The translations under genes were made by a program, and so were the position numbers. Below are positions 1 to 64,000 of a DNA stretch of 64,000 nt, one piece after another; position 1 is the stretch's first letter; the number at the start of each line of letters is the position of its first letter. Origin of the DNA: Enterovibrio calviensis DSM 14347 (GTDB lineage: Bacteria; Pseudomonadota; Gammaproteobacteria; Enterobacterales; Vibrionaceae); the NCBI RefSeq assembly GCF_000621165.1, contig NZ_JHZA01000012.1:1-64000 (forward strand). The letters run 5' to 3'. The notes below the pieces were generated by a model. It ran no database searches, had not been told where the DNA came from, and was given only the letters and a program-made list of their open reading frames with translations.

Positions 1-18
1 GGCTGTTAACCAAAATAG

Positions 19-120
19 TGGTCGGTGAAGAGGGATTCGATGGGACTTGCCGTCAAGCCCCCGACCCTCTGGTCCGCTTTTCATCAAAAGATGGATGCGC
101 TACCAACCTGCACTATTCAC
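19..120 (-). pseudogene. Degenerate tRNA-Pro copy (remnant A)
   Basis: On the minus strand this repeats long pieces of the intact tRNA-Pro at 164-240. The 3' acceptor and half of the T arm (19-40) are identical and include the encoded CCA. The T-stem/variable part (59-75) and the D-arm part are recognisable. About 17 extra bases sit in the T loop (41-57), and the anticodon arm is replaced by an unrelated hairpin-like stretch near 76-94. It cannot fold as a working tRNA. It looks like a decayed tandem duplicate; further copies may lie beyond the left edge of the window. Confidence 0.6.
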
Positions 121-163
121 ACCGCTTACTGAATTAACAGAGGTGGATGTCTACCAAAATAAG

Positions 164-240
<77 letters not shown>

Positions 241-270
241 ATCGTTTTGTGTTTCTTCGGAATACTTTCC

Positions 271-334
271 GAGGGTCACCCTCTGGTCCGCTATTCCCAA
301 GAGCCGGATGCGCCACAAACTTCGCTATTCACCG
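271..334 (-). pseudogene. Degenerate tRNA-Pro copy (remnant B)
   Basis: On the minus strand the 5' part resembles tRNA-Pro: CGGTGAATAGCG, then a D-arm-like GCGCAT and a shared GGACCAGAGGGT block. The anticodon arm is altered and lengthened. The 3' half (about 255-280) no longer pairs with the 5' acceptor strand, so the cloverleaf is broken. The 258 bases between this remnant and the next gene (335-592) hold no gene I can support. Confidence 0.5.
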
Positions 335-592
335 ACAATGCCCGCTGCGCTGTGCGCTGCGGAGGTGGCTTATATTACTCATCCTCAGCGTAGACTCAAG
401 TGTTTTATCACGTTTTTCATGCGTTACGGACTGATCGCTTAAAGGATCACCAAATACGGACAAATTGCGACCTTGGACACAGTTGATTTATCACGTTGCG
501 ATAACACGCCGTTCACTTGATCTGGATCATCGATGAATCCTTCACCAGTTGGCAACCTAGTATTAACTTTCATAGACATAGGAATCACAAAA

Positions 593-733
593 ATGGACTT
601 CTGGTTAGACCTACTTTTCGGAAACGCAATTGGCCTCTCCTCAATGATCGTCATTTTTGTTGCTGTTGGCATGATCATGTTCATGGGTGGTTTCTTTGTA
701 TATAAAGCGCTTCAAGCACCAGGAACACAGTAA
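593..733 (+). CDS. Small membrane protein, DUF3149 family
   Basis: This encodes a 46-residue peptide starting MDFWLDLLFG, with one strong transmembrane segment (about residues 13-36, rich in I, V, M, F and G) and a short polar tail ending QAPGTQ. The length, the WLDLLFGN start and the single helix match the DUF3149 family of small inner-membrane proteins of unknown function in Vibrionaceae. An upstream in-frame ATG at 533 exists, but the start at 593 has an AGGAA about 8 bases before it and matches family length. An intrinsic terminator follows. Confidence 0.75.
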   Translation: MDFWLDLLFGNAIGLSSMIVIFVAVGMIMFMGGFFVYKALQAPGTQ

Positions 734-760
734 GTTACCCTCTCTTTTGAAGTTATTACG

Positions 761-790
761 CCAGAGTCTTCTACCTGCTCTGGCTTTTTT
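761..790 (+). terminator. Rho-independent terminator after the DUF3149 gene
   Basis: CCAGAG at 761-766 pairs with CTCTGG at 778-783 and is followed by a run of seven T. Confidence 0.8.
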
Positions 791-909
791 TATTTCTCCC
801 CACCTTTGTGCCATTTTCCGCCATCAGGTTTTTCTGATTTTATGTTCTACGAGACCTAATCAAAAATTCCAATTATACTGCAGCAATGCTTCACCAATCC
901 GTAACGGCT

Positions 910-1494
910 ATGAACGGTAATAATGAGTCCGATATTTTTCGGGAAATGATGGCTGATGTCTCTCCTATCGACCACGATACGGTCGAAAGAACCAGCCACC
1001 CACACAAACCTTCTGACGCACAGTTGGCCCGTCAACTTGCCGCTCAGAAGCTGTCTGATGGCGATCCGCAGTACCTATCCCTTGATTACGCTAAGATGCT
1101 TAAGCCCGATGATGTCGTTGCTTATAAACGTGCAGGTGTTCAAGATGGCGTGTTCAGAAAGCTTCGTCTCGGTAAGTACGACATCCAAGCTCGTCTAGAT
1201 CTGCACAAATTCACGCTAAAAGATGCGCGTGAAGAAATTCTAAAGTTCTTAAAGCAATGCCAAAGAATGGACATTCGTACTGTGATCATCGTGCATGGGA
1301 AAGGCGAGCGATCAACCCCACAAGCGCAGATGAAAAGCTATGTCTGTCAGTGGCTTGAGCAGATCAGTGATGTTCAGTGTTTCCACTCAGCATTGCGCCA
1401 TCAAGGCGGTGCAGGTGCGGTTTATGTGCTGATTAAAAAGAGTCAGGAAAAGAAACTCGAAACACGCGAACGACATCTCCATCGTCGCGGTTAA
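910..1494 (+). CDS. smrA: Smr-domain protein SmrA (DNA endonuclease family)
   Basis: The protein has 194 residues. The C-terminal half is an Smr domain: a LDLH motif (RLDLHKFTLKDA) followed by the VHGKGERS glycine-rich loop, then HxAxxxxGGxGAVYVLIK. The N-terminal part (FREMMADVSPI) matches the SmrA/YdaL subgroup, which lacks the MutS core. Smr domains nick DNA or cleave RNA in characterised members. An in-frame ATG at 886 would add eight residues. The start at 910 is preferred because MNGNNESDIF aligns with the E. coli SmrA N-terminus, but neither start has a clear Shine-Dalgarno. The gene is monocistronic with terminators on both sides. Confidence 0.85.
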   Translation: MNGNNESDIFREMMADVSPIDHDTVERTSHPHKPSDAQLARQLAAQKLSDGDPQYLSLDYAKMLKPDDVVAYKRAGVQDGVFRKLRLGKYDIQARLDLHKFTLKDAREEILKFLKQCQRMDIRTVIIVHGKGERSTPQAQMKSYVCQWLEQISDVQCFHSALRHQGGAGAVYVLIKKSQEKKLETRERHLHRRG

Positions 1495-1516
1495 TGGGTT
1501 TTGCATTCAACAACGC

Positions 1517-1547
1517 ATAAAAAAAGGAGCGACTTTCGCTCCTTTTC
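1517..1547. terminator. Bidirectional terminator between smrA and the LysE gene
   Basis: An A-run is followed by GGAGCG-actttc-GCTCC and TTTT. It gives a hairpin with a T tract on either strand, between two convergent genes. Confidence 0.8.
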
Positions 1548-1605
1548 TCTTTCATTCCATCGCTACTCTCGCACTGTATTCACGCGCGCACGGTATTCAC
1601 ACCGC

Positions 1606-2220
1606 TTATTGCATAAATACCACACGTGCAGCCAGCCCGATCAACACCAATCCACAAAGCCTATCGATCAACAATGCATTGTTTTTGAGCTTGTCTAGCA
1701 TGCGGCTAGATGAAAGCACAAGAGCCACTATCGTGTACCACAAGCCATCAATCACAAATGGGGTTGCGACGATGATCGAGCGGCTGAGAGTATCAGTGCC
1801 AATCGACACAAATTGACTGAACAAGGCGAGAAAAAACAGCGCAAGCTTTGGATTAAGAACCGAGATCATTGCCCCGTCTCTTGCTGCTTCAAGCAAGGTG
1901 GTTTTTTCGCCTTTCTCCAATTTAGCGGCAACCCCACCCTTTGCTCGTAACGACTTGACCCCAAGCCATGCAAGATAAGCAGCTCCCGCATACGTGATAA
2001 AGGAAAATAAGGTAGGAGACTCTTTGAGCACAACGGCAAGCCCTAACAAAGTCAGCACCGCATAAAACCCCACGCCTAACGCATGCGCCCAAGCAGCAAC
2101 GATTCCGTGTAAGCGACCACCAGCAAGACTATGACGAACCATAACCACTAAACTAGGCCCGGGAGACATAGCGCCTAACATGCACACCAACACTAAACTC
2201 AGCCACACCGATACACTCAC
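1606..2220 (-). CDS. LysE/RhtB-family amino-acid exporter
   Basis: This is a 204-residue membrane protein with about six hydrophobic segments. The family signature GAMSPGPSLVVMVRHSLAGG lies near the N-terminus (residues 16-35), and a GAAYLAWLGVKSLR segment ends the third helix. LysE/RhtB proteins export amino acids or their derivatives; the substrate cannot be told from sequence. It is the last gene of a three-gene operon, overlapping the LprI-like gene by four bases. It ends at the bidirectional terminator near 1517-1547. Confidence 0.9.
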   Translation of the reverse strand: MSVSVWLSLVLVCMLGAMSPGPSLVVMVRHSLAGGRLHGIVAAWAHALGVGFYAVLTLLGLAVVLKESPTLFSFITYAGAAYLAWLGVKSLRAKGGVAAKLEKGEKTTLLEAARDGAMISVLNPKLALFFLALFSQFVSIGTDTLSRSIIVATPFVIDGLWYTIVALVLSSSRMLDKLKNNALLIDRLCGLVLIGLAARVVFMQ

Positions 2221-2636
2221 TGTGCATTCTCCTTAATACCCATCACGTCGTTCAACCTACCAACTTGTTCTTGCGTCAATTCAATCATGCAACTGAGATA
2301 CCCTTGACCACTTCCAGACCCTGATGCATAGCTGGCTTCCACCATTTTACATTGCGCCTCTCGCCACACGTTAAAACGAGTCACCATAAATTCCGCAGAT
2401 TTAACGGCGCTTGATATTGATGAAATTTCATCCAACTTGGTAAAATGTGCGTTCAATAACGTCACGGTTTTATCCAATTGCTTTTGAGCCAGTTGCCAAT
2501 GATTATCAAGACATGCTGTCACTTGAACATGATTCTCACTGGTTTTATGGCACGTCATAATAACGGAATCAGATGGCTGTGCCGTGGATGAAAAAGGTAA
2601 ACACGCCAGCATGAATAAAGGCAGCCTATTAACCAT
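2217..2636 (-). CDS. Secreted LprI-like (DUF1311) protein
   Basis: The protein has 139 residues with an N-terminal signal peptide (hydrophobic LPLFMLACLPF, cleavage likely after STA). The mature part carries regularly spaced cysteines and the pattern C...ACLDNHW...QKQLD...FNVWREAQCKMVEASYASGSGSG...CMIELTQEQVGRL, typical of the LprI/DUF1311 fold, some of whose members inhibit lysozyme. Two starts are possible: GTG at 2639, or ATG at 2636 with GGGGA in front. The ATG is preferred. Translation is coupled to ybaK, whose stop overlaps the start, and to the LysE gene. Its role in this operon is unknown. Confidence 0.7.
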   Translation of the reverse strand: MVNRLPLFMLACLPFSSTAQPSDSVIMTCHKTSENHVQVTACLDNHWQLAQKQLDKTVTLLNAHFTKLDEISSISSAVKSAEFMVTRFNVWREAQCKMVEASYASGSGSGQGYLSCMIELTQEQVGRLNDVMGIKENAQ

Positions 2637-3118
2637 CACTTCCCCTCTTTTCCGATAGCCGCCATTTTTCCTTGTGTTAACGCCAGTAAATTCGATGGCG
2701 ATAATTCAATTTCTAGCCCGCGTCGACCTGCACTCACGTAAATTGTGTCGAATTGCTGCGCACTCGTATCCAATAACGTTGGAAGCTTTTTTTTCTGCCC
2801 TAGAGGGCTGATACCACCCACCACATAACCCGTGGTTTTTTCTGCTATCTCTGGATTGGCCATTTCTGCTTTTTTTGCTCCTGCTGCTTTGGCGGCTGCT
2901 TTGAGGTCAAGCTGACCCGCAACGGGAACAATGGCGACGCCTAATTTCTTTGGATCACCATTCATGGCAAATAACAGTGTTTTAAACACGCGAGCAGGGT
3001 CTTGCCCTAGTACAGAAGCCGCTTCAAGTCCGAAGTGAGTGTTGCTCGGATCATGCTCATAACTATGAACATTAAATGGAATACCTGATTTTTCAGCAAG
3101 GGTGATAGCCGGTGTCAT
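2636..3118 (-). CDS. ybaK: Cys-tRNA(Pro)/Cys-tRNA(Cys) deacylase YbaK
   Basis: The protein has 160 residues and starts MTPAITLAEKSGIPF. It shows the YbaK/EbsC pattern: YEHDP near the start, GLEAASVLGQDPARVFKTLL, a conserved VAGQLDLKAAAKAAGAKKAEMA segment and the GGISPLGQKKKLP loop. YbaK is a trans-editing enzyme that hydrolyses cysteine mischarged on tRNA-Pro. Start codons further upstream (TTG at 3133, ATG at 3124) are open, but GAGAG lies 8 bases before the ATG at 3118 and MTPA matches E. coli YbaK. It is the first gene of the ybaK / LprI-like / LysE operon. Confidence 0.9.
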   Translation of the reverse strand: MTPAITLAEKSGIPFNVHSYEHDPSNTHFGLEAASVLGQDPARVFKTLLFAMNGDPKKLGVAIVPVAGQLDLKAAAKAAGAKKAEMANPEIAEKTTGYVVGGISPLGQKKKLPTLLDTSAQQFDTIYVSAGRRGLEIELSPSNLLALTQGKMAAIGKEGK

Positions 3119-3203
3119 ACTCATTTCTCTCAAGCATGGCTATGCAGCGTCATATATTGGGGGAGACGGCAAAGCCTTATCAATATCGTGTTGATAATGA
3201 CAT

Positions 3204-3232
3204 AAAAAAAGGCACTGTCACCAGTGCCTTTT
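3204..3232 (-). terminator. Terminator after the UshA-type nucleotidase gene
   Basis: GGCACT-gtcacc-AGTGCC is flanked by seven A on the plus strand, so the minus-strand transcript gets a T7 tail. A shorter T run also exists on the plus strand. Confidence 0.8.
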
Positions 3233-3284
3233 GATTTAGCGCGTGCTTGTTCTAGCGAAGGTTTTCGCTACAACTCACATGTCT

Positions 3285-4961
3285 TTAGTTATAAACAATA
3301 TCGCCATTTGGCTCATACTTGTTCACATCAATCGGTGAGTTCTTCTCAAGGAAGTCTTTCAGCACTTCTGCATCAACAAAACCGGTATTGACGTTGCCAG
3401 GGTGGTCAGCGATTTTTGGATAGCCGTCACCGCCGGCGGCGTTATAGCTTGGCACAGTGAAACGGTACATCTTGCTAGAATCAAGTGGCTCACCACCAAT
3501 GACGACATCGCTGACGCCTTCAGGCGTCACTGTCATAGCAATACCGTAAAACTGTGCGTAAGCGCCAGAATCTACAGGCTTCGTTGCTACCACATTCAAG
3601 TAATCAAGCACTTCAGCACCGGTCATGTCGGTGTAAGTCAGCATGTTCGCAAACGGCTGCACAGTCAGAACATCTTTATACGTTACGTCACCCGCTTCGA
3701 TGGAATCACGTACGCCACCCGAGTTCATTACCGCAAAATCCGCCTTCGCACGTTCTTTGTGCGCAGCAGCGATCATGCGGCCAAGGTTAGTTTGTTGGAA
3801 ACGAACCACGTTGCGATCGCCTTCCAGCTTGCCGTTAGTCTCAGCAATCTTAACGCTTAGCTTATCCTGACCTTTCTCTTGGTAAGGTTTCAGGAAGTCG
3901 TAAATCTCTTTATCTTTTGGAATTTCACTTTGGATAAAGACGCGTTTCTTCTCTCCGTTAACTTTGATTTTCTTCTTCAAGTTAACAGGGATAAGGTCAT
4001 AAGAAACTAGGTTCAATTCGCCGTTACGGAATTCGAAATCCGCCTTACCGACGTATTTACCCCACTCATGCGCCTGAACAATCCAAGTGCCATTTTGGCT
4101 ATCTGGCTTACACTCATCGCCCGGCTTGAACGATTTGCTGTACATGTTTGGACCTTCCATGCACACAGGTTCTTGTGAGTGACCACCCACAATCATGTCC
4201 AGTGAGCCATTATCGAGGTAACGAGCCAACGCCACATCACCCGGCGCATTCACACCGCGGTTACCATCTTCATAGTGACCCATGTGAGTCGTTGCAATGA
4301 TGATGTCAGGCTTTTCGGTGGCTTCAAGCTCCGCAATCAGCTTCTTCGCTTCTGCTTTCGGGTCACGGAAATCCAACTCACCGATAAACTCTGGGTTACC
4401 GATTTTCGCGGTGTCTTCGGTGGTTAAGCCAATAACAGCAATACGTAGACCGTTCTTTTCGAAAATCTCATACGCTTGGTATTTACGCTCGCCAGTGGCT
4501 TTGTCGTAGATGTTCGCCGACAGCATAGGGAAATCAGCCCATTGCATTTGCTTTTCTAGCACGTCTAGCGAGTTATCAAATTCGTGGTTGCCCAGTGCCA
4601 TTGCGTCATAACCAATCATGGTCATGCCTTTGAAATCTGGTTCTGCATCAAGCAAATCTGACTCTGGAACACCGGTGTTGATATCGCCACCAGAAAGAAG
4701 AAGTACAGATGAGCCTTGCGCTTCAGCTTCAGTACGCAGGTTATCGATCAGGGTTTTACGCGCCGCCATACCATATTCGCCATGGCGGTTATGCCAGAAA
4801 CGACCATGGTTGTCGTTAGTGTGAAGAATGGTGACGTTATAGGTGGTATCTGGTTGCCAACCCGGTACAACTTCCGTTGTTTCTGTGGTGGTTGAACAGC
4901 CAGCCAGAGAGGCCAGCAGTGCAGCGCTAATTGCTGCCTTGAGAGAAAGGCGATCCTTCAT
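3285..4961 (-). CDS. UshA-type 5'-nucleotidase / UDP-sugar hydrolase, lipoprotein form
   Basis: The protein has 558 residues. The N-terminal metallophosphatase domain has HTNDNHGRF, GGDINTG and GNHEFD metal-binding motifs plus THMGHYED and GGHSQEP. The C-terminal 5'-nucleotidase domain has MNSGGVRDSIEAG and a substrate-loop YNAAGGDGYPK. The N-terminus is a lipoprotein signal (SLAGCSTTT, cysteine at about residue 22), unlike the soluble periplasmic E. coli UshA. This agrees with NutA of Vibrio, a membrane-anchored enzyme that removes phosphate from external nucleotides so the nucleoside can be taken up. A terminator follows, and an inverted repeat lies upstream at 5028-5060. Confidence 0.92.
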   Translation of the reverse strand: MKDRLSLKAAISAALLASLAGCSTTTETTEVVPGWQPDTTYNVTILHTNDNHGRFWHNRHGEYGMAARKTLIDNLRTEAEAQGSSVLLLSGGDINTGVPESDLLDAEPDFKGMTMIGYDAMALGNHEFDNSLDVLEKQMQWADFPMLSANIYDKATGERKYQAYEIFEKNGLRIAVIGLTTEDTAKIGNPEFIGELDFRDPKAEAKKLIAELEATEKPDIIIATTHMGHYEDGNRGVNAPGDVALARYLDNGSLDMIVGGHSQEPVCMEGPNMYSKSFKPGDECKPDSQNGTWIVQAHEWGKYVGKADFEFRNGELNLVSYDLIPVNLKKKIKVNGEKKRVFIQSEIPKDKEIYDFLKPYQEKGQDKLSVKIAETNGKLEGDRNVVRFQQTNLGRMIAAAHKERAKADFAVMNSGGVRDSIEAGDVTYKDVLTVQPFANMLTYTDMTGAEVLDYLNVVATKPVDSGAYAQFYGIAMTVTPEGVSDVVIGGEPLDSSKMYRFTVPSYNAAGGDGYPKIADHPGNVNTGFVDAEVLKDFLEKNSPIDVNKYEPNGDIVYN

Positions 4962-5027
4962 GGGTGTTACCTATATTTATTGAGAACGAGGAAGTTGGCG
5001 CTAAGTCCAGCTTCTATGATGATTGAA

Positions 5028-5060
5028 TTAGACTTTTTTCATCTTCACGAAACAGTCTAA
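5028..5060. repeat. Inverted repeat upstream of the nucleotidase gene
   Basis: TTAGACT at 5028-5034 and AGTCTAA at 5054-5060 are separated by 19 bases, about 70-100 bases before the nucleotidase start. It could be an operator or a leader hairpin; no regulator is recognised. Confidence 0.35.
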
Positions 5061-5114
5061 ATATATCCATCCACCATCACATTCTTCTTTCAATAAACTG
5101 CCGCCCAGATCACT

Positions 5115-5162
5115 GAAAAACACCCCATTGGTAGACATCTTGTACCGATAATGGGGTGTTTT
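5115..5162 (-). terminator. Long-stem terminator after the NhaC-family gene
   Basis: AAACACCCCATT pairs with AATGGGGTGTTT, enclosing a second small stem GGTA/TACC. On the minus strand a T5 tract follows, seven bases downstream of the NhaC-family stop codon. Confidence 0.8.
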
Positions 5163-5168
5163 AGGCGG

Positions 5169-6524
5169 TTATTTCACCGAGTGTTGCCCCTGCGATCTCG
5201 CAATCGCAAACGCTGCGGCTATCGCAAGAAGGAAGCAGTAATATGACTGGCCCACCACTGACAACGGTGACAATTCGAAAATAGAGCCCAGCAGCAGTGC
5301 TTGTGCACCGTAAGGCAATACGCCTTGAACGACACAAGAGAAAATATCCAACAAGCTGGCACTACGCTTGGGTGCAACATCATGCTGTGTTGACAGTTCT
5401 TTAGCCACGCCACCTGCCACAATGATGGCGACCGTATTGTTTGCCGTGCAAAGGTTGGTCAAGCTGACAAGCAATGCAATACCTGCTTCGCTGGCACGTG
5501 GAGACCCTTTTTCCGCCGCTTTGTCTGCTCGCGACATGATCAGCTTGCTGAGTTTTTCGGTGACAAAAGCAAGGCCACCCTGCTGGCGCATTAGCTCGGC
5601 CAAACCACCAATGAGTAACGACAACAGGAATATTTCCTGCATGTTGCCGAAACCTGCGTATATGTCCTGACTAAAGGTCATCACGCTGTAGCCTTCCGTT
5701 TGTGCCAAACCCACAATACCCGCGAATACGATGCCAATCGTCAGTACCACGAACACATTAACGCCATAAACCGCCAACGCCAAAATCGTCAGATACGGTA
5801 ATACCGCCAACCAATCAATGCTGCCCGACACTGGTGCTTGGGTGACTTCATTAGCAAAGAAGAAGATAACCAATGCCACCATGGCTGCAGGAACCGCAAT
5901 TTTCACGTTCTCGCGGAATTTATCTTTCATCTGACACCCTTGCGAGCGGGTCGCGGCAATGGTGGTATCAGAAATGATCGAAAGGTTGTCGCCAAACATA
6001 GCGCCACTCAACACCACACCCGCCATCAAGGCTGCATCCATACCTGTGCTGTCGGCGATACCGAGTGCCACAGGCGCTACCGCAGCAATGGTGCCCATTG
6101 ACGTACCCATCGATGTCGCGATAAATGCCGAAATCAAAAACAGGCCCGGCAAAATGAAGCTTGAAGGGAGTACCGCTAGGCCAAGGTTAACCGTTGCATC
6201 CACGCCGCCCGTCGCTTTAGCGACTGCAGAGAAAGCACCAGCCAAGAGATAAATCAGACACATTGCCGTGATATCACGGTGTGATACGCCTTCAATGAAC
6301 TGGCCAATCGCAGTGTTTAACTTATCTTTGCTCATCAATACCGCCAGCATAATTGCTGGTAGTACGGCAATTGGCGCTGGAAGTTGGTAAAAAGCGAATT
6401 CGATATTTTGGGTAGAAAAGTATACGCCAGTGCCAATAAACAGGCACAAGAACAGTCCGAGTGGCAACAATGCCAACGCTGAAGGAGTAATGTCTGATTG
6501 CTTCTGTGTCATGTCAGGTTGCAT
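5169..6524 (-). CDS. NhaC-family transporter, probable methionine uptake (MetT-like)
   Basis: This protein of about 450 residues has roughly ten to twelve membrane segments and NhaC-family features: GTSMGTIAAVAPVALG, AMFGDNLSIISDTTIAATRSQGC and SLTNLCTANNTVAIIVAGG. The family is annotated as Na+/H+ antiporters, but one branch (MetT) is predicted to import methionine. Two tandem MetJ boxes at 6580-6595, just upstream, favour that reading; this is inference, not seen in the protein itself. The start is uncertain: GTG 6566, ATG 6524 and ATG 6512 are all open and none has a good Shine-Dalgarno. A strong terminator follows. Confidence 0.8.
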   Translation of the reverse strand: MQPDMTQKQSDITPSALALLPLGLFLCLFIGTGVYFSTQNIEFAFYQLPAPIAVLPAIMLAVLMSKDKLNTAIGQFIEGVSHRDITAMCLIYLLAGAFSAVAKATGGVDATVNLGLAVLPSSFILPGLFLISAFIATSMGTSMGTIAAVAPVALGIADSTGMDAALMAGVVLSGAMFGDNLSIISDTTIAATRSQGCQMKDKFRENVKIAVPAAMVALVIFFFANEVTQAPVSGSIDWLAVLPYLTILALAVYGVNVFVVLTIGIVFAGIVGLAQTEGYSVMTFSQDIYAGFGNMQEIFLLSLLIGGLAELMRQQGGLAFVTEKLSKLIMSRADKAAEKGSPRASEAGIALLVSLTNLCTANNTVAIIVAGGVAKELSTQHDVAPKRSASLLDIFSCVVQGVLPYGAQALLLGSIFELSPLSVVGQSYYCFLLAIAAAFAIARSQGQHSVK

Positions 6525-6579
6525 ATTTTTTGTGAGATTGAACGCAGAGTAAAAGGAAACGTCCACTCCGTCAACAAAT

Positions 6580-6595
6580 AGACGTCTAAACGTCT
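6580..6595 (-). promoter_or_regulatory. Tandem MetJ boxes (methionine repressor operator)
   Basis: AGACGTCT (6580-6587) is directly followed by AAACGTCT (6588-6595). MetJ binds tandem 8-bp boxes with consensus AGACGTCT, so these match 8/8 and 7/8. They lie just before the start region of the NhaC-family gene on the minus strand. Confidence 0.75.
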
Positions 6596-6705
6596 AAGCA
6601 TTTGTATTTTCCCTTCATCCGCTCGGTCCCGCCAGTAGTGTTTTTATCGATACATTAACAATTCATCTTTATTTGAAACAAAATCAAATAATCACTTCTT
6701 TCACC

Positions 6706-6732
6706 TAAAGCATATCCCCTGCCAGTCGATAC
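6706..6732 (+). promoter_or_regulatory. Sigma-28 (FliA) type promoter for the chemoreceptor
   Basis: TAAA at 6706-6709, a 15-base spacer and GTCGATAC at 6725-6732 compare with the flagellar sigma consensus TAAA-N15-GCCGATAA (6 of 8 in the second element). It lies about 85 bases before the chemoreceptor ATG, as expected for a chemotaxis gene in the flagellar regulon. Confidence 0.6.
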
Positions 6733-6817
6733 AGTATTCCATACCGACAATAAGAAGATTGAAAGGCCATTTGCCTTTTACTTGATTTCCCGATCGCGCT
6801 GCAAGGAACAAAACAAG

Positions 6818-8692
6818 ATGACACTTACGCTCAAGCAAAAACTCACAGGCACCTGCCTCATAGCCGTGGTTGCTATGGCAACCATACTGTCAATATTGGC
6901 GGGTAATCAGCTATCGACTCAAACGCAACAAAGCCTTGAGTATCGTGTTAAAAGCATGTCAGAAGTGGCTAAAGTCGGATTTTCTGACTGGCTCGATGCG
7001 CACGCTACAGCCATGCAGGGCTATGTTCAAACCATGCCACATGGTGATGAGGTCAACGCGTTAGAAATGCTGCAAGTATCGGGTAAATTCGCAATGACCT
7101 TCTACGCGAAAACCGATGGCACACTGGCGCTATCGAACGGCGCAAGTGTAGACATTGACCCTCGCCAACGCCCTTGGTTTATTAAAGCGATCAAAGAAAA
7201 CAAAACGATCAGCACCGAACCTTATCGTGATGCACTTACTGGCGAAACCATGGTAACCATTGCGATGCCAACTTACGTTAATGGCGAGCTTGATGGTGTG
7301 CTAGGCGGCGATATAAGTCTTCGCAAAGTGGTCAACGATTTGTCTCAATTCCATTTCGGAAAGAATGCATTTGGTATGTTGTTTAGCGATCAAGGGACGC
7401 TCATTGCACATAAGAACCCATCGTTGAACGGACAACCTGTTACCCAATACAACTCTGCACTTAACCTTCCAACGGTACGCCAAGCATTCCAAGACAGTGA
7501 CCTCGTATTCTCTTCACTCAATGGCAGCGAAAAAGCCTACTTCTTTACTCAGTTACCGTCCGCGAAGTGGTTTATTGGTATTGAGTTAGACATGGACACT
7601 GAACTGGCAGCGCATGATAGCGCGGTAGCAACACTCATTATGACGAGTCTTGCCGTTGCATTAGTGGTGCTCGCTCTGTCGGTATGGCTGGTCAATGTGT
7701 TGTTCCGAGACCTAAGCCGAGTGGCTGATGCAATGGCTGAAATTGCCAGTGGTGATGCCGACTTAACACAGCGTTTGACCCCTCACAGTAACGATGAAGT
7801 TGGCCAACTTGCCCTCAACTTCAATACATTTGTGGCCAACATGCACAACATGGTTTCTCAGCTAAAAAGCGTGGGTGAAGCATTGTCGGAACAAGCCAAT
7901 CATGCCGCTGATCAAGCGGGTGTCCGCAGTGCGCGCATTCGCACCCAGCAAGATGAGATCAATATGGTCGCCACGGCAATCAACCAGATGGTGGCAGCAA
8001 CACAAGAAATCGCGGGTAGCGCTGAAAATACGGCCAAGCTTTCGCAAGATGCCGTTGGTTCATCAGAATCTGGTGCTTCTCAGGTGGAACAAAGCCAACA
8101 ATCAATCGGCAATTTATCCGTCGAAGTTGAATCTGCGACCTCTGTGATTGCAGAGCTTCAATCTCACACGCAAAGTATCAACTCTATCTTGTCGACCATT
8201 CAGGACATTGCTGAGCAAACCAATTTGCTGGCGCTGAATGCTGCCATTGAAGCAGCACGAGCGGGTGAGCAAGGGCGAGGCTTTGCTGTTGTAGCAGATG
8301 AAGTTCGTGTACTGAGCCAGCGCACACATGATTCAACGCGTGAAATTCAATCCACCATTGAAACGCTACAAAACACCACGCGATCAGCGGTCACTATTAT
8401 GGAAGGCAGCCGTCATCTCGCGACCACCAGCGTGGAAGATGCAAACAATGCAACTGATAGCTTGTCGCAAATCACTGCGTCGGTTTCTACCATCAGTGAC
8501 ATGGCGACACAAATCGCCTCAGCAGCAGAAGAGCAGTCACTTGTTACGCTAGAAATCACGCGCAATACTGAAGCGGTGCGCAATGCGTCTGATGAACTGG
8601 CGCAAGAAGCCAACGATGCATCACAGCAAGCCAGTGAGCTCTCGCACCTATCTAAACAGCTAAATACTGAGATCTCTCGCTTCCAGCTCTAA
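6818..8692 (+). CDS. Methyl-accepting chemotaxis protein with Cache sensor
   Basis: The protein has 624 residues. Order: transmembrane helix 1 (about 7-28), a periplasmic double-Cache sensor (about 30-270) with [14 protein letters not shown] and the [16 protein letters not shown] repeat, transmembrane helix 2 (about 270-295), HAMP (about 296-350), then the long coiled-coil signalling domain with the hairpin tip [20 protein letters not shown] and [10 protein letters not shown]. The tip contacts CheA/CheW. Cache sensors of this type often bind amino acids or other small molecules; the ligand is not readable here. The start at 6818 has AAGGA 10 bases upstream, and the TTG at 6782 is less likely. 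A sigma-28-like promoter precedes it and a bidirectional terminator follows. Confidence 0.93.
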
Positions 8693-8717
8693 GACCTGCT
8701 AGAAATCGGTTAGATAA

Positions 8718-8744
8718 CAAAAAGCCGGCATCAGCCGGCTTTTT
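8718..8744. terminator. Bidirectional terminator between the chemoreceptor gene and kdsA
   Basis: AAAAAGCCGGC-atca-GCCGGCTTTTT gives a strong hairpin with T tracts on both strands, between convergent genes. Confidence 0.85.
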
Positions 8745-8809
8745 CATTTCTTCGTTTCACCTTATTATTGCTAACAAAGCTAATTGCTAACAAGGCGTCA
8801 CCGTTTTGC

Positions 8810-10487
<1,678 letters not shown>

Positions 10488-10489
10488 TA

Positions 10490-10873
10490 TTACCCCAACA
10501 GCTGCGGTGTTTTGCTGATAGCTAAGTTAGCGGCAGCAAAGACCCAACCTAAAGCGCCAAAGAAGGCAAACAATCTAAATAGTGTGCCTTGGCTGTAGTG
10601 AAGAGCCACATAGCCCAACGCGATATACGCTAGCACACAGGTCAGTTTTTCAGTCATCCACACCGCACTTGGCGTGAATGGAATAAAGCCAGTGATCACG
10701 ATAAGCGCGACACCTGTTGCCAACAAACCTGTATCAATAATGTGAGGAACAACTTTCACCCATTTCTTTTGCAACATTTTGCTGCCCATCATGAGCCAGA
10801 CAAAACGCAGGATGAATAGACTGACGCTCAAGGCGATGAACAAAAAATGGGAGTGCTTCAATGCAGCGTACAT
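10490..10873 (-). CDS. sirB2: SirB2 family membrane protein
   Basis: This is a 127-residue protein with four predicted membrane helices. It starts MYAALKHSHFLFIALSVSLF, a KHxH motif typical of the SirB2/YchQ family, and has VKVVPHIIDTGLLATG in the second helix region. Function is not established; the gene is conserved between prmC and sirB1 in gammaproteobacteria. A 102-base gap separates it from prmC, with no terminator seen. Confidence 0.88.
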   Translation of the reverse strand: MYAALKHSHFLFIALSVSLFILRFVWLMMGSKMLQKKWVKVVPHIIDTGLLATGVALIVITGFIPFTPSAVWMTEKLTCVLAYIALGYVALHYSQGTLFRLFAFFGALGWVFAAANLAISKTPQLLG

Positions 10874-10975
10874 AATCCGTAATTCTCTTTTCGTTATTGA
10901 TAGTGGTTTATCGATAAGTTGCCCTATCGATAATGTGTTGAGTTATGTAAGGGCAGCATCTGTAGTCAACGCTGA

Positions 10976-11818
10976 CTACGCGATACGGCCTAAGGTCACA
11001 CGATCGAGGCCAGCATAATCTTGCACGGTTTCTACGTCGCAAAATTCTGCGCCTAAAAACAGCGCTCTCACTGCTTCCCCTTGATCGTAACCATGTTCAA
11101 TCATTAGCCAACCATCTTGTGCGAGATAGCGCGGGCTGTGTTGGCATATATGGCGAATATCCGCCAAGCCGTGATCGTCGGCAATCAATGCCGTTTTTGG
11201 CTCAAAACGAACATCACCTTGAGCAAGGTGAGGATCCTCTGGGTCAATATATGGCGGATTGCTGACAATCATGGTAAATGCTTGCGTTGGCACAGTGTCA
11301 AACCAACTGCTTTGCAGAAACTGGGCATTACTGATGCCATTTTCTTGCTGATTACGCTGAGCCAATGCGACCGCTTCTGGACGCAAATCAACACCGGTAA
11401 CCTGAAGGTCATGACGCTCACTCGCAATCGACAGTGCAATGGCACCCGTTCCGGTTCCTAAGTCCAGAACGCTGCCTTCACCTTTCGGCAAACGCTCAAG
11501 CGCTAGCTCGACCAAACGTTCAGTATCAGGACGAGGGATCAAGGTGCTCGGCTCTACGTTTAGTCGCAGCGACCAAAAATCACGATAACCAATGATATAC
11601 GCAACTGGCTCACCCAGCTGTCGACGCGCTATCAACTCATTGAACGCAGCAATTTCTTCGTCAGACAATAATTTATCTGACCACGTATACAAATAACTGC
11701 TTGGTTTATCGAGTACGTGGCACAGCAACACCGAGGCATCAATCCTCGGTGACGGACTTTGGTGTTCGGCAAGTAAATGCGCTGCTTCTCGCAGCACATT
11801 TTCAATGGTGGTTGGCAT
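10976..11818 (-). CDS. prmC: Release factor glutamine methyltransferase PrmC
   Basis: This 280-residue SAM-dependent methyltransferase acts on the GGQ glutamine of release factors RF1 and RF2. The N-terminal helical domain is followed by a Rossmann domain with VLDLGTGTGAIALSIA (SAM binding) and the catalytic NPPYIDPEDPHL motif. The ATG overlaps the prfA stop by one base (TAATG), which couples the enzyme to its substrate RF1. Confidence 0.96.
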   Translation of the reverse strand: MPTTIENVLREAAHLLAEHQSPSPRIDASVLLCHVLDKPSSYLYTWSDKLLSDEEIAAFNELIARRQLGEPVAYIIGYRDFWSLRLNVEPSTLIPRPDTERLVELALERLPKGEGSVLDLGTGTGAIALSIASERHDLQVTGVDLRPEAVALAQRNQQENGISNAQFLQSSWFDTVPTQAFTMIVSNPPYIDPEDPHLAQGDVRFEPKTALIADDHGLADIRHICQHSPRYLAQDGWLMIEHGYDQGEAVRALFLGAEFCDVETVQDYAGLDRVTLGRIA

Positions 11819-12906
11819 TAGTGTTGATCTGCCAACGCTGCCAGTTGGTCCGCTTGGAACTCTTGCATGATTGGATCAACCAAACAGCCCAAATCCCCTT
11901 CCATCACGTCATCCAAACGGTAAACCGTTAACGTAATACGGTGGTCTGATACACGGCCTTGCGGGTAGTTGTAGGTACGAATACGGTCAGAACGATCACC
12001 AGAACCCAACAGGTTGCGGCGTGTGCTTGCTTGCTCAGCAGCGCGTTTTTCTTCTTCCGCTTTAATCAATCGCGCAGCCAGCACTGACATCGCCTTGGCT
12101 TTGTTCTTATGCTGCGAACGCTCATCCTGACATTCCACCACAGTACCGGTTGGTAAGTGGGTAATACGAATAGCAGAATCGGTGGTGTTGACGTGCTGAC
12201 CACCGGCACCTGATGAACGGAAGGTATCGATCTTCAAATCAGACGGATTGATGTCTGGGATTTCCGCTTCTGGGATCTCTGGCAAAATAGCAACGGTACA
12301 CGCTGAAGTGTGAACACGGCCTTGAGATTCAGTCGCTGGTACACGTTGAACACGGTGACCGCCAGACTCAAACTTCAGGACACCGTAAGCGCCGTCACCA
12401 GAGACTCTAGCAACCATCTCTTTGTAACCGCCCTGCTCAGAGTTGTTGGCATTGATCACTTCTACACGCCAGCCTTTAGATTCTGCAAATCGGCTGTACA
12501 TACGGAATAAGTCACCCGCAAAAATACCCGCTTCATCACCACCAGCACCGGCGCGAATTTCAACGAAACAGTTACGCTCGTCATTCGGATCTTTAGGGAT
12601 AAGTAGCACTTGAAGCTCGTCAGTTAGGCGCTCCATTTCCACTTTGGCCGCTTTCACTTCTTCTTGGGCCATTTCACGCATTTCAGCGTCGTCTTCTTGT
12701 GCCATTTCTAGCGCTGCATCCAGATCGTCAGCAGCTTGCTTATATTGACCAAAGCACTGCGTGACCTCTTCTAGCTGGCTGTATTCTTTTGATAGCGAAC
12801 GGAATCTGTCTTGATCTCCGATAATGCCAGGATCACCCAGTAAGTGTTGTACTTCTTCATAACGCTCAGCGAGCGATTCTAATTTGGCGAGAATTGATGG
12901 TTTCAT
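11818..12906 (-). CDS. prfA: Peptide chain release factor 1 (RF1)
   Basis: This 362-residue factor terminates translation at UAA and UAG. The GGQ motif lies in [15 protein letters not shown] (about residue 235), and the preceding domain has the REGAGGDEA-like segment [26 protein letters not shown]-type codon-recognition tripeptide appears in [11 protein letters not shown]. It lies 14 bases downstream of hemA and overlaps prmC. Confidence 0.97.
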
Positions 12907-12920
12907 AGTAAGTTTTACAA

Positions 12921-14180
12921 CTATTTCAGGGGATCCAAACCTAAGCTCTGACGCAGCGTCTCGAGTGTACGCTCATCGCCATTTCTGGCAGCTTCCTGCA
13001 TGGCCTGAGTCGGCGCATGGATCAATTTATTGGTCAGTTTATTGCTCAGCTCAGCCAGCACTTTTTGTGGGTCAGCCCCGCTAGCCAGTGCTTGTAAGCT
13101 TTTGTTGAGCAATTCATTTTTTAGTGCTTCTGAATCCGCACGGTATTGTTTAATGCTGTCCACGGCATCGCGTGAACGCATCCAGGTCATAAACCCATGG
13201 CTTTCTTCATCAACGATCGCTTCCGCTTGAACCGCAGCAGCTTTGCGCTGCTCCATGTTGCGTTCCACAATCGATTGTAAATCGTCAACCGTATACAAAT
13301 AGGCGTCATTTAGATCGCCCACTTCTTCTTCGATATCTCTTGGTACCGCAATGTCGATCAGCAGCATGGGCTGATGACGGCGTGCTTTCAAGGCTTTTTC
13401 GACCATGCCTTTACCAATAATGGGCAACGGCGCGGCAGTCGAGCTGATCACAATGTCGGCTTTATGCATGTGATCGGGAATTTCTTCCAAGGATATAACT
13501 TGCGCGCCAAAAGCGTCTTCAAACGGTTTCGCCCGCTCTCTGGTTCGGTTGGCAACAATAATATTTTTGCAATCGTGCTCATACAGATGCTTGGCAACCA
13601 GTTCGATGGTTTCGCCCGCGCCAACCAATAATGCTGTCGATGTTTCTAATGATTCAAAGATCTGACGCGCCAAAGAGCATGCCGCGAATGCGACTGAAAC
13701 AGCATTGCCACCAATATCCGTTTCCGTACGAACACGCTTTGCTACGGTAAACGTCTTGTGAAACAAACGCTCCAGCGGCCCGTTAATCGCATCAAACTCG
13801 ACTGATTCGGCATAGGCTTGTTTGACTTGGCCAAGGATCTGAGGCTCACCCAACACTAAGGAGTCTAATCCACTCGCCACACGCATTAGGTGTTGCGCTG
13901 CAGCTTGATCGTGGTGGGTATATAAGCAAGAAAGCAGAGCTTCGCTATCAAGATGATGAAAATCACGAAGCCAATCCACCACGACGCCAGGGCTTGGCTG
14001 CTCTAACTCACAATAGATCTCAGTTCGGTTACAGGTAGACACAATCACTCCACTCTGCACAACCTGCTTTTCTTTCAGCTGGTGAAGTGCATCACGAAGT
14101 TGTTGCGGAGAAAAAGAGACCTTCTCACGCAAATCGACCGTAGCGGTCTTATGATTTATTCCGAGAACTAGCAAGCTCAT
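12921..14180 (-). CDS. hemA: Glutamyl-tRNA reductase HemA
   Basis: This 419-residue enzyme reduces Glu-tRNA(Glu) to glutamate-1-semialdehyde, the first step of tetrapyrrole synthesis. The start [13 protein letters not shown] and the catalytic cysteine in [10 protein letters not shown] (about residue 50) are diagnostic. The NADPH-binding region [15 protein letters not shown] and the C-terminal dimerisation helix are complete. It is the first gene of the six-gene operon, transcribed divergently from lolB across about 310 bases. Confidence 0.97.
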
Positions 14181-14493
14181 TAAGCAGGGTTACCGACAGC
14201 ACCAAGTGAAATCCGAGCCGTGGATTTTACGTTATGGGCTCGTCGAATAAAAGATAACATTAGTTTCCTCATCTCGCTAACAACCAGAAGTGTGACTATT
14301 TCACACCCAAATCAGTTTTTTCGTCCATTTTTTCAACAGGTAATCGACATTTAATTTTCAACGACCTTGGCACAGATAACTTTTCAAATCATGGATAACT
14401 ATATTTTGATAGCCTGTCGCGGATAAGCCACTGATGATTGCAAAGAATTATCTGTATAATCGATGGCGACTGCCAAATACACGGAGTTTCACT
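14181..14493. promoter_or_regulatory. Divergent hemA/lolB intergenic region
   Basis: These 313 bases hold no gene. On the plus strand TATAAT at 14455-14460 lies 34 bases before the lolB ATG and is a likely -10 box; the -35 is poor (TGATGA at 14432-14437). No clear hemA promoter could be picked on the minus strand, although the region is A/T rich. Confidence 0.45.
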
Positions 14494-15102
14494 ATGTCTC
14501 GTTCCATAAGGTTTACACTAACCTTTCTGCTGGGCTTTCTGGCGCTATCAGGCTGTACGTCGATCCCTGCGCCAACCACTGAGTGGGATAACCATCAAGC
14601 CGCGCTCGAAGACATCAATAACTTTACCGCGAAGGGCAAAGTCGCCTTTATCAGTCCAGAACAGCGTGTTTCTGCCAATTTCCTTTGGAAACAGCAAGAC
14701 GATGAGTTATCACTAAGACTCACCAATTTTCTCGGTACGACATTACTTACTTTAGATACCACACCCAACATGGCGGTATTAGTTGATGGTGAAGGCCAAC
14801 GTTATGTCGACCGAAATGCATCAACACTGTTGCGTAACTTGACGGGCGTGGCATTGCCTGTCGACGAGATGACGCAATGGATCAAAGGCTTGCCTACAGA
14901 AAAGAACGATATCACCTTGGGAGGGGATAATCGTTTAGCGTTTCTCAGCGAAAATAACGCTGACACCAATCAACCCGGGTGGCAAGTCGAATACAGTGCG
15001 TATGACGCCAGCACAGGCAGCTTGCTTCCATCAAAAATTAAAATGAATCAGAACACTCAAAAAGTAAATTTAGTGATTTCAGAATGGATCTACCCGCAAT
15101 GA
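14494..15102 (+). CDS. lolB: Outer-membrane lipoprotein receptor LolB
   Basis: This 202-residue lipoprotein has a signal peptide ending LALSGCTS (lipobox cysteine at about residue 21). LolB accepts lipoproteins from LolA and inserts them into the outer membrane. The body shows the family's W-rich beta pattern ([33 protein letters not shown]). The longer ORF starts at 14434, but GGAG lies 7 bases before the ATG at 14494 and that start gives a normal signal peptide. The stop overlaps the ispE start (ATGA). Confidence 0.93.
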
Positions 15103-15953
15103 CTTTACCCACGAGTAACTGGCCGTCTCCCGCCAAGCTAAATCTTTTTCTGTACATCACTGGACAGCGTGAGAACGGCTACCACGATTTACAAACTTTG
15201 TTTCAATTTCTCGATTTTGGTGACACGCTCCAGATCACGCCCAATGATTCAGGCAAAATCACCTTATCGCCAGACATCGATGGCGTCACCGTCGAAGAAA
15301 ACCTGATTTACCGAGCCGCTATCGCGCTTCAGTCGGCATCAGGATCAACACTCGGTGCGCACATACACGTTGAAAAGATTTTACCCATGGGCGGTGGTCT
15401 TGGTGGTGGTTCGTCGAATGCAGCCACTACGCTTGTTGCCCTCAACCACCTTTGGAATACCGAATTATCAACTGATGAATTAACACAGTTGGGGCTGGCA
15501 TTAGGTGCCGACGTTCCCGTGTTTGTTCGTGGCGTCACAGCCTTCGCAGAAGGGGTAGGCGAAGTGCTTACGCCAGCCTATGCTGAAGAAAAATGGTATC
15601 TGGTCGCAAAACCCGATGTTAGTATCGCCACAGCAAAAATATTTAGTCATCCTAACCTGACGCGAAATACGCCAAAACGCGCATTAAATGCGCTATTAGC
15701 GGGAAATTACGAAAACGATTGCGAAAAGATAGTCAGAGAGTTGTTTCCAAAGGTTGATAAGGCTATTTCGTGGCTGCTAGAATACGCGCCGTCAAGACTG
15801 ACTGGAACAGGTGCCTGTATTTTCGCGGAGTTCGAAAATGAGGATGACGCCCGTTTAACATTAAACAATTTGCCCGACTGGCTCACTGGTTTTGTAGCTC
15901 GTGGTGTGAACACCTCACCGCTCTTAACCACGCTAAAAGCGCAGAAACAATGA
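15099..15953 (+). CDS. ispE: 4-diphosphocytidyl-2-C-methyl-D-erythritol kinase IspE
   Basis: This 284-residue GHMP kinase phosphorylates CDP-ME in the non-mevalonate isoprenoid pathway. It shows [22 protein letters not shown] near the start, the ATP-binding [13 protein letters not shown] loop, and the C-terminal [13 protein letters not shown]. The start at 15099 forms a four-base ATGA overlap with lolB and matches E. coli length (283); an in-frame ATG at 15084 is also open. It sits between lolB and prs as in E. coli. Confidence 0.95.
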
Positions 15954-15995
15954 GACAGACAACACTCAATGGATACAACCCCGAGGTTTTCCACC

Positions 15996-16943
15996 GTGCC
16001 TGATATGAAGCTGTTTGCTGGTAATGCAACGCCTGTACTCGCCCAACGCATTGCGAATCGCCTATATATGTCACTAGGTGACGCTACCGTTAGCCGTTTT
16101 TCTGACGGCGAAGTGTGTGTACAGATCAATGAAAACGTACGGGGTAGCGACGTATTCGTTATCCAGTCAACGTGTGCACCAACCAATGACAACCTGATGG
16201 AATTGGTTGTAATGATCGATGCACTGCGTCGCGCATCTGCTGGCCGAATCACTGCAGTTATTCCTTACTTTGGTTACGCTCGCCAAGACCGCCGTGTGCG
16301 TTCAGCGCGTGTACCTATCACCGCGAAAGTTATTGCAGACTTCTTGTCTAACGTTGGTGTTGACCGCGTTTTGACTGTTGACCTGCACGCAGAGCAGATT
16401 CAAGGCTTCTTCGATGTACCTGTAGATAACATCTTCGGTACACCTGTGTTGCTAGAAGATATGCTGGCGAAGAAACTGGAAGATCCTGTCGTTGTTTCTC
16501 CAGACATCGGTGGCGTTGTACGTGCTCGTGCAACCGCTAAACTGCTGGACGACACTGATATCGCAATCATCGACAAGCGCCGCCCACGTGCAAACGTGTC
16601 TCAGGTTATGCACCTGATTGGTGACGTCGAAGGTCGTGACTGCATCATTGTTGATGACATGATTGATACCGGTGGTACTCTGTGTAAAGCAGCAGAAGCA
16701 CTGAAAAACCGTGGCGCTAAGCGTGTATTCGCATACGCAACCCACGCAGTATTCTCTGGCAATGCACCACAAAACATCAAAGAATCAGTGATTGACGAAG
16801 TGATCGTTACTGACTCAATTCCGCTAAGCGCGGAAATGCAAGCAACCGGTAAAGTGTCTCAACTGACCCTGTCTGGCATGCTAGCTGAAGCGATTCGTCG
16901 CATCAGCAACGAAGAATCAATCTCAGCAATGTTCGATTCTTAA
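15996..16943 (+). CDS. prs: Ribose-phosphate pyrophosphokinase (PRPP synthetase)
   Basis: This 315-residue enzyme makes PRPP from ribose 5-phosphate and ATP for nucleotide, histidine, tryptophan and NAD synthesis. It has [24 protein letters not shown] (ATP loop), [11 protein letters not shown] and the PRPP loop [10 protein letters not shown]. The start is GTG in [10 protein letters not shown], preceded by GAGG 9 bases upstream; it gives exactly the E. coli length. The ORF is open back to 15969. A strong terminator follows. Confidence 0.96.
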
Positions 16944-16960
16944 TCGACACCTTGTGAGAG

Positions 16961-16992
16961 AAAACGCCTCGCTCTTGCGGGGCGTTTTGTTT
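16961..16992 (+). terminator. Terminator after prs
   Basis: AAAACGCCTCGC and GCGGGGCGTTTT pair with one G-U wobble, followed by a T-rich stretch. Confidence 0.85.
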
Positions 16993-17144
16993 TGTGCAGC
17001 ACACTGGTGAGCGAACTCTTTGCGGCATCATTTTGAGGTCGCTCACGTATAGTGTTAGGATATGCCGCCTTTGGCGTTGGTCCTATGACCAAATCTGTTA
17101 TTCAGCGCCTAACCAATGACAACAATAACAACGAGAATCTCACC

Positions 17145-17735
17145 GTGAGCGACCAAATTCGTCTTTTAGTGGGTCTGGCGAATCCTGGACCAGAATACGC
17201 AAAAACCCGTCACAATGCGGGGGCTTGGGTCGTTGAAGAGTTGGCACGTATTCATAACGTGTCGCTAAAGGAAGACAAAAAATATTTTGGTTTGACGGCA
17301 AGAATCAGTGTGGGTGGTGAAGATCTTCGTTTGTTGATCCCGACCACATTCATGAATCTATCCGGCAAATCTGTGGCTGCATTGGCGAACTTCTTCCAAA
17401 TTAAACCGGAAGAAATCATGGTGGCTCACGATGAGCTCGACTTGCCGCCAGGTGTTGCCAAGTTCAAGAAAGGTGGTGGTCACGGTGGACACAATGGTCT
17501 GCGTGACATCATCAGCAAGATGGGCAACAACAAAGAGTTTTATCGTCTTCGCATCGGGATCGGACACCCTGGTCACAAAGACAAAGTAGCGGGTTTTGTA
17601 TTAACAAAAGCCCCTGCGAACGAACAAAGTCAAATCGAGCAAGCCGCCGATGAAGCTGTACGCTGCATCGACATTCTGCTGAAAGATGATTTGGCCAAGG
17701 CGCAGAACCGCCTTCATACATTCAAGGCGCAATAA
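17145..17735 (+). CDS. pth: Peptidyl-tRNA hydrolase
   Basis: This 196-residue enzyme cleaves peptidyl-tRNA released from stalled ribosomes. Diagnostic motifs are [23 protein letters not shown] (catalytic His in TRHNAG), [21 protein letters not shown] and [14 protein letters not shown]. The start is taken as GTG at 17145 (GAG 9 bases upstream) because it gives the normal length of about 195. The ORF is open to 17052, with an ATG at 17085 that would add about 20 low-complexity residues (DNNNNEN), which is unlikely. Confidence 0.95.
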
Positions 17736-17761
17736 TATTTTTAACGAAAGGTTACCATCTC

Positions 17762-18853
17762 ATGGGTTTTAAATGCGGTATCGTTGGCCTGCCAAACGTA
17801 GGTAAATCAACACTGTTCAACGCTCTGACAAAAGCCGGTATCGAAGCGGCAAACTTCCCGTTCTGTACTATCGAGCCAAACACGGGTGTGGTACCTGTGC
17901 CTGATTTGCGTCTGGATGCGCTTGCGAAAATCGTTAACCCACAACGCATTTTGCCAACCACGATGGAATTCGTAGATATCGCTGGCTTGGTTGCTGGTGC
18001 GTCTAAAGGTGAAGGTCTAGGTAACAAATTCCTAGCAAACATCCGTGAAACCGATGCAATCGGCCACGTGGTTCGTTGTTTCGAGAACGACAATATCATC
18101 CACGTTGCGGGTAAAGTAGACCCTGCTGACGATATCGATGTTATCAACACCGAGCTTGCGCTATCTGATCTTGAAGCATGTGAACGTGCTATTCAACGTC
18201 AGGCGAAGAAAGCGAAAGGCGGCGATCGCGACGCGAAAATCGAAATCGCTGTACTTGAAAAGCTGCTTCCTGTTTTGGAAGAGGGCAACATGTTGCGTTC
18301 AGTAGCACTGACCAAAGAAGAAAAAGCAGCGGTTGATTACCTGAACTTCTTGACCATGAAGCCAACCATGTACATCGCGAACGTGAACGATGACGGTTTC
18401 GAAAACAACCCTTACCTTGACATTGTTAACGCAATCGCTGAGAAAGAAGGCGCAACCGTTGTTGCTGTTTGTGCTGAAATCGAAGGCGAACTTTCTGAGC
18501 TAGAAGCAGACGAAGCAGCCGTATTCCTTGAGGAAATGGGCCTAGAAGAACCTGGTCTTAACCGCGTAATTCGTGCGGGCTACGATCTTCTAACACTGCA
18601 AACTTACTTCACCGCTGGCGTGAAAGAAGTCCGTGCTTGGACAATCCCTGTCGGCGCAACCGCGCCACAAGCAGCGGGTAAAATCCACACTGACTTTGAA
18701 AAAGGCTTCATCCGCGCTGAAATCATTGGTTACGATGACTTCATCACCAACAATGGCGAAGCTGGCGCGAAAGTGGCGGGGAAATGGCGTTTGGAAGGCA
18801 AAGAGTACATTGTTAAAGACGGCGATGTTATTCACTTCCGCTTTAACGTTTAA
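17762..18853 (+). CDS. ychF: Ribosome-associated ATPase YchF (Obg family)
   Basis: The protein has 363 residues, the same length as E. coli YchF. It has the G1 loop [14 protein letters not shown], the switch DIAGLV, a coiled coil (about 130-200) and a C-terminal TGS domain ending [12 protein letters not shown]. The NxxE motif (NVND) replaces NKxD, which gives ATP rather than GTP specificity in this subfamily. It binds ribosomes and affects translation-start fidelity and stress responses. It follows pth by 26 bases and likely shares its transcript. Confidence 0.96.
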
Positions 18854-18875
18854 TTCCAATCGTTAACTCGATTTG

Positions 18876-18901
18876 AAAAGCTGGCTTTTGCCAGCTTTTT
18901 T
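18876..18901 (+). terminator. Terminator after ychF
   Basis: AAAAGCTGG-ctttt-gCCAGCTTTTTT gives a stem of nine base pairs with a T6 tail. Confidence 0.85.
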
Positions 18902-19016
18902 CGTTTTAGATCTCCCTAGTTTCGCCATTTGCAGCCCAACTGAATAAGAAAACACCTCCTCCTGCTCAAAATCACAGCGAAGTCACCGATATGATAAAAA
19001 AAGCATGGAAAAAAGG

Positions 19017-19045
19017 TTGACGACAACCAAGGTTCTTCGCATAAT
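19017..19045 (+). promoter_or_regulatory. Strong promoter of the tRNA operon with GC-rich discriminator
   Basis: TTGACG at 19017-19022, a 17-base spacer and CATAAT at 19040-19045 are followed by GCGCCCCGC. A GC-rich discriminator after the -10 is the hallmark of stringently controlled stable-RNA promoters. The first tRNA begins 39 bases downstream. Confidence 0.75.
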
Positions 19046-19084
19046 GCGCCCCGCACTCAGGGCATGACCCTGAACGAAAAAGAT

Positions 19085-19161
19085 GGCTACGTAGCTCAGT
19101 TGGTTAGAGCACATCACTCATAATGATGGGGTCACAGGTTCGAATCCCGTCGTAGCCACCA
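19085..19161 (+). tRNA. tRNA-Met (CAT), copy 1
   Basis: 77 nt starting GGCTACGTAGCTC and ending GTAGCCACCA. The anticodon loop CTCATAA gives CAT and the acceptor stem GGCTACG/CGTAGCC pairs fully. The fully paired first base pair points to elongator rather than initiator Met. First gene of the tRNA operon. Confidence 0.96.
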
Positions 19162-19204
19162 TTCTTTTTCAACGTGCAACGCTTTCTTTAGAAAGCAACA
19201 ATAT

Positions 19205-19289
19205 GCGGAAGTGGCGAAATTGGTAGACGCACCAGATTTAGGTTCTGGCGCCGCAAGGTGTGAGAGTTCAAGTCTCTCCTTCCGCACCA
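19205..19289 (+). tRNA. tRNA-Leu (TAG), copy 1
   Basis: 85 nt with a long class II variable arm. Acceptor GCGGAAG/CTTCCGC, anticodon loop TTTAGGT giving TAG, encoded CCA. Confidence 0.96.
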
Positions 19290-19325
19290 TATTGAAGACA
19301 TCATGCTTGATAGCGTGATAGTCAT

Positions 19326-19400
19326 TGGGATATCGCCAAGCGGTAAGGCAGCGGCTTTTGATGCCGCCATTCCCTGGTTCGAATCCAGGTATCCCAGCCA
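19326..19400 (+). tRNA. tRNA-Gln (TTG), copy 1
   Basis: 75 nt with acceptor TGGGATA/TATCCCA, anticodon loop CTTTTGA giving TTG, and terminal GCCA. It differs from copy 2 by one compensated base pair in the acceptor stem. Confidence 0.95.
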
Positions 19401-19411
19401 TATTTTGGCAT

Positions 19412-19488
19412 GGCTACGTAGCTCAGTTGGTTAGAGCACATCACTCATAATGATGGGGTCACAGGTTCGAATCCCGTCGTAGCCACCA
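19412..19488 (+). tRNA. tRNA-Met (CAT), copy 2
   Basis: 77 nt, identical to the Met gene at 19085-19161. Confidence 0.96.
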
Positions 19489-19568
19489 TTTGATTCGAAA
19501 GCCTTTGGCTTTCAAACAGACTGACACTGCCACGTGTTATAAAGCGCTAGCTTTAGTCTGAAAGATTT

Positions 19569-19653
19569 GCGGAAGTGGCGAAATTGGTAGACGCACCAGA
19601 TTTAGGTTCTGGCGCCGCAAGGTGTGAGAGTTCAAGTCTCTCCTTCCGCACCA
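19569..19653 (+). tRNA. tRNA-Leu (TAG), copy 2
   Basis: 85 nt, identical to the other three Leu(TAG) genes of this operon. Confidence 0.96.
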
Positions 19654-19730
19654 TATATCTTGTTTCTCTTATCGTTTAACGACGAAGAGAAGGTTTCAGA
19701 CAAGACTAAAAAACTGAAACAACTAGGATT

Positions 19731-19815
19731 GCGGAAGTGGCGAAATTGGTAGACGCACCAGATTTAGGTTCTGGCGCCGCAAGGTGTGAGAGTTCAAGTC
19801 TCTCCTTCCGCACCA
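19731..19815 (+). tRNA. tRNA-Leu (TAG), copy 3
   Basis: 85 nt, identical to the other Leu(TAG) genes; only the spacers differ. Confidence 0.96.
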
Positions 19816-19886
19816 ATCCTCTTGCTCTTTATGCCTGCCTTCTGGCAGAATAAGGAAATCAGGCAAGTAAAAACTCTGATAACAAT

Positions 19887-19971
19887 GCGGAAGTGGCGAA
19901 ATTGGTAGACGCACCAGATTTAGGTTCTGGCGCCGCAAGGTGTGAGAGTTCAAGTCTCTCCTTCCGCACCA
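19887..19971 (+). tRNA. tRNA-Leu (TAG), copy 4
   Basis: 85 nt, identical to the other Leu(TAG) genes. Four copies of one isoacceptor in tandem suggest dosage amplification. Confidence 0.96.
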
Positions 19972-20007
19972 TATTTAAAGAGTCATGCTTAATTGCGTGA
20001 GTTCTGT

Positions 20008-20082
20008 TGGGGTATCGCCAAGCGGTAAGGCAGCGGCTTTTGATGCCGCCATTCCCTGGTTCGAATCCAGGTACCCCAGCCA
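20008..20082 (+). tRNA. tRNA-Gln (TTG), copy 2
   Basis: 75 nt, identical to copy 1 except the acceptor stem is TGGGGTA/TACCCCA: a G-C pair replaces the A-T pair on both strands. Last gene of the operon. Confidence 0.95.
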
Positions 20083-20090
20083 CAACATTT

Positions 20091-20119
20091 AAAAGCTCAC
20101 CCTCGGGTGGGCTTTTTTT
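20091..20119 (+). terminator. Terminator of the tRNA operon
   Basis: AGCTCACCC-tcg-GGTGGGCT (one wobble) is followed by T7, nine bases after the last tRNA. Confidence 0.85.
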
Positions 20120-20274
20120 GTTTCTACTCCGCTGATTCTCTCCTGCTCCCATTTCCCCACTACGTCTATGTGGTTGAATTGGTCTTTAATCCCTGTAGGC
20201 TTATTCTCATAGTAGTTGATCGAATCATCTTCGATCTCACGTGCAGCCATATGTACGACAGGGACGCAGCCAGA

Positions 20275-21795
20275 ATGAACACACCTAACAACAAAGTCGA
20301 TAACCCTATCCAGCATCAAGTTTATCTCTCTTTACCTGACGGCCTTTACAGTGAAGTGCCTCCCGTTCGCGTCGAGCAACCTAGCCTGCTTGCACTCAAT
20401 CATGATTTGCTCGCGCACTACGGCCTATCCCCTGAGTGGTTCGAAAGCGCCGATGGCATTCACTTTCTTACTGGGAATCATGATTATGCCTCGCAGCACC
20501 CTATCGCGATGGGATACGCTGGCCATCAGTTTGGGCATTACTCGCCACAACTGGGTGATGGGCGAGCGCATATGCTGGGTCAGCTAAAAACCGGTGATGG
20601 CCAGTTTATCGATGTGCAATTAAAAGGATCTGGTCGCACCCCCTATTCGCGTGGCGGTGATGGACGAGCCACACTCGGCGCGGTGATCAGGGAATATTTG
20701 ATTAGCGAGGCCATGGCGGGATTGAAGATCCCCACAACGCGAACCCTCGCCATGATGTCGACGGGCGATAGCGTGATGCGAGACTACCAGATGGTACCCG
20801 GTGCCATTCAGGTGCGTACAGCCACCAGCCATATTCGTGTTGGGTCTTTTCAATATGCCTATGCCAAGTTAGGCAAAAGCGGCGTTCAAGCGTTAGCAGA
20901 CTTTCTTATCACCCAGCACTATCCCGATGTTGACGTTGATGGACGCGATAGCTGTGACAACGAAAACAAATATGTCGCTTTGTTTGAGGCCATTTGTGTT
21001 CGTCAGGCTAACTTGATTGCACAGTGGATGTTAGTGGGCTTTATTCACGGCGTGATGAACACAGACAACATGTCGCTCGTCGGAGAAAGTATCGACTTCG
21101 GCCCCTGTGCGTTTATGGACGAATTTAAGGCCAACAAAGTATTTAGCTCGATTGACCGAGAAAGCCGCTACGCATGGGATCAGCAAGCCAACATTGGCTA
21201 TTGGAACTTGCAGCGCCTCGCTGAGACTTTCTTGCCCTTGTTTGATGATAAGTTTGATGAAGACTCAGACAACGCCATAGAAATGGCTCAGGCGCCGCTC
21301 TCAGCCTATATAACTGTATTCCAACAAGCGTTTCAAGATGGGTTAAAACAAAAACTCGGTGTGACAGCATCAACGCAAGATGCAGATGACTTCATAAACG
21401 AAGCACTGCCAACGGTCGCGGCCGAAAGCATGGACTTCACTCAGTTCTTTGATGCGCTTACGCGTGTTGCTCAAGGCGATGAAGATGACACACCGCTGCT
21501 CTCGCTGTTTTCAAACCAAGAAAAAGGCGAACAGTGGATAGCACGTTGGCACTCATTGAGAGACTCATCGTCAGAGAGCGTTAAGGCCATGCGCGCCGCA
21601 AACCCCGCTCTTATCGCAAGAAACCACCAAGTAGAACAAGCGATTGAAGATGCGATGGAACGTGACGACTTTGCACTGTTCAATCGTTTGAGCCAGGCTT
21701 TGAAGAACCCTTATAGCGTCAGCGATGATAATCGCGATTTACAAGCGGCTCCCATGCCTGAACAACGAGTATTGCGAACCTTCTGTGGAACCTAA
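20275..21795 (+). CDS. selO: Protein adenylyltransferase SelO (YdiU/UPF0061)
   Basis: The protein has 506 residues. SelO is a pseudokinase-fold enzyme that transfers AMP to Ser, Thr or Tyr of proteins. Conserved blocks include AMGYAGHQFGHYSPQLGDGRAHMLGQL, LKGSGRTPYSRGGDGRATLG, TTRTLAMMSTGD, and GFIHGVMNTDNMSLVGESIDFGPCAFMD, which holds the HGVMNTDN and DFG-like active site. The C-terminus ends FCGT; the cysteine sits where eukaryotic SelO has selenocysteine, as in other bacterial forms. The ORF runs open from 20107 through the tRNA terminator, so the ATG at 20275 (AGGGA 10 bases upstream) is taken as the start. Confidence 0.93.
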   Translation: MNTPNNKVDNPIQHQVYLSLPDGLYSEVPPVRVEQPSLLALNHDLLAHYGLSPEWFESADGIHFLTGNHDYASQHPIAMGYAGHQFGHYSPQLGDGRAHMLGQLKTGDGQFIDVQLKGSGRTPYSRGGDGRATLGAVIREYLISEAMAGLKIPTTRTLAMMSTGDSVMRDYQMVPGAIQVRTATSHIRVGSFQYAYAKLGKSGVQALADFLITQHYPDVDVDGRDSCDNENKYVALFEAICVRQANLIAQWMLVGFIHGVMNTDNMSLVGESIDFGPCAFMDEFKANKVFSSIDRESRYAWDQQANIGYWNLQRLAETFLPLFDDKFDEDSDNAIEMAQAPLSAYITVFQQAFQDGLKQKLGVTASTQDADDFINEALPTVAAESMDFTQFFDALTRVAQGDEDDTPLLSLFSNQEKGEQWIARWHSLRDSSSESVKAMRAANPALIARNHQVEQAIEDAMERDDFALFNRLSQALKNPYSVSDDNRDLQAAPMPEQRVLRTFCGT

Positions 21796-21822
21796 GAGTC
21801 AATTAGGTCAAACACTGAATAC

Positions 21823-21850
21823 AAAAATGGGGCTTTCAAGCCCCATTTTT
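21823..21850. terminator. Bidirectional terminator between selO and ubiF
   Basis: AAAAATGGGGCTTtcAAGCCCCATTTTT, with T tracts on both strands between convergent genes. Confidence 0.85.
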
Positions 21851-21880
21851 CATTCGATTTCAGTCGTCTCATGACAAAAG

Positions 21881-23041
21881 CTATAGCCCCATGGCGTACT
21901 TCAACACTTGGGTTTTAATCGGTCCGCTATTTTCAGCCAACTTTAAGCCGACATTGCGAAGGAACTTCAACGGCGCAATCTCATTACTAAATCCGCCATA
22001 AAACACGTCCATTCCCGCCTGCATGATCAAGTTGTCAGGTTTACGCTTTCGCTCGTAGGCCGCTAAAACATCGTCACTGATCCATTCAACACCCGCATCC
22101 GCGACAACGTCTAGCAGAGCATCAACGTCTTTAAAGCCAAGATTCACGCCTTGCCCAGCTAGTGGGTTGATCGTGTGCGCAGCATCGCCAAGGATCACCA
22201 CGCCATTACGCGAATAGGATTGCGCGTGACGACGGGTTAACGGAAAGGCGCCAGACTGAACAACGTCAATGTCACCCAACTCTTTAGGAAAATGCGTCAG
22301 TACCTCTTGCTTCAAAGCCTCTGGCGACATGGCACACAGCTGTTTAATGCGTGTCGGGCTGTCATACCAAACCAAGGAGCCTTGATGCCCAGATAACGGT
22401 AAGAAAGAGCGCGGGCCATCAGGCGTAAACCACTGCCAAGTGATATCTTGCTGCGGTAATGCTGTCTTCACGTTGATGAGCATACAATGCTGGCGATAAT
22501 CCCACGCCGTGACACCAATGTTGGCATAGTCGCGCACTCGGGAATTGGCACCGTCAGCACCCACTAACCAACGACCATGCAGCACATCCCCATTTTCCAA
22601 CGTGACAGCGTGACCATTATCATCTGCTTGCATCGAGACAATATTGGCAGGACACAGCATCTCGAGATTATCCTGCGCTTCACACGCTTGCCAAAGCGCG
22701 AGTTGAAGAATGCGGTTTTCAACAATAAAACCAAGTTCGGATAAATCCATCTCTTGCGCATTGAAGCGGATACGGCATTCAGGGTGCTCCCATGTTTCAA
22801 GACGACGATAAGGGCACAGGCGCATAGCCAGTACGGCATCCCACACTTTGAGCGCTTTCAACAAAGAAACTGATGCAGGTGAAATCGCAGATACGCGCAA
22901 ATCCATCGGCTGTTCAGGCGAAAATGATTGAGGCGCAATACGCTCAATCATCGCAACACGTTTTCCTTGTTTCGCGAGGCCCAGCGCAGTGGCAGCCCCT
23001 ACCATACCGCCGCCCACGACGATAATATCGAATTGTTTCAT
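21881..23041 (-). CDS. ubiF: FAD-dependent ubiquinone hydroxylase UbiF
   Basis: This 386-residue class A flavoprotein monooxygenase has the Rossmann start DIIVVGGGMVGAATALGLAKQG, the WLVGADGANSRVR motif and the FAD-closing ILGDAAHTINPLAGQGVNLGFKD. UbiH, UbiF, UbiI and VisC are paralogs. The call to UbiF (hydroxylation of 2-octaprenyl-3-methyl-6-methoxy-benzoquinol) rests on the position next to and divergent from miaB and beside the Met-Leu-Gln tRNA operon, as in E. coli. The intergenic region to miaB is 293 bases. Confidence 0.88.
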   Translation of the reverse strand: MKQFDIIVVGGGMVGAATALGLAKQGKRVAMIERIAPQSFSPEQPMDLRVSAISPASVSLLKALKVWDAVLAMRLCPYRRLETWEHPECRIRFNAQEMDLSELGFIVENRILQLALWQACEAQDNLEMLCPANIVSMQADDNGHAVTLENGDVLHGRWLVGADGANSRVRDYANIGVTAWDYRQHCMLINVKTALPQQDITWQWFTPDGPRSFLPLSGHQGSLVWYDSPTRIKQLCAMSPEALKQEVLTHFPKELGDIDVVQSGAFPLTRRHAQSYSRNGVVILGDAAHTINPLAGQGVNLGFKDVDALLDVVADAGVEWISDDVLAAYERKRKPDNLIMQAGMDVFYGGFSNEIAPLKFLRNVGLKLAENSGPIKTQVLKYAMGL

Positions 23042-23244
23042 AACAGATTCTCTTTAAGTCCTTGCGGCATTTTACCTGTCATGCCACCAATTGCGACAGC
23101 CTCTTGGCGATAGCCTCATTAAATCCTGCAAAAAAATTGGGGAGAACGTGATCTGGTCACAGTTTAGCTAAAGCAGTACAATACGCCCCCTATGCCCAAA
23201 ACACGTTGAGATACTCACGGGTTGGCGACAAACTGGACAATGCT

Positions 23245-23302
23245 TTTCGGCTGAGGTTGCAGTTATAACATAGCGTTACCACACATCACCTTTCAGCCGA
23301 AA
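23245..23302. repeat. Inverted repeat in the miaB leader
   Basis: TTTCGGCTGA at 23245-23254 and TCAGCCGAAA at 23293-23302 form ten perfect base pairs around a 38-base loop, ending 32 bases before the miaB ATG. There is no T tail, so it is not a terminator. Confidence 0.5.
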
Positions 23303-23334
23303 CACGTAAAACATTACTATGAGCAATAAGTTAC

Positions 23335-24759
23335 ATGGCTAAAAAACTTTTGATCAAAACCTGGGGCTGCCAGATGAATGAATACGATTCGTCTAAGATG
23401 GCGGATCTGCTCAATGCAGCTGGTGGCTACGAGCTAACCGAAGAGCCTGAAGAAGCGGATGTATTGCTTCTTAACACCTGTTCTATTCGCGAAAAAGCTC
23501 AGGAGAAGGTGTTCCACCAACTGGGACGCTGGAAAAACTTGAAAGATCAGAAGCCAGACCTTGTGATTGGTGTTGGTGGCTGTGTCGCGACTCAAGAAGG
23601 CGATCACATTCGTGAACGTGCGCCGTATGTGGATGTCATTTTTGGCCCACAAACACTGCACCGCCTGCCTCAAATGATTAATCAATCACGTGAAGACCAC
23701 GGCCCAGTGATGGACATCTCTTTCCCAGAAATTGAGAAGTTCGATAACTTGCCAGAGCCACGTGCTGAAGGCCCAACCGCATTTGTCTCCATCATGGAAG
23801 GCTGCTCGAAATACTGCACCTTCTGCGTCGTGCCATATACGCGCGGTGAAGAAGTTAGCCGTCCGTTGGATGATGTGCTTTACGAAATCGCACAACTTGC
23901 CGAGCAAGGCGTACGTGAAGTCAACCTGCTGGGTCAAAACGTAAACGCATACCGCGGCGAAATGCATGATGGCGAGATCTGCACGTTTGCTGAGTTGCTA
24001 CGTTACGTGGCAGCGATTGACGGTATCGACCGTATTCGCTACACCACCAGCCACCCGATTGAGTTCACTGATGACATCATCGATGTTTACAGTGATACGC
24101 CAGAGCTTGTTAGCCACTTGCATTTGCCAGTTCAAAGCGGTTCAGATCGTATTCTGACCATGATGAAGCGTCCGCACACGGCTATCGAATACAAATCGAA
24201 AATCCGCAAACTGCGTCAGGTACGCCCTGATATCGCCATGAGTTCTGACTTCATTGTCGGCTTCCCTGGCGAAACAGATGCGGATTTCCAAGCGACAATG
24301 AAACTGATCCGTGACATCAATTTCGACATGAGCTTCAGCTTTGTGTATTCACCGCGCCCGGGTACACCAGCGGCAGACATGCCCGATGACACCCCAGAGC
24401 AAGTGAAGAAAGATCGTCTGTCAGAGCTTCAGCAACAGATCAACGCACAAACCATGATCTTTGCGCGTCAAATGCTAGAAACTGAGCAGCGTATTCTTGT
24501 TGAAGGCCCATCACGTAAGAGCTTGATGGAATTGCGCGGTCGCACCGAAAATAACCGTGTGGTTAACTTTGCAGGCTCCATGGATTTGATTGGTCAGTTC
24601 GTTGACGTCAAAATCACTGACGTGCACGCGAACTCACTACGTGGCGAACTGGTTCGCACAGAGAAAGAAATGAACCTTCGCATCGCAGTGTCGCCTGCCG
24701 AAATGATCGCAAAAACACGCAAAGAAGATGATCTTGGCGTAGGCGTGTATACTCCGTAA
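23335..24759 (+). CDS. miaB: tRNA methylthiotransferase MiaB
   Basis: This 474-residue radical-SAM enzyme adds the methylthio group to i6A37 in tRNAs reading codons that start with U. Order: the N-terminal UPF0004 domain with [19 protein letters not shown] and GVGGCVA supplies three cluster cysteines; the radical SAM motif is [16 protein letters not shown] (CxxxCxxC, about residues 155-165); the C-terminal TRAM domain spans about 380-445. It is the first gene of miaB-ybeZ-ybeY-ybeX-lnt, the same order as in E. coli. Confidence 0.97.
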
Positions 24760-24876
24760 TAGCACGGAGGCCATATTGCCTTACCAAGCCCGTTAGCGAA
24801 CGGGAGCATTCATACGTTACCGGTGCACAGAACACGCACCGGTAATATTTCCGAGGACAGGTTTGCGAGGACAGTA

Positions 24877-25953
24877 TTGAACAAGATAATCACCTTAGAA
24901 GTATCACTGGAACCAGCTGATAACTCACGCCTAGCCAGCCTATGCGGCCCTTTCGATGACAACATCAAACAACTCGAACGCCGTTTGGGAGTGGAAATCA
25001 ACCACCGAAGCCACCTCTTCTCTGTCGTGGGTAAACCACACACCGCCACTGCGGCGATAGAGATTCTCAAAACACTCTACGTTGAAACTGCGCCGGTCAA
25101 AAATCAGTATCCCGATATCGATCCTGAAGATATTCACTTAGCCATTAAAGAAAGTGGTGTGCTCGAGCAAGCTGTCGAGTCGTCGATTCCTTATGGCAAA
25201 GAAATCCACATCAAAACCAAAAAAGGTGTCATCAAACCGCGTACACCCAACCAAGCGCAATATATTGCGAACATGGTGACGCATGACATTACCTTTGGTA
25301 TTGGCCCCGCAGGTACAGGTAAAACGTATCTTGCTGTCGCCGCTGCGGTTGACGCACTTGAGCGACAAGAGATTCGCCGAATTTTGCTAACACGCCCTGC
25401 GGTTGAAGCAGGCGAAAAACTGGGTTTCTTACCGGGTGACTTGAGCCAAAAAGTCGACCCGTATTTACGCCCACTTTACGATGCCCTGTTTGAAATGCTG
25501 GGTTTCGAGCGTGTTGAAAAACTCATCGAACGTAACGTCATTGAAGTCGCGCCACTTGCCTATATGCGTGGACGCACACTCAATGATGCATTCATCATTT
25601 TGGATGAAAGCCAAAACACCACTGTCGAGCAGATGAAAATGTTCCTGACCCGTATCGGATTTAACAGCCGAGCGGTGATCACCGGTGATGTTACGCAAAT
25701 CGATTTACCGCGAAACGCAAAATCTGGCCTTCGTCATGCCATTGAAGTGTTAGCGGATGTAAATGAAATTAGCTTTAACTTCTTCCAAGCAGACGACGTT
25801 GTTCGCCACCCTGTGGTTGCACGTATTGTCCTTGCTTATGAAGCATGGGAAGCAGAAGACGCCAAAGCACGTAAACATGCCGAAGAGCGTCGTCGCCTCG
25901 AGCGTGAAGCAGCCCTTGCTGCGGTGCAGCCATCAGAAGAGAACCATCAGTAA
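24877..25953 (+). CDS. ybeZ: PhoH-family ATPase YbeZ
   Basis: The protein has 358 residues. It has an N-terminal KH-like region (about 1-110) and a PhoH ATPase domain with Walker [14 protein letters not shown], the [19 protein letters not shown] segment and Walker [13 protein letters not shown]. It works with the endoribonuclease YbeY in rRNA metabolism and quality control. The start is taken as TTG at 24877 (GAGG six bases upstream, [16 protein letters not shown]); the ORF is open to 24823. The C-terminal tail is charged and alanine-rich. ybeY begins one base after its stop. Confidence 0.92.
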
Positions 25954-25954
25954 A

Positions 25955-26419
25955 ATGCAGTATTTCGTCGATCTTCAAATCGCGACACAAAACACCGACA
26001 ACCTGCCAAGCGAAGAGCAGCTTCAACTCTGGTTTGAGCAAGCAGTAAAATCATTTTGCGCACAAGCAGAAGCGACCATCCGTATCGTGGATGAATTTGA
26101 AAGCCAAAGCCTGAACCGTGATTATCGCGGCAAGGACAAGCCGACAAATGTATTGTCGTTTCCGTTTGAGGCGCCGCCTGGTGTAGAGTTAGATCTGCTA
26201 GGTGACTTGATTATTTGTCGACAAGTCGTCGAAAAAGAAGCCGAAGAACAGAATAAAGAACTATTCGCCCACTGGGCACACATGGTTGTACATGGCAGTC
26301 TCCATCTGCTAGGTTATGACCATATTGATGATGAAGAAGCAGAAGAAATGGAATCTCTCGAGATTTCTATCATGAATGCATTAGGGTATGAAAACCCGTA
26401 TGCCGCAGACTTCATCTAA
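25955..26419 (+). CDS. ybeY: Endoribonuclease YbeY (rRNA maturation)
   Basis: The protein has 154 residues. The zinc-binding signature [15 protein letters not shown] (HGxLHLxGYDH) and TNVLSFPF are diagnostic. YbeY matures the 16S rRNA 3' end and degrades defective 70S ribosomes. The start [10 protein letters not shown] at 25955 matches family length (155 in E. coli). A longer open frame reaching back to 25763 lies inside ybeZ and is discarded. Confidence 0.96.
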
Positions 26420-26443
26420 ATTAACGTTGTAAATATTGAGACA

Positions 26444-27310
26444 ATGAACGAAGACAACTCACAAAGCTCTGAAGGTCCGAGTAGAAAGACCTTCTTCGAA
26501 CGTTTAGGACAGATCTTTCAGGGTGAACCTAAAGACCGTCAGGAACTGGTAGATGTATTCCGTGATTCGGAACAGAACGATCTGATCGATCACGATACAC
26601 GGGATATGCTCGAAGGCGTTATGCAGATTTCTGAAATGCGCATTCGAGACATCATGATTCCGCGTTCGCAGATGGTAACCATCGAACGCTCACAACCTCT
26701 CGAACAAATCATCACCGTTATCAACGACGCCCAGCACTCTCGCTATCCGGTGATCAGTGATGACAAAGACCATGTTGAAGGCATTCTGCTAGCAAAAGAC
26801 TTGCTACGCTACCTGATGGCCAACAGCGAACCGTTTAACATTGATGAAGTGATCCGCCCTGCTGTGGTAGTGCCGGAAAGCAAACGTGTTGACCGATTGC
26901 TGAAAGAGTTTCAGGAAGAACGCTATCACATGGCGATCGTTGTCGATGAATTCGGCGGCGTATCAGGCGTGGTGACAATCGAAGATATTCTCGAAGAAAT
27001 CGTTGGCGATATTGAAGACGAATACGACGATGAAGAAGAGCAGGAAATCCGCCAGCTCAGCAAGCACACCTTTGCGGTGAAAGCGCTGACAACACTGGAA
27101 GATTTTAACGAGAAATTTGGTTCTCAGTTCAATGATGACGATATCGATACTATCGGTGGATTGGTCATGACCAGCTTTGGTCACCTACCAACCCGCGGCG
27201 AAGAAGTAGACATTGAAAACTTCCATTTCAAAGTCACCGCAGCCGACAGTCGACGTGTTATCCAATTGCAGGTTACTATTCCAGATACTACTGCAGAGGA
27301 AACGGCATAA
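26444..27310 (+). CDS. ybeX: CBS-domain protein YbeX (CorC family)
   Basis: The protein has 288 residues. Two CBS domains (about 65-185) carry [27 protein letters not shown] and [32 protein letters not shown]-terminal CorC/HlyC transporter-associated domain follows, with [22 protein letters not shown]. It was first linked to Mg2+/Co2+ efflux and more recently to ribosome maturation with ybeY; which applies here is unknown. It lies between ybeY and lnt. Confidence 0.93.
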
Positions 27311-27317
27311 TCGTCAA

Positions 27318-28871
27318 ATGCTAAATATTAAAACTTTAAAGCGGCCCCAAGTATTCATGCGGATCTTCGGGGCCGCTTTTTCTGGTGCGCTCGCCACATT
27401 GGCTTTTGCCCCCTATTCTATCTGGCCAGCCATGCTGGTCTCTTTGTTCGCCCTTCTTTTACTCATCCACGAGCAATCTCCCAAACGCGCCGCGTTAATC
27501 GGTTTCAGTTGGGGTCTAGGCCAATTTGGTACCGGCGTTGGTTGGGTGTATGTCGTCATTGAGAAATTTGGTGGATTACCCACCGCCATTGGCTTACTCC
27601 TAATTGGTCTGCTTGTGATGTATTTGGCGTTCTATCCTGCGCTATTTGCATTCATTCTAAGACGCGTTCAACTGCCCCTGGCGTTATCTTACTTACTGTT
27701 CGCGCCATCCCTTTGGCTAGTGATCGACTGGTTCCGAGGTTGGTTCCTCACTGGGTTTCCTTGGCTATGGCCGGGCTACAGCCAGATCGAAGGCCCACTG
27801 TCAGGTTTCGCCCCCTTAATTGGTGTGCAAGGTATCACCCTCGCGCTGCTGATTATTTCGGGTTCCATCGCACTTGCTGCCATTACGCGTAAGTTATCGG
27901 CATTGACTCCAGCCTTAGTGGCCGCCATTGTTGCCACCGTGTCAGGCTATGTACCTTGGGTGCAAGAAACAGGAGAAAGTGTTGATGTTGCTATGGTGCA
28001 AGGCAATGTCCCTCAGGAGCTAAAATGGCTACCTAGCCAACGTTGGCCGACACTTCTGAGCTATCAAGATATGACGCGCCAGAACTGGGATGCGGACATT
28101 GTGATATGGCCAGAAGCCGCGATTCCAGCACTCGAGCGTGATGTGCCGGATTTCCTTGCGCGTCTCGATGCCGCCGCCATAAACAATAACACCGCGATCA
28201 TTACTGGTGTGCTGGATCAAAACGATGACGGCCAATTCTATAACAACGTGATCACCCTCGGTGACAACGGCATGCAGGGATACAATTACCCTGCGCAAGA
28301 AAGCTACAGCAAACACCACTTACTCGTGTTCGGGGAGTTTGTGCCGTTTGCGGACATTCTGCGCCCATTAGCGCCGCTGTTTAATTTACCAATGTCTTCG
28401 TTCAGTCGCGGTGATTACACGCAGCCTAACATTGGCGCTAAAGGTCACCAGCTTGCTCCAGCGATTTGCTACGAAATTGCGTTTAGCGATCAAGTGCGAA
28501 AAAGTCTAACGCCTGAATCTGATTTTATTCTCACGCTATCTAACGATACGTGGTTTGGCACATCCATCGGGCCACACCAGCATCTTGAAATCGCACGTAT
28601 GCGAGCGCTTGAGAATGGCAAACCTGTGCTTCGTTCGACCAATACCGGCCTCACGGCGGCCATTGGTTACCAAGGTGACCTGATTGCTCAAGTTCCGCAA
28701 TTTGAAACCGTGGTTCTACGCGCAGACGTGCCCACGACTCGCGGACAAACGCCGTATACGCAATTCGGTGATTGGCCGTTGTATATCTGGATTGTGTTGT
28801 CTGGGGCGGCGTTATTTTGGCTTACGCGCGGTCAAACCACTTCGCAAGCTAAAGACGATCAGTCGCAATAA
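27318..28871 (+). CDS. lnt: Apolipoprotein N-acyltransferase Lnt
   Basis: This 517-residue inner-membrane enzyme adds the third acyl chain to lipoproteins. Six to seven N-terminal helices (about 10-215) precede a periplasmic nitrilase domain with the Glu-Lys-Cys triad in WPEAAIP, the YSKHHLLVFGEFVP region and APAICYEIAF. A C-terminal helix ends the protein. The start at 27318 (MLNIKTLKRP) gives E. coli-like length (512); there is no good Shine-Dalgarno, so coupling to ybeX seven bases upstream is likely. The ORF is open to 27213. Confidence 0.95.
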   Translation: MLNIKTLKRPQVFMRIFGAAFSGALATLAFAPYSIWPAMLVSLFALLLLIHEQSPKRAALIGFSWGLGQFGTGVGWVYVVIEKFGGLPTAIGLLLIGLLVMYLAFYPALFAFILRRVQLPLALSYLLFAPSLWLVIDWFRGWFLTGFPWLWPGYSQIEGPLSGFAPLIGVQGITLALLIISGSIALAAITRKLSALTPALVAAIVATVSGYVPWVQETGESVDVAMVQGNVPQELKWLPSQRWPTLLSYQDMTRQNWDADIVIWPEAAIPALERDVPDFLARLDAAAINNNTAIITGVLDQNDDGQFYNNVITLGDNGMQGYNYPAQESYSKHHLLVFGEFVPFADILRPLAPLFNLPMSSFSRGDYTQPNIGAKGHQLAPAICYEIAFSDQVRKSLTPESDFILTLSNDTWFGTSIGPHQHLEIARMRALENGKPVLRSTNTGLTAAIGYQGDLIAQVPQFETVVLRADVPTTRGQTPYTQFGDWPLYIWIVLSGAALFWLTRGQTTSQAKDDQSQ

Positions 28872-28904
28872 TAAGAGCGAACATTCGCTCTCTCGCTAGG
28901 TCAT

Positions 28905-28942
28905 AAATAAGGCTAAGGATTTTCCTTAGCCTTATTTTTTTC
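28905..28942 (+). terminator. Terminator of the miaB-lnt operon
   Basis: AAATAAGGCTAAGG-atttt-CCTTAGCCTTATTTTTTT, a very long stem with a T7 tail. A smaller hairpin (GAGCGAacatTCGCTC) precedes it at about 28876. Confidence 0.9.
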
Positions 28943-28958
28943 GATACCTTTTTCCATA

Positions 28959-29020
28959 TATCAATGGATCAAAGTATCGATGTATCAATGTATCAAAGCT
29001 CGATGTATAAAAGCTTCGAT
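28959..29020. repeat. Short tandem repeat, about 24 bp x 2.6
   Basis: Unit 1 (28959-28982) begins TATCAATGGATCAAAG and ends TATCGATG. Unit 2 (28983-29005) repeats it with three changes, and a partial unit 3 runs to 29020. It ends 18 bases before the SYLF gene start, so it lies in the promoter or leader. Confidence 0.6.
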
Positions 29021-29038
29021 AACCTTAGGGAGATCTTC

Positions 29039-29620
29039 ATGCGCGCCTTGTTTCGACGACTTTTACTGATCCCATTACTTATCTCGGCGCTTTTTGTCGC
29101 GCCTGCTTCAGCAGAACCAGACGCAGAACTGTTTGCTGACACCCGAGCGGCGCTGGCGAACTTTCATCGCTTTGATGAAGTAAAACCCTTTTTCGATAAA
29201 GCCTATGGATATGCGGTGTTTCCTTCGGTGGGCAAAGGCGGATTCTGGATTGGCGGAGCCTACGGCAATGGTTTGGTTTACCAAGGCAACCAAACACTGG
29301 CGCAAGCAGAATTGATTCAAGTCTCGATAGGGTTAACCTTCGGTGGGCAAGCGTTCAGTGAAATACTGTTTTTTGAAGACAAACACACTTTCGATAGTTT
29401 TATGTCGGGAAGCTTTGAGCTTGGCGCTCAAGCATCCGCCACCGCGCTGACGGAAGGCGCTGCAGCGCACGTAGGAACAACGGGTACATCTGCCAGCGCT
29501 GGAAACGCCCAATCCAAAGCGTATTACATCAATGGCACAGCCATTTTCACCCAAGCCAAGGGTGGTTTAATGGTAGAAGCCGCGCTCGCAGGGCAGAAGT
29601 TTAATATTGAGCGTTTTTAG
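29039..29620 (+). CDS. Secreted SYLF-domain lipid-binding protein (YSC84 family)
   Basis: The protein has 193 residues with a signal peptide (RALFRRLLLIPLLISALFVAPASA, cut before EPD). The mature part has the YSC84/SYLF core: KAYGYAVFPSVGKGGFWIGGAYGNGLVY, SIGLTFGGQAFSEILFFED, and a C-terminal GGLMVEAALAGQKF. SYLF domains bind phosphoinositides in eukaryotes; bacterial members are periplasmic and of unknown role. The start at 29039 has AGGGAG seven bases upstream; the open frame extends to 28964 through a tandem repeat and is not used. Confidence 0.85.
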   Translation: MRALFRRLLLIPLLISALFVAPASAEPDAELFADTRAALANFHRFDEVKPFFDKAYGYAVFPSVGKGGFWIGGAYGNGLVYQGNQTLAQAELIQVSIGLTFGGQAFSEILFFEDKHTFDSFMSGSFELGAQASATALTEGAAAHVGTTGTSASAGNAQSKAYYINGTAIFTQAKGGLMVEAALAGQKFNIERF

Positions 29621-29631
29621 TGAATAAGCGC

Positions 29632-29700
29632 GGTCCTAGACGGATTTTTGGTAAATCCAAGAGGCCGTCAAGCTTTTCGACCTTCCTAGGATCTAGGGCC
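29632..29700. repeat. Nested inverted repeats with clustered CTAG
   Basis: Outer arms are GGTCCTAGA (29632-29640) and TCTAGGGCC (29692-29700). Middle arms are GACGG (29639-29643) and CCGTC (29665-29669). The inner hairpin is GGATTT-ttggt-AAATCC (29642-29658). CTAG occurs four times in 91 bases (29636-29726). It lies between the convergent SYLF and ybeL genes and may act as a terminator-like structure, though no long T run follows. Confidence 0.5.
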
Positions 29701-29728
29701 TGCTTTTCCTCTATACCCTGCTCTAGAC

Positions 29729-30214
29729 CTACGCCGGATAAGCCTTACGACTAAACTGCGAGTTACCGCACTTAGTGCAAGGGATCAACACACCGACATG
29801 GCTATGTTCGGTCTGATTCCCGCAAGTCTCACAAACCAAAATGCCAAGCCCAACAACTTCTCCCGCAGAGTAGACTCCGTGGTGTTGAATGTCTTTTAAC
29901 ACCTCATGCCATTCCAGCTGGGTTTTATCCGTTATTTCAGCCAGTTGCTCCCAAAGCGTATTGGCAATGAGGCTTTTGAACAGCTCACCATCATCAGCGC
30001 GGCCTTCAGACTCGTTATATTGTTCACTGAACGCTTGAACATCGCGTTTGAAGTACGCTTCAATCAAGGCCAATTCGTCCTTGGTCATGTCTGATGCGGC
30101 ATCGAAATACCGTTCAGACAATTCCAGCCAGCGTTTTAGCTCTTCAGGGCTGTGTTTTAAAGCGTCACTAATCCGCTGAGCGAGTAACTTATACTCCGTT
30201 TTTTGCTCTGTCAT
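29729..30214 (-). CDS. ybeL: Zinc-ribbon protein YbeL (DUF1451)
   Basis: The protein has 161 residues. The N-terminal two thirds are helical and acidic (YFDAASDMTKDELALIEAYFKRDV). The C-terminus is a zinc ribbon with CETCGN and CTKCGN, 20 residues apart. Function is unknown. It is divergent from leuS, as in E. coli, with about 100 bases between the starts. Confidence 0.9.
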   Translation of the reverse strand: MTEQKTEYKLLAQRISDALKHSPEELKRWLELSERYFDAASDMTKDELALIEAYFKRDVQAFSEQYNESEGRADDGELFKSLIANTLWEQLAEITDKTQLEWHEVLKDIQHHGVYSAGEVVGLGILVCETCGNQTEHSHVGVLIPCTKCGNSQFSRKAYPA

Positions 30215-30321
30215 AGGTCACCTCTGCATTCAACTGTTGTTGCGCCATCTACCTTTGGTTATTCTATGTCGATTATTTTGGTTCATTTCAAACCTATCTC
30301 ACAAATTCCCGGATGTCATCG

Positions 30322-32895
30322 ATGCAAGAACAATACCGTCCTCAGGACATAGAGCCTAAAGTTCAGGCTGATTGGGACAACAAAAAAACCTTCGTGGTTC
30401 AAGAAGACCCGAACAAGGAAAAGTTCTACTGCCTATCCATGTTCCCGTACCCAAGCGGCCGACTGCACATGGGTCACGTGCGTAACTACACCATCGGTGA
30501 TGTGATCTCTCGCTACCAACGCCTACAAGGCAAAAATGTTATGCAGCCAATCGGCTGGGATGCATTTGGTCTGCCTGCAGAAAATGCGGCTGTGAAAAAC
30601 AAAACAGCACCTGCACCTTGGACGTACGAGAATATTGAGTATATGAAGAACCAGCTAAAATTGCTGGGCTTCGGTTACGATTGGGATCGCGAATTCGCGA
30701 CCTGTACCCCTGAATACTACCGCTGGGAACAAGAATTCTTCACCAAGCTTTACGAAAAAGGCTTGGTATACAAGAAGACTTCTTCCGTTAACTGGTGTCC
30801 GAACGACCAAACCGTTCTTGCGAACGAACAGGTTGAAGACGGCTGCTGCTGGCGTTGTGACACCCCAGTAGAGCAAAAAGAAATTCCACAGTGGTTCATT
30901 AAAATCACTGCCTACGCGCAAGAGTTACTTGACGACCTAGACACCCTAGAAGGTTGGCCTGACATGGTGAAAACCATGCAGCGCAACTGGATCGGTCGTT
31001 CAGAAGGCGTTGAGTTGTCATTCAAAGTGGCTGGCAACCCAGATCTAGAAGTTTACACCACACGTCCTGACACCCTAATGGGTGTGACTTACGTGGGCAT
31101 TGCTGCGGGTCACCCTCTTGCTGCACAAGCTGCAGAGACGAATCCTGCACTTGCAGCGTTTATCGATGAATGCCGTAACACCAAGGTTGCTGAAGCTGAG
31201 CTTGCGACCATGGAGAAAAAAGGCATGGATACTGGCCTGAAGGCTATCCATCCTCTAAACGGCCGTGAAGTGCCTGTGTACGTTGCTAACTTCGTACTGA
31301 TGCATTACGGAACAGGTGCTGTAATGGCCGTTCCTGGTCACGACCAGCGCGATTTTGAATTCGCGACCAAGTACGGTCTGGACATCGCGCCAGTGATCTT
31401 GGCAGAAGACGGTAACGCACCGGATATTTCTGAAGCAGCACACACTGAAAAAGGTGTTCTGTTCAACTCTGGCGAATTCGACGGTTTGGCGTTCGAAGAA
31501 GCATTTGACGCAATTGCGTCAAAACTTGAGTCAGAAGGCAAAGGCCACAAGACGGTTAACTTCCGTCTGCGTGACTGGGGCGTTTCTCGTCAACGTTACT
31601 GGGGTTCTCCAATCCCAATGGTGACCACTGAAGATGGCCAAGTACACCCAGTACCTGCTGACCAACTGCCAGTGATCTTGCCAGAAGACGTTGTGATGGA
31701 CGGCGTGACCAGTCCAATCAAAGCAGACAAAACGTGGGCAGAAACGACGTTCAACGGTCAACCAGCACTGCGTGAAACCGACACCTTCGACACCTTCATG
31801 GAGTCTTCTTGGTACTACGCGCGTTACTGTTCACCAAAAGCTGACCAAATGCTGGATTCAGATGCAGCTAACTACTGGTTGCCTGTTGACCAATACGTTG
31901 GCGGTATCGAGCACGCGGTAATGCACCTGTTGTACTCTCGCTTCTTCCACAAGCTACTGCGTGACGCAGGCATGGTTGAAAGTGACGAGCCGTTCAAGCA
32001 ACTACTTTGCCAAGGCATGGTTTTGGCAGACGCGTATTACTACAACAACGAGAAAGGCGCGAAAGTGTGGGTTTCTCCAACGGAAGTAACCGTTGAGCGT
32101 GACGAAAAAGGTCGCATCACCAGCGCTGTTGATACCGAAGGCAACAACCTTGTTCACTCAGGCATGACCAAAATGTCTAAGTCGAAAAACAACGGTATCG
32201 ACCCGCAAGAGATGGTTGATAAGTACGGTGCAGACACCGTTCGCTTGTTCATGATGTTCGCTTCACCGGCTGACATGACTCTTGAATGGCAAGAATCAGG
32301 CGTAGAAGGTGCTAACCGCTTCCTGAAACGTATCTGGAAATTGGTGTTCGACCACACGTCAAAAGGCGCAGTAGCAACACTGGATGCATCTTCACTGAAT
32401 GCAGATCAGAAAACGCTACGCCGTGAAGTACACAAGACCATTGCTAAAGTGAGCGATGATATTGGCCGTCGTCAAACTTTCAACACCGCTATCGCAGCCG
32501 TGATGGAACTGATGAACCGTCTGTCAAAAGCACCACAAGAGACTGACACTGACCGCGCTATTCTTGATGAAGCGTTGAAAGCCGTTGTTGTGATGCTCTA
32601 CCCAATCACTCCACACATCAGCAACGAGTTGTGGACAGCACTGGGCGAAACTGACGCAGACCACGCTGCGTGGCCTGAAGCAGACAACGACGCCATGGTC
32701 GAAGATGAAAAACTGATCATCGTTCAGGTTAACGGCAAGCTTCGTGCAAAAATCACTGTTGCAGCTGATGCAGCAAAAGATGACGTTGAAGCCATGGCGC
32801 AAAACGACGAGCACGTTGTGAAGTTCACTGAAGGGAAAACCGTTCGTAAAGTGATCTACGTACCGGGCAAACTGGTTAACATCGTTGCGAACTGA
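30322..32895 (+). CDS. leuS: Leucyl-tRNA synthetase
   Basis: This 857-residue class I synthetase has the HMGH version of the HIGH motif in [18 protein letters not shown] (about residues 42-59), the CP1 editing domain (about 220-420, [13 protein letters not shown]), and KMSKSKNNG (about 618). The start [15 protein letters not shown] matches E. coli LeuS; an ATG three codons earlier (30313) is also open but has a poor Shine-Dalgarno. It is the first gene of a long run ending at dacA. Confidence 0.97.
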
Positions 32896-32938
32896 TCGCA
32901 TTGTTAACCCCCTTGATAAATAAAACAGGGAGAATTCG

Positions 32939-33610
32939 GTGACATCGATTTTTCGCTCTCTCCGAACCCTGCTTGTCGTGGTGGCCGCTCTGGCCACCGC
33001 GTCTTGCGGATTCCAGCTCCGCGGCAGCTACAACCTGCCCGAGGAGATCCAACAGCTTTCTATCACGAGTTTTGACCAATATGGCAAACTGACCCGTGAA
33101 ATGAAGTCACAAGTTCGTCTCTACGACATTGACCTCGTCCAGCCTGCTGAAAACATCTCAAACCTTCGTTTGAATGGCGAAAGCTATGGCGAAAGCACAC
33201 TGTCCCTTTACCAAAACAGCCGTGTGGCGGAGAAGCAATTTGCTTACACCGTCAGCTATTCGGTGACAGTGCCGGGCAAAGGTAACTATGGTTTCTCCAC
33301 ATCACTGAGCCGCACCTACCTTGATAACCCACTGACCGCACTAGCGAAATCTGTGGAAGAAGAGATGTTGGCACAAGAGATGCGTGTTGAGGCAACCAAG
33401 CAAATCATGCGACAGCTTGCGCGATTGAATGCCCACATCGAAGCCTTTGAACGCAAAGAAGCCGAAGAAAAAGCATTGCGTGAGCTTTACCAGGGTGTCG
33501 ATGACACAACGCCAACATTGACCATTGAAACCCGTTTCGATGGCAAAGAAGAAGAGCCACGCGGCAAACCGCTCTCCAGTTATAACCTTGATGGCGAAGA
33601 CGTCGAATGA
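32939..33610 (+). CDS. lptE: LPS-assembly lipoprotein LptE
   Basis: The protein has 223 residues and plugs the LptD barrel in the LPS export complex of the outer membrane. The lipobox is ATASC (cysteine at about residue 23), followed by GFQLRGSYNLPEEIQQL, a family hallmark. The C-terminal 60 residues are charged and less conserved. The start is GTG with GGGAG six bases upstream. It overlaps holA by four bases. Confidence 0.95.
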   Translation: MTSIFRSLRTLLVVVAALATASCGFQLRGSYNLPEEIQQLSITSFDQYGKLTREMKSQVRLYDIDLVQPAENISNLRLNGESYGESTLSLYQNSRVAEKQFAYTVSYSVTVPGKGNYGFSTSLSRTYLDNPLTALAKSVEEEMLAQEMRVEATKQIMRQLARLNAHIEAFERKEAEEKALRELYQGVDDTTPTLTIETRFDGKEEEPRGKPLSSYNLDGEDVE

Positions 33611-34635
33611 GGGTCTACCCAGAACAACTGACACAGCGCCTTTCCCAAGGCTTGTGTCAGACTTACTTGCTGTTTGGCAACGAGCCACTCCTTAAGCAAG
33701 AAGCGCAACAGAGCATCATCACAGAAGCCGCCAAACAAGGCTTTGATGAAAAGTACCGCTTTAGCGTAGATAACCAGCTCAACTGGCAAGACATCTATGA
33801 CACCTGCCAAGCACTCAGCCTATTTGCGAGTCGTCAGGTCATCATTCTCACCCTGCCTGAAAATGCGCTAACGGCGGCACAAGCGAATGCGCTGAAAGAA
33901 CTTGCTCCAATGCTCCATCAAGATCTTGTTCTTATTCTCGAAGGCCCTCGCCTCAACAAGAAACAAGAATCGGCCAAGTGGTTCACCTTATTTCAAAGTA
34001 ACGGCCTCTACGTGCCAAGCAATACACCAGACGCAAGACAGCTTCCTCGTTTTGTTGAAAATCGTTGTCATGCACTCGGCCTAAAGCCCGACCATGAGTC
34101 AGTGTTATTGCTTGCTCAATGGCATGAGGGCAACCTTCTCGCGCTGTCGCAAAGCTTGATGAAGCTGCAATTGCTCTACCCCGATGGCGAACTCACCTTG
34201 CCACGATTGCAAGATGCGCTGTCGAGAAATAACCATTACACGCCTTTTCAACTCACCGATGCGTTGATAGAAGGGAAAGCAAAACGTGCCGTGCGCATTG
34301 TGCGTCAACTCGAAGCCGAAGGCGTTGAGATCACGATACTGCTGCGTGTGATTCAAAAAGAACTAATACAACTTTACAAAATGCAGGAATATGGCGCGTC
34401 AGGCATGACGCTAAACAAGATCTTTGACCACTACCGTGTATGGCAAGCCCGTCGCGCACCGCTTACCTCTGCGTTGCACCGTTTGACGCTGCCTAAATTG
34501 ATGGGTCTTGTACAAAGCCTTGCTGAGATCGAAATCATGGTCAAAACCGATTTTGACAGCCAGCCATGGCCAGCCTTATCTGCTTTTTGTCTCGATATGT
34601 GTGGCCACCCAGTTGAACTTCAGCCCCTTGGCTGA
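33607..34635 (+). CDS. holA: DNA polymerase III delta subunit HolA
   Basis: The protein has 342 residues. HolA opens the beta clamp as part of the clamp loader. It has MRVYPEQLTQRLSQGLCQTYLLFGNEPLLKQEA at the start, LTLPENALTAAQ, and the C-terminal collar domain with LRVIQKELIQLYKM. Translation is coupled to lptE by an ATGA overlap, as in E. coli. Confidence 0.95.
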   Translation: MRVYPEQLTQRLSQGLCQTYLLFGNEPLLKQEAQQSIITEAAKQGFDEKYRFSVDNQLNWQDIYDTCQALSLFASRQVIILTLPENALTAAQANALKELAPMLHQDLVLILEGPRLNKKQESAKWFTLFQSNGLYVPSNTPDARQLPRFVENRCHALGLKPDHESVLLLAQWHEGNLLALSQSLMKLQLLYPDGELTLPRLQDALSRNNHYTPFQLTDALIEGKAKRAVRIVRQLEAEGVEITILLRVIQKELIQLYKMQEYGASGMTLNKIFDHYRVWQARRAPLTSALHRLTLPKLMGLVQSLAEIEIMVKTDFDSQPWPALSAFCLDMCGHPVELQPLG

Positions 34636-34724
34636 CTCGCTCGCCTTGCCACCGTATTCTAATCCCAACAGCCAGTGTTATAATTTTATTTCACTGGCAA
34701 CTTGTCACCATTAAGGGGAAAACA

Positions 34725-35042
34725 TTGCTTCCTGAACAACTTCAACATTTCGTTGTCGATAAAGCCGATGATATGAAAGCCGCAGACATCGTCACTCTCG
34801 ATGTTCGAGACAAAAGCAGCATCACAGATTTCATGGTGCTATGCACCGGTAACTCCAAACGTCATGTTTCATCTATTGCCGCACACGTCGCTGACGAAGC
34901 ACTTGCTGCCAACGTGCGTTCATTAGGCATGGAAGGACAGACTGAAGGTGAATGGGTCGTTCTCGATCTTGGCGATGTCATGCTGCATATCATGCAAGAT
35001 GAACAACGTGAGTTGTACCAGCTAGAAAAGCTGTGGAATTGA
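34725..35042 (+). CDS. rsfS: Ribosomal silencing factor RsfS
   Basis: The protein has 105 residues. RsfS binds ribosomal protein L14 and blocks joining of the subunits during starvation. The Iojap core is evident: [28 protein letters not shown], then [17 protein letters not shown]. The start is TTG with AAGGGGAA five bases upstream. A small hairpin (CCAGTG/CACTGG, 34672-34697) lies in the 89-base gap after holA. Confidence 0.95.
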
Positions 35043-35046
35043 TTCG

Positions 35047-35517
35047 ATGAAATTACAACTGATCGCGGTTGGCACAAAGATGCCGAAATGGGTTGAAGAA
35101 GGCTACAAAGAATATAGCCGTCGCTTCCCTAAAGATATGCCACTGGAACTGGTTGAAATCACTGCAGGTAAACGCGGAAAGAATGCGGACATCGCACGCA
35201 TACTGCAAAAAGAAGGTGAAGCCATGCTGGCTGCCGTTCCAAAGGGAAACCGCATCGTGACTTTGGACATCCCAGGTAAGCGCTGGGACACCGAACAACT
35301 GGCAGAACAACTTGAAAGTTGGAAGCTAGACGCTCGCGACGTGTCCATCTTGATTGGTGGCCCAGAAGGTCTTTCTCCTGCATGTAAAGCCGCTGCGGAT
35401 CAAAGTTGGTCACTCTCTCCTTTGACGCTTCCTCACCCGCTGGTTAGGGTTGTAATGGCAGAAAGTTTATATCGCGCCTGGAGCATTACGGCGAACCACC
35501 CTTACCACCGAGAATAA
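35047..35517 (+). CDS. rlmH: 23S rRNA pseudouridine-1915 N3-methyltransferase RlmH
   Basis: This 156-residue SPOUT methyltransferase has [24 protein letters not shown] at the start, [16 protein letters not shown], and the knot segment [47 protein letters not shown]. It methylates pseudouridine 1915 in helix 69. It begins four bases after rsfS, so the two ribosome factors are co-expressed. Confidence 0.97.
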
Positions 35518-35520
35518 TTC

Positions 35521-37404
35521 ATGAGATACAAGCGTAGCCCCATACGCGATCATCAGGCCGAATCTTCTTTATTCTTCCGCCGAGCCGTCGTGGCTTTCGG
35601 CGGCATTGTCGTTTTAGTCGGCCTTCTTCTGGCTAACCTGTATACCATTCAGGTTAGCGACCATGATGATTACATTACTCGTTCTAACGACAATCGCATC
35701 AAAGTCGTGCCGGTTGCGCCCAATCGCGGCCTAATTTACGACAGAACCGGAAAAATCTTAGCGGAAAACCGCCCTGTTTATGCGCTGGAAATCACGCCAG
35801 AGCAAGTCAAAGACATTCCGGGAACCATTACACGTTTACAATCACTGATTGAAATTTCTGATAGAAACATCGCCAACTTTGAGCGTGATAAAAAACGTAC
35901 TCGACGTTTCAATTCTGTGGCACTGAAAAATCAGCTTTCTGAAGAAGAAGTCGCGGTATTTTCGGCCAATCAGCACAAATTCCCCGGCGTTGAAATTAAA
36001 GGCTACCTCAAACGTTACTACCCTTATGGTGATGCGCTGACGCACGTCATGGGTTACGTTGCCAAAATCAACGACAAAGACCTCGCACGCCTCGAACGCG
36101 AAGAACGAAGCTCCAATTACAAAGCCACTCGCGATATCGGTAAGCTGGGTATTGAACGTTACTACGAAGAAACGCTTCATGGCACCGCAGGCTACCAAGA
36201 AGTCGAAGTGAACAGCCGTGGTCGTATCATTCGAACGCTAAAATACGTACCACCAGAGCCGGGGAAAGATCTCGTGCTCAATTTGGATGTCGACTTGCAG
36301 CTCTATATTCGCGGGATAATGGGCGAACGCCGCGGTGCCGTGGTTGTGCTAGATCCAAAAGATTCATCGGTGCTAGCCATGGTGTCATCCCCAAGTTATG
36401 ACCCGAATTTGTTCGTACATGGTATTTCAGGCCCAGCCTATCGCGGGCTACTGAATGACAAAAACCGTCCACTGGTGAACCGAGCCACCCTCGGCATTTA
36501 TCCACCAGCCTCCACCATCAAACCGTTTATCGCCGTTGCGGCACTCGAAGAGAAAGTGGTGACCACGAAAACCACCCGAAACGATCCGGGCTATTGGCAC
36601 TTACCTAACTCCACTTCCCGTCCATTTCGTGATTGGCTAGCTTGGGGGCACGGTCGAGTGAACATCGTGCAGTCTATCGAGGAATCGGTGGATACATTCT
36701 TCTACCAAATCGCTTACGATTTGGGGATCGATAAGCTTTCCACGTGGATGAGTAAGTTTGGCTTTGGTGACTACACCGGCATCGATATTCATGAAGAAAG
36801 TAAGGCCAACATGCCGACGCGAGAGTGGAAGATGTCACGCTATCGCCAACCTTGGTACAAAGGCGACACGATTCCCGTCGGTATCGGCCAAGGTTACTGG
36901 ACTGCCACACCGATGCAGATCGCAAAGGCCACGACAGTATTGGTCAACAGAGGAGAAGTCCACCCTCCTCACCTACTGATGCGCACAGAATCAGAAGGCA
37001 TTGAAGAACTCGCCCCGATTGAACCGTACCCACCTATCGAAAATGTTGACGATAAGTACTGGGATGCAGCGCTTGAAGGCATGCGGTTGGTTAACCATGG
37101 TAAGAAAGGCACCGCGCGACGTGCATTCACCAAGGCCCCATATATGACAGGCGGAAAGTCAGGTACTGCACAAGTATTTGGCCTTGCTGAAGACGAAGAG
37201 TACAACGCAGACGAACTTGCAGAACACCTTCGCGACCATGCCTTGTATACGGGTTTTGCGCCATTTGACGATCCGCAGGTCGTTGTCTCTATGGTATTAG
37301 AAAATGCAGGCGGTGGTTCAACCAACGGTGCGCCAATTGCCCGAAGAATATTTGACCATATGTTGCTCGAAAAAGAGAAAGACGACGAGGAACGCGTTCA
37401 ATGA
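35521..37404 (+). CDS. mrdA: Penicillin-binding protein 2 (elongasome transpeptidase)
   Basis: The protein has 627 residues. One N-terminal membrane helix (about 20-45) precedes a pedestal domain and a transpeptidase domain. The catalytic serine lies in [11 protein letters not shown] (about residue 331). The SxN motif is in the SIEESVDTF region and KSGT is in [12 protein letters not shown]. It crosslinks peptidoglycan during side-wall growth. It overlaps rodA by four bases. Confidence 0.96.
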
Positions 37405-38522
37405 GTATGTTTGCATCCGCAGGTCAAAAGAAGACCATTTTTGAACGACTGCACCTAGACGCACCTTTGCTATTTGGCATTATCGCGTTAATGGGATTTG
37501 GCCTTCTCGTCATTTGGAGTGCCAGCGGCCAAAACGTTGCCATGATGGAGCGTCAAGTTTTCCGTATGCTGCTCGCACTCGGCGTCATGTTTGTATTGGC
37601 GCAGTTTTCCCCGCGCCACTACGAGTTCTGGGCGCCCTATATGTATGTCACTGGCATCATCATGCTGATTGCCGTGCTATTGGTCGGTGAAACGGCCAAA
37701 GGGGCACAACGTTGGTTGGATTTAGGGTTCTTAACCTTTCAACCGTCGGAATTGATCAAGCTTGCCGTGCCGCTGATGGTGGCGCGATTTATTGGCAAAG
37801 AGCCACTACCACCGCGATTCATCAATCTGATCATTGGTTTGGTCATGGTGTTCGTACCGACCATCCTGATTGCCAAGCAACCGGACTTGGGTACGTCGAT
37901 TCTGATCGCTGCATCGGGCATTTTCGTGCTGTTTTTATCCGGTATTCGCTGGCGCATTATCTTCGCCGCAGCCGGACTTGTTGCCGCTTTCATTCCGATC
38001 CTCTGGTTCTTCTTGATGCGTGAATATCAGCGCATCCGCGTTCGTACGCTGTTTGACCCAGAATCCGATCCGCTTGGCGCGGGCTATCACATCATTCAAT
38101 CAAAGATAGCCATTGGTTCCGGCGGAATGACAGGTAAAGGTTGGTTGCTCGGCACACAATCTCAACTCGAGTTTCTTCCCGAACGACACACGGATTTCAT
38201 CTTTGCGGTGATTGCCGAAGAGTGGGGGTTGATTGGCGTAGCATGTTTACTCTCGCTCTACCTCTTCATCATCGGCCGTGGCCTTATGTTGGCGAGTCGC
38301 GCACAAACCGCATTCGGGCGCATGATGGCTGGCAGTATTGTGCTAAGTTTCTTTGTCTATGTGTTCGTTAACATCGGCATGGTGAGCGGCATATTACCCG
38401 TTGTTGGTGTACCTCTGCCATTGGTCAGTTATGGCGGAACATCCATGGTGACTCTCATGGCAGGTTTCGGGATCCTAATGTCTATTCACACTCACAGAAA
38501 AATGCTTTCGAAGGCTTTGTAA
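37401..38522 (+). CDS. mrdB: Rod-shape peptidoglycan polymerase RodA
   Basis: This 373-residue SEDS-family glycosyltransferase has about ten helices and partners PBP2. The segments [21 protein letters not shown] and the catalytic-loop region [19 protein letters not shown] are diagnostic, as is [14 protein letters not shown] near the end. It overlaps rlpA by one base (TAATG). Confidence 0.97.
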
Positions 38523-39325
38523 TGAAAAAACTTTTCGTCGTTCTTGCGATCATGCTGTCAGGCTGCGCCACTAAAAATGATGAGCGATACAGCATCGCGC
38601 AAGACACCGCACCAGAAGCAACACCAACGCTGGCGCATATCGAAGATGCGGAGCCGCGCTACGAGCCCTATAGCCGAGCGGGAAACAAAGACTACACCGT
38701 GTTAGGTCAAAGCTACGAAGTCATCCAAGACACGGAAGCCTTCACCACCCAAGAAGGTATTGCCTCATGGTATGGCAAGAAATTTCATGGACACAAAACA
38801 TCTAATGGCGAGATCTACGACATGTACTCCATGTCAGCGGCACATAAAACGCTACCCTTGCCTAGCTACGTTGAAGTAGAAAACACCGCGAATGGCAAAA
38901 AAGCGATTGTGCGCGTGAATGACCGTGGTCCTTTTCACGAAGGTCGCATTATCGACCTGAGTTACGCTGCTGCCTCAAAACTTGACGTCTTGGCAACGGG
39001 CACTGCACCTGTCAAAGTGACATTGCTAAAGGTTGATAAGCCGAAAGATGATGAAGAGTGGCAAGGGGCAAGATTGAACCACTACTTTGTTCAGCTGGTC
39101 GCCACGTCGGATCAAGTGAAGGCACAGCAAGCAGCAGCGAATTTCAGCAAACAGTTCGAACTTCCTGCTGACATACTCCGAGCAGGAGATGTATATCGTG
39201 TGCGCCTTGGCCCGTTTTATGACTACGACCAAACACAAAATGCTGCAATGCTTGCGCGAGAACATCAAATTAATGAGGCGTTTATCGTTGTTGAGCCAAT
39301 TTTGACTGAACCGACTTTGAAATAG
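38522..39325 (+). CDS. rlpA: Septal-ring lytic transglycosylase RlpA
   Basis: This 267-residue lipoprotein has a MLSGCATK lipobox at about residue 15. The double-psi beta-barrel domain (about 78-170) has GIASWYGKKFHGHKTSNGE, MSAAHKTLPLPS, VNDRGPF and IIDLSYAAA. The C-terminal SPOR domain (about 188-265) binds denuded septal glycan. It follows rodA, and dacA lies 111 bases downstream. Confidence 0.94.
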   Translation: MKKLFVVLAIMLSGCATKNDERYSIAQDTAPEATPTLAHIEDAEPRYEPYSRAGNKDYTVLGQSYEVIQDTEAFTTQEGIASWYGKKFHGHKTSNGEIYDMYSMSAAHKTLPLPSYVEVENTANGKKAIVRVNDRGPFHEGRIIDLSYAAASKLDVLATGTAPVKVTLLKVDKPKDDEEWQGARLNHYFVQLVATSDQVKAQQAAANFSKQFELPADILRAGDVYRVRLGPFYDYDQTQNAAMLAREHQINEAFIVVEPILTEPTLK

Positions 39326-39392
39326 AGTGTCATTAATTAGTAAGTTGTTGTAACCCCATCTGACACTTATCTGGGCTATCTGATATAGTGTC
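39326..39392 (+). promoter_or_regulatory. Three-armed repeat (possible alternative hairpins) before dacA
   Basis: AGTGTCA (39326-39332), TGACACT (39361-39367) and AGTGTC (39387-39392) are complementary in turn. The middle arm can pair with either outer arm, so two hairpins exclude each other. It sits directly after the rlpA stop codon and 44 bases before dacA. Confidence 0.4.
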
Positions 39393-39436
39393 GGCTGCTT
39401 TTGACTAGAGAAATATTCAAGTAAGTACTTATATCT

Positions 39437-40609
39437 ATGAAAAAATCACCTTCTTTGTTGCGCTCTTTAGTCTTGTTGACTGCCGTATCCACCTCCGCTG
39501 CTGCTATTGCAGCGCCATCTGTCGTACCTGATGCGCCTCAAATCGCAGCAAAAGGCTATGTATTGATGGACTATAACTCGGGCAAAGTTTTGGCCGAGAA
39601 CAATGCCTACGAACGTTTAAACCCTGCCAGCCTAACCAAAATGATGACCAGCTATGTCATCGGTCAGGAAGTAGAACGTGGCAACATCAGCCTCGAAGAT
39701 GAGGTTGTTATCAGTAAAAATGCATGGGCGAAAAACTTCCCAGGCAGTTCGAAGATGTTTATTGAAGTGGGCACGACAGTCTCTGTTGCCGACTTGAACC
39801 GCGGTATTATTATTCAATCAGGGAACGATGCGTGTGTTGCAATGGCTGAACACGTCGCGGGCTCTGAAGATTCCTTTGTCGATCTGATGAATGGCTGGGC
39901 GAAAACCCTAGGTATGAAAGATACCAACTACGCCAACTCTCACGGTTTGGATGACGACGAGTTGTACTCAACGCCTTTCGACCTAGCGCTGCTAAGCCAA
40001 GCATTGATTCGTGATGTGCCGGAAGAGTACCGTATCTACGAAGAGAAATCGTTCACCTACAACGGCATTACCCAATACAACCGTAACGGTCTGCTTTGGG
40101 ACAAGAGCATGAACGTTGATGGCATCAAAACGGGTCACACCGACAAAGCCGGATACAACCTAGTTAGCTCTGCGACTGAAGGCAAAATGCGTCTCATCGC
40201 TGTTGTAATGGGTACCAACAGTGCCAACGCACGTAAAGCTGAAAGCAAGAAGCTTCTAAACTACGGATTCCGTTTCTTCGAAACGGTTGCTCCACATAAA
40301 GCTGACGAAACATTCGTGACGGAAAAAGTCTGGATGGGCGACACTGACCAAGTGGCGCTAGGCGTAAGCGAAGACACCTATGTCACCTTACCGCGCGGCA
40401 AAGCGAAAAACCTAGAAGCAAGCTTCGTGCTCGAGCAAACGTTGGAAGCACCGATTGCTAAAGGCGACGTTGTCGGCAAACTGTTCTATCAAGTTGATGG
40501 TGAAGACATCGCTGAATACCCACTGGTTGCGTTGAACGACGTACAAGAAGGTGGTTTGTTCAGTCGCTTGGTTGACTACATCATCATGTTCTTCAAGAGC
40601 TTGTTCTAA
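39437..40609 (+). CDS. dacA: D-alanyl-D-alanine carboxypeptidase (PBP5)
   Basis: The protein has 390 residues. The signal peptide (LRSLVLLTAVSTSAAAIAA) is followed by the class A carboxypeptidase domain with PASLTKMMT (SxxK), SGNDAC (SxN) and DGIKTGHTDKAG (KTG). The C-terminal beta domain and amphipathic membrane helix (LVDYIIMFFKSLF) are complete. It trims the terminal D-Ala of peptidoglycan stem peptides. A terminator follows. Confidence 0.96.
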   Translation: MKKSPSLLRSLVLLTAVSTSAAAIAAPSVVPDAPQIAAKGYVLMDYNSGKVLAENNAYERLNPASLTKMMTSYVIGQEVERGNISLEDEVVISKNAWAKNFPGSSKMFIEVGTTVSVADLNRGIIIQSGNDACVAMAEHVAGSEDSFVDLMNGWAKTLGMKDTNYANSHGLDDDELYSTPFDLALLSQALIRDVPEEYRIYEEKSFTYNGITQYNRNGLLWDKSMNVDGIKTGHTDKAGYNLVSSATEGKMRLIAVVMGTNSANARKAESKKLLNYGFRFFETVAPHKADETFVTEKVWMGDTDQVALGVSEDTYVTLPRGKAKNLEASFVLEQTLEAPIAKGDVVGKLFYQVDGEDIAEYPLVALNDVQEGGLFSRLVDYIIMFFKSLF

Positions 40610-40638
40610 GTTCAATCAACAAGAACACCAACAATTTT

Positions 40639-40664
40639 AAAAGGCAGCCATTGGCTGCCTTTTT
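40639..40664 (+). terminator. Terminator after dacA
   Basis: AAAAGGCAGCC-att-GGCTGCCTTTTT. Confidence 0.85.
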
Positions 40665-40786
40665 ATTTTGATTGTTCGTCCCCATATAAAAAGAAATTCT
40701 GGGGTTTTGCATCATCTTGTTTTCTGCTAACAGGACGATTACTATGCTCCCCAGTTCACAAACCGTGATCATAAGCACAAAAGATA

Positions 40787-40812
40787 GACGCCCAGAGAGA
40801 GCATTTGGCGTC
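40787..40812 (+). repeat. Hairpin in the ybeD leader
   Basis: GACGCC (40787-40792) pairs with GGCGTC (40807-40812), 16 bases before the ybeD ATG and next to its GGAG ribosome-binding site. It could modulate translation; this is inference. Confidence 0.35.
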
Positions 40813-40828
40813 CAGCCTGGAGTAAATA

Positions 40829-41098
40829 ATGCAAGAGCAACCAAAACTAAAAGACCTGCTGGAGTTCCCATGTAAGTTCACTTACAAAGTCATGGGCTAC
40901 GCCAAACCAGAACTTACAGATCTGGTTTTGGAAGTTATCCAGCGTCACGCGCCGGGTGATTACACCCCAAGCGTAAAGCCAAGCGGTAAAGGCACATACA
41001 ACGCGGTATCTGTCTCGATCACAGCCACTTCAATCGAACAAGTTGAAATCCTGTATAAAGAACTGGGTGATATCGACATCGTTCGTATGGTTCTGTAA
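40829..41098 (+). CDS. ybeD: DUF493 protein YbeD
   Basis: This 89-residue ferredoxin-like-fold protein starts [23 protein letters not shown] and has [20 protein letters not shown]. It is a conserved small cytosolic protein of unknown function located between dacA and lipB, as in E. coli. GGAG lies eight bases before the ATG. Confidence 0.94.
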
Positions 41099-41132
41099 TC
41101 AAAGCACCTTCGCACAGAATACCCTTACATTA

Positions 41133-41156
41133 AGACGGCTGTTAATTCAGCCGTCT
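41133..41156 (+). terminator. Hairpin after ybeD, possible weak terminator
   Basis: AGACGGCT-gttaattc-AGCCGTCT is a perfect eight-pair stem but is followed by GTCATTATA rather than a T run, so termination may be partial. Confidence 0.45.
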
Positions 41157-41229
41157 GTCATTATAATGGCGTAACTGATACGTTCGGTGCCACGTTCTCT
41201 CAACCCATATCTAGCCAAGCAGGTGTACT

Positions 41230-41883
41230 TTGCAGCAAAACCGCCTCATTATCAGACAACTTGGGTTGCAGCCATACGAACCTATCTTGCATGCTATGCA
41301 TACGTTCACTGACGAACGCGACGCTGATACATGCGACGAAATTTGGTTGGTTGAGCATGAGCCTGTGTTTACACAAGGCCAAGCGGGCAAAGCAGAACAT
41401 TTATTGGCAACGGGTGATATTCCCGTTGTACAAAGCGACCGTGGTGGGCAAGTGACGTACCATGGTCCCGGTCAGCAAGTGGCATACATACTGATTGACC
41501 TAAAACGAAACAAAATGGGTGTGCGCGAGCTAGTCACTCATATCGAGAACATCGTTATCGATACGCTGGCTCACTTTGACATTGAATCAAACGCACGTCC
41601 TGATGCGCCAGGCGTCTACGTGAAAGAGAACAAAATTTGCTCGCTGGGTCTTCGTATCCGCCGAGGATGTTCTTTCCACGGTCTCGCGCTTAACGTAAAC
41701 ATGGATCTCTCACCATTCCTGCGTATCAACCCTTGCGGTTATGCTGGCATGGCGATGACGCAAACTGTCGATCTTGGTGGCCCAGCCTCTTTGGCTGAGC
41801 TAAACCCAGTGTTAGTAGATAAACTGACTTCGCACCTCGGTTACGATCAGGTCGAGTCCCTAACAGAAAGCAATCAATTATGA
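41230..41883 (+). CDS. lipB: Octanoyl-[ACP]:protein octanoyltransferase LipB
   Basis: This 217-residue enzyme moves octanoate from ACP to lipoyl domains, the first step of lipoate synthesis. It has [20 protein letters not shown], the glycine loop [17 protein letters not shown], the lysine in KICSLGLR and the cysteine in INPCGYAGM. The start is TTG ([18 protein letters not shown]), with AGGTG a few bases upstream. It overlaps lipA by four bases. Confidence 0.95.
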
Positions 41884-42845
41884 GCAAACCGATCCAGATG
41901 GAACGCGGCGTGAAATACCGCGATGCAGACAAAATGGCGCTCATCCCGGTCAAGAACATGCCGACCGAGAAAAAAGAGATGCTGCGCAAGCCTGAGTGGA
42001 TGAAAATCAAACTTCCGGCTGACAGTAAGCGTATTAAAGAGATTAAGTCTGCGCTGCGTAAAAATAATCTGCACTCGGTGTGTGAAGAAGCCTCTTGCCC
42101 TAACTTGGCAGAGTGTTTCAACCACGGCACCGCGACATTCATGATTCTGGGTGCGATTTGTACCCGTCGTTGCCCGTTCTGCGATGTGGCACATGGTCGT
42201 CCTAACGCAGCAGATGACAACGAGCCAGCGAAACTGGCGAAAACCATCAGTGACATGAAGCTGAAGTACGTGGTGGTGACCTCTGTTGACCGCGACGATT
42301 TGCGTGACGGTGGTGCAAAACATTTTGCTGACTGTACCCGCGAAATTCGTGCCCTGAACCCAGAAATCCGTATCGAAACCTTGGTTCCTGATTTCCGTGG
42401 CCGTATGGACACTGCGTTGGAATTGCTAAAAGACAATCCACCTGACGTATTCAACCACAACCTTGAAACGGCGCCGCGTCTGTACCGCAAAGCGCGTCCC
42501 GGTGCGAATTACAAATGGTCGCTAGAGCTTTTGAAGAAATTTGGTGAAATGCACCCGAACGTGCCGACCAAATCTGGCGTCATGATGGGTCTTGGCGAAA
42601 CCAAAGAGGAAATCGTTCAAGTCCTGAAAGATTTGCGCGAGCACGGCGTGACTATGCTGACCTTGGGTCAATACCTAGCGCCAAGCCGTCACCACTTGCC
42701 AGTTGAGCGTTACGTGCCACCTGAAGAGTTCGACGAGCTACGTGACATCGCGTTGGAGCTCGGCTTCACTCACGCAGCATGTGGTCCGTTTGTTCGTTCT
42801 TCTTACCACGCAGACCTGCAAGCGCAGGGCGTGGAAATCAAATAA
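41880..42845 (+). CDS. lipA: Lipoyl synthase LipA
   Basis: This 321-residue radical-SAM enzyme inserts the two sulfurs into the octanoyl chain. The auxiliary cluster motif is [12 protein letters not shown] (CX4CX5C) and the radical SAM motif is CTRRCPFC (CX3CX2C). The C-terminal [10 protein letters not shown] serine ligand is present. Coupled to lipB; a terminator follows. Confidence 0.97.
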
Positions 42846-42869
42846 GACGCACACAACCAATAGACATCC

Positions 42870-42897
42870 AAAACGCCGAGCACTGCTCGGCGTTTTT
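42870..42897 (+). terminator. Terminator after lipA
   Basis: AAAACGCCGAGC-act-GCTCGGCGTTTTT. Confidence 0.88.
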
Positions 42898-42934
42898 GTT
42901 TCTGCCACTACCGATTTTTTATACGGATTTCGGA

Positions 42935-42949
42935 TTTCCAAAATGGAAA
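42935..42949. promoter_or_regulatory. Palindrome upstream of yjjI
   Basis: TTTCC-aaaat-GGAAA, 81 bases before the yjjI ATG. It is a candidate operator; no known regulator motif is matched with confidence. Confidence 0.35.
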
Positions 42950-43029
42950 CACCGCCTTCTCATCATATCAATAGTGGAAAAACTCACTCACACCGTAAAA
43001 TAAACCCAAATTAAAGTAGGGTCTTTTCC

Positions 43030-44571
43030 ATGAACAATAACCTATCTGAACTGCAGCAACGTTTTTACGACATCATCAACAACCCAAGCCTTTCACCAAA
43101 GCAAAAGAACCAGTTTCTTGCGCTAGCAGCGGAAGCAAGCCTGCCTTACCTGTCGATCACAGACAGCATCGAGCAAGCGATGAAAGACGGTGTGATTTGT
43201 GACATGTTCGAAGGCCATGCGCCTTTCAAGCCACGTTACGTGCTACCAGATTACGCGAAGTTCTTGTCGCAAGGTTCTGAGTACCTAGAACTTGCGCCAG
43301 CGGAAAACCTTGATGATGCGCTGAACATGCTGAACATCATCTACCACCACGTACCATCAGTGACCAACATCCCTGTATATGTTGGCCAACTTGATGACGT
43401 ATTGATGCCGTATGTGGGCACGCTGACGGAAGAAGAGATCTACGAAAAGATCAAACTCTTCTGGATCATGCTTGACCGCACCCTGCCTGATGCCTTCATG
43501 CATGCGAACATCGGCCCTGCTGACAACATCATCTGCCGCACTATCCTGCGCGTTGATGCTGAACTGAAACAAATCGCGCCAAACCTTACGTTCATGTATG
43601 ACCCTGCGGTCACGCCAGACGATTTGCTTCGCCACGCCACCAGCAACATCTGTGAATGCAGCAAGCCACACATTGCTAACTACCCAATGCACGCTGGTGC
43701 TTACGGTGACAAGCGCTTCGGTATTGTGAGCTGCTACAACTCGCTGCCACTGGCTGGCGGTTCAAACACCCTCGTGCGTATGAACCTAAAAGAAGCCGCA
43801 AGCAAAGCGACAAACAGCGACGATTTCATCAACCATGTTCTGCCGACCTACAGCAAACTGATGGTTGAACTGATGGACGTTCGCAGCACTTACCTGCATG
43901 AATCGTCAAACTTCTTCACCAACTTCCTTGCAACTGAAGGTCTGATCGAAGAAAGCCGCTTTGCGCCAATGTTCGGCATCTACGGCATGGCGGAAGCCGT
44001 GAATACGTTGTTTGGAAAAGATGGCAAGCAAGGCAAGTACGGTCACGACATCAGCGCGAACGAATTGGGCCATGTAATCTCTGCAAAACTGGCGGCGTTG
44101 GTTGATGAAAACCCAGTGAAGTATGGCTACAACGGTAAAGCGCTATTGCACGCACAAGGCGGTATCAGCCTAGATTTGGACGCAACGCCGGGCGTGCGTA
44201 TTCCTTACGGCACTGAACCAGACCCAGTGACTTACGTGCATGCAACTGCGGGCCACCACAAGCACTACACCTCGGGCATCAGCGACATTTTGACCATTGA
44301 TGAGACGGTAAAATCAAACCCAGAAGCGATGTTCAACCTTTGTAAAGGCGCAATCAATTCAGGCTATCGTGAATTCACAGCAAACGTGGCGTCTAACGAT
44401 TTGGTTCGTGTCACGGGTTATATGATCAAGCTGTCTGATATCGCGAAGTTTGACGACGAAGGTTCTCGCAAGAACACCACGTGGTTAGGTGCAGAAGCAT
44501 CGAAAAACACAGGTATTCTGAACCGTGCACCTCGCGTCGTGAGCTTTGAATCAACGCCGGTTTACAAATAA
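43030..44571 (+). CDS. yjjI: Glycyl-radical enzyme YjjI (DUF3029), substrate unknown
   Basis: The protein has 513 residues. The C-terminal region carries RVTGYMIKL, the glycyl-radical R-V-[ST]-G-Y signature, about 35 residues from the end, as expected for a radical glycine. A candidate thiyl cysteine lies in GIVSCYNSLPLAGGSN (about residue 236), and a CECSKPH cluster precedes it. It is shorter than pyruvate formate-lyase (about 760) and belongs to the uncharacterised YjjI group. The next gene encodes its dedicated activase. Such enzymes are oxygen-sensitive, so anaerobic use is expected. The reaction is not known. Confidence 0.92.
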   Translation: MNNNLSELQQRFYDIINNPSLSPKQKNQFLALAAEASLPYLSITDSIEQAMKDGVICDMFEGHAPFKPRYVLPDYAKFLSQGSEYLELAPAENLDDALNMLNIIYHHVPSVTNIPVYVGQLDDVLMPYVGTLTEEEIYEKIKLFWIMLDRTLPDAFMHANIGPADNIICRTILRVDAELKQIAPNLTFMYDPAVTPDDLLRHATSNICECSKPHIANYPMHAGAYGDKRFGIVSCYNSLPLAGGSNTLVRMNLKEAASKATNSDDFINHVLPTYSKLMVELMDVRSTYLHESSNFFTNFLATEGLIEESRFAPMFGIYGMAEAVNTLFGKDGKQGKYGHDISANELGHVISAKLAALVDENPVKYGYNGKALLHAQGGISLDLDATPGVRIPYGTEPDPVTYVHATAGHHKHYTSGISDILTIDETVKSNPEAMFNLCKGAINSGYREFTANVASNDLVRVTGYMIKLSDIAKFDDEGSRKNTTWLGAEASKNTGILNRAPRVVSFESTPVYK

Positions 44572-44624
44572 CAGTTTCAACATAGAAAACGTCCGTTTAT
44601 AACGAACAAAGCGAGACCAAGAGA

Positions 44625-45518
44625 ATGTCAGTCAAACCAACGCAAAACCAAGCACTGGTCAGTCGTATTCTGACATTCTCTTGTGTTGATGGGCCGGGTA
44701 ACCGTTTGGTGGTGTTTTTGCAGGGTTGCAATTTCGATTGCATCACGTGCCATAACCCTCACACGATCAACCACTGCACACATTGCGGTGATTGTGTGGA
44801 AAGCTGCCCAAGTGATGCCTTGTCCATTGATACTAAAGAGAGCGGTCAACAACGCGTTGTTTGGCATGCTGATAAGTGTACGCACTGCGATCTTTGCATT
44901 GACGTCTGCCCTGACAAATCAAACCCAAAAATCGTCAGCTACAGCGTCGATGAAATGCTCACACTCATTCGCCAGCACCATTTTTTCCTCAATGGCATTA
45001 CGATTTCAGGTGGTGAAGCAACACTGCAACTGCCGTTTATTATCTCGCTGTTCAAAGCGGTGAAATCCGACCCTGAACTTGCACACCTTACCTGCTATAT
45101 CGACAGTAACGGTTCGCTATCACGCGCGGGCTGGGAGCGTGTTTCCCCCTACCTTGATGGTGCCATGATCGATCTAAAAGCCTGGCAATCAGAAACCCAT
45201 TTGTGGCTCGTCGGTCGAGATAAACATCGCGTCATCGACACCATTGATTACTTGGCGGCGCAGAACAAATTGCACGAAGTGCGTTTGCTGCACATTCCGG
45301 GGAAAAGTGATTTAGACACCGAAGTCGATGCCGTGGGCGATTACCTCAACACCCTGCCTGAAGACGTAAAGATTCGCCTCAACGCGTTTCAACATCACGG
45401 TGTGATAGGTGAGGCGCTGACGTGGGAGAAATGCAGTGAAAGCGAGATGACCCGCTTCCACGATTTGCTGTTTTCGAAAATCAATCGCCCGATGCAATTG
45501 CCGACCATTTATACCTAG
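44625..45518 (+). CDS. yjjW: Glycyl-radical enzyme activase YjjW
   Basis: This 297-residue radical-SAM protein has the motif GCNFDCITCHNPH (CX3CX2C, about residues 35-45). Inserted after it are two ferredoxin-type 4Fe-4S clusters, CTHCGDCVESCP and CTHCDLCIDVCP (about residues 50-100). ISGGEATLQ is the SAM-binding GGE motif. It installs the glycyl radical on YjjI, 53 bases upstream in the same direction. The extra clusters resemble activases of the larger glycyl-radical families rather than that of PFL. Confidence 0.92.
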   Translation: MSVKPTQNQALVSRILTFSCVDGPGNRLVVFLQGCNFDCITCHNPHTINHCTHCGDCVESCPSDALSIDTKESGQQRVVWHADKCTHCDLCIDVCPDKSNPKIVSYSVDEMLTLIRQHHFFLNGITISGGEATLQLPFIISLFKAVKSDPELAHLTCYIDSNGSLSRAGWERVSPYLDGAMIDLKAWQSETHLWLVGRDKHRVIDTIDYLAAQNKLHEVRLLHIPGKSDLDTEVDAVGDYLNTLPEDVKIRLNAFQHHGVIGEALTWEKCSESEMTRFHDLLFSKINRPMQLPTIYT

Positions 45519-45558
45519 GCACAACGCCTAATCATCCAAGCTGAGCTAACCCTCGAGG

Positions 45559-46482
45559 CTAGGTATTTTCCGTGCCGCTAACCAGTTGGTCATGAAGCCA
45601 ACGACATGCCGGATTGTTCAAACTCACGGTATTCCACACCAAGCTGTAAGCCACTTGCCCGTAATCGAACGGTAACGCTTTAGCCACCAGCCCTTTTCCT
45701 TGCAACGCGGTTTCAGCCCAACGCTTCGAACACGTAAACAGATACGGCGAATGCTGACACATCAAGGCCGCTGAGCCAAAATCCGCCACCATGGTCGCAA
45801 TGTTTCTCGCACCATGACGCTGCGTGAGTGTCTGCTCAAAGTAAGGTTCTGCCAAGTCTTTGTCGATCACGCGAATATGACGATAGCTTAGGTACTTTTC
45901 AATCGTCAGATCCTCGTTCGCGAGCGGGTGATGATGATTCATCAAACAGACCATTTCGTCGCTCAAAATCGCCTTCCAAACCAAGTTCTTGCTGTGTGTC
46001 GGTGGCTGGCTGATATCGTGAGGCAGCAGCAGAAAGTCTATCTTCCCGCTCAGTAACGCCTCAAAACTGAACTGTTCTTTGGTAGAAATCACCAACTGAG
46101 CATGGTCGCTCAATTGCTGAGAAATGTGCCCTATCTGAGGGGCGAAAAGCTCAAAGGTGCTTTCACGCATCGACAAGGAAAGTGTGCCTGTGAAAGTCTC
46201 CGGCGCAAACTCGCCTTGTTGGAAAATACCATTGATGTTCGACAGCACATTGTGAATTGCTGGCCCGATGCTCAACGCATATTGCGTGGGTGCAAGTTGA
46301 TTGCCCGTGCGGAAGAACAGCTCATCGTTCAATTGCGTTTTAAGCTGCGCCAACGCCTTGCTCACGCTCGATGGCGTGACACACAAAATATTGGCTGTCG
46401 CCGTAACGCTGTGCGTCATCAAAAGCACGTGCATCACGGTTAAGTGCTTAACGCTAATGCGGGAAAGTGTCGCGTAATCCAT
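45559..46482 (-). CDS. LysR-family transcriptional regulator
   Basis: The protein has 307 residues. An N-terminal winged HTH (about 10-70, VMHVLLMTHSVTATANILCVTPSSVSKALAQLKTQL) is followed by an effector-binding domain. It has some resemblance to the YidZ subgroup. It converges on yjjW with 40 bases between the stops, so it may or may not control yjjIW. A palindromic repeat lies 66 bases upstream. Confidence 0.88.
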   Translation of the reverse strand: MDYATLSRISVKHLTVMHVLLMTHSVTATANILCVTPSSVSKALAQLKTQLNDELFFRTGNQLAPTQYALSIGPAIHNVLSNINGIFQQGEFAPETFTGTLSLSMRESTFELFAPQIGHISQQLSDHAQLVISTKEQFSFEALLSGKIDFLLLPHDISQPPTHSKNLVWKAILSDEMVCLMNHHHPLANEDLTIEKYLSYRHIRVIDKDLAEPYFEQTLTQRHGARNIATMVADFGSAALMCQHSPYLFTCSKRWAETALQGKGLVAKALPFDYGQVAYSLVWNTVSLNNPACRWLHDQLVSGTENT

Positions 46483-46547
46483 CGAAGGCCATCATCATTC
46501 AAACATTCACGGCATAGCGTAGCCTTAAACCTTCTCTGGAGGTAGAG

Positions 46548-46572
46548 ATATACCTAAGTAACTTGGGTATAT
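46548..46572. repeat. Palindromic repeat, copy 1 (left of proBA)
   Basis: 25 bases reading ATATACC-T-AAGTAACTT-G-GGTATAT. All arms pair if one T-G wobble per side is allowed. It shares ATACC-AAG-AACTTG with copy 2 at 49181-49229, on the other side of proBA. Confidence 0.6.
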
Positions 46573-46587
46573 AAAAGCGCCAGACAC

Positions 46588-46614
46588 AAAAAAGGCGCTG
46601 AATCAGCGCCTTTT
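46588..46614 (-). terminator. Terminator after proA
   Basis: GGCGCTG-aat-CAGCGCC is preceded by six A on the plus strand, so the minus-strand transcript ends in T6. Confidence 0.85.
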
Positions 46615-46636
46615 CATCGAAAATCTGCTTCCCAAA

Positions 46637-47905
46637 CTATGGGCGAGACAGATAATCTGCTTTACCTACCCATTTGTAGGTTGTCAGCTCCTCTAAGCCC
46701 ATAGGGCCGCGAGCATGAAGCTTCTGGGTAGACACAGCAACTTCTGCGCCTAAACCGAACTGAGCGCCGTCTGTGAAGCGTGTAGAGGCATTCACGTACA
46801 CGGCTGCAGAGCCTGCACCATTGATGAAGGCTTCAGTCGCCATCAAATCATTAGTTAAGATCGCATCCGAGTGGCTCGCATTGTGTTCACGCATGTGCTG
46901 AAGCGCGCCGTAAACATCTGAAACCAATGCCACGCCTAGTGTGTAGCTCAGCCATTCCGTATCGAAATCACCTTCGCCCGCTTCGTGCAGATCCGCCACA
47001 CCGTTCAGCAATGGCAGCGCCGCTTTCTCAGCAACAATCTTCAACTGGTTGTCGTTAAGCAGTGGCGTTAGCTTTTCAAACAATGCCGCAGCAATGTCTT
47101 CATTTACCAGCAGGGTATCCAACGCGTTACACGCTGATGGACGCTGCGCTTTCGCGTTGATGATCAAATCTAAAGCGCGATCGAGATCCGCCGTTTTATC
47201 AACATACATATGGCTGATGCCAAAGCCGCCAATGATCACAGGGATGGTGCTGTTTTCTTTACACATTTTGTGCAAGCCCGCACCACCGCGAGGAATGATC
47301 ATGTCCACGTAATCGTCGAGGCGAAGCAATTCACCCACCAATTCGCGATCCGGCTTTTCAATGTACTGAACAGACGAAGCAGGCAGGTTGGCTTTTTCAA
47401 GCGCGGTTTGAATCACCTTCACCAATTCCACATTTGAGTGGAAGGTTTCACGGCCACCGCGAAGAATGCTCGCATTACCGGTTTTCAGGCACAAAGACGC
47501 GATATCAATCGTCACGTTAGGTCGTGCTTCGTAAATCACACCGATAACGCCAATGGGCTCGCGACGACGGCTCAACGTCATGCCGTTTTCCAGCACTTTA
47601 CAATCCATTTCGCTGCCGACGGGGTCAGACAGAGAAATAACATTGCGCACGTCAGCGGCAATGCCCGCTAAACGAGATTCGTTGAGTAATAGACGATCAA
47701 GCATGGCATCGGGCAATCCTGCCTCTCTGCCTGCATCAATGTCTTTTGCGTTCGCAGCTAAAATTGCCGCTGCGTTCGCCTCGAGTTCATCAGCGATCAC
47801 TGCCAGCGCGTAGTTCTTTTGCGCTGTTGGTGCCGTTGCCAATGCATATGCAGCATCTTTCGCCGCACGTCCCATGCTCTGTAAACTGGTGGTTTGCAGA
47901 CTCAT
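46637..47905 (-). CDS. proA: Gamma-glutamyl phosphate reductase
   Basis: This 422-residue enzyme of the aldehyde-dehydrogenase superfamily reduces gamma-glutamyl phosphate to the semialdehyde for proline synthesis. Diagnostic segments are [43 protein letters not shown] and the catalytic cysteine in [13 protein letters not shown]. It follows proB by 52 bases on the same strand. Confidence 0.97.
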
Positions 47906-47957
47906 TTTCGCCTCTATTGCTTCGTCCTTTTCGACTGCGGAACACCCCGCAATCGGA

Positions 47958-49115
47958 TTAATCGGTTACGACCAGATCATCGCAATGAATCGCGACAGGT
48001 CCATGTGCATAACCCAGAATATCTTGAATGTCTTGGCTGTGTCGACCCGCGATCGCACTCAAGTCTTTACTTGAATAACGACAGATACCGCGAGCAAGCT
48101 GCTTGCCATGCTGATCGCACACACGTGCAACCGCGCCGCGATCAAACGCGCCTTTCACTGACACGATGCCTTTTGATAGCAAGCTACTGTGTCGCTCTAC
48201 AACGGCAGAAGCAGCGCCTGCATCAATAATGATGTCGCCTGCTGGCGGAGGGCCAGCCAGAATCCAGCGTTTACGGCTTTCTAGTGGTGACTCAAGCGGC
48301 AGGAATCGCGTGCCCGCAGGTTGACCATTCACCACGTTTTGAATCACTTCAGGGCGACTGCCCGCAGCAATGGTCACTTCAATACCCGCGCGACGTGCAA
48401 CGTCAGCGGCTTGCAACTTGGTTGCCATGCCGCCGGTACCCAACCCACTCACACTGCCACCAGCAAGCTGATGCAGGGTTTCATCGATGGTGTGCACTTC
48501 ACGAATCAGTTCAGCATCCGGGTTTGAACGCGGATCCGCGGTAAATAAGCCCGGCTGATCGGTCAAAAGCAGTAATTTGTCTGCTTCGGCTAGGATTGCC
48601 ACCAACGCAGAAAGGTTATCGTTATCACCCACTTTGATTTCAGCGGTCGCCACAGCATCGTTTTCGTTCACAACGGGAACAATGTTGTTGTCGAGCAGGG
48701 CTTGCAGCATATCGCGGGCATTCAAGTAACGCTCGCGGTCATCAAGATCAGCACGGGTTAACAGCATCTGCCCGATGTTGATGCCATAAATGCCAAACAG
48801 GCTTTCCCACTCTTGGATCAAACGGCTTTGACCGACTGCCGCCAACATTTGTTTGTTGGCAATCGTATTGGGTAGATTGGGGTGATTGAGGTGCTGTCTT
48901 CCCGCGGCGATAGCGCCTGAGGTAACGACAATGACTTGATGACCCTGCTGCATAAGCTTGGCGCATTGGCGCACCAACTCAACAAGGTGAGCGCGATCGA
49001 TTTTGGTTGAGCCGCCAGTGAGTACACTGGTTCCCAATTTTACAACGACAGTCTGGCGATCTTGTTTATCGCCAGATTCAGAAATCAAAGATGAAACGTT
49101 TTCTTGGCCTGACAT
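47958..49115 (-). CDS. proB: Glutamate 5-kinase
   Basis: The protein has 385 residues. The amino-acid kinase domain has [49 protein letters not shown] and [12 protein letters not shown]. The C-terminal PUA domain (about 290-380) has [24 protein letters not shown]. It phosphorylates glutamate and is normally feedback-inhibited by proline. The ATG at 49115 gives a normal N-terminus but lacks a Shine-Dalgarno; the frame stays open to 49190, through the second palindromic repeat. Confidence 0.94.
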
Positions 49116-49180
49116 GACATTGACAACATAAAAGCGAATATGCCCTTCTTTTATCAATCCCAGACCAAGATAACAAGTAA

Positions 49181-49229
49181 TTATACCCAAGCAACTTGAA
49201 AATACTGGAATTCAGTTGGTTGGGTATAA
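49181..49229. repeat. Palindromic repeat, copy 2 (right of proBA)
   Basis: Outer arms TTATACCCAA (49181-49190) and TTGGGTATAA (49220-49229) are perfect. Inner arms CAACTTGAA and TTCAGTTG pair with one bulge around a ten-base loop. It lies 66 bases upstream of the proB ATG. Confidence 0.65.
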
Positions 49230-49265
49230 GTCAGCAGTCGTGCGGCAAGTGGTAAATCGAAAGCG

Positions 49266-49670
49266 TTATGCAGCTGTACCTAACTTAGGTTTTTTTAGTG
49301 ATGGCAATGCAGTGATTTCTAATGCTAGATCGCCTTCAATAAATCCTGCTATCTTTTGATAGAAAGTATCAAGAGACGCTTTCACTTCTTTTACACACTT
49401 ATTCGGTACATTCTCTTCTAGCCATTCACCTTCGGTATTGAACTTTCCGAACGTATAAGCGTATTCAAAACCACCTTTTTTGGGTGTTAGCTTCATCCAC
49501 CAGCCCCAAAATTCGCGACTTTCAGGCGGTTTCTTTGCATTTACACACGCAGAAAGGCAATCAAAGAAGTACCCGTCTTCTGAGCATTTTTTTTGTCTCA
49601 AGTAAGGACCGAGTTGAGCAAACTTCGTCAACAACCTCCCGTGAGATATATTTTTCGTTTCTTCAGTCAT
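49266..49670 (-). CDS. crl: Sigma-S-binding factor Crl
   Basis: The protein has 134 residues. Crl binds sigma S and helps it join core RNA polymerase. ESREFWGWWMKL matches the family core REFWGWWMEL, and the RLLTKFAQLGPYLR start and FDCLSACVN segment fit. The start at 49670 has GGGAG six bases upstream; the longer open frame to 49769 is discarded. In E. coli phoE lies between crl and proB; here nothing does. Confidence 0.95.
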   Translation of the reverse strand: MTEETKNISHGRLLTKFAQLGPYLRQKKCSEDGYFFDCLSACVNAKKPPESREFWGWWMKLTPKKGGFEYAYTFGKFNTEGEWLEENVPNKCVKEVKASLDTFYQKIAGFIEGDLALEITALPSLKKPKLGTAA

Positions 49671-49902
49671 AGCAAGCTCCCTTAAGACGAACGTCGATCT
49701 CATTATTATCAGTAGAATATTTGCGTAAACGCAGCGATAGCGACTTGGCCATTCCTTACACTGCGTCATGCTTGTTCACGCATGGGAAAACGCGTTAACA
49801 GCAAACACCCATTTATATAACATGCATCTGGTTAAAATTCGTCCTTACAGGGAGCGCTTTCTTTAATATGTCTTCATCCCAAGACAGTTTAAAAGATCTC
49901 GA

Positions 49903-51156
49903 TCACAGTGTTTTGGTAAACCATTCGACTGCTTCAAGCATAATTCTGTGATATCCGTCATGAATAGGTTTGTTCGGCAGCGTTTTCGCTTTGCCTCCAT
50001 AGCTGTATAGCGCAGCTAGTTGATTATCAGAATCTGGGCACACTGGATCGCCTTCTAGACCAATGGCTAGGATAGGTACCTTCGTCTTCCTTCCATTAAG
50101 TAGCCCTTGATGTCTTAGTGACAGCGCTTGCAGCTGGGTCAAAAGCGTCGATGATGCTTGATTCTTACCCATGCGAGACGCGATCGTATCTAAGTGCATA
50201 GGCGGGATATTATTGCGGCGATTCACATCGGTCAGCATGGCATGAAGAATGCCACCCACTGACACGCAGGACTTCACACGATTTTGCTCAACGAAAGCCA
50301 TTCTTACCGCAGCATTCGCACCAAAGCGGACACCAAAACAACCGACGCGATGATGATCAACCCAAGGAACGGATTCGAGTTCATGGAGCATGGCTTGGTG
50401 CAGACGGCTACTGTCTTCTGTGAGATTCCAGTGACTGCTTCTGCCGACTGAAGGCATGTCCAGCGTCAGCATGGCAATGTTGGCGGGTGCGAAATAAGTT
50501 TCAAACAGGTGCCACAGATCCGTTTGCAACCCGTCCATTCCTCCGCTAACAATCACCGTCGGCAACGGTTCATTGGTATGTGGGAGATACAGAAACCCTT
50601 CCAGCGATCTGCCATCGACTTTTGCGACTACGCTTTTGACTTTCATTGGCGATGTTTCCATCGCGGCGTGAAACGCCTTGTTGGCCAATATTTCGGTTTG
50701 CTGGGAAAGAGGATCCCCTTTCAAATGCGGATAACCAGCAATACTGAAGCAGGCAGAAGCGCGTCGCCAATTGTCAGTCGCACCGGACTTATCGGCCTGC
50801 TCGTCTTTCTCTAGCGCCAGCTTTTGATATTTCATGCCGCTTTGGGTCCACTCGTAGGACCAATTCCCCTGACGATAGCCAACTACCGTATCAAGCAGTT
50901 TTTCGTTGCTTCTATCATTGTCAGAGGCAGCAATTCTCGCCAAGGTTTCATCCATGACGATGGGATCAACGCCTTGCCAAATCCATTGAGGGCGGCGTAA
51001 CACACGGTACCAACTGTTATCACTTTGGCCATCTAACACATTTTCAATGTCTTTAGGTGGCTGATTAGCTGTGCCGACAATGGTCGATGTTTCTTTGGCG
51101 TGTTTGGTGGGTTTGAAGAGTTTGACTGATAAGTTCTCTGACTCTGTCTCTCTCAC
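49903..51156 (-). CDS. frsA: Alpha/beta-hydrolase FrsA (fermentation-respiration switch)
   Basis: This protein of about 417 residues of the DUF1100/FrsA family has VIGYRxGNW-like TVVGYRQGNWSYEW, SIAGYPHLKGD, and the hydrolase-fold segments TVIVSGGMDGLQTD, LTLDMPSVGRSSHW and GCFGVRFGANAAVRMA. The nucleophile position reads GVRFG, not GxSxG, as in E. coli FrsA, so hydrolase activity is doubtful. It binds EIIA-Glc in E. coli. The start is taken as GTG at 51156 (GGAGAG five bases upstream); ATG 51174 is also open. Confidence 0.92.
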   Translation of the reverse strand: MRETESENLSVKLFKPTKHAKETSTIVGTANQPPKDIENVLDGQSDNSWYRVLRRPQWIWQGVDPIVMDETLARIAASDNDRSNEKLLDTVVGYRQGNWSYEWTQSGMKYQKLALEKDEQADKSGATDNWRRASACFSIAGYPHLKGDPLSQQTEILANKAFHAAMETSPMKVKSVVAKVDGRSLEGFLYLPHTNEPLPTVIVSGGMDGLQTDLWHLFETYFAPANIAMLTLDMPSVGRSSHWNLTEDSSRLHQAMLHELESVPWVDHHRVGCFGVRFGANAAVRMAFVEQNRVKSCVSVGGILHAMLTDVNRRNNIPPMHLDTIASRMGKNQASSTLLTQLQALSLRHQGLLNGRKTKVPILAIGLEGDPVCPDSDNQLAALYSYGGKAKTLPNKPIHDGYHRIMLEAVEWFTKTL

Positions 51157-51272
51157 GGCATCTCTCCGGCGCATTTATTTCAACGAGTTCTAGTGTAAAC
51201 GAAGCAAATAAGAAAACCATGCTCTCTCAAAGCTATGCAACATCTGTTCACTCATTCACTGATGTAAGGCAT

Positions 51273-51296
51273 AAAAAAAGCCCCTTTCGGGGCTTT
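51273..51296 (-). terminator. Terminator after gpt
   Basis: AAAGCCCC-ttt-CGGGGCTTT is preceded by an A run on the plus strand, giving a T7 tail on the minus strand. Confidence 0.85.
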
Positions 51297-51314
51297 CAAT
51301 CGATAATATTTTTC

Positions 51315-51773
51315 TTAGCGCTTCGCCACAGGCTCAACGAACGTCACTGCCATATCCCAAGGCTGTTCAATCCAGCAGTCTTGAGCAATATCAACAACGT
51401 AATCATCAACAAGATGTTTTCCAGCTGGTTTTGCACACACGGTGACAAATTTTGCTTTCGGGTACATTTCACGGATCATTTCCGCAGTACCGCCAGTATC
51501 AACCAAATCGTCAACAACAATGAAACCTTCACCGTCGCCATCAGCTTTCTTCAATACTTTCATATCACGCTGATGGTCATGGTCGTAGCTTGAGATACAA
51601 ACAGTATCAACATGACGAATACCCAACTCACGAGCCAAAATAGCAGCAGGTACTAGACCACCGCGGCTCACCGCAATAATGCCAGCCCACTGTTCAGCAG
51701 GTAATAATTTTTCAGCCAATTGGCGGGTATACATTTGCATGTTGTCCCACGTGATAACAAACTTGTTGCTCAT
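51315..51773 (-). CDS. gpt: Xanthine-guanine phosphoribosyltransferase
   Basis: This 152-residue purine salvage enzyme has the same length as E. coli Gpt. The PRPP motif [14 protein letters not shown] and the loop [16 protein letters not shown] are present. It follows the purine permease gene by 65 bases on the same strand, so uptake and salvage are likely co-transcribed. A GGCGAC-g-GTCGCC hairpin (51790-51802) lies just before its ribosome-binding site. Confidence 0.96.
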
Positions 51774-51789
51774 TTTAAAAAACCTCAGT

Positions 51790-51802
51790 GGCGACGGTCG
51801 CC
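51790..51802 (-). repeat. Tight hairpin between the purine permease gene and gpt
   Basis: GGCGAC, one base, GTCGCC. It is a perfect six-pair G/C-rich stem ending a few bases before the gpt Shine-Dalgarno GAGG, with no T run. It may protect or process the gpt message. Confidence 0.4.
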
Positions 51803-51838
51803 ATTTAACTCACAGATTCAATTGCGGCGTATTGTGTC

Positions 51839-53125
51839 TTACATAACAAATTTCAGCAAGAACAGCGCAGCTAGAACCCAAATACTAATAGGTACGTCAC
51901 GTCCCTTACCACTAAATGCTTTGATTGCGCAGTAAGAGATAAAGCCCAAACCAATGCCATGGGCAATGGAATAGGTCAATGGCATCAGCAAGCAGACCAC
52001 AACAACTGGTGCCGCTTCAGTTAGGTCACGCCAATTTACGCTGACCAGACCTGACATCATCAAAATCGCAACGTAGAACAGCGCGCCTGCAGTTGCATAA
52101 GCCGGAACCATGCCAGCCAGCGGTGCGAAGAACAATGCCAGCAAGAACATGCCACCAACAACAACCGCGGTCAGACCGGTACGGCCTCCAGCGGCAACGC
52201 CTGACACACTTTCAATGTATGACGTGGTGTTTGATGTACCCAGAACCGCACCCACAGTGGTTGCAGTACTGTCCGCCAATAGCGCACGGTTCAAACGAGG
52301 CAGTTTGCCATCTTTGTCCATCAATTCCGCTTTTTGCGCCACACCCACCAAGGTGCCTGCAGTATCAAACAGATCGACAAACAAGAAAGCGAAAACAACA
52401 GAAATCATAGCAACATCAAATGCGCCAGATAAATCCATCTGCATAAAGGTCGGAGCAAGGCTTGGCGGCGCTGACATAAGGCCAGCGTATTCCACATTGC
52501 CTGTGACGACCGCAATCGCAGTAACAATAAGGATGGCGATCATCACCGCGCCTTTGATACCGCGGTTAACCAAACCAATGGTCAGGAAGAAACCCAGTGC
52601 AGCCATAGCAGGGGCAAAAGAAGACAAATCACCCATTGATACCAGTGTTGCTGGATGCGCAACCACTATGCCGGAGTTTTGCAGCGCAATCAGCGCCAAA
52701 AACATACCAATACCTGCAGAGATACCCGTTCGAAGAGAAAGTGGGATGGAGTGAATGATCAACTCTCGAACTTTAAATAGGCTCAGAGCGATAAAGCACA
52801 GGCCCGACAGGAATACCGCACCCAACGCAACTTGCCATGAGTAACCCATCTGGAAAACGACGGTATAAGTAAAGAAAGCATTAAGGCCCATACCTGGCGC
52901 TTGTGCGACCGGGTAATTGGCGACCAATCCCATTACAAAACAACCGATGGCCGCAGCCAAACAGGTGGCAACAAACACAGCACCGCGATCCATGCCTGTT
53001 TCAGACAAAATCGCAGGGTTAACAAAGATGATGTAAGCCATTGTCAGAAAGGTGGTAACCCCTGCAATAACTTCGGTGCGTATATCAGTACCTTGCTCTT
53101 TTAATTTAAAAAGACGCTCAAGCAT
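51839..53125 (-). CDS. NCS2-family purine permease (AzgA type)
   Basis: This 428-residue protein has about 12-14 membrane segments. AzgA/GhxP signatures are TEVIAGVTTFLTMAYIIFVNPAIL at the start, ANYPVAQAPGMGLNAFFTYTVV, LFVDLFDTAGTLVGVA and SGVAAGGRTGLTAVVVG. It imports hypoxanthine, guanine or adenine by H+ symport; the exact base is not readable. The paired PurR operator upstream and gpt downstream support a purine salvage unit. Confidence 0.93.
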   Translation of the reverse strand: MLERLFKLKEQGTDIRTEVIAGVTTFLTMAYIIFVNPAILSETGMDRGAVFVATCLAAAIGCFVMGLVANYPVAQAPGMGLNAFFTYTVVFQMGYSWQVALGAVFLSGLCFIALSLFKVRELIIHSIPLSLRTGISAGIGMFLALIALQNSGIVVAHPATLVSMGDLSSFAPAMAALGFFLTIGLVNRGIKGAVMIAILIVTAIAVVTGNVEYAGLMSAPPSLAPTFMQMDLSGAFDVAMISVVFAFLFVDLFDTAGTLVGVAQKAELMDKDGKLPRLNRALLADSTATTVGAVLGTSNTTSYIESVSGVAAGGRTGLTAVVVGGMFLLALFFAPLAGMVPAYATAGALFYVAILMMSGLVSVNWRDLTEAAPVVVVCLLMPLTYSIAHGIGLGFISYCAIKAFSGKGRDVPISIWVLAALFLLKFVM

Positions 53126-53163
53126 GGCTTTCGTTCCTTGGAAAGTATGTGTCTGAAAATATT

Positions 53164-53191
53164 ACGCAAACGTTTGGCTAAACGTTTGCGT
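53164..53191 (-). promoter_or_regulatory. Paired PurR operator upstream of the purine permease gene
   Basis: ACGCAAACGTTT (53164-53175) and AAACGTTTGCGT (53180-53191) form a perfect 12-bp inverted repeat around GGCT. Each arm is most of a PurR box (consensus ACGCAAACGTTTNCGT), so two facing, closely packed operators lie about 40-65 bases before the permease start. A possible promoter (TGGAAA, 17 bases, TAATAT) lies just upstream on the minus strand. Confidence 0.75.
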
Positions 53192-53430
53192 CTGAATTTG
53201 ACGCGAATATTACTCGCCACTTCACAAAATTTCCAGTGTGAATTACATCACTTACTGGTCGATCGGTGGCAGATTAAACGACTTCTCGTCTTCCTGACGA
53301 CATTGCCTGTTTAAGACTCAAATTCTAGAGTGATTTATTGATTAATAAACGAACAGCGGCCAAAGCTGTGATCAACGTTGTCTGCTTCATCAATAGACTG
53401 AGAGGCACTGCAAGAGACGGAAATCGAGAT

Positions 53431-53456
53431 AAAAAAAACGCCACTAGATAGTGGCG
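53431..53456 (-). terminator. Terminator of the minus-strand candidate RNA
   Basis: CGCCACTA-ga-TAGTGGCG, a perfect eight-pair stem, is followed on the minus strand by T8. No annotated minus-strand gene lies upstream of it before pepD, so it implies an unannotated transcript. Confidence 0.8.
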
Positions 53457-53537
53457 CCAGATCAAAAATCAAATTCCAAATCGGAACGAAAATATCTGTT
53501 AGAGCGGGGTAATGTATGTATCAAGCAAGAATTTCAA

Positions 53538-53633
53538 TTACTTGCTTTTGTATCCGAACGTCGCCGGATAACGAAAATTGGCGGTGTATACGGAACCACG
53601 GTTCCAGTATTGGCTAGCAGAACTGCCTTTCAT
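53538..53633 (-). CDS. Putative 31-residue small protein inside the candidate RNA
   Basis: ATG at 53633, TAA at 53538. The peptide begins MKGSSASQYW and ends FGYKSK. It is basic, aromatic-rich (three Tyr before the final FGYKSK, one Trp, two Phe) and has no membrane segment. GAGGT at 53645-53641 lies seven bases before the ATG, a better ribosome-binding site than many genes in this window. Two of the RNA hairpins fall inside the ORF. I do not recognise the protein. It could be the protein part of a dual-function regulatory RNA, or chance. Confidence 0.5.
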   Translation of the reverse strand: MKGSSASQYWNRGSVYTANFRYPATFGYKSK

Positions 53634-53781
53634 CAGTTGTACCTCAAAATAATTCGATAGGAATAAATGCAGCTTTAATAAAGCTCGGTTCCGTGGAGAC
53701 GAATGATTTCGGGTTTATCCATAAACAAATGAAGCGCACAGCTATGTCTTTGGGCTCACTGCCCATCCAGAAGACGGTGAG

Positions 53782-53810
53782 ATAATAGCCTATACGTTAT
53801 TTTATTACAA
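53782..53810 (-). promoter_or_regulatory. Predicted promoter of the minus-strand RNA
   Basis: TTGTAA (complement of 53805-53810), a 17-base spacer, TATTAT (complement of 53782-53787). Confidence 0.5.
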
Positions 53811-53814
53811 ACAA

Positions 53815-53836
53815 AAAAGAGATCTAAATCACATTA
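53815..53836. promoter_or_regulatory. CRP-like binding site between two divergent promoters
   Basis: 18 of 22 positions match the CRP consensus. The right half TCACA is perfect and the left half is AGAGA in place of TGTGA. Its centre (53825.5) is about 50 bases from the predicted start points on either side. Confidence 0.55.
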
Positions 53837-53840
53837 ATGC

Positions 53841-53869
53841 TTGATGTCGCATTTTTATGTAATTAAATT
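53841..53869 (+). promoter_or_regulatory. Predicted promoter towards pepD
   Basis: TTGATG (53841-53846), a 17-base spacer, TAAATT (53864-53869). TATGTA at 53856-53861 is an alternative -10 that would put the CRP site at about -42. Confidence 0.45.
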
Positions 53870-53872
53870 ACA
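53858..53872 (+). promoter_or_regulatory. HexR-type operator
   Basis: TGTAATTAAATTACA is a perfect 15-base palindrome and matches the HexR consensus TGTAATwwwATTACA (HexR controls central sugar catabolism in Vibrio and Shewanella). It overlaps the predicted -10 of the promoter facing pepD. Confidence 0.6.
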
Positions 53873-53876
53873 CAAA

Positions 53877-54136
53877 TAGTGCTGAGTAATTGCACAGAGA
53901 TAAAGACATACGCATGGCAACGAAAGTGCTATCGCATGCATTGCCTCTTGAATAGCCCACTCACGGACTCCGTTTCAGTTACACCGTATGTGCAGTCATG
54001 AATAGTGCAAAACACGGAGTCACAGCTCAAGATGTGGGCTATTAGGCCTATCTGCAGCGATATGCTTTTAACAAGGCATACTTTTCCGTTACAAATTCTG
54101 TTAGGTTAATTGCTTGCAGCACTGCTGCCTTTTTCA
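53877..54136 (+). ncRNA. Candidate structured leader or small RNA upstream of pepD
   Basis: A long hairpin spans 53951-54043. Outer arms AATAGCCCAC (53951-53960) and GTGGGCTATT (54034-54043) are perfect, and inner arms GACTCCGT (53966-53973) and ACGGAGTC (54014-54021) are perfect. A smaller TATGC/GCATA hairpin follows at 54061, then an intrinsic terminator at 54116-54134, only 27 bases before the pepD start. It may be a separate small RNA or a 5' leader with attenuation. Two tiny ORFs (13 and 15 codons) end exactly in the left and right arms of the long hairpin. Confidence 0.45.
54116..54134 (+). terminator. Possible terminator/attenuator before pepD
   Basis: GCAGC-act-GCTGC followed by CTTTTTC. 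The stem is short (five pairs), so it may be partial. Confidence 0.45.
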
Positions 54137-54161
54137 TTCCATGTTTTTCTGGAGATAGCCT

Positions 54162-55622
54162 GTGTCAGAAATTAGTCAATTGTCGCCACAACCTGTGTGG
54201 CAGTTTTTCGACAAAATTTGCTCTATTCCTCATCCTTCAAAGCACGAAGATCAACTCGCTCAGTTCATTGTTGACTGGGCAACGACTGAGGGACTGTCGG
54301 TTAAACGCGACGACATAGGCAATGTCATCATCAAAAAGCCTGCCACCTCAGGCATGGAAAACCGCAAAGGTGTCGTACTACAAGCACACATCGATATGGT
54401 GCCGCAAAAGAACGAAAACACTGATCATGATTTCGCTGTCGATCCTATCCGTCCTTATATCGATGGCGAATGGGTGACTGCCGATGGCACCACGCTAGGT
54501 GCTGACAACGGCATGGGAATGGCAACTTGTCTTGCTGTACTTGCCGCGAGTAATATCGAACATGGCCCGCTTGAAGTCCTATTAACGATCGACGAAGAAG
54601 CGGGTATGACGGGTGCTTTTGGCCTAAAAGAAGGCTGGCTAGACGGCGAGATCTTGCTAAACACCGATTCCGAGCAAGAAGGTGAAATCTACATGGGTTG
54701 TGCGGGCGGTGTAGACACTGCCATCGACTTCAAGCTAGAGCGAGAAGATCTCGGTGAAGGCTATGTCGGTAAAACCCTTCAAATCAAAGGCCTAAAAGGC
54801 GGACACTCAGGTGTTGATATTCACACTGGTCGCGCTAATGCCAACAAACTGCTCGGACGCTTTCTTGCTGGGCACGCAAAAGAATTAGGTCTGCGTCTTC
54901 TATCTATTCGCGGTGGTACGCTTCGCAACGCCATTCCACGTGAAGCCTTTGCTAACTTGGCCGTGCCTGCTGAGAACGTGGATAAGCTTGTTACATTGTT
55001 CTCGCATTTTGAAGCCTTGCTCCAACAAGAGTTAGGCGCGGTGGAAACGTCGATTGCTCTGGCAGTGCTAGATCTTAACATTGAAGAACAAGCACTGACG
55101 TCAAACGTGCAAGACCGCATTATTGCGACCATCAACGCTTGCCCTAATGGCGTGATCCGCATGAGCGATGATATCAAGGGGGTGGTTGAAACCTCATTGA
55201 ACCTAGGTGTCATAACTACCGAAGACAATACAATGACACTGCTATGTTTGATTCGCTCATTAGATGACAGCGGCCGAAGCTACGTAGAAAGCATGCTGCG
55301 CTCTTTAAGCACATTGGCCGGTGCAGAAGTCACATTCTCGGGAGCATACCCTGGCTGGAAACCCAACCCAGATTCCGAAATCATGCATGTCTTCCGCGAC
55401 ACCTACAAAGACATCTACGGACGTACGCCTGATATCATGGTCATTCACGCTGGCTTGGAGTGTGGTTTGTTCAAAGAACCTTATCCAAACATGGACATGA
55501 TCTCTTTCGGTCCGACGATTAAGTTCCCTCACTCACCTGATGAGAAAGTGAACATCGCGACTGTTGGCCTATTCTGGGAACAGATGATTGCGATGCTAAA
55601 AGCGATACCTGTTAAAGCTTAA
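54162..55622 (+). CDS. pepD: Aminoacyl-histidine dipeptidase (peptidase D)
   Basis: This 486-residue M20-family metallopeptidase cleaves X-His and other dipeptides. It has the first zinc motif VVLQAHIDMVPQ, the bridging aspartate in TLGADNGMGMA, the catalytic glutamates in LLTIDEEAGMTGAFGL, and GLKGGHSGVDIHTGRANA. The HAGLECGLF and FPHSPDEKV segments close the metal site. The start is GTG with GGAG seven bases upstream. A long structured leader with CRP and HexR sites precedes it. Confidence 0.96.
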   Translation: MSEISQLSPQPVWQFFDKICSIPHPSKHEDQLAQFIVDWATTEGLSVKRDDIGNVIIKKPATSGMENRKGVVLQAHIDMVPQKNENTDHDFAVDPIRPYIDGEWVTADGTTLGADNGMGMATCLAVLAASNIEHGPLEVLLTIDEEAGMTGAFGLKEGWLDGEILLNTDSEQEGEIYMGCAGGVDTAIDFKLEREDLGEGYVGKTLQIKGLKGGHSGVDIHTGRANANKLLGRFLAGHAKELGLRLLSIRGGTLRNAIPREAFANLAVPAENVDKLVTLFSHFEALLQQELGAVETSIALAVLDLNIEEQALTSNVQDRIIATINACPNGVIRMSDDIKGVVETSLNLGVITTEDNTMTLLCLIRSLDDSGRSYVESMLRSLSTLAGAEVTFSGAYPGWKPNPDSEIMHVFRDTYKDIYGRTPDIMVIHAGLECGLFKEPYPNMDMISFGPTIKFPHSPDEKVNIATVGLFWEQMIAMLKAIPVKA

Positions 55623-55643
55623 TGTGATAACACCAATCGCAAC

Positions 55644-55669
55644 AAAGGGCGCGAATATCGCGCCTTTTT
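55644..55669. terminator. Bidirectional terminator between pepD and dinB
   Basis: AAAGGGCGCGA-ata-TCGCGCCTTTTT, between convergent genes. Confidence 0.85.
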
Positions 55670-55688
55670 GCATTTTTAACAGTGCGTT

Positions 55689-56747
55689 TTACCAATCAAA
55701 ACTCAGTTGTGTTGCCTTACTACTATCAATGGTTAACAACCCGACAGTAAGGCCTATCAGCCGAATGCCACGTCCATTTTTCCGTGACAAGGCTTCAATC
55801 ATCAACTCAGGAAATGCATCTTCATCGTAGCGCCACTGCTTATGCTCAACCGTGGTTTGTTGAAAGTCTGAAAATTTCAGCTTAACGCCCTGACGAGCGA
55901 TCAGTAAATCAGGGCAAACACGTTTCAACCGTGTTTCCATTTCCTCATAGAGCGACTTCATCACGTCCAAACACTCTTCTTCGGTTTGAATGTCTTCAGG
56001 TAACGTACGTTCCACCCCAACCGACTTACGCACACGATCGGTTTCAACGTCACGCTCATCAATGCCTTGGCAGCGATTCCACAAAGCATGTCCAAACTTA
56101 CCAAACCGCTGCAGCAACATGTTTCGATCGTACTGCTGTACGTCCTCCCCCTTGAATAGCCCGAGCTCATGCAGTTTCGACAAAGTCACTTTTCCCACTC
56201 CCGGAATCTTCTCTAACGGCAGAGCTTTTACAAAAGCATCAACTTCAGGAGGAGTTACAACATACAAGCCATCGGGCTTGTTGAGATCCGAGGCTACCTT
56301 GGCGACAAACTTAACCGGCGCAACCCCCGCAGACGCAGTTAATCCCAATTCATTTTTTATCGACTGGCGGATATCTTCCGCAATTAGGGTAGCTGAACCT
56401 TTAAAAAGTAAGCATTCACTAACATCAAGATAGGCTTCATCAAGAGATAGCGGTTCTATCTTGTCAGTGTATCGGGCAAAAATGGCGCGTATCTGGACAG
56501 AGACGGCCTTATATTTGCTCATGTCACCTCGCACAACCGTCAAGTTGGAGCAGAGTTTAAGTGCATGGGCAGTGGCCATCGCGGATCGCACACCATATTG
56601 GCGAGCCATGTAATTGCAGGTAGAAATAACGCCGCGGCGCTTTTCAGAGCCACCAATCGCTAGCGGAATATTACGCAGTTCTGGGTTATCCCGCATCTCC
56701 ACTGCTGCATAAAAACAATCCATGTCTACGTGGATAATTTTTCTCAT
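55689..56747 (-). CDS. dinB: DNA polymerase IV (DinB)
   Basis: This 352-residue Y-family translesion polymerase starts MRKIIHVDMDCFYAAVEMRD. It has IEPLSLDEAYLDVSE (catalytic DE), LTASAGVAPVKFVAKVASD, the HhH segment KIPGVGKVTLSKL, and the little-finger domain with KSVGVERTL. The C-terminus ends LSFDW rather than with a clear clamp-binding QLVLGL; TQLSFDW probably serves that role. The start at 56747 matches E. coli; the ORF is open to 56807 through the promoter. SOS-regulated, see the LexA box. Confidence 0.96.
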   Translation of the reverse strand: MRKIIHVDMDCFYAAVEMRDNPELRNIPLAIGGSEKRRGVISTCNYMARQYGVRSAMATAHALKLCSNLTVVRGDMSKYKAVSVQIRAIFARYTDKIEPLSLDEAYLDVSECLLFKGSATLIAEDIRQSIKNELGLTASAGVAPVKFVAKVASDLNKPDGLYVVTPPEVDAFVKALPLEKIPGVGKVTLSKLHELGLFKGEDVQQYDRNMLLQRFGKFGHALWNRCQGIDERDVETDRVRKSVGVERTLPEDIQTEEECLDVMKSLYEEMETRLKRVCPDLLIARQGVKLKFSDFQQTTVEHKQWRYDEDAFPELMIEALSRKNGRGIRLIGLTVGLLTIDSSKATQLSFDW

Positions 56748-56770
56748 GTCATACTTAAATGTGCCTGTAT

Positions 56771-56790
56771 CACTGTTTATAAAAACAGTA
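56771..56790 (-). promoter_or_regulatory. LexA box of dinB
   Basis: CTGT-ttataaaa-ACAG (56773-56788) is a perfect CTGT-N8-ACAG SOS box with symmetrical flanks, 24 bases before the dinB ATG. Confidence 0.9.
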
Positions 56791-56904
56791 TTTACATACC
56801 AAGTCAATCACCCTGCGTATTCTTGTATCTCGGCTATTATTAACATTTGACTGATAAACCATTCAATAGACACATTGATGAGACATGAGAAGGAAAATAC
56901 CCTC

Positions 56905-57333
56905 ATGAAAAATAACCTCAAAGTGCTTGTTGTCGATGATAGCCCTACATTTCAAAGTTACGTTTCAGCACTGCTCGTCGATGCTGGTTTTGAACCCGTG
57001 GTTTTTGGTACGCTCGCCGAAACCATGGCGTATTTAGAATCAGAGCCTCCTCTCATTTGCTCTGTGCTTGATTACTGTCTGCCCGATGCGCCTAAAGGCG
57101 AAGTGATGGACAGCGTGCTACAAGCTGGATATCGCGCCATTGTATTAACGGGTAATGCCGATAAGAATCTCAGGGAAGAGTTGCTGAAAAAAGGGATTGT
57201 CGATTACATCCTTAAAGACAGTGCAGTGTCATTAGCATTTTTGGTGCCTTTGCTGAATCGTTTGGTTCAAAACACCAATAAAACCGCATTGGTCGTCGAT
57301 GACTCCCGCGTCATTACGCAATATCTAACTTAA
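56905..57333 (+). pseudogene. REC-REC-GGDEF protein, 5' part before an in-frame TAA
   Basis: 142 residues to the stop. Receiver domain 1 (about 5-122) has VLVVDDSPTFQ, phospho-acceptor D56 in VLDYCLPD, VLTGN and the lysine in YILKDS. It runs straight into the start of a second receiver (NKTALVVDDSRVITQYLT), where TAA at 57331-57333 stops it. The same frame then continues LLERQYLNVVTASNGLEALEV, exactly the missing part of receiver 2. So this is one gene cut by a nonsense codon. AAGGA lies ten bases before the ATG at 56905; TTG 56875 is also open. The truncated product could still be an intact single receiver. Confidence 0.8.
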
Positions 57334-57351
57334 TTATTAGAACGTCAGTAT

Positions 57352-58125
57352 TTGAATGTAGTAACAGCGTCTAATGGCCTAGAAGCACTCGAAGTCATGG
57401 AAAACACTTGGGACGTGAATCTCGTTATCACCGATAACGATATGCCTTTAATGAACGGTTTGGAGCTCACTCAGCATTTAAGATTAAATAAAACCCGTGA
57501 TGAACTCGCTATCATAGGATTGTCAGCATCTAACAACCCCGATCTCATTCCTCAGTTCTTAAAAGCCGGCGCCAATGATTACCTTAACAAGCCTTTTAAT
57601 CAGGAAGAGCTATATTGTCGCATTCACACAGTGCTCGATATGCAAGACGCCAGCGAACAGCTCTATTTTTTAGCTAACCGAGATGACCTTACGGGATTGT
57701 GGAATCGCAGATACTTCTTCAATTTTGCCGACGAAAACCCAGCGCCATTTAAAAGCATCGCCATGATTGATGTTGACCATTTCAAAATGATTAACGAGAA
57801 ATTTGGGCATGACGGCGGCGACTATGCGTTAAAGTCCATTGGGCAAATGCTTAACACTGCGTTCTCTTCTGCATTGCCAGCAAGATTTGGTGGTGAAGAG
57901 TTTGTGGTGCTTTGCACTGGTAACGTTGATGTATTCAATGCCGAACTGGAGGCATTCCGAGGCCAGTTGGAAAATACCATGATGAGTTACCAGGGCCAGA
58001 CCATACGACTCACTACCAGCATCGGAGTGGCAAGCGGAGAGCAGTCGTTGCCTCACTTGCTTAAGACTGCCGATGACAAGCTATACGCAGCAAAAGACAA
58101 TGGTAGGAACAACATCGTCTATTAA
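57352..58125 (+). pseudogene. REC-GGDEF (diguanylate cyclase) part after the in-frame TAA
   Basis: This is the in-frame continuation of the gene above. It holds most of receiver 2 (phospho-acceptor D28 in VITDNDMPLMNG, lysine in YLNKPFNQEE) without its first strand. A GGDEF domain (about 105-257) follows with DDLTGLWNRRYF, MIDVDHFKMINEKFGHDGGD and an intact active site RFGGEEF. No RxxD inhibitory site precedes GGEEF. It would make cyclic di-GMP if expressed. The only starts are TTG 57352 and later ATGs, with no Shine-Dalgarno, so expression after the stop is doubtful. A sequencing error at the TAA cannot be excluded. Confidence 0.75.
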
Positions 58126-58149
58126 AAAACCGCCTTTCGGCGGTTTCCT
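58124..58149. terminator. Bidirectional terminator between the GGDEF gene and nqrM
   Basis: AAAAAACCGCC-ttt-CGGCGGTTT. Minus-strand T run of six. Confidence 0.8.
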
Positions 58150-58371
58150 TTAAATGATTTGGTTCTTCTTCCACTCTTCGGCGCGAGCAGCGCGTGCTTC
58201 GCGCTTTTGCCTCGCATCACAAGGCTCTGGACAATCACATTCTTTCTCAATGCCAACCGAACCCAATCCACCGCAGCTGCCGCTGATGGTTTTACGTTGA
58301 ACAATGTAGCCGATCGCCATGCCAGCAATCACTAGCAGGAAAACCGAAAACGTTATCAGATACTCAGACAT
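58150..58371 (-). CDS. nqrM: Na+-NQR maturation protein NqrM (DUF539)
   Basis: The protein has 73 residues. One membrane helix (about 4-25) is followed by ISGSCGGLGSVGIEKECDCPEPC, four conserved cysteines. NqrM helps place the Fe centre between NqrD and NqrE in Na+-NQR. It begins 11 bases after apbE and ends the nqr-apbE-nqrM run. Confidence 0.94.
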   Translation of the reverse strand: MSEYLITFSVFLLVIAGMAIGYIVQRKTISGSCGGLGSVGIEKECDCPEPCDARQKREARAARAEEWKKNQII

Positions 58372-58382
58372 TATAATGACCC

Positions 58383-59399
58383 TTAACGTGTTAGATATTT
58401 TGTAAACGCATCCGATGCGACTTCTGTAAAACCATTATCGGTCTTTACAATAAAAAATGCTGGGATATTTTCGCGGTTCGCCAAAGCTAACGCACGATCA
58501 GGTCCCATCACCATAAATGCCGTTGATAGACCATCAGCGGTCATGGATGACTTATCCAGAACGGTCACAGACACCAAGCGGTGATTAATCGGCTTAGCCG
58601 TCTTTGGATCGATGGTGTGCGAATAACGCACCCCATTCTCTTCAAAATAGTTACGGTAATCACCTGATGTGGCAACCGCCATATCACCAGGCGCAATAAT
58701 TTCTTGAATGGACTGCTGCTCTTCACTCGGCTTCTCAATGGCAATTCGCCACGGATGACCTTCTCCATTCACGCCTTTAAGCTGAAGTTCACCACCAATT
58801 TCAACCAAGTAGTTTTGCGCGCCAAGTTGTGCCAAATAGTTAGCGACCACATCAACCCCAAAACCTTTAGCAATAGACGATAAATCGACATAAAGATCAG
58901 CATTCGTCTTGGTGAGTGAACTATCCGTCGCACTCAAAAACTCGATACCGGTCATTTTTCTGCGTTCGGCGATCAATTCATCACTAGGAACTCGATCTGG
59001 GCGCCCCTCAGGACCAAAGCCCCATAAGTTAACTAGAGGTCCCACAGTCACGTCAAGCGCACCGTCAGACAACTGATTTAAGCGGATGGCTTCGTTCACC
59101 ACTTTCGCAGTATCCGCCGAAACCGTGAATGCTTCGCTGTCGTTCTGGTTATTGAAACGACTCAGCTCAGAGTCTTTTCGGTACGTGGACATTTGGTCGT
59201 TAACAAGTTCAAGGCGCTTATCGATTTCAGCCTGAACATCAACGGTGCTTGGCATATCGCCTTCAGGTAAATACTTAACGGAATAGTAAGTACCCATGGT
59301 CGACCCCGTAAGGTGGACCTGCTTAGGCGCTTGGTCACATCCGGCCAAGAGAAAAAGGCTGCTAACAATAAGACCGAGAGACAACAGGAATTTTTTCAT
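58383..59399 (-). CDS. apbE: FAD:protein FMN transferase ApbE
   Basis: This 338-residue lipoprotein has the lipobox LFLLAGCDQ (cysteine at about residue 21). It attaches FMN covalently to threonines of NqrB and NqrC. It shows GSTMGTYYSVKY, LVNDQMSTYRKDSELSRFN, LYVDLSSIAKGFGVD, the FAD-binding YLVEIGGEL and YSHTIDPKTAKPINH. The start at 59399 has GGATGAAG close by; the frame is open to 59444. It is 214 bases downstream of nqrF. Confidence 0.95.
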   Translation of the reverse strand: MKKFLLSLGLIVSSLFLLAGCDQAPKQVHLTGSTMGTYYSVKYLPEGDMPSTVDVQAEIDKRLELVNDQMSTYRKDSELSRFNNQNDSEAFTVSADTAKVVNEAIRLNQLSDGALDVTVGPLVNLWGFGPEGRPDRVPSDELIAERRKMTGIEFLSATDSSLTKTNADLYVDLSSIAKGFGVDVVANYLAQLGAQNYLVEIGGELQLKGVNGEGHPWRIAIEKPSEEQQSIQEIIAPGDMAVATSGDYRNYFEENGVRYSHTIDPKTAKPINHRLVSVTVLDKSSMTADGLSTAFMVMGPDRALALANRENIPAFFIVKTDNGFTEVASDAFTKYLTR

Positions 59400-59564
59400 T
59401 ACTTCATCCAGTTGGTTGAAATGGAGATACAGGAACAGCACCAATAAGATGAGCGAGCCTGTTTAATACGAATCGCAGTATGCATTTACAGTGAGATGAC
59501 CATGCAATAGCGGAGAAATACCCACTGTGATTAGTATCGATGGATTGTTGACGATGTAGATGCA

Positions 59565-59592
59565 AAATGGCTGACCCAAAGGCCAGCCATTT
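59565..59592 (-). terminator. Hairpin after nqrF
   Basis: AAATGGCTG-acccaaaggc-CAGCCATTT, eight to nine pairs. The T run on the minus strand is short, so read-through to apbE is possible. Confidence 0.5.
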
Positions 59593-59613
59593 GTCTTTTC
59601 GACTCAAAGGTGA

Positions 59614-60837
59614 TTAGCCGCCGAAGTCATCCAGAAGGATGTTTTCGTCTTCTACACCAAGGTCTTTCAGCATGCCGATAACTGCCGCATTCATCATTGG
59701 AGGACCACACATGTAGAACTCACAATCTTCTGGGGCATCGTGGTCTTTAAGATAGTTCTCAAACAACACGTTATGGATAAAGCCAGTATAGCCTTCCCAG
59801 TTATCTTCTGGCAGAGGATCTGACAGAGCGCAATGCCACTGGAAGTTAGGGTTCTCTGCTTGAAGACCGTCAAAGTCTTCTACATAGAACATCTCACGCT
59901 TAGAACGTGCACCATACCAGAAAGACATCTTACGGCTAGATTTCAATCGCTTAAGCTGATCGAAGATATGCGAACGCATTGGAGCCATACCGGCACCACC
60001 ACCTACGAATACCATTTCAGCATCAGTATCTTTCGCGAAGAACTCACCAAACGGACCAGAAATCGTACACTTATCGCCTTCTTTCAAAGACCAAATGTAT
60101 GAAGACATGATACCAGGCGCAACATTTGGATTATTTGGTGGCGGCGTAGCGATACGCACGTTCAACATGATAATGCCAAATTCTTCTGGATAGTTCGCCA
60201 TTGAGTATGCGCGAATGGTTTCTTCGTTAACCTTAGACTCGTAACGGAATAGGTTAAACTTGTCCCAATCTTCGCGGTACTCTTCTGGTACATCGTAGTC
60301 TGCATATTTAACATGGTGAGCCGGTGCTTCGATTTGGATGTAACCACCCGCACGGAAAGGCACTGATTCGCCATCAGGAATTTGCAGTTTAAGCTCTTTG
60401 ATGAAGGTTGCTTTGTTATCATTAGAGATAACTTCACAAGCCCATTTTTTCACACCAAAGATTTCTTCTGGCAGCTCGATATCCATGTCAGTTTTCATTG
60501 CAACCTGACACGCTAGACGCTCGCCTTCACGCGCTTCACCTTTGCTGATGTGATCAAGTTCAGTCGGCAGAATATCACCGCCACCGTCTTTGATCTTAAC
60601 GCGGCACTGACCACAAGAGCCACCGCCACCACAAGCAGAAGAAACGAATACACCAGCACCAGCAAGTGCACTTAGCAGCTTGCCACCTGGTTGAGTGGTG
60701 ATCGCCAAATTGGGATCGCCATTTACAGAGATGATGATGTCACCTGAAGGTACCAGTTTGGATTTGGCGAACAAAATCACCAATACCAATACCAGCACGA
60801 TAAGAGTAAACATCACTACACCAAGAATAATGTCCAT
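59614..60837 (-). CDS. nqrF: Na+-NQR subunit F (NADH-oxidising flavoprotein)
   Basis: The protein has 407 residues. One N-terminal helix (about 5-25) precedes a 2Fe-2S ferredoxin domain with [12 protein letters not shown] and a later CQV cysteine. A FAD domain follows with RAYSMANYP, and an NADH domain with [13 protein letters not shown] and [14 protein letters not shown]. Electrons from NADH enter the sodium pump here. Confidence 0.97.
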
Positions 60838-60868
60838 TGACTAATCCTTATATCGCGGTTTACCCGAC

Positions 60869-61465
60869 TTACAGTTGAACACCAGAGAAAGACATAAAGC
60901 CCAATGCCATCAAGCCTACAGAGATAAAGGTAATACCCAAACCACGCAGTGCAGGAGGAACATCAGAATACTTCATCTTTTCACGAATACCTGCCAGCGC
61001 AACAATCGCCAACATCCAGCCCACACCTGAGCCGAAACCGTACACCACAGACTCCATGAAGTTGTAGTCACGTTGAACCATGAAAGATACGCCACCAAAG
61101 ATCGCACAGTTAACTGTGATCAATGGAAGGAAGATACCTAGTGCGTTGTAAAGTGGCGGGAAAAAGCGGTCTAGGACCATTTCCAGAATCTGAACCAATG
61201 CAGCGATAACACCAATGAAGGTGATAAAGTTTAGGAAGCTCAGATCAATGCCTGGTGCCAATGCGCCATCTTTCAAAATCAGGTTGTACACCAGATTGTT
61301 GACAGGAACAGCAATGGTCAATACAACAATAACCGCGACACCTAGGCCAAATGATGTTTTAACTTTCTTAGATACTGCCAAGAAAGTACACATGCCTAGG
61401 AAGAATGAAAGCGCCATGTTCTCGATGAAAATCGAACGAACCATAAGGCTAATGTAATGTTCCAT
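60869..61465 (-). CDS. nqrE: Na+-NQR subunit E
   Basis: This 198-residue inner-membrane protein has six helices. The start [35 protein letters not shown] and the VNCAIFGG segment carry the two cysteines that share an Fe centre with NqrD. Same strand and close spacing as its neighbours. Confidence 0.97.
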
Positions 61466-61472
61466 TACGTCC

Positions 61473-62105
61473 TTACTCCTTCGCTTCTACTTGTTCAGGT
61501 TTGAACGTACGTACAATCCAGATCAGGAAGCCGATCAGGAAGAACGCTGATGGAGCTAGCAACATCATGCCGTTCGGCTGGTACCAACCACCTTCTGAAG
61601 TCAAAGGTAGGATGGAAACACCAAACAACTTGCCAGAACCCAACAGTTCACGGAAGAAACCAACAGTGATCAATACGAAGCCGTAGCCCAAACCGTTACC
61701 GATACCGTCAATGAATGATGGCAGGGGCGCAGACTTCATTGCATACGCTTCTGCACGACCCATAACGATACAGTTGGTAATGATCAGGCCAACGAATACA
61801 GACAACTGTTTAGAGATGTCGTAAACGTATGCTTTCAAGATCTGGTCAACCACGATAACTAGCGATGCAATGATCGCCATCTGCACGATAATACGAACAG
61901 AGTTAGGAATATGGTGACGAATAGCCGAAACGAACAAGTTTGAAAACGCGGTAACGAAAGTTACTGCGAGTGTCATTACAAATGCTGTTTCAAGCTTGGT
62001 GGTGACTGCTAGCGCAGAACAAACACCTAGAACCTGAAGGGCGATCGGGTTGTTGCTAAGGATCGGTGCCCATAGGTTCTCTTTCAGTTCTTTAGTATCA
62101 GCCAT
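61473..62105 (-). CDS. nqrD: Na+-NQR subunit D
   Basis: This 210-residue, six-helix protein is a paralog of NqrE in inverted topology. [24 protein letters not shown] and [15 protein letters not shown] hold the Fe-centre cysteines. It overlaps nqrC by eight bases and lies seven bases before nqrE. Confidence 0.97.
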
Positions 62106-62880
62106 TGTTCAGCTCTCCCTCTTGAACCTTCTTAAGGAATGCGCCAAAGCCATTGTCACCCAGCCAGAAGTCGAAAGTATTCTGAACACCGTTTGAAGTC
62201 AGTGTTGCACCAGAAAGACCATCGATACCGTGGATGTCACCCGGTTGTGCGCCACCTTTTACCATGCGAATCGCAGGCTGACCTTTGTCGTCAAACAGCA
62301 ACTTGCCTTCGAATTGTGAACGCCAGCGTGGGTTTTCAACTTCACCGCCAAGCCCTGGTGTTTCGCCTTGTTGGTAGTAAGCAATACCACCTACAGTGTT
62401 GCCATCAGTTTCAACAGCAACAAACGCGTACATCATGGACCAAAGACCGTTACCGTGCATTGGCAGGATGACTTCATCAGTCTGACCTTGATCATTCTTA
62501 ACCAAGTAAACCTTAGCCAAATTCGCACGACGACCAATCTTGCCGAAATCTTCCTCAGCAGCAAGTTTCACTGACTGAGAAGGATCAGACGCAGCGACGC
62601 GTTGGTCGTAAGCTGCAGCTTCTTCAACCGTTCCTGTGAAGTCGCCAGTCGATAAATCAACAAGACGAGGTTCAATGAACTTGTCAAAAGCGCCCTGAAC
62701 GTCACCATTTGCATCAATGCCTGCAACAGACAAGATGTTGCGCTGAACGTCAAGAACTGCGTTTTTCTGCTGTAGAGGACGCAGAGACACTGCCGCAAAA
62801 GAAACCACAACTGAACAAACAAGGCTCAGTGCGATAACTACGGTCAGCGTTTTTTTAATGCTATCGTTATTGCTTGACAC
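62098..62880 (-). CDS. nqrC: Na+-NQR subunit C
   Basis: This 260-residue subunit has one helix near the N-terminus (about 12-32) and a periplasmic FMN domain. FMN is attached to the threonine in [13 protein letters not shown] (about residue 225), a substrate site for ApbE. It overlaps nqrB by 14 bases and nqrD by eight, consistent with coupled translation. Confidence 0.97.
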
Positions 62881-64000
62881 GAGCCAGTCTCCGTTTGATG
62901 TTGCCCTGGATTACCAGGTTGTCGAACAGCGGTGCAAACAGGTTCGCAAACAGGATAGCCAGCATCATACCCTCAGGGTAAGCTGGGTTAACCACACGAA
63001 TCATCACTGCCATCGCACCAATCAGGATGCCATACGACCATTTAGCTTTGTTGGTGAATGACGCTGAAACTGGGTCGGTTGCCATGAACATCATACCGAA
63101 GGCAAAGCCACCCAGTACCAAGTGCCAGTGCCAAGGCATGCTGAACATTGGGTTGGTATCAGAACCAATGATGTTAAATAGCGTTGCCGTTGCAACCAAA
63201 CCAATAAAGGTACCCAAAATGATGCGCCATGATGCAATACGCATCGCGACAATCATTGCGCCACCGATAAAGATTGCCAGCGTTGACACTTCACCGATAG
63301 AACCAGGAATGTGACCAATGAAAGCGTCCATCCAAGTGATCGCGTTACCAGAAACGGTATTAACTAGCGCGCCTTCGCCGCCTGCAGCCCACTGGCTCAG
63401 TGCAGTTGCACCTGAGAAACCATCTGCCGCAGTCCACACCAAATCACCAGAGATTTGAGCAGGGTATGCGAAGAAAAGGAATGCACGACCAGCAAGTGCT
63501 GGGTTCAAGAAGTTACGGCCTGTACCACCAAAGATTTCTTTCGCAACAACAACACCGAAGGTAATACCTAGTGCTGCCTGCCAAAGAGGAAGCGTTGGTG
63601 GAACGATTAACGCAAACAGAATTGAAGTAACAAAGAAGCCTTCGTTAACTTCATGCTTACGCACCATACAGAAAAGGACTTCCCAGAAACCACCAACAAT
63701 GAACACGGTAGCGTAAATTGGTAGGAAGTAAGTTGCGCCAAGCAGCATCTTGCTTGCCCAACCCGCCTCTGGTGCCAGCGAACCACCTAACATTTCTGTT
63801 AGCCAGTAGTGCCAGTTGCCACCCACAATCGACGCAAGCTGCTCAGCACCGTACATAGAGTTCAGTGCCATAATGGCCTGGTCACCCGCGTTGTACATGC
63901 CGAAGAACATTGCTGGGAATACCGCCAGCCACACCATGATCATGATGCGCTTAAGATCGATACTGTCACGAACGTGAGCACCACGCTTAGTGACAAGTCC
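62867..64000 (-). CDS. nqrB: Na+-NQR subunit B (5' end beyond the window)
   Basis: The reading frame is open to the right edge. Between 63943 and 64000 it reads [19 protein letters not shown], which continues into [21 protein letters not shown], so an ATG at 63943 is internal. About 378 residues are present of about 414 expected. The FMN-carrying threonine is in [13 protein letters not shown]. Riboflavin and quinone sites lie in the ten-helix membrane domain. nqrA and the operon promoter lie beyond the window. Confidence 0.96.

Follow-up and report, generated by a model that had tools for sequence, protein, structure and literature searches.

An Enterovibrio orthologue of the dual-function RNA VcdRP with HexR-type operators and a conserved GGA leader

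Introduction

VcdRP of Vibrio cholerae (Vcr082) is a dual-function RNA, and both of its arms have been worked out in that species (PMC8672173). The gene lies on the minus strand between vc2278 and vc2279, and its 306 nt contain an ORF at 104-193 and a conserved stretch at 223-232 that ends in CCCC (PMC8672173). The two flanking genes are listed as 'membrane protein, putative' and pepD, respectively (PMC3136459). Expression of vcdRP is repressed by CRP, and the encoded VcdP binds citrate synthase (PMC8672173, Venkat et al. 2021). A CRP ChIP site, GGTGATTAAAATCACA, is located at VC2278<>VC2279 (PMC6050953). The seed acts on ptsG, treB, nagE and ptsHI, and was described as kept 'in all tested species', which were seven Vibrio species (PMC8672173).

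VvdRP of Vibrio vulnificus is a vcdRP orthologue in another species, with its expression followed by RT-qPCR; its host is a Vibrio rather than an Enterovibrio, and the portion of that paper considered here contains no leader or operator analysis (PMC9737408). SgrST of enteric bacteria works alike, with a small ORF upstream of a seed directed against PTS mRNAs, but it has another regulator (SgrR) and another protein target than VcdRP and is likened to it by function (PMC8672173). Spot 42 (spf) is also a CRP-repressed carbon sRNA (PMC8672173). In E. coli, both SgrS and Spot 42 bind CsrA (PMC10729762).

Results

The window carries a vcdRP orthologue

We analysed a window of 64,000 nucleotides from Enterovibrio calviensis DSM 14347 (contig NZ_JHZA01000012.1, positions 1 to 64,000). 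A first-pass annotation of this DNA had guessed that an unannotated transcript on the minus strand was a carbon-controlled dual-function RNA like VcdRP. The guess was supported by the locus, the strand, the order of parts, the CRP site and a VcdP-like ORF. The RNA is a member of the known vcdRP family. Taken whole, the best explanation, that 53431-53872 on the minus strand is an Enterovibrio vcdRP orthologue acting as in V. cholerae, is almost certainly correct.

The locus and strand are those of V. cholerae: the gene is read from the minus strand and is flanked by the counterparts of vc2278 and vc2279. The vc2278 counterpart is a Xan_ur_permease protein (51839..53125, minus strand; PF00860, 173.2 bits, cut-off 27). 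The vc2279 counterpart is a pepD-type dipeptidase (beta-Ala-His; 54162..55622, plus strand; TIGR01893, 600.9 bits, cut-off 343.75), and its best match among named genomes was Enterovibrio sp. ZSDZ42 (96 percent). The CRP-like site, promoter, small ORF, ACCCCG stretch and terminator that the first-pass annotation had named were present in the sequence at the positions it gave, each of them on the minus strand. They comprise a CRP-like site, TGTGATTTAGATCTCT (53818..53833), which agrees with the consensus at 8 of 10 positions and precedes the -35 start by 23 bp; a promoter with a -35 box TTGTAA (53805..53810) and, 17 bases away, a -10 box TATTAT (53782..53787), with a predicted start near 53775; a small ORF of 31 codons, MKGSSASQYWNRGSVYTANFRYPATFGYKSK (53538..53633, stop at 53540-53538), whose ATG follows GAGGT (53645-53641) and seven further bases; the stretch ACCCCG after the ORF (53510-53505); and an intrinsic terminator, GGCGCCACTATCTAGTGGCG plus T8 (53431..53458). 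Promoter-like sites in 52000-55500 were not above chance, with 3 found and 5.1 expected in shuffles. The case therefore has to rest on conservation, which carries it.

The window shares with V. cholerae VcdRP the locus, the strand, the order of parts, the CRP site, the small protein, the CCCC seed and the terminator. V. harveyi (L074) and V. splendidus (L041), both in the alignment of PMC8672173, have a VcdP-like ORF in the same location. From the neighbours, strand, part order, CRP site location and the ORF shared with these two species we therefore conclude, on sequence comparison, that the homology to VcdRP holds. Distances agree as well: from the A of ATG to the last C of the seed there are 127 bases in the window and 128 in V. 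cholerae (from the numbers in PMC8672173). For the Vibrio fujianensis RNA, predicted from the nearer of two -10 candidates, the ATG is at +105 and the T-run ends at +304, compared with 104 and 306 in V. cholerae. The predicted window RNA of about 345 nt exceeds the 306 nt of V. cholerae by 39 nt. The window leader exceeds that of V. cholerae by about 40 nt, with a predicted ATG near +143 rather than at +104; VcdP has 31 residues rather than 29, and the right half of the CRP site is weaker than in the V. cholerae ChIP site. In 74/77 loci the CRP-like site precedes the -35 start by 22-23 bp.

No Rfam family covered the window locus at the curated cut-off, and a lax search gave a single match there, which scored 17.4 bits where the cut-off is 43. 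Spot 42 is a different RNA. By analogy with V. cholerae, CRP-cAMP would repress the promoter, and the RNA would end at the intrinsic terminator and be translated into VcdP.

A conserved GGA leader precedes vcdP

The predicted leader begins with an inverted repeat (GTCTT...AAGAC, 53746..53775, minus strand, as are all leader features) that is paired in the minimum free energy (MFE) structure of the leader alone but not of the whole RNA. It is followed by hairpin h1, GUUU-AUGGAU-AAAC with an ANGGAN loop (53713..53726), by an arm AAUCAUUCG (53700..53708) that in the leader MFE can pair with CGAAUUAUU beside the Shine-Dalgarno (SD) sequence, and by element h2, CGUCUCCACGGAACCGAG, with CANGGA (53684..53701). 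A second arm, CGAAUUAUUUUGAGG (53642..53656), recognised from the leader MFE and locus comparison, lies next to the SD of vcdP, GAGGU (53641..53645). Across relatives we counted loci as distinct if they differed anywhere between 150 bases ahead of the ATG and 200 bases past it, which left 77. Two GGA motifs, 25-29 bases apart, were present in all 77 distinct leaders, by motif patterns written after inspecting these same leaders. L017 was counted among the 77 here and in operator scoring, but alignments A1 and A2 exclude it because it nearly duplicates L005; alignment A3 held 38 of the 62 Vibrio-type leaders.

The four pairs of h1 were kept in 44/44 distinct rows of alignment A1, while controls with the stem slid along the alignment were at most 54 percent paired. 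Two of the pairs had changed on both sides, in 14 cells; this number of double-change cells (3.6 in shuffles) and the covariation score exceeded 500/500 shuffles, the rows being related. The count of doubly changed pairs (2) was itself reached by 384/500 shuffles and that of pair types (4) by 490/500. The h2 motif, CUCCANGGAACYGAG, has a variable N (A 59, C 12, T 4, G 2 at the 77 distinct loci) and shows no covariation because its stem is invariant. An A stands two bases before the h1 GGA in 76/77 leaders (C in P. damselae), and A-N-GGA in h2 was found in 77/77. The Photobacterium halotolerans clade served as an independent check on these patterns: h2 was exact in 4/4 copies, and a new hairpin, GCAC...GUGC, carries A-N-GGA at the expected place of h1 (by eye).

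CsrA-family proteins bind ANGGAN hairpin loops (PMC7652899). The genome of the window encodes CsrA, and the two GGA sites suit a CsrA dimer. Folding of whole RNAs and of leaders gave no thermodynamic proof of both hairpins. In whole-RNA folding the h1 stem had a probability of at least 0.5 in 33/77 loci and GGA2 was open in 15/77. When leaders were folded alone, the stem reached at least 0.5 in 39/62 Vibrio-type and 0/15 Enterovibrio-type leaders, and GGA2 was open in 21/62 and 0/15, respectively. We regard the leader as a candidate CsrA-responsive gate on vcdP, the boldest reading of these data and a view that folding supports only partly.

The main rival to a CsrA gate is a plain cis structure, in which the leader has no protein ligand and holds the vcdP SD until ribosomes or Hfq open it. 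This is possible, although on balance we doubt it. At 59/77 loci a segment that starts immediately 5' of h2 and runs into it (such as UUAUCGCCU) can pair with the SD (AGGUGAUAG) along 8-9 bases, a length that only 0.7 percent of shuffled SDs reach, and this pairing was predicted at a probability of at least 0.5 in 31/62 Vibrio-type leaders. Against a plain cis structure, the run is only 5 bases, a chance-level length, in 14/15 Enterovibrio-type leaders and the pairing reached at least 0.5 in 0/15, though another helix is possible there: in the window leader the MFE predicts NUUCG paired with CGAAN beside the SD. Among 23 Enterovibrio/Grimontia loci, counting duplicates, this helix ends in an A-U pair in 18, a U-A pair in 3 and a G-C pair in 2. 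Thus the same part of the leader may hide the vcdP SD in both clades. A plain cis structure also leaves unexplained why GGA is fixed at both places after a variable base, and likewise h1. The conservation of the leader suggests that it would gate VcdP translation separately from the seed.

An upstream ORF was also considered: CGYCTCCAMGGAACYGAG can be read as RLQGTE or RLHGTE and varies at third codon positions. It was dropped because, by eye, Vibrio loci differ by one base in the frame that this stretch has with respect to upstream ATGs.

HexR-type operators in the vcdRP promoter

A palindrome upstream of vcdRP, TGTAATTTAATTACA (53858..53872, minus strand), fits TGTAATTAAATTACA, the HexR motif predicted in V. 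parahaemolyticus (PMC11906056). When the window was searched with TGTAATNNAATTACA, allowing up to one mismatch, 53858..53872 was the single place found in 64 kb (2 matches, since both strands were read); shuffles averaged 0.13 matches and 4/100 reached 2. The best match per promoter was 12-13 of 13 at 69/77 distinct loci, a count that includes L026, L035 and L046, where the best-scoring operator is the copy at the -35. The window's genome encodes HexR (NF008451, 541 bits, cut-off 296).

From the -35 onward, the sequence (for example TTGTAATTAAATTTC) forms a second, degenerate copy of the operator; in the window this is TGTAATAAAATAACG (53795..53809, minus strand), overlapping the -35 and matching 11/13. 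We scored it over the 8 positions outside TTGTAA. At 47/77 loci 6-7 of these positions matched, a level seen in 0.9 percent of shuffled spacers, and at 10/77 loci 5 matched. The remaining 20/77, V. splendidus type included, matched 3-4 and were no better than shuffles. In the P. halotolerans clade the -35 copy matched 12/13. Spacing was taken from 73 rows, leaving out L026, L035, L046 and L063 (wrong -35 picked). The operator starts 72-75 bp upstream of the -35 in 57/73 rows and 61-63 bp upstream in 16/73 (15 Enterovibrio/Grimontia rows and L056), a difference between clades of about one helical turn.

An operator that serves the divergent pepD and not vcdRP is very unlikely. It does sit in the interval that the two divergent genes share, with 290 bp between it and the pepD start. 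In the six loci where vcdRP is 2.1-2.3 kb from pepD (L016-L020, L036), however, the operator stays beside vcdRP; rows of the same species (L003, L017, L007, L006 and L012) scored 12-13 of 13, and L036 scored 11. None of the eight loci that initially seemed to be without vcdRP has a site of at least 12 closer than 800 bp to pepD. In 72 related, and hence non-independent, loci scanned along the vcdRP strand, 70 sites of at least 12/13 fell in vcdRP promoters (-35 copies included), and none was found in the 461,919 bases outside them.

HexR senses the Entner-Doudoroff intermediate KDPG. Given their conservation, HexR would bind both the upstream operator and the -35 copy of vcdRP. The position of one site over the -35 would point to repression, while in PMC11906056 HexR sites upstream were seen as activating and those downstream as repressing.

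Combining promoter and leader, we tentatively propose that vcdRP serves Vibrionaceae as a carbon integrator with three inputs. CRP-cAMP, together with HexR on two operators in helical phase, would set the amount of RNA, and CsrA, bridging the two ANGGA sites, would set VcdP translation by opening or closing the SD-sequestering helix. If so, the cell could shift how much of the base-pairing part it has relative to the part that activates citrate synthase. The conserved operators and the structured GGA leader make the balance of the two arms directly testable. Among the matches listed in our search of openly readable main texts, none described an action of HexR or CsrA on vcdRP. PMC8672173 does not use the words leader, HexR or CsrA in its main text, and PMC7858070, on CsrA in V. 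cholerae, mentions neither Vcr082 nor VC2278 there. The HexR-type operators and the GGA leader with its SD-pairing segments go beyond the main text of PMC8672173, as do the diverged copies of the P. halotolerans clade and the seedless Grimontia hollisae copy described below.

The VcdR seed and its candidate PTS targets

The VcdR seed of the window is ACAUUACCCCGC (53504..53515, minus strand), with CCCC at 53509-53506. It was found at the same place, as ACCCC or ATCCCCC, in the window and in 12/13 other Enterovibrio/Grimontia genomes. Its flank, UUACCCCG, differs from that of Vibrio-type loci, CACCCCUA. On the side of the potential targets, the genome encodes HPr, PtsG and three N-acetylglucosamine-type EIIBC proteins.

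The clearest partner was ptsH. Its initiation region (...CCGGGGUAAAACAUG) forms a predicted duplex of -23.6 kcal/mol with the seed region, and 0/36 script-picked initiation regions of the window were as low. GGGG precedes ptsH in 26/26 genomes, including G068, which has no vcdRP; it is therefore not by itself a mark of pairing, and the case for ptsH rests on the flanks. Compared with flank-shuffled copies, the seed-ptsH duplex was better in 13/13 seed-bearing Enterovibrio-type genomes, where 0 to 14 of 200 copies were as low, and not clearly better in 10/10 Vibrio-type genomes (12 to 176 of 200). When seeds were swapped between clades, Enterovibrio-type seeds gave -16.2 with their own partners and -14.2 with the others, whereas Vibrio-type seeds gave -12.3 either way. 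Coevolution of seed and ptsH thus holds in Enterovibrio-type but not in Vibrio-type genomes, and we do not claim it. Judged by predicted pairing, ptsH is a strong candidate target here.

The other V. cholerae targets were examined in the same genome. Two of the three nag-type EIIBC genes have GGGG at the SD with ordinary duplexes of -10.2 and -10.1 (15 and 16 of 36 as low), and the third has no GGGG and a duplex of -15.8 (4/36 as low). No GGGG precedes the ptsG start in any of 24 genomes, the window's included, and the ptsG duplex in the window's genome is weak (-9.1, 20/36 as low); ptsG is thus unsupported as a target here. For treB, 0/5 EIIB proteins found in this genome reached the trehalose cut-off. 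The ACCCC seed would pair with SD regions of PTS mRNAs, most clearly ptsH, and this pairing would lower sugar uptake.

It seems highly improbable that VcdP alone matters, with the RNA a small mRNA and the seed vestigial. The weak ptsG match points that way, as does Grimontia hollisae, represented by both L008 and L021, in which VcdP, leader, operator and terminator are present and the CCCC seed is absent. Yet the seed holds its position in all but one genome of the Enterovibrio/Grimontia set given above, and its ptsH duplex beats flank-shuffled copies in every seed-bearing genome of the Enterovibrio-type clade. What G. hollisae does indicate is that the two parts are separable: having VcdP without CCCC, it shows that the two arms of vcdRP can come apart in nature. 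It is also an exception to the seed conservation reported for the seven Vibrio species of PMC8672173. The G. hollisae promoter has no recognisable CRP site (best 5/10).

The VcdP ORF is under purifying selection

A VcdP-like ORF of 27 to 31 codons without frameshift was present in 86/94 loci, in which some genomes occur twice; four of the eight loci without it hold a diverged vcdRP copy. By Nei-Gojobori counts with Jukes-Cantor correction, dN/dS was 0.124 for 78 pairs among 13 distinct 31-codon ORFs (Enterovibrio/Grimontia) and 0.393 for 861 pairs among 42 distinct 28-codon ORFs. In the other two frames pN/pS was 0.99-1.57 overall, and 1.57 and 1.45 for the 31-codon ORFs. The VcdP ORF, compared with the V. 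harveyi and V. splendidus loci among others, is under purifying selection. Frameshifts or drift in close relatives, which the first-pass annotation had named as evidence against its small ORF, were thus not what we observed. That the RNA alone matters, with the 31-codon ORF arising by accident within a conserved sRNA, has a negligible chance of being right: the RNA elements are also conserved at the nucleotide level, but these ratios, the peptide pattern FWN...YP..FGY kept by the diverged P. halotolerans-clade copies although the leader model missed them, and the detection of V. cholerae VcdP by Western blot (PMC8672173) all speak against it.

The 31-codon form of Enterovibrio and Grimontia has three extra residues, ending in K, after FGY. 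The genome of the window encodes GltA (TIGR01798, 789.1 bits; best solved chain 4e6y), and by analogy with V. cholerae VcdP would bind and stimulate this citrate synthase.

Distribution and diverged copies

A DNA search found the RNA in 14/61 genomes, all of them among the 18 same-genus genomes, the window's own included. At 80 pepD-anchored loci (L015-L094), which lean to close kin because they are the best 80 of 358 relatives, vcdRP was present in 76/80, 72 by the ORF and 4 as diverged copies. L024, L025, L057 and L084 had neither the ORF nor the leader motif in the stretch examined. A leader covariance model (R1) matched 262/329 Vibrionaceae genomes in 9/13 genera; 262 is likely a lower bound because the model misses four genomes with a diverged copy. 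By this model, which misses some, vcdRP is old in Vibrionaceae.

The diverged copies belong to Photobacterium halotolerans, arenosum, salinisoli and galatheae (L027, L028, L032, L033). They came to light among the eight loci in which vcdRP had at first seemed absent, four of which contained one site of at least 12/13 each. Reading downstream of the site revealed a diverged vcdRP, and thus the operator led to genes missed by the ORF pattern and the RNA model. In these copies the peptide is MNVYESTAKFWNNKGVFSGAFSYPRSFGY in 3/4, the HexR-type site lies on the -35 and a CACCCCC seed is kept.

Neither the DNA search nor the leader model matched vcdRP in four same-genus genomes of 2.1-3.7 Mb (G002, G004, G013, G015). 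Their small size suggests reduced, host-bound lineages. Two genomes, G036 and G121, gave two leader-model matches each, which may stem from a second copy or from the motif in the permease leader.

Other features of the window

The permease gene downstream of vcdRP has its own leader motif, CUUUC-CAAGGAAC-GAAAG, around its Shine-Dalgarno (53128-53145, minus strand), which has a common core, CCAAGGAAC, with h2 of vcdRP. CCANGGA was found in 11/51 distinct permease leaders, 10 from Enterovibrio/Grimontia and one from Photobacterium damselae, and in 0/40 others, from Vibrio and Aliivibrio. The P. damselae permease leader contains the full 15-base h2 motif. Upstream of the permease, an inverted repeat, ACGCAAACGTTTAGCCAAACGTTTGCGT (53164-53191, minus strand), was flagged as terminator-like; it looks like paired PurR boxes, which it may be. 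Elsewhere in the window, a cluster of eight tRNA genes occupies 19085-20079 on the plus strand, several of them with identical scores.
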